From NCBI GenBank assembly GCA_027036915.1, contig JALWCD010000094.1, positions 1 to 10,808 on the forward strand: 10,808 nucleotides of DNA. Reading direction: 5' to 3'. Numbering within the stretch: the stretch's first letter is position 1; every line of letters begins with the position of its first letter. Of this stretch, positions 1-10,808 are shown one piece after another. This DNA comes from Thermodesulfatator sp. GTDB lineage: Bacteria > Desulfobacterota > Thermodesulfobacteria > Thermodesulfobacteriales > Thermodesulfobacteriaceae. Below the pieces are notes generated by a model. It was not told the DNA's origin, did not search any database, and worked only from the letters and a program-made list of their open reading frames with translations. The position numbers were made by a program, and so were the translations under genes.

Positions 1-2
1 GT

Positions 3-899
3 ATGCTCTGGTTCTGGCTGGCCCTTTCAGCCGCTTTTTTTGTAGCCCTGGGCGACGCCCTGAACAAGAGATTCTTCGCCCGGGACGGCATGGTCCTCAT
101 GGCCATCGCCCGCACCCTGGGGCCCTTACCGTTTCTGGTGGTTTTCTTACTGGCAAGTTTTCCTCCGGAGGAGTTCATGGCCCGCACCCTCTCCGCCCTT
201 CAAAATCCGGCCTTTCTCAAGACCGTGGGCCTGCTGCTGCCGCTTGAGACCCTGGCCCTCCTCCTTTACATGGAAGCCATCCGCATCTCTCCCCTTTCGC
301 TCACCCTGCCGCTTCTTTCCTTCACCCCGGTCTTTATCATCCTCACCGGCTACCTGATTCTGGGGGAGAGGCCTTCCTGGCAGGGGGTAAGCGGTATCCT
401 CCTGGTGGTGGCCGGAGGTTATCTTCTGCACTGGCCTGCGATCTCCCAGGGCCTCCTGGCCCCCTTTCGGGCCCTTTTCCGGAAAAAAGGCTCCCTCCTC
501 ATGTTAGGGGTGGCCCTGATCTATGCCGTAACCTCCGTGCTGGGGAAAAAGGCCATCCTCCTTTCGGAGCCTCTCTGGTTCGCCGGCACCTATTTCGTTA
601 TTCTGGGGCTTTTCGTGCCCTCCGTTCTGGGGCTCTTTTTCAGGCCCCCTCTCGGCCGTTTCCTGCGTCTCCGTCCCCACGGGATCCTCCTCTTGGGGTT
701 GACCCAGGCCCTCATGGTGATCGCCCACATGAAGGCCATCAGTCTGGCCCCGGCCGCCTACATGATCGCGGTCAAACGGACAAGCATCCTCTTCGGTATC
801 CTTTTCGGAGGGGCCTTCTTCAGGGAGACGCACCTCCGGGTGCGTTTACTGGCCGCCTCCGTCATGCTGGCCGGTGTGGCACTTCTGGCTACGGCTTAA
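3..899 (+). CDS. DMT-superfamily (EamA-type) permease
   Basis: This is a 298-residue, very hydrophobic inner-membrane protein made of two EamA-like repeats, the usual drug/metabolite transporter layout of about 10 helices. Likely helices lie near residues 2-20, 31-52, 71-90, 97-120, 128-143, 163-181, 190-213, 226-244, 252-273 and 280-297. The first repeat ends with the characteristic segment around residues 91-142 (EAIRIS, then LGERPSWQG), where a Glu-bearing loop follows helix 4. The second repeat carries an equivalent FFRETHLR loop near 272-279. Family members export or import small metabolites such as amino acids; the substrate cannot be told from sequence. The ATG two bases into the window gives a normal family N-terminus, but any upstream start or operon partner lies outside. 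It is convergent with the glycosylase gene, with 9 bp between the stop codons and no clear terminator. Confidence 0.85.
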   Translation: MLWFWLALSAAFFVALGDALNKRFFARDGMVLMAIARTLGPLPFLVVFLLASFPPEEFMARTLSALQNPAFLKTVGLLLPLETLALLLYMEAIRISPLSLTLPLLSFTPVFIILTGYLILGERPSWQGVSGILLVVAGGYLLHWPAISQGLLAPFRALFRKKGSLLMLGVALIYAVTSVLGKKAILLSEPLWFAGTYFVILGLFVPSVLGLFFRPPLGRFLRLRPHGILLLGLTQALMVIAHMKAISLAPAAYMIAVKRTSILFGILFGGAFFRETHLRVRLLAASVMLAGVALLATA

Positions 900-908
900 A
901 GCGGGGCT

Positions 909-1568
909 CTATGCCTGAAGATCCCGAAGCGGGCAGGGGGCCTCGCAGCGGAGCTTTCTGGCCCGGCAGAAGTGTTTCCCGCAGGCCACCAGCAGGGCGT
1001 GATATTCGTTGAAGAGTTCAACCTCCAAAGGCATATTTTCCATGAAAAGTTCCTGGATCTCGTGGTAATCGGCCTCCTCGGTCACCAGTCCGTGGCGCAG
1101 GAGTATGCGCCGGGTGTAGGCGTCCACCACGAAGACCGGACGCTCCAGGGCGTAAAGCAGTATGCTGTCCGCGGTCTCGGGCCCGATTCCCGGAAGACTC
1201 AAAAGCTCCCGGCGGAGTTCCTCGGTCTCCTTTTCGGAAAGGTTTTCGAGCCCTCCCCCGTAATTTTCCACCAGCCAGCGCACGAAGGCCTTAAGCCTCC
1301 GGGCCTTGACCCGAAAGTACCCCGCGGGCCGGATCAGCGCGGCCAGAAGATCTTCCGGAAGTTCGTAGAGGACCTGCGGGGAGAGCAGGTCCCGGGCCTT
1401 AAGATTCTCGATGGCCCTTTCCACGTTGCGCCAGTTGGTGTTCTGGGTGAGGATGGCCCCCACGCAGACCTCAAAGGGGGTCTCCGCAGGCCACCAGTGC
1501 TGGGGGCCGAAGTGCCGGTAGAGGCGGCGGTAAATCTCCTCCAGGATTCCGGCGTAGTAACTACTCAT
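909..1568 (-). CDS. Endonuclease III/MagIII-like DNA base-excision glycosylase
   Basis: A 219-residue HhH-GPD superfamily protein, expected to flip out and excise damaged bases. The helix-hairpin-helix is at residues 125-141 (LPGIGPETAD) and the catalytic Asp is D149 (VVDAY). At the position of the lyase Lys of endonuclease III (GRKTAN) there is Glu131, as I recall for Helicobacter MagIII (GKESAD). This argues for a monofunctional glycosylase without AP-lyase activity, possibly acting on alkylated purines. The N-terminal WWP and LTQNT segments (residues 25-27 and 40-44) also fit MagIII-like proteins. Four C-terminal cysteines (C196, C201, C208, C212) suggest an iron-sulfur site, but the spacing (x4, x6, x3) differs from the classical x6-x2-x5. 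The ATG at 1566-1568 is chosen because it begins the family-like sequence and overlaps the upstream fusion gene's stop by 8 nt (ATGAGTAG), implying translational coupling. An in-frame ATG 43 codons upstream would overlap that gene deeply and is rejected. Confidence 0.85.
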   Translation of the reverse strand: MSSYYAGILEEIYRRLYRHFGPQHWWPAETPFEVCVGAILTQNTNWRNVERAIENLKARDLLSPQVLYELPEDLLAALIRPAGYFRVKARRLKAFVRWLVENYGGGLENLSEKETEELRRELLSLPGIGPETADSILLYALERPVFVVDAYTRRILLRHGLVTEEADYHEIQELFMENMPLEVELFNEYHALLVACGKHFCRARKLRCEAPCPLRDLQA

Positions 1569-3897
1569 CCGACAGACGGAAAGCTCTCGAACCGCGCGGG
1601 GTGTCCACCACCAGATAACCCTGTCGCCGAAGTTCCTCACGCAGGCGATCGGCCTTCTCGTAGGCCCCAGTCTTCCGAGCGGCTTCCCTTTCCGCAAGGA
1701 TCCTGGCGATCTCTTCGTCCCGGGCCTCTTCCGGAAAGACCAGCACCTCTAGGATCCGGTTTACATTCTCCAGAGTCGAAAGGGCCTCTTCCCTGAGCGT
1801 CGGCGGAAGCCCCCTTTCCACCACCAAGGGATACCAGCGGCGCGAGAAACGAAAGAGCTCGGCCAGCACCTGGGGCACGTTAAGATCGTCGTTCATGGCG
1901 GCTTCAAAGCCCTCGGTGAGGGCCCTCAGAGCCTCCTCGGCCTCCTCGGATGGAGGGCCTTCCGGGGCGGTCCGCAGAAGGGCGCAGAAAAGGATCAGGT
2001 TCGAGAGGGCCTTCCGGGCCTCGGAGAGGGCCTGCCAGCTGAAGTTGAGGGGCTTGCGATAATGGGTACGCAGGAGGAAAAAGCGTATCTCACGGCCGGA
2101 AAAACCGGCCCGGCGCAGATCCGCCAGGGTAACCTCGTTTCCGGCCGAAACCGACATCTTGCGCCCTTCAACCAGGACCAGGGCCGAGTGTAACCAGTAG
2201 CGGCAGAGTTCCTGGCCCGTGAGGGCCTTGGCAATGGCCCGTTCGTTTTCGTGATGCGGAAAAAGGAGATCGGTGCCGCTGGTGTGAATGTCGAAGGTCT
2301 CACCGAGATATTTGAAGGCCAGGGCCGCACACTGGATGTGCCAGCCGGGACGGACCTTACCCCATTCGGTATCCACGAAATAGCCCTGTTTGAGCTCCTG
2401 AATGGTGACCCTCTTGAAAAGGGTAAAGTCGGCCGGGGCGTCCTTTTCGTATTCGTCCAGATCCACCGTGGCTCCGGGTTTGAGACCTGCGGGATCCACA
2501 CCGGAAAGGCGTCCGTAATCCGGAAGCTTGGAGACGTCAAAATAGACCGAGGAATACTTCTCGTAGGCCAGGCCCTTTTCCAGGAGTCGGCGGGTAAGGG
2601 CCAGCATGTCCTCCAGGTGTTCGCTCACCCGGGGATAGTGAGTGGCCGGTTTTATCCGGAGAAAGGCCAGGTCTTCGAAAAACTCCCGGGCCAGTTCCTC
2701 AGTAAGTTCCCTGAGGGGTCGGCCGGAGGCCTCCGCCGCGGCCAGGGTCTTGTCGTCGAAATCGGTAAGATTGACCACGTGCGTGACCTCGAACCCCCGG
2801 GCCTCCAGCCAGCGGCGCAGAACGTCCGCGGTAAGCATCCTCCGGTAAAGTCCGAGGTGTGGCCGACGGTTGAGGGTGGGGCCACAGGTGTAGATACGGA
2901 CCTTTCCGGCCTCCAGAGGCTCGAAGACCTCCTTTTTGCCGGTGAGGGTGTTGGTAATCCGGAAATCCTCCCGCCTGGGAGGCGCGGGAAAGACCCAGAG
3001 GGGCGTAGAGAGGTAACGTTCCCCGCCGTCGGGGAAGATGACCACGATGAGGCCCTGCTCTATCTCCCGGGCCACCCTGAGCGCCCCGGCCAGGGCCGCC
3101 CCGGAACTCATGCCGACAAAAATCCCTTCCTCCCGGGCCAGCCGTCGGGCCAGCTCATAGGCTTCCTCATCGTCCACGTTGACCACCGCATGCGGTAGCT
3201 TGCGGTCGTAAATCCCCGGGGGATAGGACTCTTTCATGTTCTTGAGCCCCTGAATTTTGTGCCCCGGAACAGGCTCCACCCCGATGACCCTCACGCCGGG
3301 GGCCTTTTCCCGAAAATAGCGGGCCAGCCCCATGAGCGTCCCGGTGGTGCCCATGGAGGCCACCACATGCGTAACCCGGCCCTCGGTGTCCCGCCAGATC
3401 TCCGGACCGGTGGTCCGATAATGCATCTGCCAGTTGGCCGGATTGTTGAACTGATCGGGATTGTAATATTTGTCCGGATATCGGCGTACCAGTTCGTAGA
3501 TGGCCTCGATGGCCCCGTCGGTGCTCTTTTCCGCGGGCGTGAGCAGGATCTCCGCCCCGTAGGCCTGCATGATCTTACGCCGTTCAACGGAGGCCGACTC
3601 CGGCATGGCGATAAGACACCGGTAGCCCTTGACCGCACAGACCATGGCCAGCCCGATACCCGTGTTGCCGCTTGAGGCCTCGGCCACGATCTTTCCGGGG
3701 GTAAGAAGACCCTTCTCCTCGGCGTCCTCTATCATGGAAAGAGCAATCCGATCCTTGACCGACCCCCCGGGATTGAAGCTTTCCAGTTTGGCCCAGATCT
3801 CCACCCCGGGTTTGACCCTTATCCGCCGGAGCTTGACCAGAGGGGTGTTACCGATGAGGGCCAGTATATGCGGCTGGGCTTTGCGAAAAGGTTCCAT
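1561..3897 (-). CDS. Fusion: CysM-type cysteine synthase + cysteinyl-tRNA synthetase-like protein
   Basis: One uninterrupted 778-codon frame. Residues 1-303 form a fold-type II PLP cysteine synthase that makes cysteine from an activated serine plus sulfide: PLP Lys K48 (GGSVKDR), substrate loop SSGNTG 75-80, phosphate loop GTTGT 183-187, C-terminal FPDGGERYLSTP. The PEIW and GTTGT segments favour CysM over CysK. Residues 217-221 (GLKNM) sit where, as I recall, mycobacterial CysM has the O-phosphoserine-binding Arg; donor specificity is open. Residues about 308-778 form a full-length class I CysRS-like module. CGPT is at 338-341. Zinc ligands C338, C523, H548 and E552 match E. coli C28, C209, H234 and E238 in spacing. 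TDFDDK is at 378-383, a DALR-type helical region carries MNDDLNVP at 668-675, and a C-terminal tail is present. Signature motifs are atypical: HLGL (347-350) for HIGH, and KMSVS (580-584) for KMSKS. The start has no obvious Shine-Dalgarno. It overlaps the glycosylase gene downstream. Whether the module charges tRNA-Cys is inferred, not shown. Confidence 0.92.
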   Translation of the reverse strand: MEPFRKAQPHILALIGNTPLVKLRRIRVKPGVEIWAKLESFNPGGSVKDRIALSMIEDAEEKGLLTPGKIVAEASSGNTGIGLAMVCAVKGYRCLIAMPESASVERRKIMQAYGAEILLTPAEKSTDGAIEAIYELVRRYPDKYYNPDQFNNPANWQMHYRTTGPEIWRDTEGRVTHVVASMGTTGTLMGLARYFREKAPGVRVIGVEPVPGHKIQGLKNMKESYPPGIYDRKLPHAVVNVDDEEAYELARRLAREEGIFVGMSSGAALAGALRVAREIEQGLIVVIFPDGGERYLSTPLWVFPAPPRREDFRITNTLTGKKEVFEPLEAGKVRIYTCGPTLNRRPHLGLYRRMLTADVLRRWLEARGFEVTHVVNLTDFDDKTLAAAEASGRPLRELTEELAREFFEDLAFLRIKPATHYPRVSEHLEDMLALTRRLLEKGLAYEKYSSVYFDVSKLPDYGRLSGVDPAGLKPGATVDLDEYEKDAPADFTLFKRVTIQELKQGYFVDTEWGKVRPGWHIQCAALAFKYLGETFDIHTSGTDLLFPHHENERAIAKALTGQELCRYWLHSALVLVEGRKMSVSAGNEVTLADLRRAGFSGREIRFFLLRTHYRKPLNFSWQALSEARKALSNLILFCALLRTAPEGPPSEEAEEALRALTEGFEAAMNDDLNVPQVLAELFRFSRRWYPLVVERGLPPTLREEALSTLENVNRILEVLVFPEEARDEEIARILAEREAARKTGAYEKADRLREELRRQGYLVVDTPRGSRAFRLSDE

Positions 3898-3907
3898 GTT
3901 TTAAAAT
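3881..3907 (+). promoter_or_regulatory. Candidate sigma70 promoter for the L,D-transpeptidase gene
   Basis: A TAAAAT hexamer at 3902-3907 matches the -10 consensus at five of six positions. TTGCGA at 3881-3886 is a weak -35, with a short 15-bp spacer. Initiation 7-8 bases past the -10 would fall almost on the ATG at 3915, giving a leaderless or near-leaderless mRNA. This agrees with the absence of a Shine-Dalgarno sequence there. The -35 lies inside the 5' end of the divergent fusion gene. Motif match only. Confidence 0.3.
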
Positions 3908-3914
3908 TTCTAAC

Positions 3915-4814
3915 ATGAAAATCTTCATCCGCCTACTGGCAGCCTTAATCCTCCTCTGTCCCCGCGGAGTCTTCGGGCTCGACCGTTTCGTGGTCTCCGA
4001 GGGCCAGAGCGTTTTCGGAGAAATCTTCTACCACACCCTCTCGGCCAACGAAACACTCCTGGACGTGGCCCGGGCCTACGACCAGGGTTACAACCAGATC
4101 GTCCTGGCCAACCCCGGGCTCGATCCCTGGCTCCCCCCGGAGGGCCATCCGGTCCTCATCCCCAAAAAATTTGTTCTTCCGGAAGGACCCCATACCGGGA
4201 TCCTGATCAACCTTCCGGAGATGCGGCTTTATTATTTTCGAACCGAAGGACGGTCTCTCACGGTCTATACCGCCCCCATAGGGGTCGGGACCGAGGGTAA
4301 GCTCACCACCGAAGGGGTCTACACCGTCTACCGCAAAAAGGAACGCCCCTACTGGCACGTGCCTCCCTCCATTCGCGAGGAAGACCCCAGCCTTCCGGAG
4401 GTGGTGCCTCCGGGCCCGGAAAACCCCCTGGGGAATTACGCCCTTTATCTCTCGCGCGGGGCCTATGCCATCCACGGCACCAATAAACCCTGGGGCATCG
4501 GCCGTCGGGTAAGCCACGGTTGCATCCGACTCTACCCGGAAGACATCGAAGCCCTTTTTCCCCTTGTGCCGGTGGGCACACCGGTAAGGGTGCTGTATCA
4601 ACCGGTCAAACTGGGTTTAAAAGGAGACCGGGTCTATCTCCAGGTTTTTCCGGACATTGAAGGAAGAGTCTCCGAGCCCATGCTTCAGGTTATAAAAATG
4701 GCTTCCCGGCTTGAAAGAGAGACCGGTTACAACATCTCTTTAGATCTCTTTCGGGTAAGAAAGGCCTTAAAAAATCCTAACGGGGTCCCTCAGGTTGTAG
4801 GGCGCGTAAAGTGA
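3915..4814 (+). CDS. Secreted L,D-transpeptidase with LysM-like and YkuD domains (ErfK/YbiS type)
   Basis: A 299-residue periplasmic protein that should cross-link peptidoglycan (3-3 bonds) or attach proteins to it through a Cys acyl-enzyme. A signal peptide spans residues 1-21 (KIF-R start, hydrophobic core, cleavage after VFG). A LysM-like murein-binding segment covers about 39-86, with LANPGLD and the VLIPKKF end. The YkuD domain covers about 94-229 and contains H187 in AIHGT, then SHGC with catalytic C203 and R205. The tail (230-299) resembles the C-terminal extension of the E. coli ErfK/YbiS group, whose members include the enzymes that link Lpp to murein. The ATG is supported by the signal peptide directly after it. 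It diverges from the CysM-CysRS gene with 17 bp between starts and no ribosome binding site. It converges on a lipoprotein gene with a Lys terminus, a possible substrate. Exact reaction (3-3 linking or anchoring) is inferred. Confidence 0.92.
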   Translation: MKIFIRLLAALILLCPRGVFGLDRFVVSEGQSVFGEIFYHTLSANETLLDVARAYDQGYNQIVLANPGLDPWLPPEGHPVLIPKKFVLPEGPHTGILINLPEMRLYYFRTEGRSLTVYTAPIGVGTEGKLTTEGVYTVYRKKERPYWHVPPSIREEDPSLPEVVPPGPENPLGNYALYLSRGAYAIHGTNKPWGIGRRVSHGCIRLYPEDIEALFPLVPVGTPVRVLYQPVKLGLKGDRVYLQVFPDIEGRVSEPMLQVIKMASRLERETGYNISLDLFRVRKALKNPNGVPQVVGRVK

Positions 4815-4825
4815 GAGGGACCCCG
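4769..4825 (-). terminator. Intrinsic terminator for the lipoprotein gene, inside the 3' end of the transpeptidase gene
   Basis: A perfect 11-bp inverted repeat (CGGGGTCCCTC at 4781-4791, GAGGGACCCCG at 4815-4825) encloses a 23-nt loop. Read on the minus strand, it is followed after 6 nt by six T residues (complement of 4769-4774), as expected 9 bp past the lipoprotein stop codon. Read on the plus strand, the following sequence has only scattered Ts, so any effect on the transpeptidase transcript is probably weaker. The left arm lies in the last codons of the transpeptidase gene. Confidence 0.6.
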
Positions 4826-4833
4826 AAGGAGTT

Positions 4834-5166
4834 CTATTTACGCAGGGATTTTTCAAAGATCCTTTCCATCTTGGCCGCAGCCGCACTGGCCTTTTCCGCA
4901 GCCTGAGCCGCACGGGTGGCGGCGGCATCGGCCCGCTGGGCCGCCAGGGCCGCCTGTCTGGCCGCGGCCTCGATACGAGCCAGCTCGGCCTCCACCTGAG
5001 CCTGGGCCTTCTTAGCCTCCTCGGCCGCCGCCTGGGCCTGTTTCGAGGCTTCGATGGCCTGCTGAAGCAGGGCCTTATCTTCCTTGCTCAGGCCACATCC
5101 TACGGGTACGACCAGCATGGAGGCCAGGCCTACCATGACCAGACCTTTCTTGAGCCTTTCCAGCAT
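4834..5166 (-). CDS. Lpp/OprI-like alanine-zipper outer-membrane lipoprotein
   Basis: A 110-residue small lipoprotein. Residues 1-23 are a lipoprotein signal (KK, hydrophobic core, VPVGC), with Cys24 as the predicted lipidated residue; Pro at -3 makes the lipobox imperfect. Residues about 30-104 are an almost pure Ala/Lys/Glu/Gln/Arg helix with heptad-like spacing, the alanine-zipper coiled coil of murein lipoproteins. The C-terminus, FEKSLRK, closely resembles the Pseudomonas OprI end (LEKASRK) and the YRK end of E. coli Lpp, whose terminal Lys is joined to murein by L,D-transpeptidases. It is longer than Lpp (78-residue precursor) and OprI, so the coil would reach further. A strong Shine-Dalgarno (AGGAGG, complement of 5175-5180) lies 8 nt before the ATG. 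The gene has its own promoter and a terminator just downstream, fitting an abundant structural protein. Murein linkage is inferred. Confidence 0.82.
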   Translation of the reverse strand: MLERLKKGLVMVGLASMLVVPVGCGLSKEDKALLQQAIEASKQAQAAAEEAKKAQAQVEAELARIEAAARQAALAAQRADAAATRAAQAAEKASAAAAKMERIFEKSLRK

Positions 5167-5201
5167 TCCAGACCCCTCCTTTTTCCGGGATTATCTTTTA
5201 A

Positions 5202-5230
5202 ATAACCTCACAAATTTCTCCGAATGTCAA
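5202..5230 (-). promoter_or_regulatory. Promoter for the lipoprotein gene, embedded in the ispD 3' end
   Basis: On the minus strand there is a perfect -35 TTGACA (complement of 5225-5230). A 17-bp spacer follows, then GGTTAT (complement of 5202-5207), which matches the -10 only 3 of 6 but is preceded by TGA, an extended -10 feature. The -35 lies in the last codons of ispD, so the lipoprotein could be transcribed apart from the operon. An alternative -10, GATAAT, occurs 12 bp further down without a matched -35. Confidence 0.45.
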
Positions 5231-5900
5231 GGGTCAAAAGGACCTCGGCCAGCTTTAAATCCTCGGGATAGGTGATCTTGAAATTCAGGGGATCTCCGGG
5301 AACCACGCAGACCGGGAAACCCGCGGCCTCAAGAAGAGCGGCCTCGTCCGTAAATTCACGCTCTCCGGCCTTTCGATAGGCCTCCTCAAGCCAGGCCCTG
5401 CGGGCCCCCTGAGGGGTCTGGGCCAGCCAGAGCCCCTCCCGGGGGATGGTTCTTTCGACCCGGCCGGATCTTACCAGCTTGACCGTATCCCTCACCGGAA
5501 CCGCACAAAGGGCTGCCCCTTCCCGCTCCAGAGTCCTGAGAAGTTGCGAAACCAGAGTATGCGAGACCAGGGGCCTTGCGGCGTCGTGGACCAGAACCAG
5601 TTCCACCCCGGGAGAAAGATTTTCCAGGGCGCGTTTTACCGAGGCCTGCCTGGTGTTCCCCCCGGAAACCACCCTGGCCACCTTTCGAAAACCCCGACGT
5701 CTGAGGGAGGAGGCCACCTCTTCTTCCCAGCCCGGGGGGACCGCGATGACGATCTCCGAGATACCGGGATGAGACTCGAAGACCGAAAGGGTATGGATGA
5801 AAACCGGCGCCCCGGCAAGTTTCAGGAACTGCTTGGGGATCTCGCTTCCCACCCGTTCTCCCCGGCCGGCCGCGGCCAGGATCACACCGGTCTTAACCAT
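5208..5900 (-). CDS. ispD: 2-C-methyl-D-erythritol 4-phosphate cytidylyltransferase
   Basis: A 230-residue cytosolic enzyme of the MEP isoprenoid pathway, joining MEP and CTP to give CDP-methylerythritol. The nucleotide-binding signature LAAAGRGERVG is at residues 8-18, with R13 and K23 (IPKQF) as the catalytic pair. VHDAARPLV is at 104-112, TPQ at 162-164, the metal-site region TDEAALLE at 184-191, and NFKIT with the closing YPEDL at 206-215. Length and motif order are normal for the family. The ATG overlaps the end of the endonuclease V gene by 8 nt (ATGGTTAA), so translation is probably coupled. Its pathway partner ispF lies about 3.3 kb away on the other strand, rather than adjacent or fused as in many genomes. 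Confidence 0.96.
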   Translation of the reverse strand: MVKTGVILAAAGRGERVGSEIPKQFLKLAGAPVFIHTLSVFESHPGISEIVIAVPPGWEEEVASSLRRRGFRKVARVVSGGNTRQASVKRALENLSPGVELVLVHDAARPLVSHTLVSQLLRTLEREGAALCAVPVRDTVKLVRSGRVERTIPREGLWLAQTPQGARRAWLEEAYRKAGEREFTDEAALLEAAGFPVCVVPGDPLNFKITYPEDLKLAEVLLTLDIRRNL

Positions 5901-6543
5901 TTCTGGCCCTCGTGGCCCTCTGGTGTGCCCGTCTCAGAGGTTCGGGAAGACGATACCCCCGGCAGGCCTCAAGAACCAGGTCTACCGCCTCTTCCACCGT
6001 AAGACCGTACCCCGGGGAGACGTAAACCGGTTTTACCCCCCGCCTGGTCCTCACGGCGTATCCCACCACCTCTCGCCCGAGAAAGATGGGCGACCGGTCC
6101 CCGGGCCTTTCCCCGGGAGGCTCAAAGTCTCTGAGCAGGGGTTTTTTGGCACACCCTATGGTGGGGCGTCTGAGCTCCACCCCCAGATGGACCGCCAGGC
6201 CGCATTTCCGGGGATGTGCCAGCCCCTGACCATCCACGAAGATGAGATCCGGTTGCCGGCGCAAGCGTTTCAGGACCTCCTTTATAAGGGGAACCTCTCG
6301 GAAAGAGAGATAGCCCGGAAGATAGGGGAAGCTCACCGGAAGCTCAAGGGTCTTTTCTTCCAGGACCTCAAGTCCCGGCCAGCTCAGGACCACCACCGCG
6401 GGATACGCCCGGGCCCCTCCGGGCTCGTAGGCCACGTCCACCCCGGCCACCGTCCCGGGCCGGCGTCCCAGCGGGCCGTAAAAGGCCTGACGGGCTAGTT
6501 CCTCCTGAAGCTCCCGAAGCCGATGAAGTTCCGGGACGGCCAT
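5893..6543 (-). CDS. nfi: Endonuclease V (deoxyinosine 3' endonuclease)
   Basis: A 216-residue enzyme that nicks DNA at the second phosphodiester bond 3' of hypoxanthine, starting repair of deaminated adenine. All family signatures are visible: GVDVAY with D36, FPYLPG at 72-77 with the wedge Tyr Y74, FRE with E83, VDGQGLAHPR with D104, and IGCAKKP with K133. These align by constant offset with Thermotoga D43, Y80, E89, D110 and K139 as I recall them. The SPGYGLT segment at 176-182 is also typical. It should act on chromosomal DNA, and a high growth temperature would raise its substrate load (inference). The ATG lies 3 nt beyond the mpl stop (TAGGAGATG), and its 3' end overlaps ispD by 8 nt, placing it inside one operon. 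Confidence 0.95.
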   Translation of the reverse strand: MAVPELHRLRELQEELARQAFYGPLGRRPGTVAGVDVAYEPGGARAYPAVVVLSWPGLEVLEEKTLELPVSFPYLPGYLSFREVPLIKEVLKRLRRQPDLIFVDGQGLAHPRKCGLAVHLGVELRRPTIGCAKKPLLRDFEPPGERPGDRSPIFLGREVVGYAVRTRRGVKPVYVSPGYGLTVEEAVDLVLEACRGYRLPEPLRRAHQRATRARNG

Positions 6544-6546
6544 CTC

Positions 6547-7944
6547 CTAGAGTCCCCGTTCCTTCAGAGCCGAAATGAGCTTGGCGTAGATCTTCCCGAA
6601 AGAGGCGCTCGACATGAAAAGGATCAGATCCCCCGGAGCGGCCTCGGCGGCCATCGACTCCGCCAGATTCTCGTTCCCCACTTCACAGACCGTCCCCTTT
6701 CCGGAGACCTCCCGGGACAGAGCCGCAAGATCGAGCCTTTCCTCCTCCGGAATCTTATCCAGCCCCGGAGGGATTTTGAGCCACACCCGATCGGCCCCGG
6801 AGAGGACCTGCGCATAGGCCGCGGCAAAAACCTTCCGGCGGCTGGTATTGGTCCGGGGTTCAAAACAGAGAAGGACTCGAGAGGGGCGAAAAGCGGCCCT
6901 GAGGGCCGAAAGCGTCACCCCCACCGCCGTAGGATGATGAGCGAAATCGTCTATCACCAGGACCCTGTCCCGATAAAGGACCTCCTGACGTCGGGCCACC
7001 CCGGGAAAATTCGAGAGGGCTTCGCGGAGGCGTTCGGCCTCAAAGCCCAGCTCCCGCAGAAGGGCCCATACCCCCAGGGCGTTGAGGGCGTTGTGTTCCC
7101 CGAAAAGGGGAATATGAAAGGAGAACGGGCCTTCCGGGCTTCTGAGCCTTACGGTGGTGCCCTGGGGGGAAAATACCGCCTTTTCCAGGCGATAGGTGCT
7201 TTCCGGACTCCGGCCGTAGGAAATCTTCCAGGCGGAGGTTCTTTCGGCCACTTCTCTGGCTCCGGGATCATCCGCACAGAAGATAAGAAGGCCCTCCCGG
7301 GGCAGAAGGCTCACGAACCTCTCAAAGGCCTCCCGAAGGCTTTCATAATCCGGATAAATGTCCGCATGGTCATATTCCACCGAGGTAAGGATGGCGGCCC
7401 AGGGCCGGTAATGCCAGAACTTGGGACTTTTGTCGAAAAAGGCCGTGTCGTATTCATCTCCTTCGAGGACCACAAAGTCCCCTCTCCCCCAGCCGAAATT
7501 GCGTCCCCGGTCCCGTAGAAGCCCTCCCAGGAGATAAGCGGGCTCGGCCCCCAGACCTTCCAGGGCATGAGCCAGCAGGGCGGAGGTGGTGGTTTTGCCA
7601 TGGGTTCCGGCCACCACCAGAGATTTACGGCCGGGGAGTATCCATTCGGAAAGGGCCGAAGGCAAAGAGTAGAGAGGCAGCCCCAGGGCTCTGGCCTTCC
7701 GGACCTCGGGATTGTCCGCCCGCACGGCGTTCCCCACCACCACGGCTGCGGGAGAAAGTCTCTCCAGATTCCCGGGACGGTAACCGATCAGGGGCTCGAT
7801 ACCCAGGGCCCTTAACACCTGGCTGGCCGGGGGATAAGGCGGGGAGCCCTCGCTTCCCGTGACCTCAAAGCCCCGGGCCTTCAGAAGCCCGGCCAGGGCC
7901 GTCATGCCGATCCCGCCTATGCCGATGATATGGATCCGGGACAT
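6547..7944 (-). CDS. mpl: UDP-N-acetylmuramate:L-alanyl-gamma-D-glutamyl-meso-diaminopimelate ligase
   Basis: A 465-residue Mur ligase of murein recycling: it uses ATP to join the recovered tripeptide (L-Ala-D-Glu-mDAP) to UDP-MurNAc in the cytoplasm. Motifs: N-terminal UDP-binding IHIIGIGGIGM (4-14), TGS at 29-31, P-loop GTHGKTTT (113-120), GDEYDTAFFDK (162-172), EYDHADI (190-196), FGEHN (281-285), DDFAHHPT (332-339) and EPRTNT (362-367). EYDTAFFDK plus KFWHY marks it as Mpl rather than MurC, which usually has a DESD-type segment there. The ATG at 7942-7944 shares one base with the HDOD stop (TAATG). AGGAG lies 4 nt upstream, so translation is coupled; the frame stays open 39 codons further, but that sequence does not look like a Mur ligase and lies inside the HDOD gene. 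Confidence 0.94.
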   Translation of the reverse strand: MSRIHIIGIGGIGMTALAGLLKARGFEVTGSEGSPPYPPASQVLRALGIEPLIGYRPGNLERLSPAAVVVGNAVRADNPEVRKARALGLPLYSLPSALSEWILPGRKSLVVAGTHGKTTTSALLAHALEGLGAEPAYLLGGLLRDRGRNFGWGRGDFVVLEGDEYDTAFFDKSPKFWHYRPWAAILTSVEYDHADIYPDYESLREAFERFVSLLPREGLLIFCADDPGAREVAERTSAWKISYGRSPESTYRLEKAVFSPQGTTVRLRSPEGPFSFHIPLFGEHNALNALGVWALLRELGFEAERLREALSNFPGVARRQEVLYRDRVLVIDDFAHHPTAVGVTLSALRAAFRPSRVLLCFEPRTNTSRRKVFAAAYAQVLSGADRVWLKIPPGLDKIPEEERLDLAALSREVSGKGTVCEVGNENLAESMAAEAAPGDLILFMSSASFGKIYAKLISALKERGL

Positions 7945-9185
7945 TAAGCTCCTATGGTAAAGGCCTGATGGGCAAAGGCAAGGGCCTCGGCATAGATTTC
8001 CGGAAGAGAATTTTCGGTCGGAAGCCCCAGCCGGGGCAGCAACCTCTTCAGGGTTTCCCATTGTCCGCTCTCGTAAGCCCGGATCACTTCCAGCAGAGAG
8101 GTAAAGGGACCGGGCCGGCCAAGGAGGGCCGCTTTCACCTCCTCGTCCAGAGGAAGGTCCCGCAGTACGGTATGCATGGGCTGATCCAGCATGGCTTCCA
8201 GAAGGGAAAACAACCCCACGATGAAGGCGTCCTCGCTTCTTTCACCCAGGCCCGTCCGCTGGGCCAGAAGTTCCATGAACCGGGCGCGCACCATGGAATT
8301 AATGATAAGTTCCGGGGGACGATCCGCGGCCATGAGATGCAGGGCCACCAGGGAGGCCCACTTTCGCAGCCCCTGATAACCCAGAAGAACCGCCGCGTGC
8401 CGGATGGAATTTATTTTGGAGACAAAACCGAAAAAGGCCGAATTGATATACTTTAGAAGTTTGAGGGCCAGGGCGGGATCGGAATTGATGACCTTGATCA
8501 CTTCCTCCAGTTTGTCCTGAGCGGAATAGAGAAACTTGATCAGGCGAAGGTAGTGGGCCTTGACCACCGGAATCTCCTGAGTGGAAAGCACCTTGGGACG
8601 CGCAAAGAAAAAGCCCTGAAAATATTTGAACCCCAGGGCTCTGGCCCTCTCGAGTTCTTCCTGGGTCTCCACCTTCTCCGCCACCAGCCAGAAATCTCCC
8701 TTAAGTTCCTGACTCAAGTGCTCTATCTCCTCCGGAGGAGTGGCCTGAAAATCTATCTTCACGTAATCGGCGTAAGGCAGAAGAGAGACCAGGGGAGAAT
8801 GGGCCCTGAAATCGTCAAGGGCTATGGCATAGCCTTTCTTCTTGAGATTTCTCAAAATGGGAAGCAGTTCCTGCGGTGCGGAAATTCGTTCCAGGATCTC
8901 GATAACCAGCTTCTGAGGGCTGAAAAGATAAGGGATACCCGCTCGCAGGAGGTTGGCCGTGAAGTTCACAAAGACTTTTCGTCCGAAGGCAATATTTTCC
9001 AGACCGAAATGGAGAAAAGCGTGTACCAGGACCCGCTTGGAGGCCAGGTCTTCCTTGTGATCCTCGGGAACAAAGTAGTTTTCCAGATTCTCCCGGTAAA
9101 GCAATTCGTAGGCGTGTGTACGCCCCTTACGATCCAGAATGGGTTGGCGGGCTACATAAACCCGTTGAAAACTAAGAGCATTCAT
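7944..9185 (-). CDS. EAL-HDOD signalling protein, EAL half probably catalytically inactive
   Basis: A 413-residue cytoplasmic protein of the YuxH-like group. Residues about 7-200 form an EAL-type barrel: YVARQPI start, YELLYR (26-31) in place of YEALLR, VNFT (73-76), VIEILE (94-99), LDDF (123-126), VKID (142-145), AEKVET (169-174), and QGFFFARP (190-197). The active-site stretch after LDDF is RAHSP instead of GTGYS, so c-di-GMP hydrolysis is unlikely. Residues about 203-390 form an HDOD domain (INSDPALALKLLKYINSA, then IRHAAVLLGYQGLRKW), a non-catalytic HD-like fold seen in bacterial signalling proteins. It probably works by protein binding; partners are unknown. It is the first gene of the minus operon and is coupled to mpl by a TAATG overlap. 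The chosen ATG begins the family-typical N-terminus 62 bp from divergent ispF; its Shine-Dalgarno is weak. Confidence 0.9.
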   Translation of the reverse strand: MNALSFQRVYVARQPILDRKGRTHAYELLYRENLENYFVPEDHKEDLASKRVLVHAFLHFGLENIAFGRKVFVNFTANLLRAGIPYLFSPQKLVIEILERISAPQELLPILRNLKKKGYAIALDDFRAHSPLVSLLPYADYVKIDFQATPPEEIEHLSQELKGDFWLVAEKVETQEELERARALGFKYFQGFFFARPKVLSTQEIPVVKAHYLRLIKFLYSAQDKLEEVIKVINSDPALALKLLKYINSAFFGFVSKINSIRHAAVLLGYQGLRKWASLVALHLMAADRPPELIINSMVRARFMELLAQRTGLGERSEDAFIVGLFSLLEAMLDQPMHTVLRDLPLDEEVKAALLGRPGPFTSLLEVIRAYESGQWETLKRLLPRLGLPTENSLPEIYAEALAFAHQAFTIGA

Positions 9186-9208
9186 TCATCTCGCTCACGT
9201 GCTATAGT
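9181..9208 (+). promoter_or_regulatory. Weak candidate promoter for ispF-uvrC
   Basis: TATAGT at 9203-9208 matches the -10 consensus at five of six positions. The only -35 at a fair distance is TTCATT (9181-9186, 16-bp spacer), which is poor. AATAAT at 9214-9219 is an alternative -10 without a good -35. The AT-rich 62-bp gap must hold both divergent promoters, so some element here is likely, but the exact one is uncertain. Confidence 0.22.
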
Positions 9209-9211
9209 TAA

Positions 9212-9240
9212 AGAATAATTAAATTTGGTTTCAGAAGCAA
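9212..9240 (-). promoter_or_regulatory. Candidate sigma70 promoter for the HDOD-mpl-nfi-ispD operon
   Basis: On the minus strand, TTGCTT (complement of 9235-9240) and TATTCT (complement of 9212-9217) are separated by exactly 17 bp, each matching consensus at four of six positions. The HDOD ATG follows 26 nt below the -10. This is the only sizeable gap upstream of the four-gene operon, so it is the most likely start of its transcript. It would overlap any ispF promoter, which could link the two divergent units. Confidence 0.38.
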
Positions 9241-9247
9241 GAAACAC

Positions 9248-9724
9248 ATGCGCACCGGTCTGGGCTTCGATCTTCACCGCCTGGTCGAGGGACGAAGGCT
9301 TGTGCTTTGCGGCCTGGAGATCCCTTTCGAAAAGGGGCTCCTGGGGCATTCGGATGCGGACGTGGCCCTGCACGCCTTAACCGATGCCATTCTGGGAGCC
9401 GCCGGACTTCCGGATCTGGGCTCACTCTTTCCGGACACCGATCCGCGTTTTAAGGACGCCCCCAGCTCGCTCTTTCTCCGGGAGGCCCTCCGCCTGATCT
9501 CCGAGAAGGGGCTTTCAGTCCATCAGGTGGATCTGGTGCTGATCCTTGACCAACCCAAACTCGCCCCTTATCGGGAAAAATTACGGGAGAACCTGGCCCG
9601 TCTCCTGGGAATCCCCCCGGACCGGGTGGGTCTTAAGGCCAAGACCACCGAGGGGCTGGGCTTCGCGGGCGGCGAGGCCGTGGCCGCCTGGGCGGTGGCC
9701 GTACTGGCGGAAGATGGAGCTTAG
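9248..9724 (+). CDS. ispF: 2-C-methyl-D-erythritol 2,4-cyclodiphosphate synthase
   Basis: A 158-residue MEP-pathway enzyme, normally a homotrimer with an active site at each subunit interface. It cyclises CDP-methylerythritol 2-phosphate, releasing CMP. The divalent metal ligands D8, H10 (GFDLH) and H42 stand at the E. coli positions. The loop GHSDADVALHALTDAILGA covers 33-51, FPDTD is at 61-65, and the CDP-binding KAKTTEGLGF at 130-139. The length is normal and no residue is missing. The ATG starts the conserved N-terminus; the ribosome binding site is weak. Its last 11 nt overlap the start of uvrC, so the two are co-translated. It supplies the step two after IspD, which is encoded in the divergent operon. 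Confidence 0.96.
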   Translation: MRTGLGFDLHRLVEGRRLVLCGLEIPFEKGLLGHSDADVALHALTDAILGAAGLPDLGSLFPDTDPRFKDAPSSLFLREALRLISEKGLSVHQVDLVLILDQPKLAPYREKLRENLARLLGIPPDRVGLKAKTTEGLGFAGGEAVAAWAVAVLAEDGA

Positions 9725-10808
9725 CCCGGAAAGAATTCGCGGAATACCCGAGGCCCCGGGGGTGTATATCTTCCGGGACGGACGGGGGGCCGTACTTTAC
9801 GTGGGCAAGGCCAAGAATCTGCGACGGCGCCTGGCCTCCTATCTCACACCGGCCACCCCCAAGATCCGCAATCTTATCGCCCGGGCCGAGAAGCTCGAGA
9901 CCCTTATCACACGCAACGAAAAGGAAGCCCTGATCCTGGAGGCCAACCTTATCAAAAAACATCGCCCCCGCTACAATGTCCTCCTCCGGGACGACAAGGC
10001 CTATCCCCTGATCAGGATTTCACTGGCGGATAAGTTTCCGCGGCTTACCGTGGTGCGGCGCAAGCGTCGGGGGGATCGAGCCCTATACTTCGGCCCCTAC
10101 CCTTCCGCCGGAGCCGTACGGGAGACGGTCAAGATCCTCACGCGATTTTTCCCCCTGCGCCGATGCACGAACGCCGAAATGCGCCGGCGCACCCGGCCCT
10201 GTCTTTATCATCAGATCGGTAAGTGTCCGGCCCCCTGTGTGGGACTGATCAGCCCCGAGAGCTATCAGCGGATCGTGGATCAGGCGGTGGCCTTTCTGGA
10301 AGGACGGGGAGAGGCCCTCCTCCGGAAACTTCGGGAAGAGATGGAGGCCGCCGCCGAAAGACTCGAATTCGAGCGGGCCGCCAGACTGCGAGACCGCCTT
10401 CGGGCCCTGGAAAAGATCCTGGAGGCTCAGGCGGTGGTCCTCCCCGAGGAAAGGGATCTGGATCTCTTCGCCCTGGCCCGCCAAGGCGAGTTCGTCTCCG
10501 GAGCCGTGCTTTTCATAAGGAAAGGAAAACTCCTGGGCTACAAGCTCTTTCACCTCCGAGGGGTTCCCGAGGAAGACCCCTGGGCCCCCCTTCTCGAGCA
10601 GTTTTACGACGAGGGCAAGCTCATCCCGGAAACCGTGGTCCTGCCCGAGGAACCGGAGGAAAAGGAGCTTCTTGAAGATTGGCTCAGCGATCTGCGCGGG
10701 GAGGCGGTAAAAATTGCAAGACCGGAGGGCGAGGCCCTCCAGGGACTTTATGAAACCGCCCTTCGCAACGCCAGGGAAGCCCTGCGCTCGAGGCTCAGAG
10801 GGGAGCGG
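9714..10808 (+). CDS. uvrC: UvrABC excinuclease subunit C, N-terminal part (cut by window end)
   Basis: The frame is open for 365 codons to the last base of the window, so the gene is 3'-truncated here only by the boundary. UvrC makes both incisions in nucleotide excision repair with UvrB. The GIY-YIG nuclease domain (3' incision) covers about 14-93: GVYIF, LYVGKAKNLRRRL with Y29 to R37, E76 in ALILEANLIK, and YNVLLRDDKAYP. Four cysteines C151, C163, C171 and C175 have the 12-8-4 spacing of the E. coli iron-sulfur ligands (C154, C166, C174, C178). A UVR motif for UvrB binding spans about 206-235 (LEFERAARLRDRL). The start of the RNase H-like 5' nuclease region follows; its catalytic residues and the C-terminal HhH lie beyond the window. 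The ATG is inside the ispF end, an 11-nt overlap. Confidence 0.95.
   Translation, partial: MELSPERIRGIPEAPGVYIFRDGRGAVLYVGKAKNLRRRLASYLTPATPKIRNLIARAEKLETLITRNEKEALILEANLIKKHRPRYNVLLRDDKAYPLIRISLADKFPRLTVVRRKRRGDRALYFGPYPSAGAVRETVKILTRFFPLRRCTNAEMRRRTRPCLYHQIGKCPAPCVGLISPESYQRIVDQAVAFLEGRGEALLRKLREEMEAAAERLEFERAARLRDRLRALEKILEAQAVVLPEERDLDLFALARQGEFVSGAVLFIRKGKLLGYKLFHLRGVPEEDPWAPLLEQFYDEGKLIPETVVLPEEPEEKELLEDWLSDLRGEAVKIARPEGEALQGLYETALRNAREALRSRLRGER

Follow-up and report, generated by a model that had tools for sequence, protein, structure and literature searches.

A widespread fusion of a CysM-type cysteine synthase with a cysteinyl-tRNA synthetase-like domain bearing degenerate charging motifs, a candidate sensor of tRNA-Cys or cysteine

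The window analyzed here, a 10,808-nucleotide stretch of contig JALWCD010000094.1 from Thermodesulfatator sp., carries on its minus strand a single open frame of 778 codons (1561..3897, ATG to TAG) in which a CysM-type cysteine synthase runs into a cysteinyl-tRNA synthetase (CysRS)-like module. The PLP-dependent cysteine synthase B domain (residues 1–301; 2995..3897, minus strand, as for all features below) scored 398.7 bits against the TIGR01138 cysM profile (curated cut-off 394.2; residues 11–300), and the near full-length CysRS-like module (residues 313–778; 1564..2961) scored 365.3 against TIGR00435 cysS (curated cut-off 340; residues 313–773). Pfam placed PALP at 13–290, tRNA-synt_1e at 325–628, DALR_2 at 664–686, and CysS_C at 727–766, the last within an anticodon-binding domain (residues 727–778; 1564..1719) also recognized by alignment to Escherichia coli CysRS. 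Foldseek matched the synthase to 2bhs_A (TMt 0.94) and the CysRS-like module to 8qhp_A (TMt 0.93) and 1u0b_B (TMt 0.84). Between the profiles lies a linker (residues 302–312; 2962..2994), with model confidence below 50 over residues 294–304; the profile matches are 12 residues apart, rather than the approximately five of the original prediction. Given a pTM of 0.65 and a low-confidence linker between well-modelled domains, no interface between the CysM and CysRS-like domains was seen in the AlphaFold model. The predicted joining of the two modules in one frame was confirmed, both profiles being above cut-off, and the same frame was found without an internal stop in five of five same-genus genomes searched. 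The fusion is thus genuine and does not reflect a misassembly or frameshift.

Homologues had been anticipated in related genomes, and of 296 genomes sampled from the phylum Desulfobacterota at least 122 indeed have the fusion, making it common among many sulfur-metabolizing bacteria; its CysRS-like modules group together in a single clade. Separate cysM and cysS genes in all close relatives, which the original prediction had named as the case against a fusion, were not what was observed, as relatives have the fusion plus a separate CysRS. Two sets of fused proteins were analyzed, one of 170 sequences and one of 61 sequences, one per genome. A database check gave 120 listed matches carrying both PALP and tRNA-synt_1e (Pfam). 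Among the matches listed, named entries were mostly “cysteine--tRNA ligase” or “cysteinyl-tRNA synthetase”, with some “cysteine synthase”; the TIGR00435 score above cut-off may explain the common ligase name, and if charging is absent these two names would misstate the function of a widespread family. No description of a CysM–CysRS fusion was found in the open-access library searched. Across families no conserved operon partner emerged, each neighbor family occurring at no more than 14 of the 59 loci analyzed (in the other two of the 61, L038 and L055, the fusion was missed by the frame finder). The window gave no Rfam match to a riboswitch or T-box at gathering score.

The CysM half is intact in sequence, as predicted, with both K48 and SSGNTG (residues 75–80) present. 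The PLP lysine K48 (3754..3756), the SGNTG core (S76–G80), and G183, T184, G186, and T187 occur in 61 of 61 fusion genomes, and the domain is almost certainly active as a cysteine synthase, judging from these residues. It shares the fold, the PLP lysine, and the SGNTG and GT[T/S]GT loops with CysM of E. coli (2bhs) and Salmonella (2jc3). In contrast to these enzymes, the fusion has an added C-terminal CysRS-derived domain and a GLKNMKES segment (217–224) absent from the Salmonella alignment, and it is often found in genomes in which no CysE was detected. Within this segment, K219 (3241..3243), an invariant basic residue (61/61) and a candidate phosphate or sulfonate contact, aligns with R210 of Salmonella CysM and presumably parallels Arg220 of the mycobacterial enzyme, an equivalence that we draw from alignment ranges.

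CysE is the usual cysteine-inhibited step, and its C-terminus inserts into the CysK active site, which does not agree with the original suggestion of a missing C-terminal tail on CysM for binding serine acetyltransferase. At E values up to 1e-20, CysE was detected in 28 of the 61 fusion genomes, all 28 of which also contain a separate cysteine synthase (partial in G001). At the same threshold it was not found in 33 of 61 genomes, several of them incomplete (G007, 64%; G003, 89%; the window's own genome, 91%), and 32 of these 33 had no other clear cysteine synthase, leaving 32 of 61 with neither; G077 and G110 each gave one weak 80-bit match in the synthase search. SerA was present in 19 of 20 tested fusion genomes lacking CysE and another clear synthase. 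The failure to find CysE in 33 of 61 genomes argues for a donor other than O-acetylserine there, and with neither CysE nor a second clear cysteine synthase in half of the genomes, use of O-phosphoserine by the fusion is somewhat favored. CysM type alone does not imply this donor, since Campylobacter CysM uses O-acetylserine and not O-phosphoserine according to the portion of PMC9855970 consulted; a literature search for residues specifying O-phosphoserine gave nothing usable. A tRNA-dependent SepRS/SepCysS route was rejected, as SepRS scored over the TIGR00470 cut-off in 0 of 20 fusion genomes. Nineteen weak TIGR00470 matches sit in frames of 332–374 amino acids and are probably PheRS alpha. 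A CysE-free cysteine route is indicated in many genomes of the phylum.

The CysRS-like module shares with CysRS its fold, most zinc ligands, and the anticodon-binding residues, and is approximately 40% identical to the ordinary CysRS that its own genome encodes on another contig (C91). In contrast to CysRS, its HIGH motif has degenerated to HLGL (residues 347–350; 2848..2859) and its KMSKS motif to KMSVS (residues 580–584; 2146..2160), with V583 replacing the second lysine. The two HIGH histidines and the two KMSKS lysines are present in all 30 of the separate CysRS compared, which come from fusion genomes, whereas both histidines occur together in 0 of 170 fused sequences and the second KMSKS lysine in 1 of 170. 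Loss of H40 (E. coli CysRS numbering) was rejected as proof of inactivity by itself, Asn occupying this position in 52 of the 67 CysRS loci that the genome scan found outside fusions, 48 of the 52 having an exact KMSKS by hand count. Because Asn at the second HIGH histidine is so common, a joint charging signature was used (H37, H or N at 40, and K269), which was present in 0 of 170 fused sequences and 0 of 61 one-per-genome sequences. HIGN is also found in CysRS of other phyla. An altered HIGH is not always inactive, as IleRS2 with GXHH is described as active in an excerpt of PMC10485003. A separate CysRS, complete or fragmentary, accompanies the fusion in 129 of 130 genomes (60/61 and 69/69), the exception being G036, a 98% complete draft with the fusion only. 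Taken together, the motif losses suggest that the CysRS-like domain very probably does no tRNA charging.

Residues that recognize tRNA-Cys show the opposite pattern. R423, R427, W432, and D436 of E. coli CysRS contact G34, as stated in the part of PMC12684709 available, and correspond to R737, R741, Y746, and D750 of the fusion, with R753 and D765 equivalent to R439 and D451 (all within 1564..1719). On these published positions the G34-contact set is kept in 169 of 170 fused sequences and 60 of 61 genomes (K being accepted in place of R427, and any aromatic residue at 432), the six-residue set in 164 and 59, respectively, and the anticodon contacts in 12 of 12 fusions that lost zinc ligands. 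By alignment, the zinc ligands C28, C209, H234, and E238 of E. coli CysRS are equivalent to C338 (2884..2886), C523 (2329..2331), and H548 and E552 of HHENE (2242..2256); the C28/C209/H234 equivalents, present here, are found in 158 of 170 fused sequences, although in only 49 of 61 one-per-genome sequences. With cysteine contacts as given for MshC in the accessible portion of its structure paper (PMC9736012), 151 of the 170 sequences and 42 of the 61 genomes have an intact zinc/cysteine pocket. Since a zinc ligand is lost in 12 of 61 genomes, spanning several clades, and the pocket is changed in 19 of 61, any cysteine sensing would not be universal. Retention in 61 fused genomes was also scored over 128 positions conserved in 30 ordinary CysRS and compared with random draws. 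Against a mean retention of 0.63, six anticodon-domain positions were retained at 0.96 (random draws as high, 0.3%) and seven zinc/cysteine positions at 0.88 (as high, 2.8%), while twelve ATP-side positions fell to 0.35 (as low, 0.4%); narrowing these to seven HIGH/KMSKS positions yielded 0.44 (9.5%). Anticodon-domain residues could alternatively be kept for fold stability. The fusions have also gained residues of their own, P340, R353, and R496 in 61 of 61 genomes and K503 in 60 of 61. This selective conservation is consistent with a domain that probably still binds tRNA-Cys.

Loss of the charging motifs with retention of the tRNA-Cys recognition residues suggests a control unit sensing tRNA or cysteine more than a production line leading from cysteine to charged tRNA. 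On the reading that we put forward, for which we judge the chances about even, the protein is a CysM-type cysteine synthase whose attached CysRS domain has lost charging and acts as a sensor of tRNA-Cys, cysteine, or both. The CysRS-derived domain would not activate cysteine but would still use its anticodon domain to recognize tRNA-Cys, with the zinc/cysteine pocket available in most lineages. It would set CysM activity by cellular cysteine or the charging state of tRNA-Cys, and that the domain regulates CysM at all seems to us equally balanced. Such allosteric control could take either sign, uncharged tRNA-Cys stimulating CysM, or cysteine or Cys-tRNA-Cys restraining it. In approximately half of the sampled fusion genomes, those with neither CysE nor another clear cysteine synthase detected, the fusion would catalyze the step that commits the cell to making cysteine, a point at which feedback control would be expected. 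A more specific form, which we regard as less likely than not, is a tRNA-gated enzyme in which tRNA-Cys docks through its anticodon, the pocket checks the 3' end for cysteine, and an O-phosphoserine-dependent synthase is switched on or off.

Several other explanations were weighed. A pure cysteine feedback sensor resembling HisZ, in which the pocket binds cysteine through zinc and inhibits CysM while the anticodon domain is a structural remnant, would be in keeping with the intact zinc and cysteine-contact residues in most fusions and with the failure to find CysE in about half of the genomes. We consider it unlikely, as conservation is higher for the anticodon contacts than for the pocket, even where zinc ligands are lost, and the predicted correlation of pocket integrity with CysE absence was not seen (Fisher p = 0.27, 61 genomes; intact pockets, 17 with CysE and 25 without; changed pockets, 11 with and 8 without). 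Still less probable is a docking platform, in which tRNA-Cys binding by the dead domain would serve only to keep the synthase close to tRNA-Cys and the genuine CysRS, enriching cysteine locally without allostery. Kept anticodon contacts, lost charging motifs, the separate CysRS, and a linker modelled with low confidence between well-modelled domains would all suit this arrangement, which however leaves pocket retention in most lineages unexplained, and the fast diffusion of free cysteine makes its benefit doubtful. That the domain is a structural relic that only stabilizes or oligomerizes CysM is similarly improbable: the near-complete retention of G34-contact residues, on the published positions, and the near-invariant gained residues oppose it, despite zinc ligand losses in several clades and a mean pairwise identity lower in CysRS halves (0.450) than in CysM halves (0.615) or ordinary CysRS (0.556; 30 sequences, drawn from roughly half the fusion genomes).

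The original prediction, in which one bifunctional enzyme both makes cysteine and loads it onto tRNA-Cys, would suit the near full-length module, above the cysS cut-off and with the zinc site and anticodon domain mostly retained; this channelling was rejected on the lost motifs and the separate CysRS, some of them fragments only, and is very unlikely. Equally remote is an MshC-like ligase joining CysM-supplied cysteine to a small amine to yield a thiol. The cysteine pocket is similar to that of MshC and MshC chains were among the Foldseek matches, and in MshC, H55 of HIGH and K289 of KMSKS contact an adenylate analogue (PMC9736012, in part). The H55 position is lost in the fusion, although the K289 equivalent K580 is kept, and MshC was rejected as the main reading because the TIGR03447 score was far under cut-off (195.6 versus 485.1), with a match ending at residue 685, before the anticodon domain. 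Synthesis of cysteine persulfide with PLP by the CysRS-like half, an activity reported for E. coli CysRS that needs the lysines of KIIK and KMSK (PMC5660078, in the sections consulted), was rejected as scarcely credible, since those lysines are mostly lost (among 170 fusions, K73 in 133, K76 in 25, K266 in 152, and K269 in 1).

Among known CysRS relatives, MshC and the CysRS* of Desulfobacterales are, like the fused domain, related to or derived from CysRS, and the cited portions of PMC9736012 and PMC9437257 describe no fusion of either to CysM. MshC differs in adenylating cysteine and in a profile match that stops short of the anticodon domain. CysRS* (Mukai et al.), which lacks an anticodon domain and charges SelC* according to an excerpt of PMC9437257, was rejected as the identity of the module because the fusion has a CysS_C anticodon domain. 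As in HisZ and Gcn2, the fused domain combines an aminoacyl-tRNA synthetase fold with the absence of an adenylation signature, an analogy that suggests the sensor reading. HisZ, described in part of PMC9437257 as a paralogue of HisRS that has no adenylation activity and through which histidine exerts feedback, is likewise attached to a biosynthetic enzyme of its own amino acid; it differs as a separate subunit of HisG, whereas the domain here is covalent, CysRS-derived, and has kept its anticodon domain. Gcn2, whose HisRS-like domain binds uncharged tRNA, also has a synthetase-like domain fused to an enzyme, but is a eukaryotic kinase not specific for one tRNA (PMC4335047, available text); tRNA binding by the fusion is predicted. 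Unlike Gcn2, the fusion contains the enzyme that makes the amino acid, and its recognition is predicted to be specific for tRNA-Cys. To our knowledge, such tRNA control is so far known at the RNA level (T-box) and in a kinase (Gcn2). If the domain reads tRNA-Cys, bacteria would adjust amino acid synthesis to the tRNA pool directly, at the protein level. The tRNA-gated enzyme, if true, would correspond, at that level and within a single polypeptide, to the logic of the T-box and, in bacteria, to Gcn2, and would occur in approximately 40% of sampled genomes of the phylum.

The CysM and CysRS-like modules are encoded by one unbroken 778-codon frame at 1561–3897 on the minus strand, as originally noted. 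In profile searches, residues 11 to 300 passed the curated threshold for cysteine synthase B and residues 313 to 773 that for cysteine–tRNA ligase, the gap between the two matches being 12 residues instead of the approximately 5 first proposed. An AlphaFold model, for which the input was an alignment of 64 fusions, had a mean pLDDT of 89.7 and a pTM of 0.65, with low confidence in the linker (294–304); Foldseek matched its CysM half to CysM 2bhs and its CysRS-like half to CysRS 8qhp and 1u0b, the latter with tRNA-Cys bound. An endonuclease III-like gene (HhH-GPD; 909–1568, minus strand; start probably ATG at 1568–1566) overlaps the 3′ end of the fusion gene by 8 bases, which suggests translational coupling, and the homologous family provides the next same-strand gene in 11 of 59 fusion loci compared.

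Homologues in related genomes had been anticipated and were found: both domains were detected by Pfam, some partially, in the 120 listed of 7995 protein-search matches, among whose source names are Thermosulfurimonas, Thermodesulfatator, Caldimicrobium, Thermodesulfobacterium, Thermosulfuriphilus, and Candidatus Desulfofervidaceae. Among 296 sampled genomes of the phylum (completeness ≥90%), at least 122 contain a match extending into both halves, a lower bound because fusions divided between contigs escape the count; the 122 include two damaged fusions (G286, at a contig end, and G054, with a broken frame) and leave out G104, matched over the first 350 positions only. In the single-contig genome G054 (C1:2736757–2739044), the fusion is broken into two frames inside the CysRS half, reflecting either error or true decay. 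The best 80 loci from a scan of named genome contigs included 12 complete fusions and a 13th (L127) cut at the contig start; all 13 carry titles of Deltaproteobacteria, Desulfobacterales or relatives, or Caldimicrobium, which is not evidence of absence elsewhere.

To compare charging motifs, E. coli CysRS was aligned with 30 separate CysRS from fusion genomes (60 genomes having one, the 30 loci being those listed in order of similarity) and 170 distinct fused sequences (61 one-per-genome, further loci, and database proteins >740 aa, shorter ones being excluded). Both HIGH histidines were present in 30/30 separate CysRS but 0/170 fused sequences, the second KMSKS lysine in 30/30 versus 1/170, and all four residues (both histidines and both lysines) in 30/30 versus 0/170; the first KMSKS lysine was retained in 152/170 fused sequences. 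Because asparagine is common at the second histidine of non-fusion CysRS (HIGN or HVGN in 52 of 67 such loci among the best 80, 48 of the 52 having exact KMSKS), a looser signature of H37, H/N40, and K269 (E. coli numbering) was also applied and was likewise found in 0/170 fused sequences. The charging site of the fused module is predicted from these motifs to be gone, and the expectation that this half charges tRNA-Cys was not borne out. A rearranged HIGH motif does not always mean inactivity, as the class I synthetase IleRS2, with such a motif, can be active (PMC10485003). A stand-alone CysRS-like protein with HIGN and RMAKR motifs was also observed (L136, on a contig titled Bathyarchaeota). 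Fusion-specific replacements of canonical residues (P340, R353, and R496 in 61/61 genomes and K503 in 60/61, numbered as in the window's protein) may signal a new ligand or a contact between domains.

In E. coli CysRS, G34 is contacted by R427 and D436 through hydrogen bonds, by W432 through stacking, and by R423 via water (PMC12684709). If K is allowed at position 427 and any aromatic residue at position 432, these four residues are present in 169/170 fused sequences and 60/61 genomes, the single miss being the broken G054 frame; with R439 and D451 added, the six-residue set is present in 164/170 and 59/61. By alignment, the residues predicted to recognize the tRNA-Cys anticodon (G34) are preserved in the fusions, and both sets are present in all 12 fused sequences that have lost a zinc ligand. 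In the CysRS paralogue MshC, zinc is held by C43, C231, and H256, while T46, T83, and G44 contact the amino group (PMC9736012). The equivalent residues, with W205 as our own addition, are all intact in 151/170 fused sequences and 42/61 genomes, and the zinc ligands alone in 158/170 and 49/61, a zinc ligand being lost in 12/61 genomes; the predicted zinc/cysteine pocket is thus usual, not universal.

Mean retention in the 61 fusion genomes was 0.63 over 128 positions conserved in ordinary CysRS. Retention was 0.96 at six anticodon-domain positions (as high in 0.3% of 20,000 random draws), 0.88 at seven zinc/cysteine positions (as high in 2.8%), and 0.35 at twelve ATP-side positions (HIGH, KMSKS, GGG loop, Y33, and D34; as low in 0.4%), where we chose the sets knowing the counts and the draws take no account of phylogeny or structure. 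A narrower set of seven HIGH/KMSKS positions was less extreme (0.44; as low in 9.5% of draws), since H37, G39, and the first lysine often survive.

By sequence, the CysM half is normal. Residues K48, S76, G77, N78, T79, G80, Q149, G183, T184, G186, T187, G217, K219, N220, E223, S264, D290, and Y295 are invariant in 61/61 genomes, and S75 (S/T), T185 (T/S), K222 (57/61), and G292 (60/61) nearly so, in agreement with the intact PLP synthase (K48, SSGNTG) first described. Mean pairwise identity was 0.615 for CysM halves, 0.450 for CysRS halves, and 0.556 for the 30 ordinary CysRS. A quick unrooted tree combined 30 fused modules with E. coli CysRS, the 30 separate CysRS of fusion genomes, and 67 other CysRS; L055 had a long branch, and composition was unusual in 16 rows. 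The fused modules were set apart from all other sequences by a branch with a support of 100, and a single origin is therefore likely. They fall outside the phylum's own CysRS and attach beside those of Acidobacteriota and other phyla, hinting at a synthetase acquired rather than locally duplicated.

An ordinary CysRS is encoded on contig C91 of the window's own genome, and separate CysRS were found in 60/61 fusion genomes (a few as fragments) and 69/69 further ones; in G036, a 98% complete draft, the fusion alone was found. Extra CysRS-like frames of ∼420 to 480 aa, 31 to 33% identical to CysRS, occur in G158:C61, G274:C6, G277:C34, and G296:C32; their matches end before the anticodon domain, and they may represent CysRS*, the type associated with selenocysteine codon reassignment. 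At E up to 1e-20, CysE (TIGR01172) was detected in 28/61 fusion genomes versus 48/61 fusion-free genomes picked by hand (Fisher p = 0.0003 without correction for relatedness), and pocket integrity did not track CysE absence across the 61 fusion genomes (p = 0.27). A separate cysteine synthase accompanies CysE in 28/28 fusion genomes (one partial), while no other clear one was found in 32 of the 33 without CysE, including the single-contig genomes G010, G014, G032, G078, G130, and G054 and the window's own (91% complete); G077 and G110 show one weak 80-bit match each, and G009 a second synthase just below the cut-off. The presence of the two genes is almost perfectly matched, with both in 28 genomes, neither in 32, and the synthase only in 1, and they adjoin in many fusion genomes. 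Since neither was found in the 32 genomes, the fusion is their sole recognizable cysteine synthase, with O-acetylserine from CysE not evident.

Of 20 such genomes examined for SerA, 19 had it. The fusion's K219 pairs in alignment with R210 of Salmonella CysM and presumably parallels Arg220, which binds O-phosphoserine in the mycobacterial enzyme. Where CysE is not evident, O-phosphoserine would be the natural alternative donor, with a counter-example in Campylobacter CysM, which uses O-acetylserine only (PMC9855970).

Because the ATP signature is lost while tRNA-Cys recognition residues and mostly the cysteine ones are kept, the most likely role of the CysRS-like domain is that of a sensor acting on the cysteine synthase. 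It would sense uncharged tRNA-Cys, Cys-tRNA-Cys, or cysteine and control CysM with either sign. With O-phosphoserine as donor, the fused enzyme would itself stand where the pathway branches to cysteine, a step at which one would expect feedback. No account of a CysM-CysRS fusion or its function was found in the open-access literature, the search covering neither subscription papers nor preprints; passages of one review give no CysRS paralogue function besides CysRS* and MshC (PMC9437257), and passages of PMC2922099 on synthetase-like ligases mention no such fusion. A synthetase-like sensor, as proposed here, has precedents in HisZ, a paralogue of HisRS that lacks adenylation activity and mediates feedback of histidine on HisG (PMC9437257), and in Gcn2, where uncharged tRNA is bound by a HisRS-like domain (PMC4335047).
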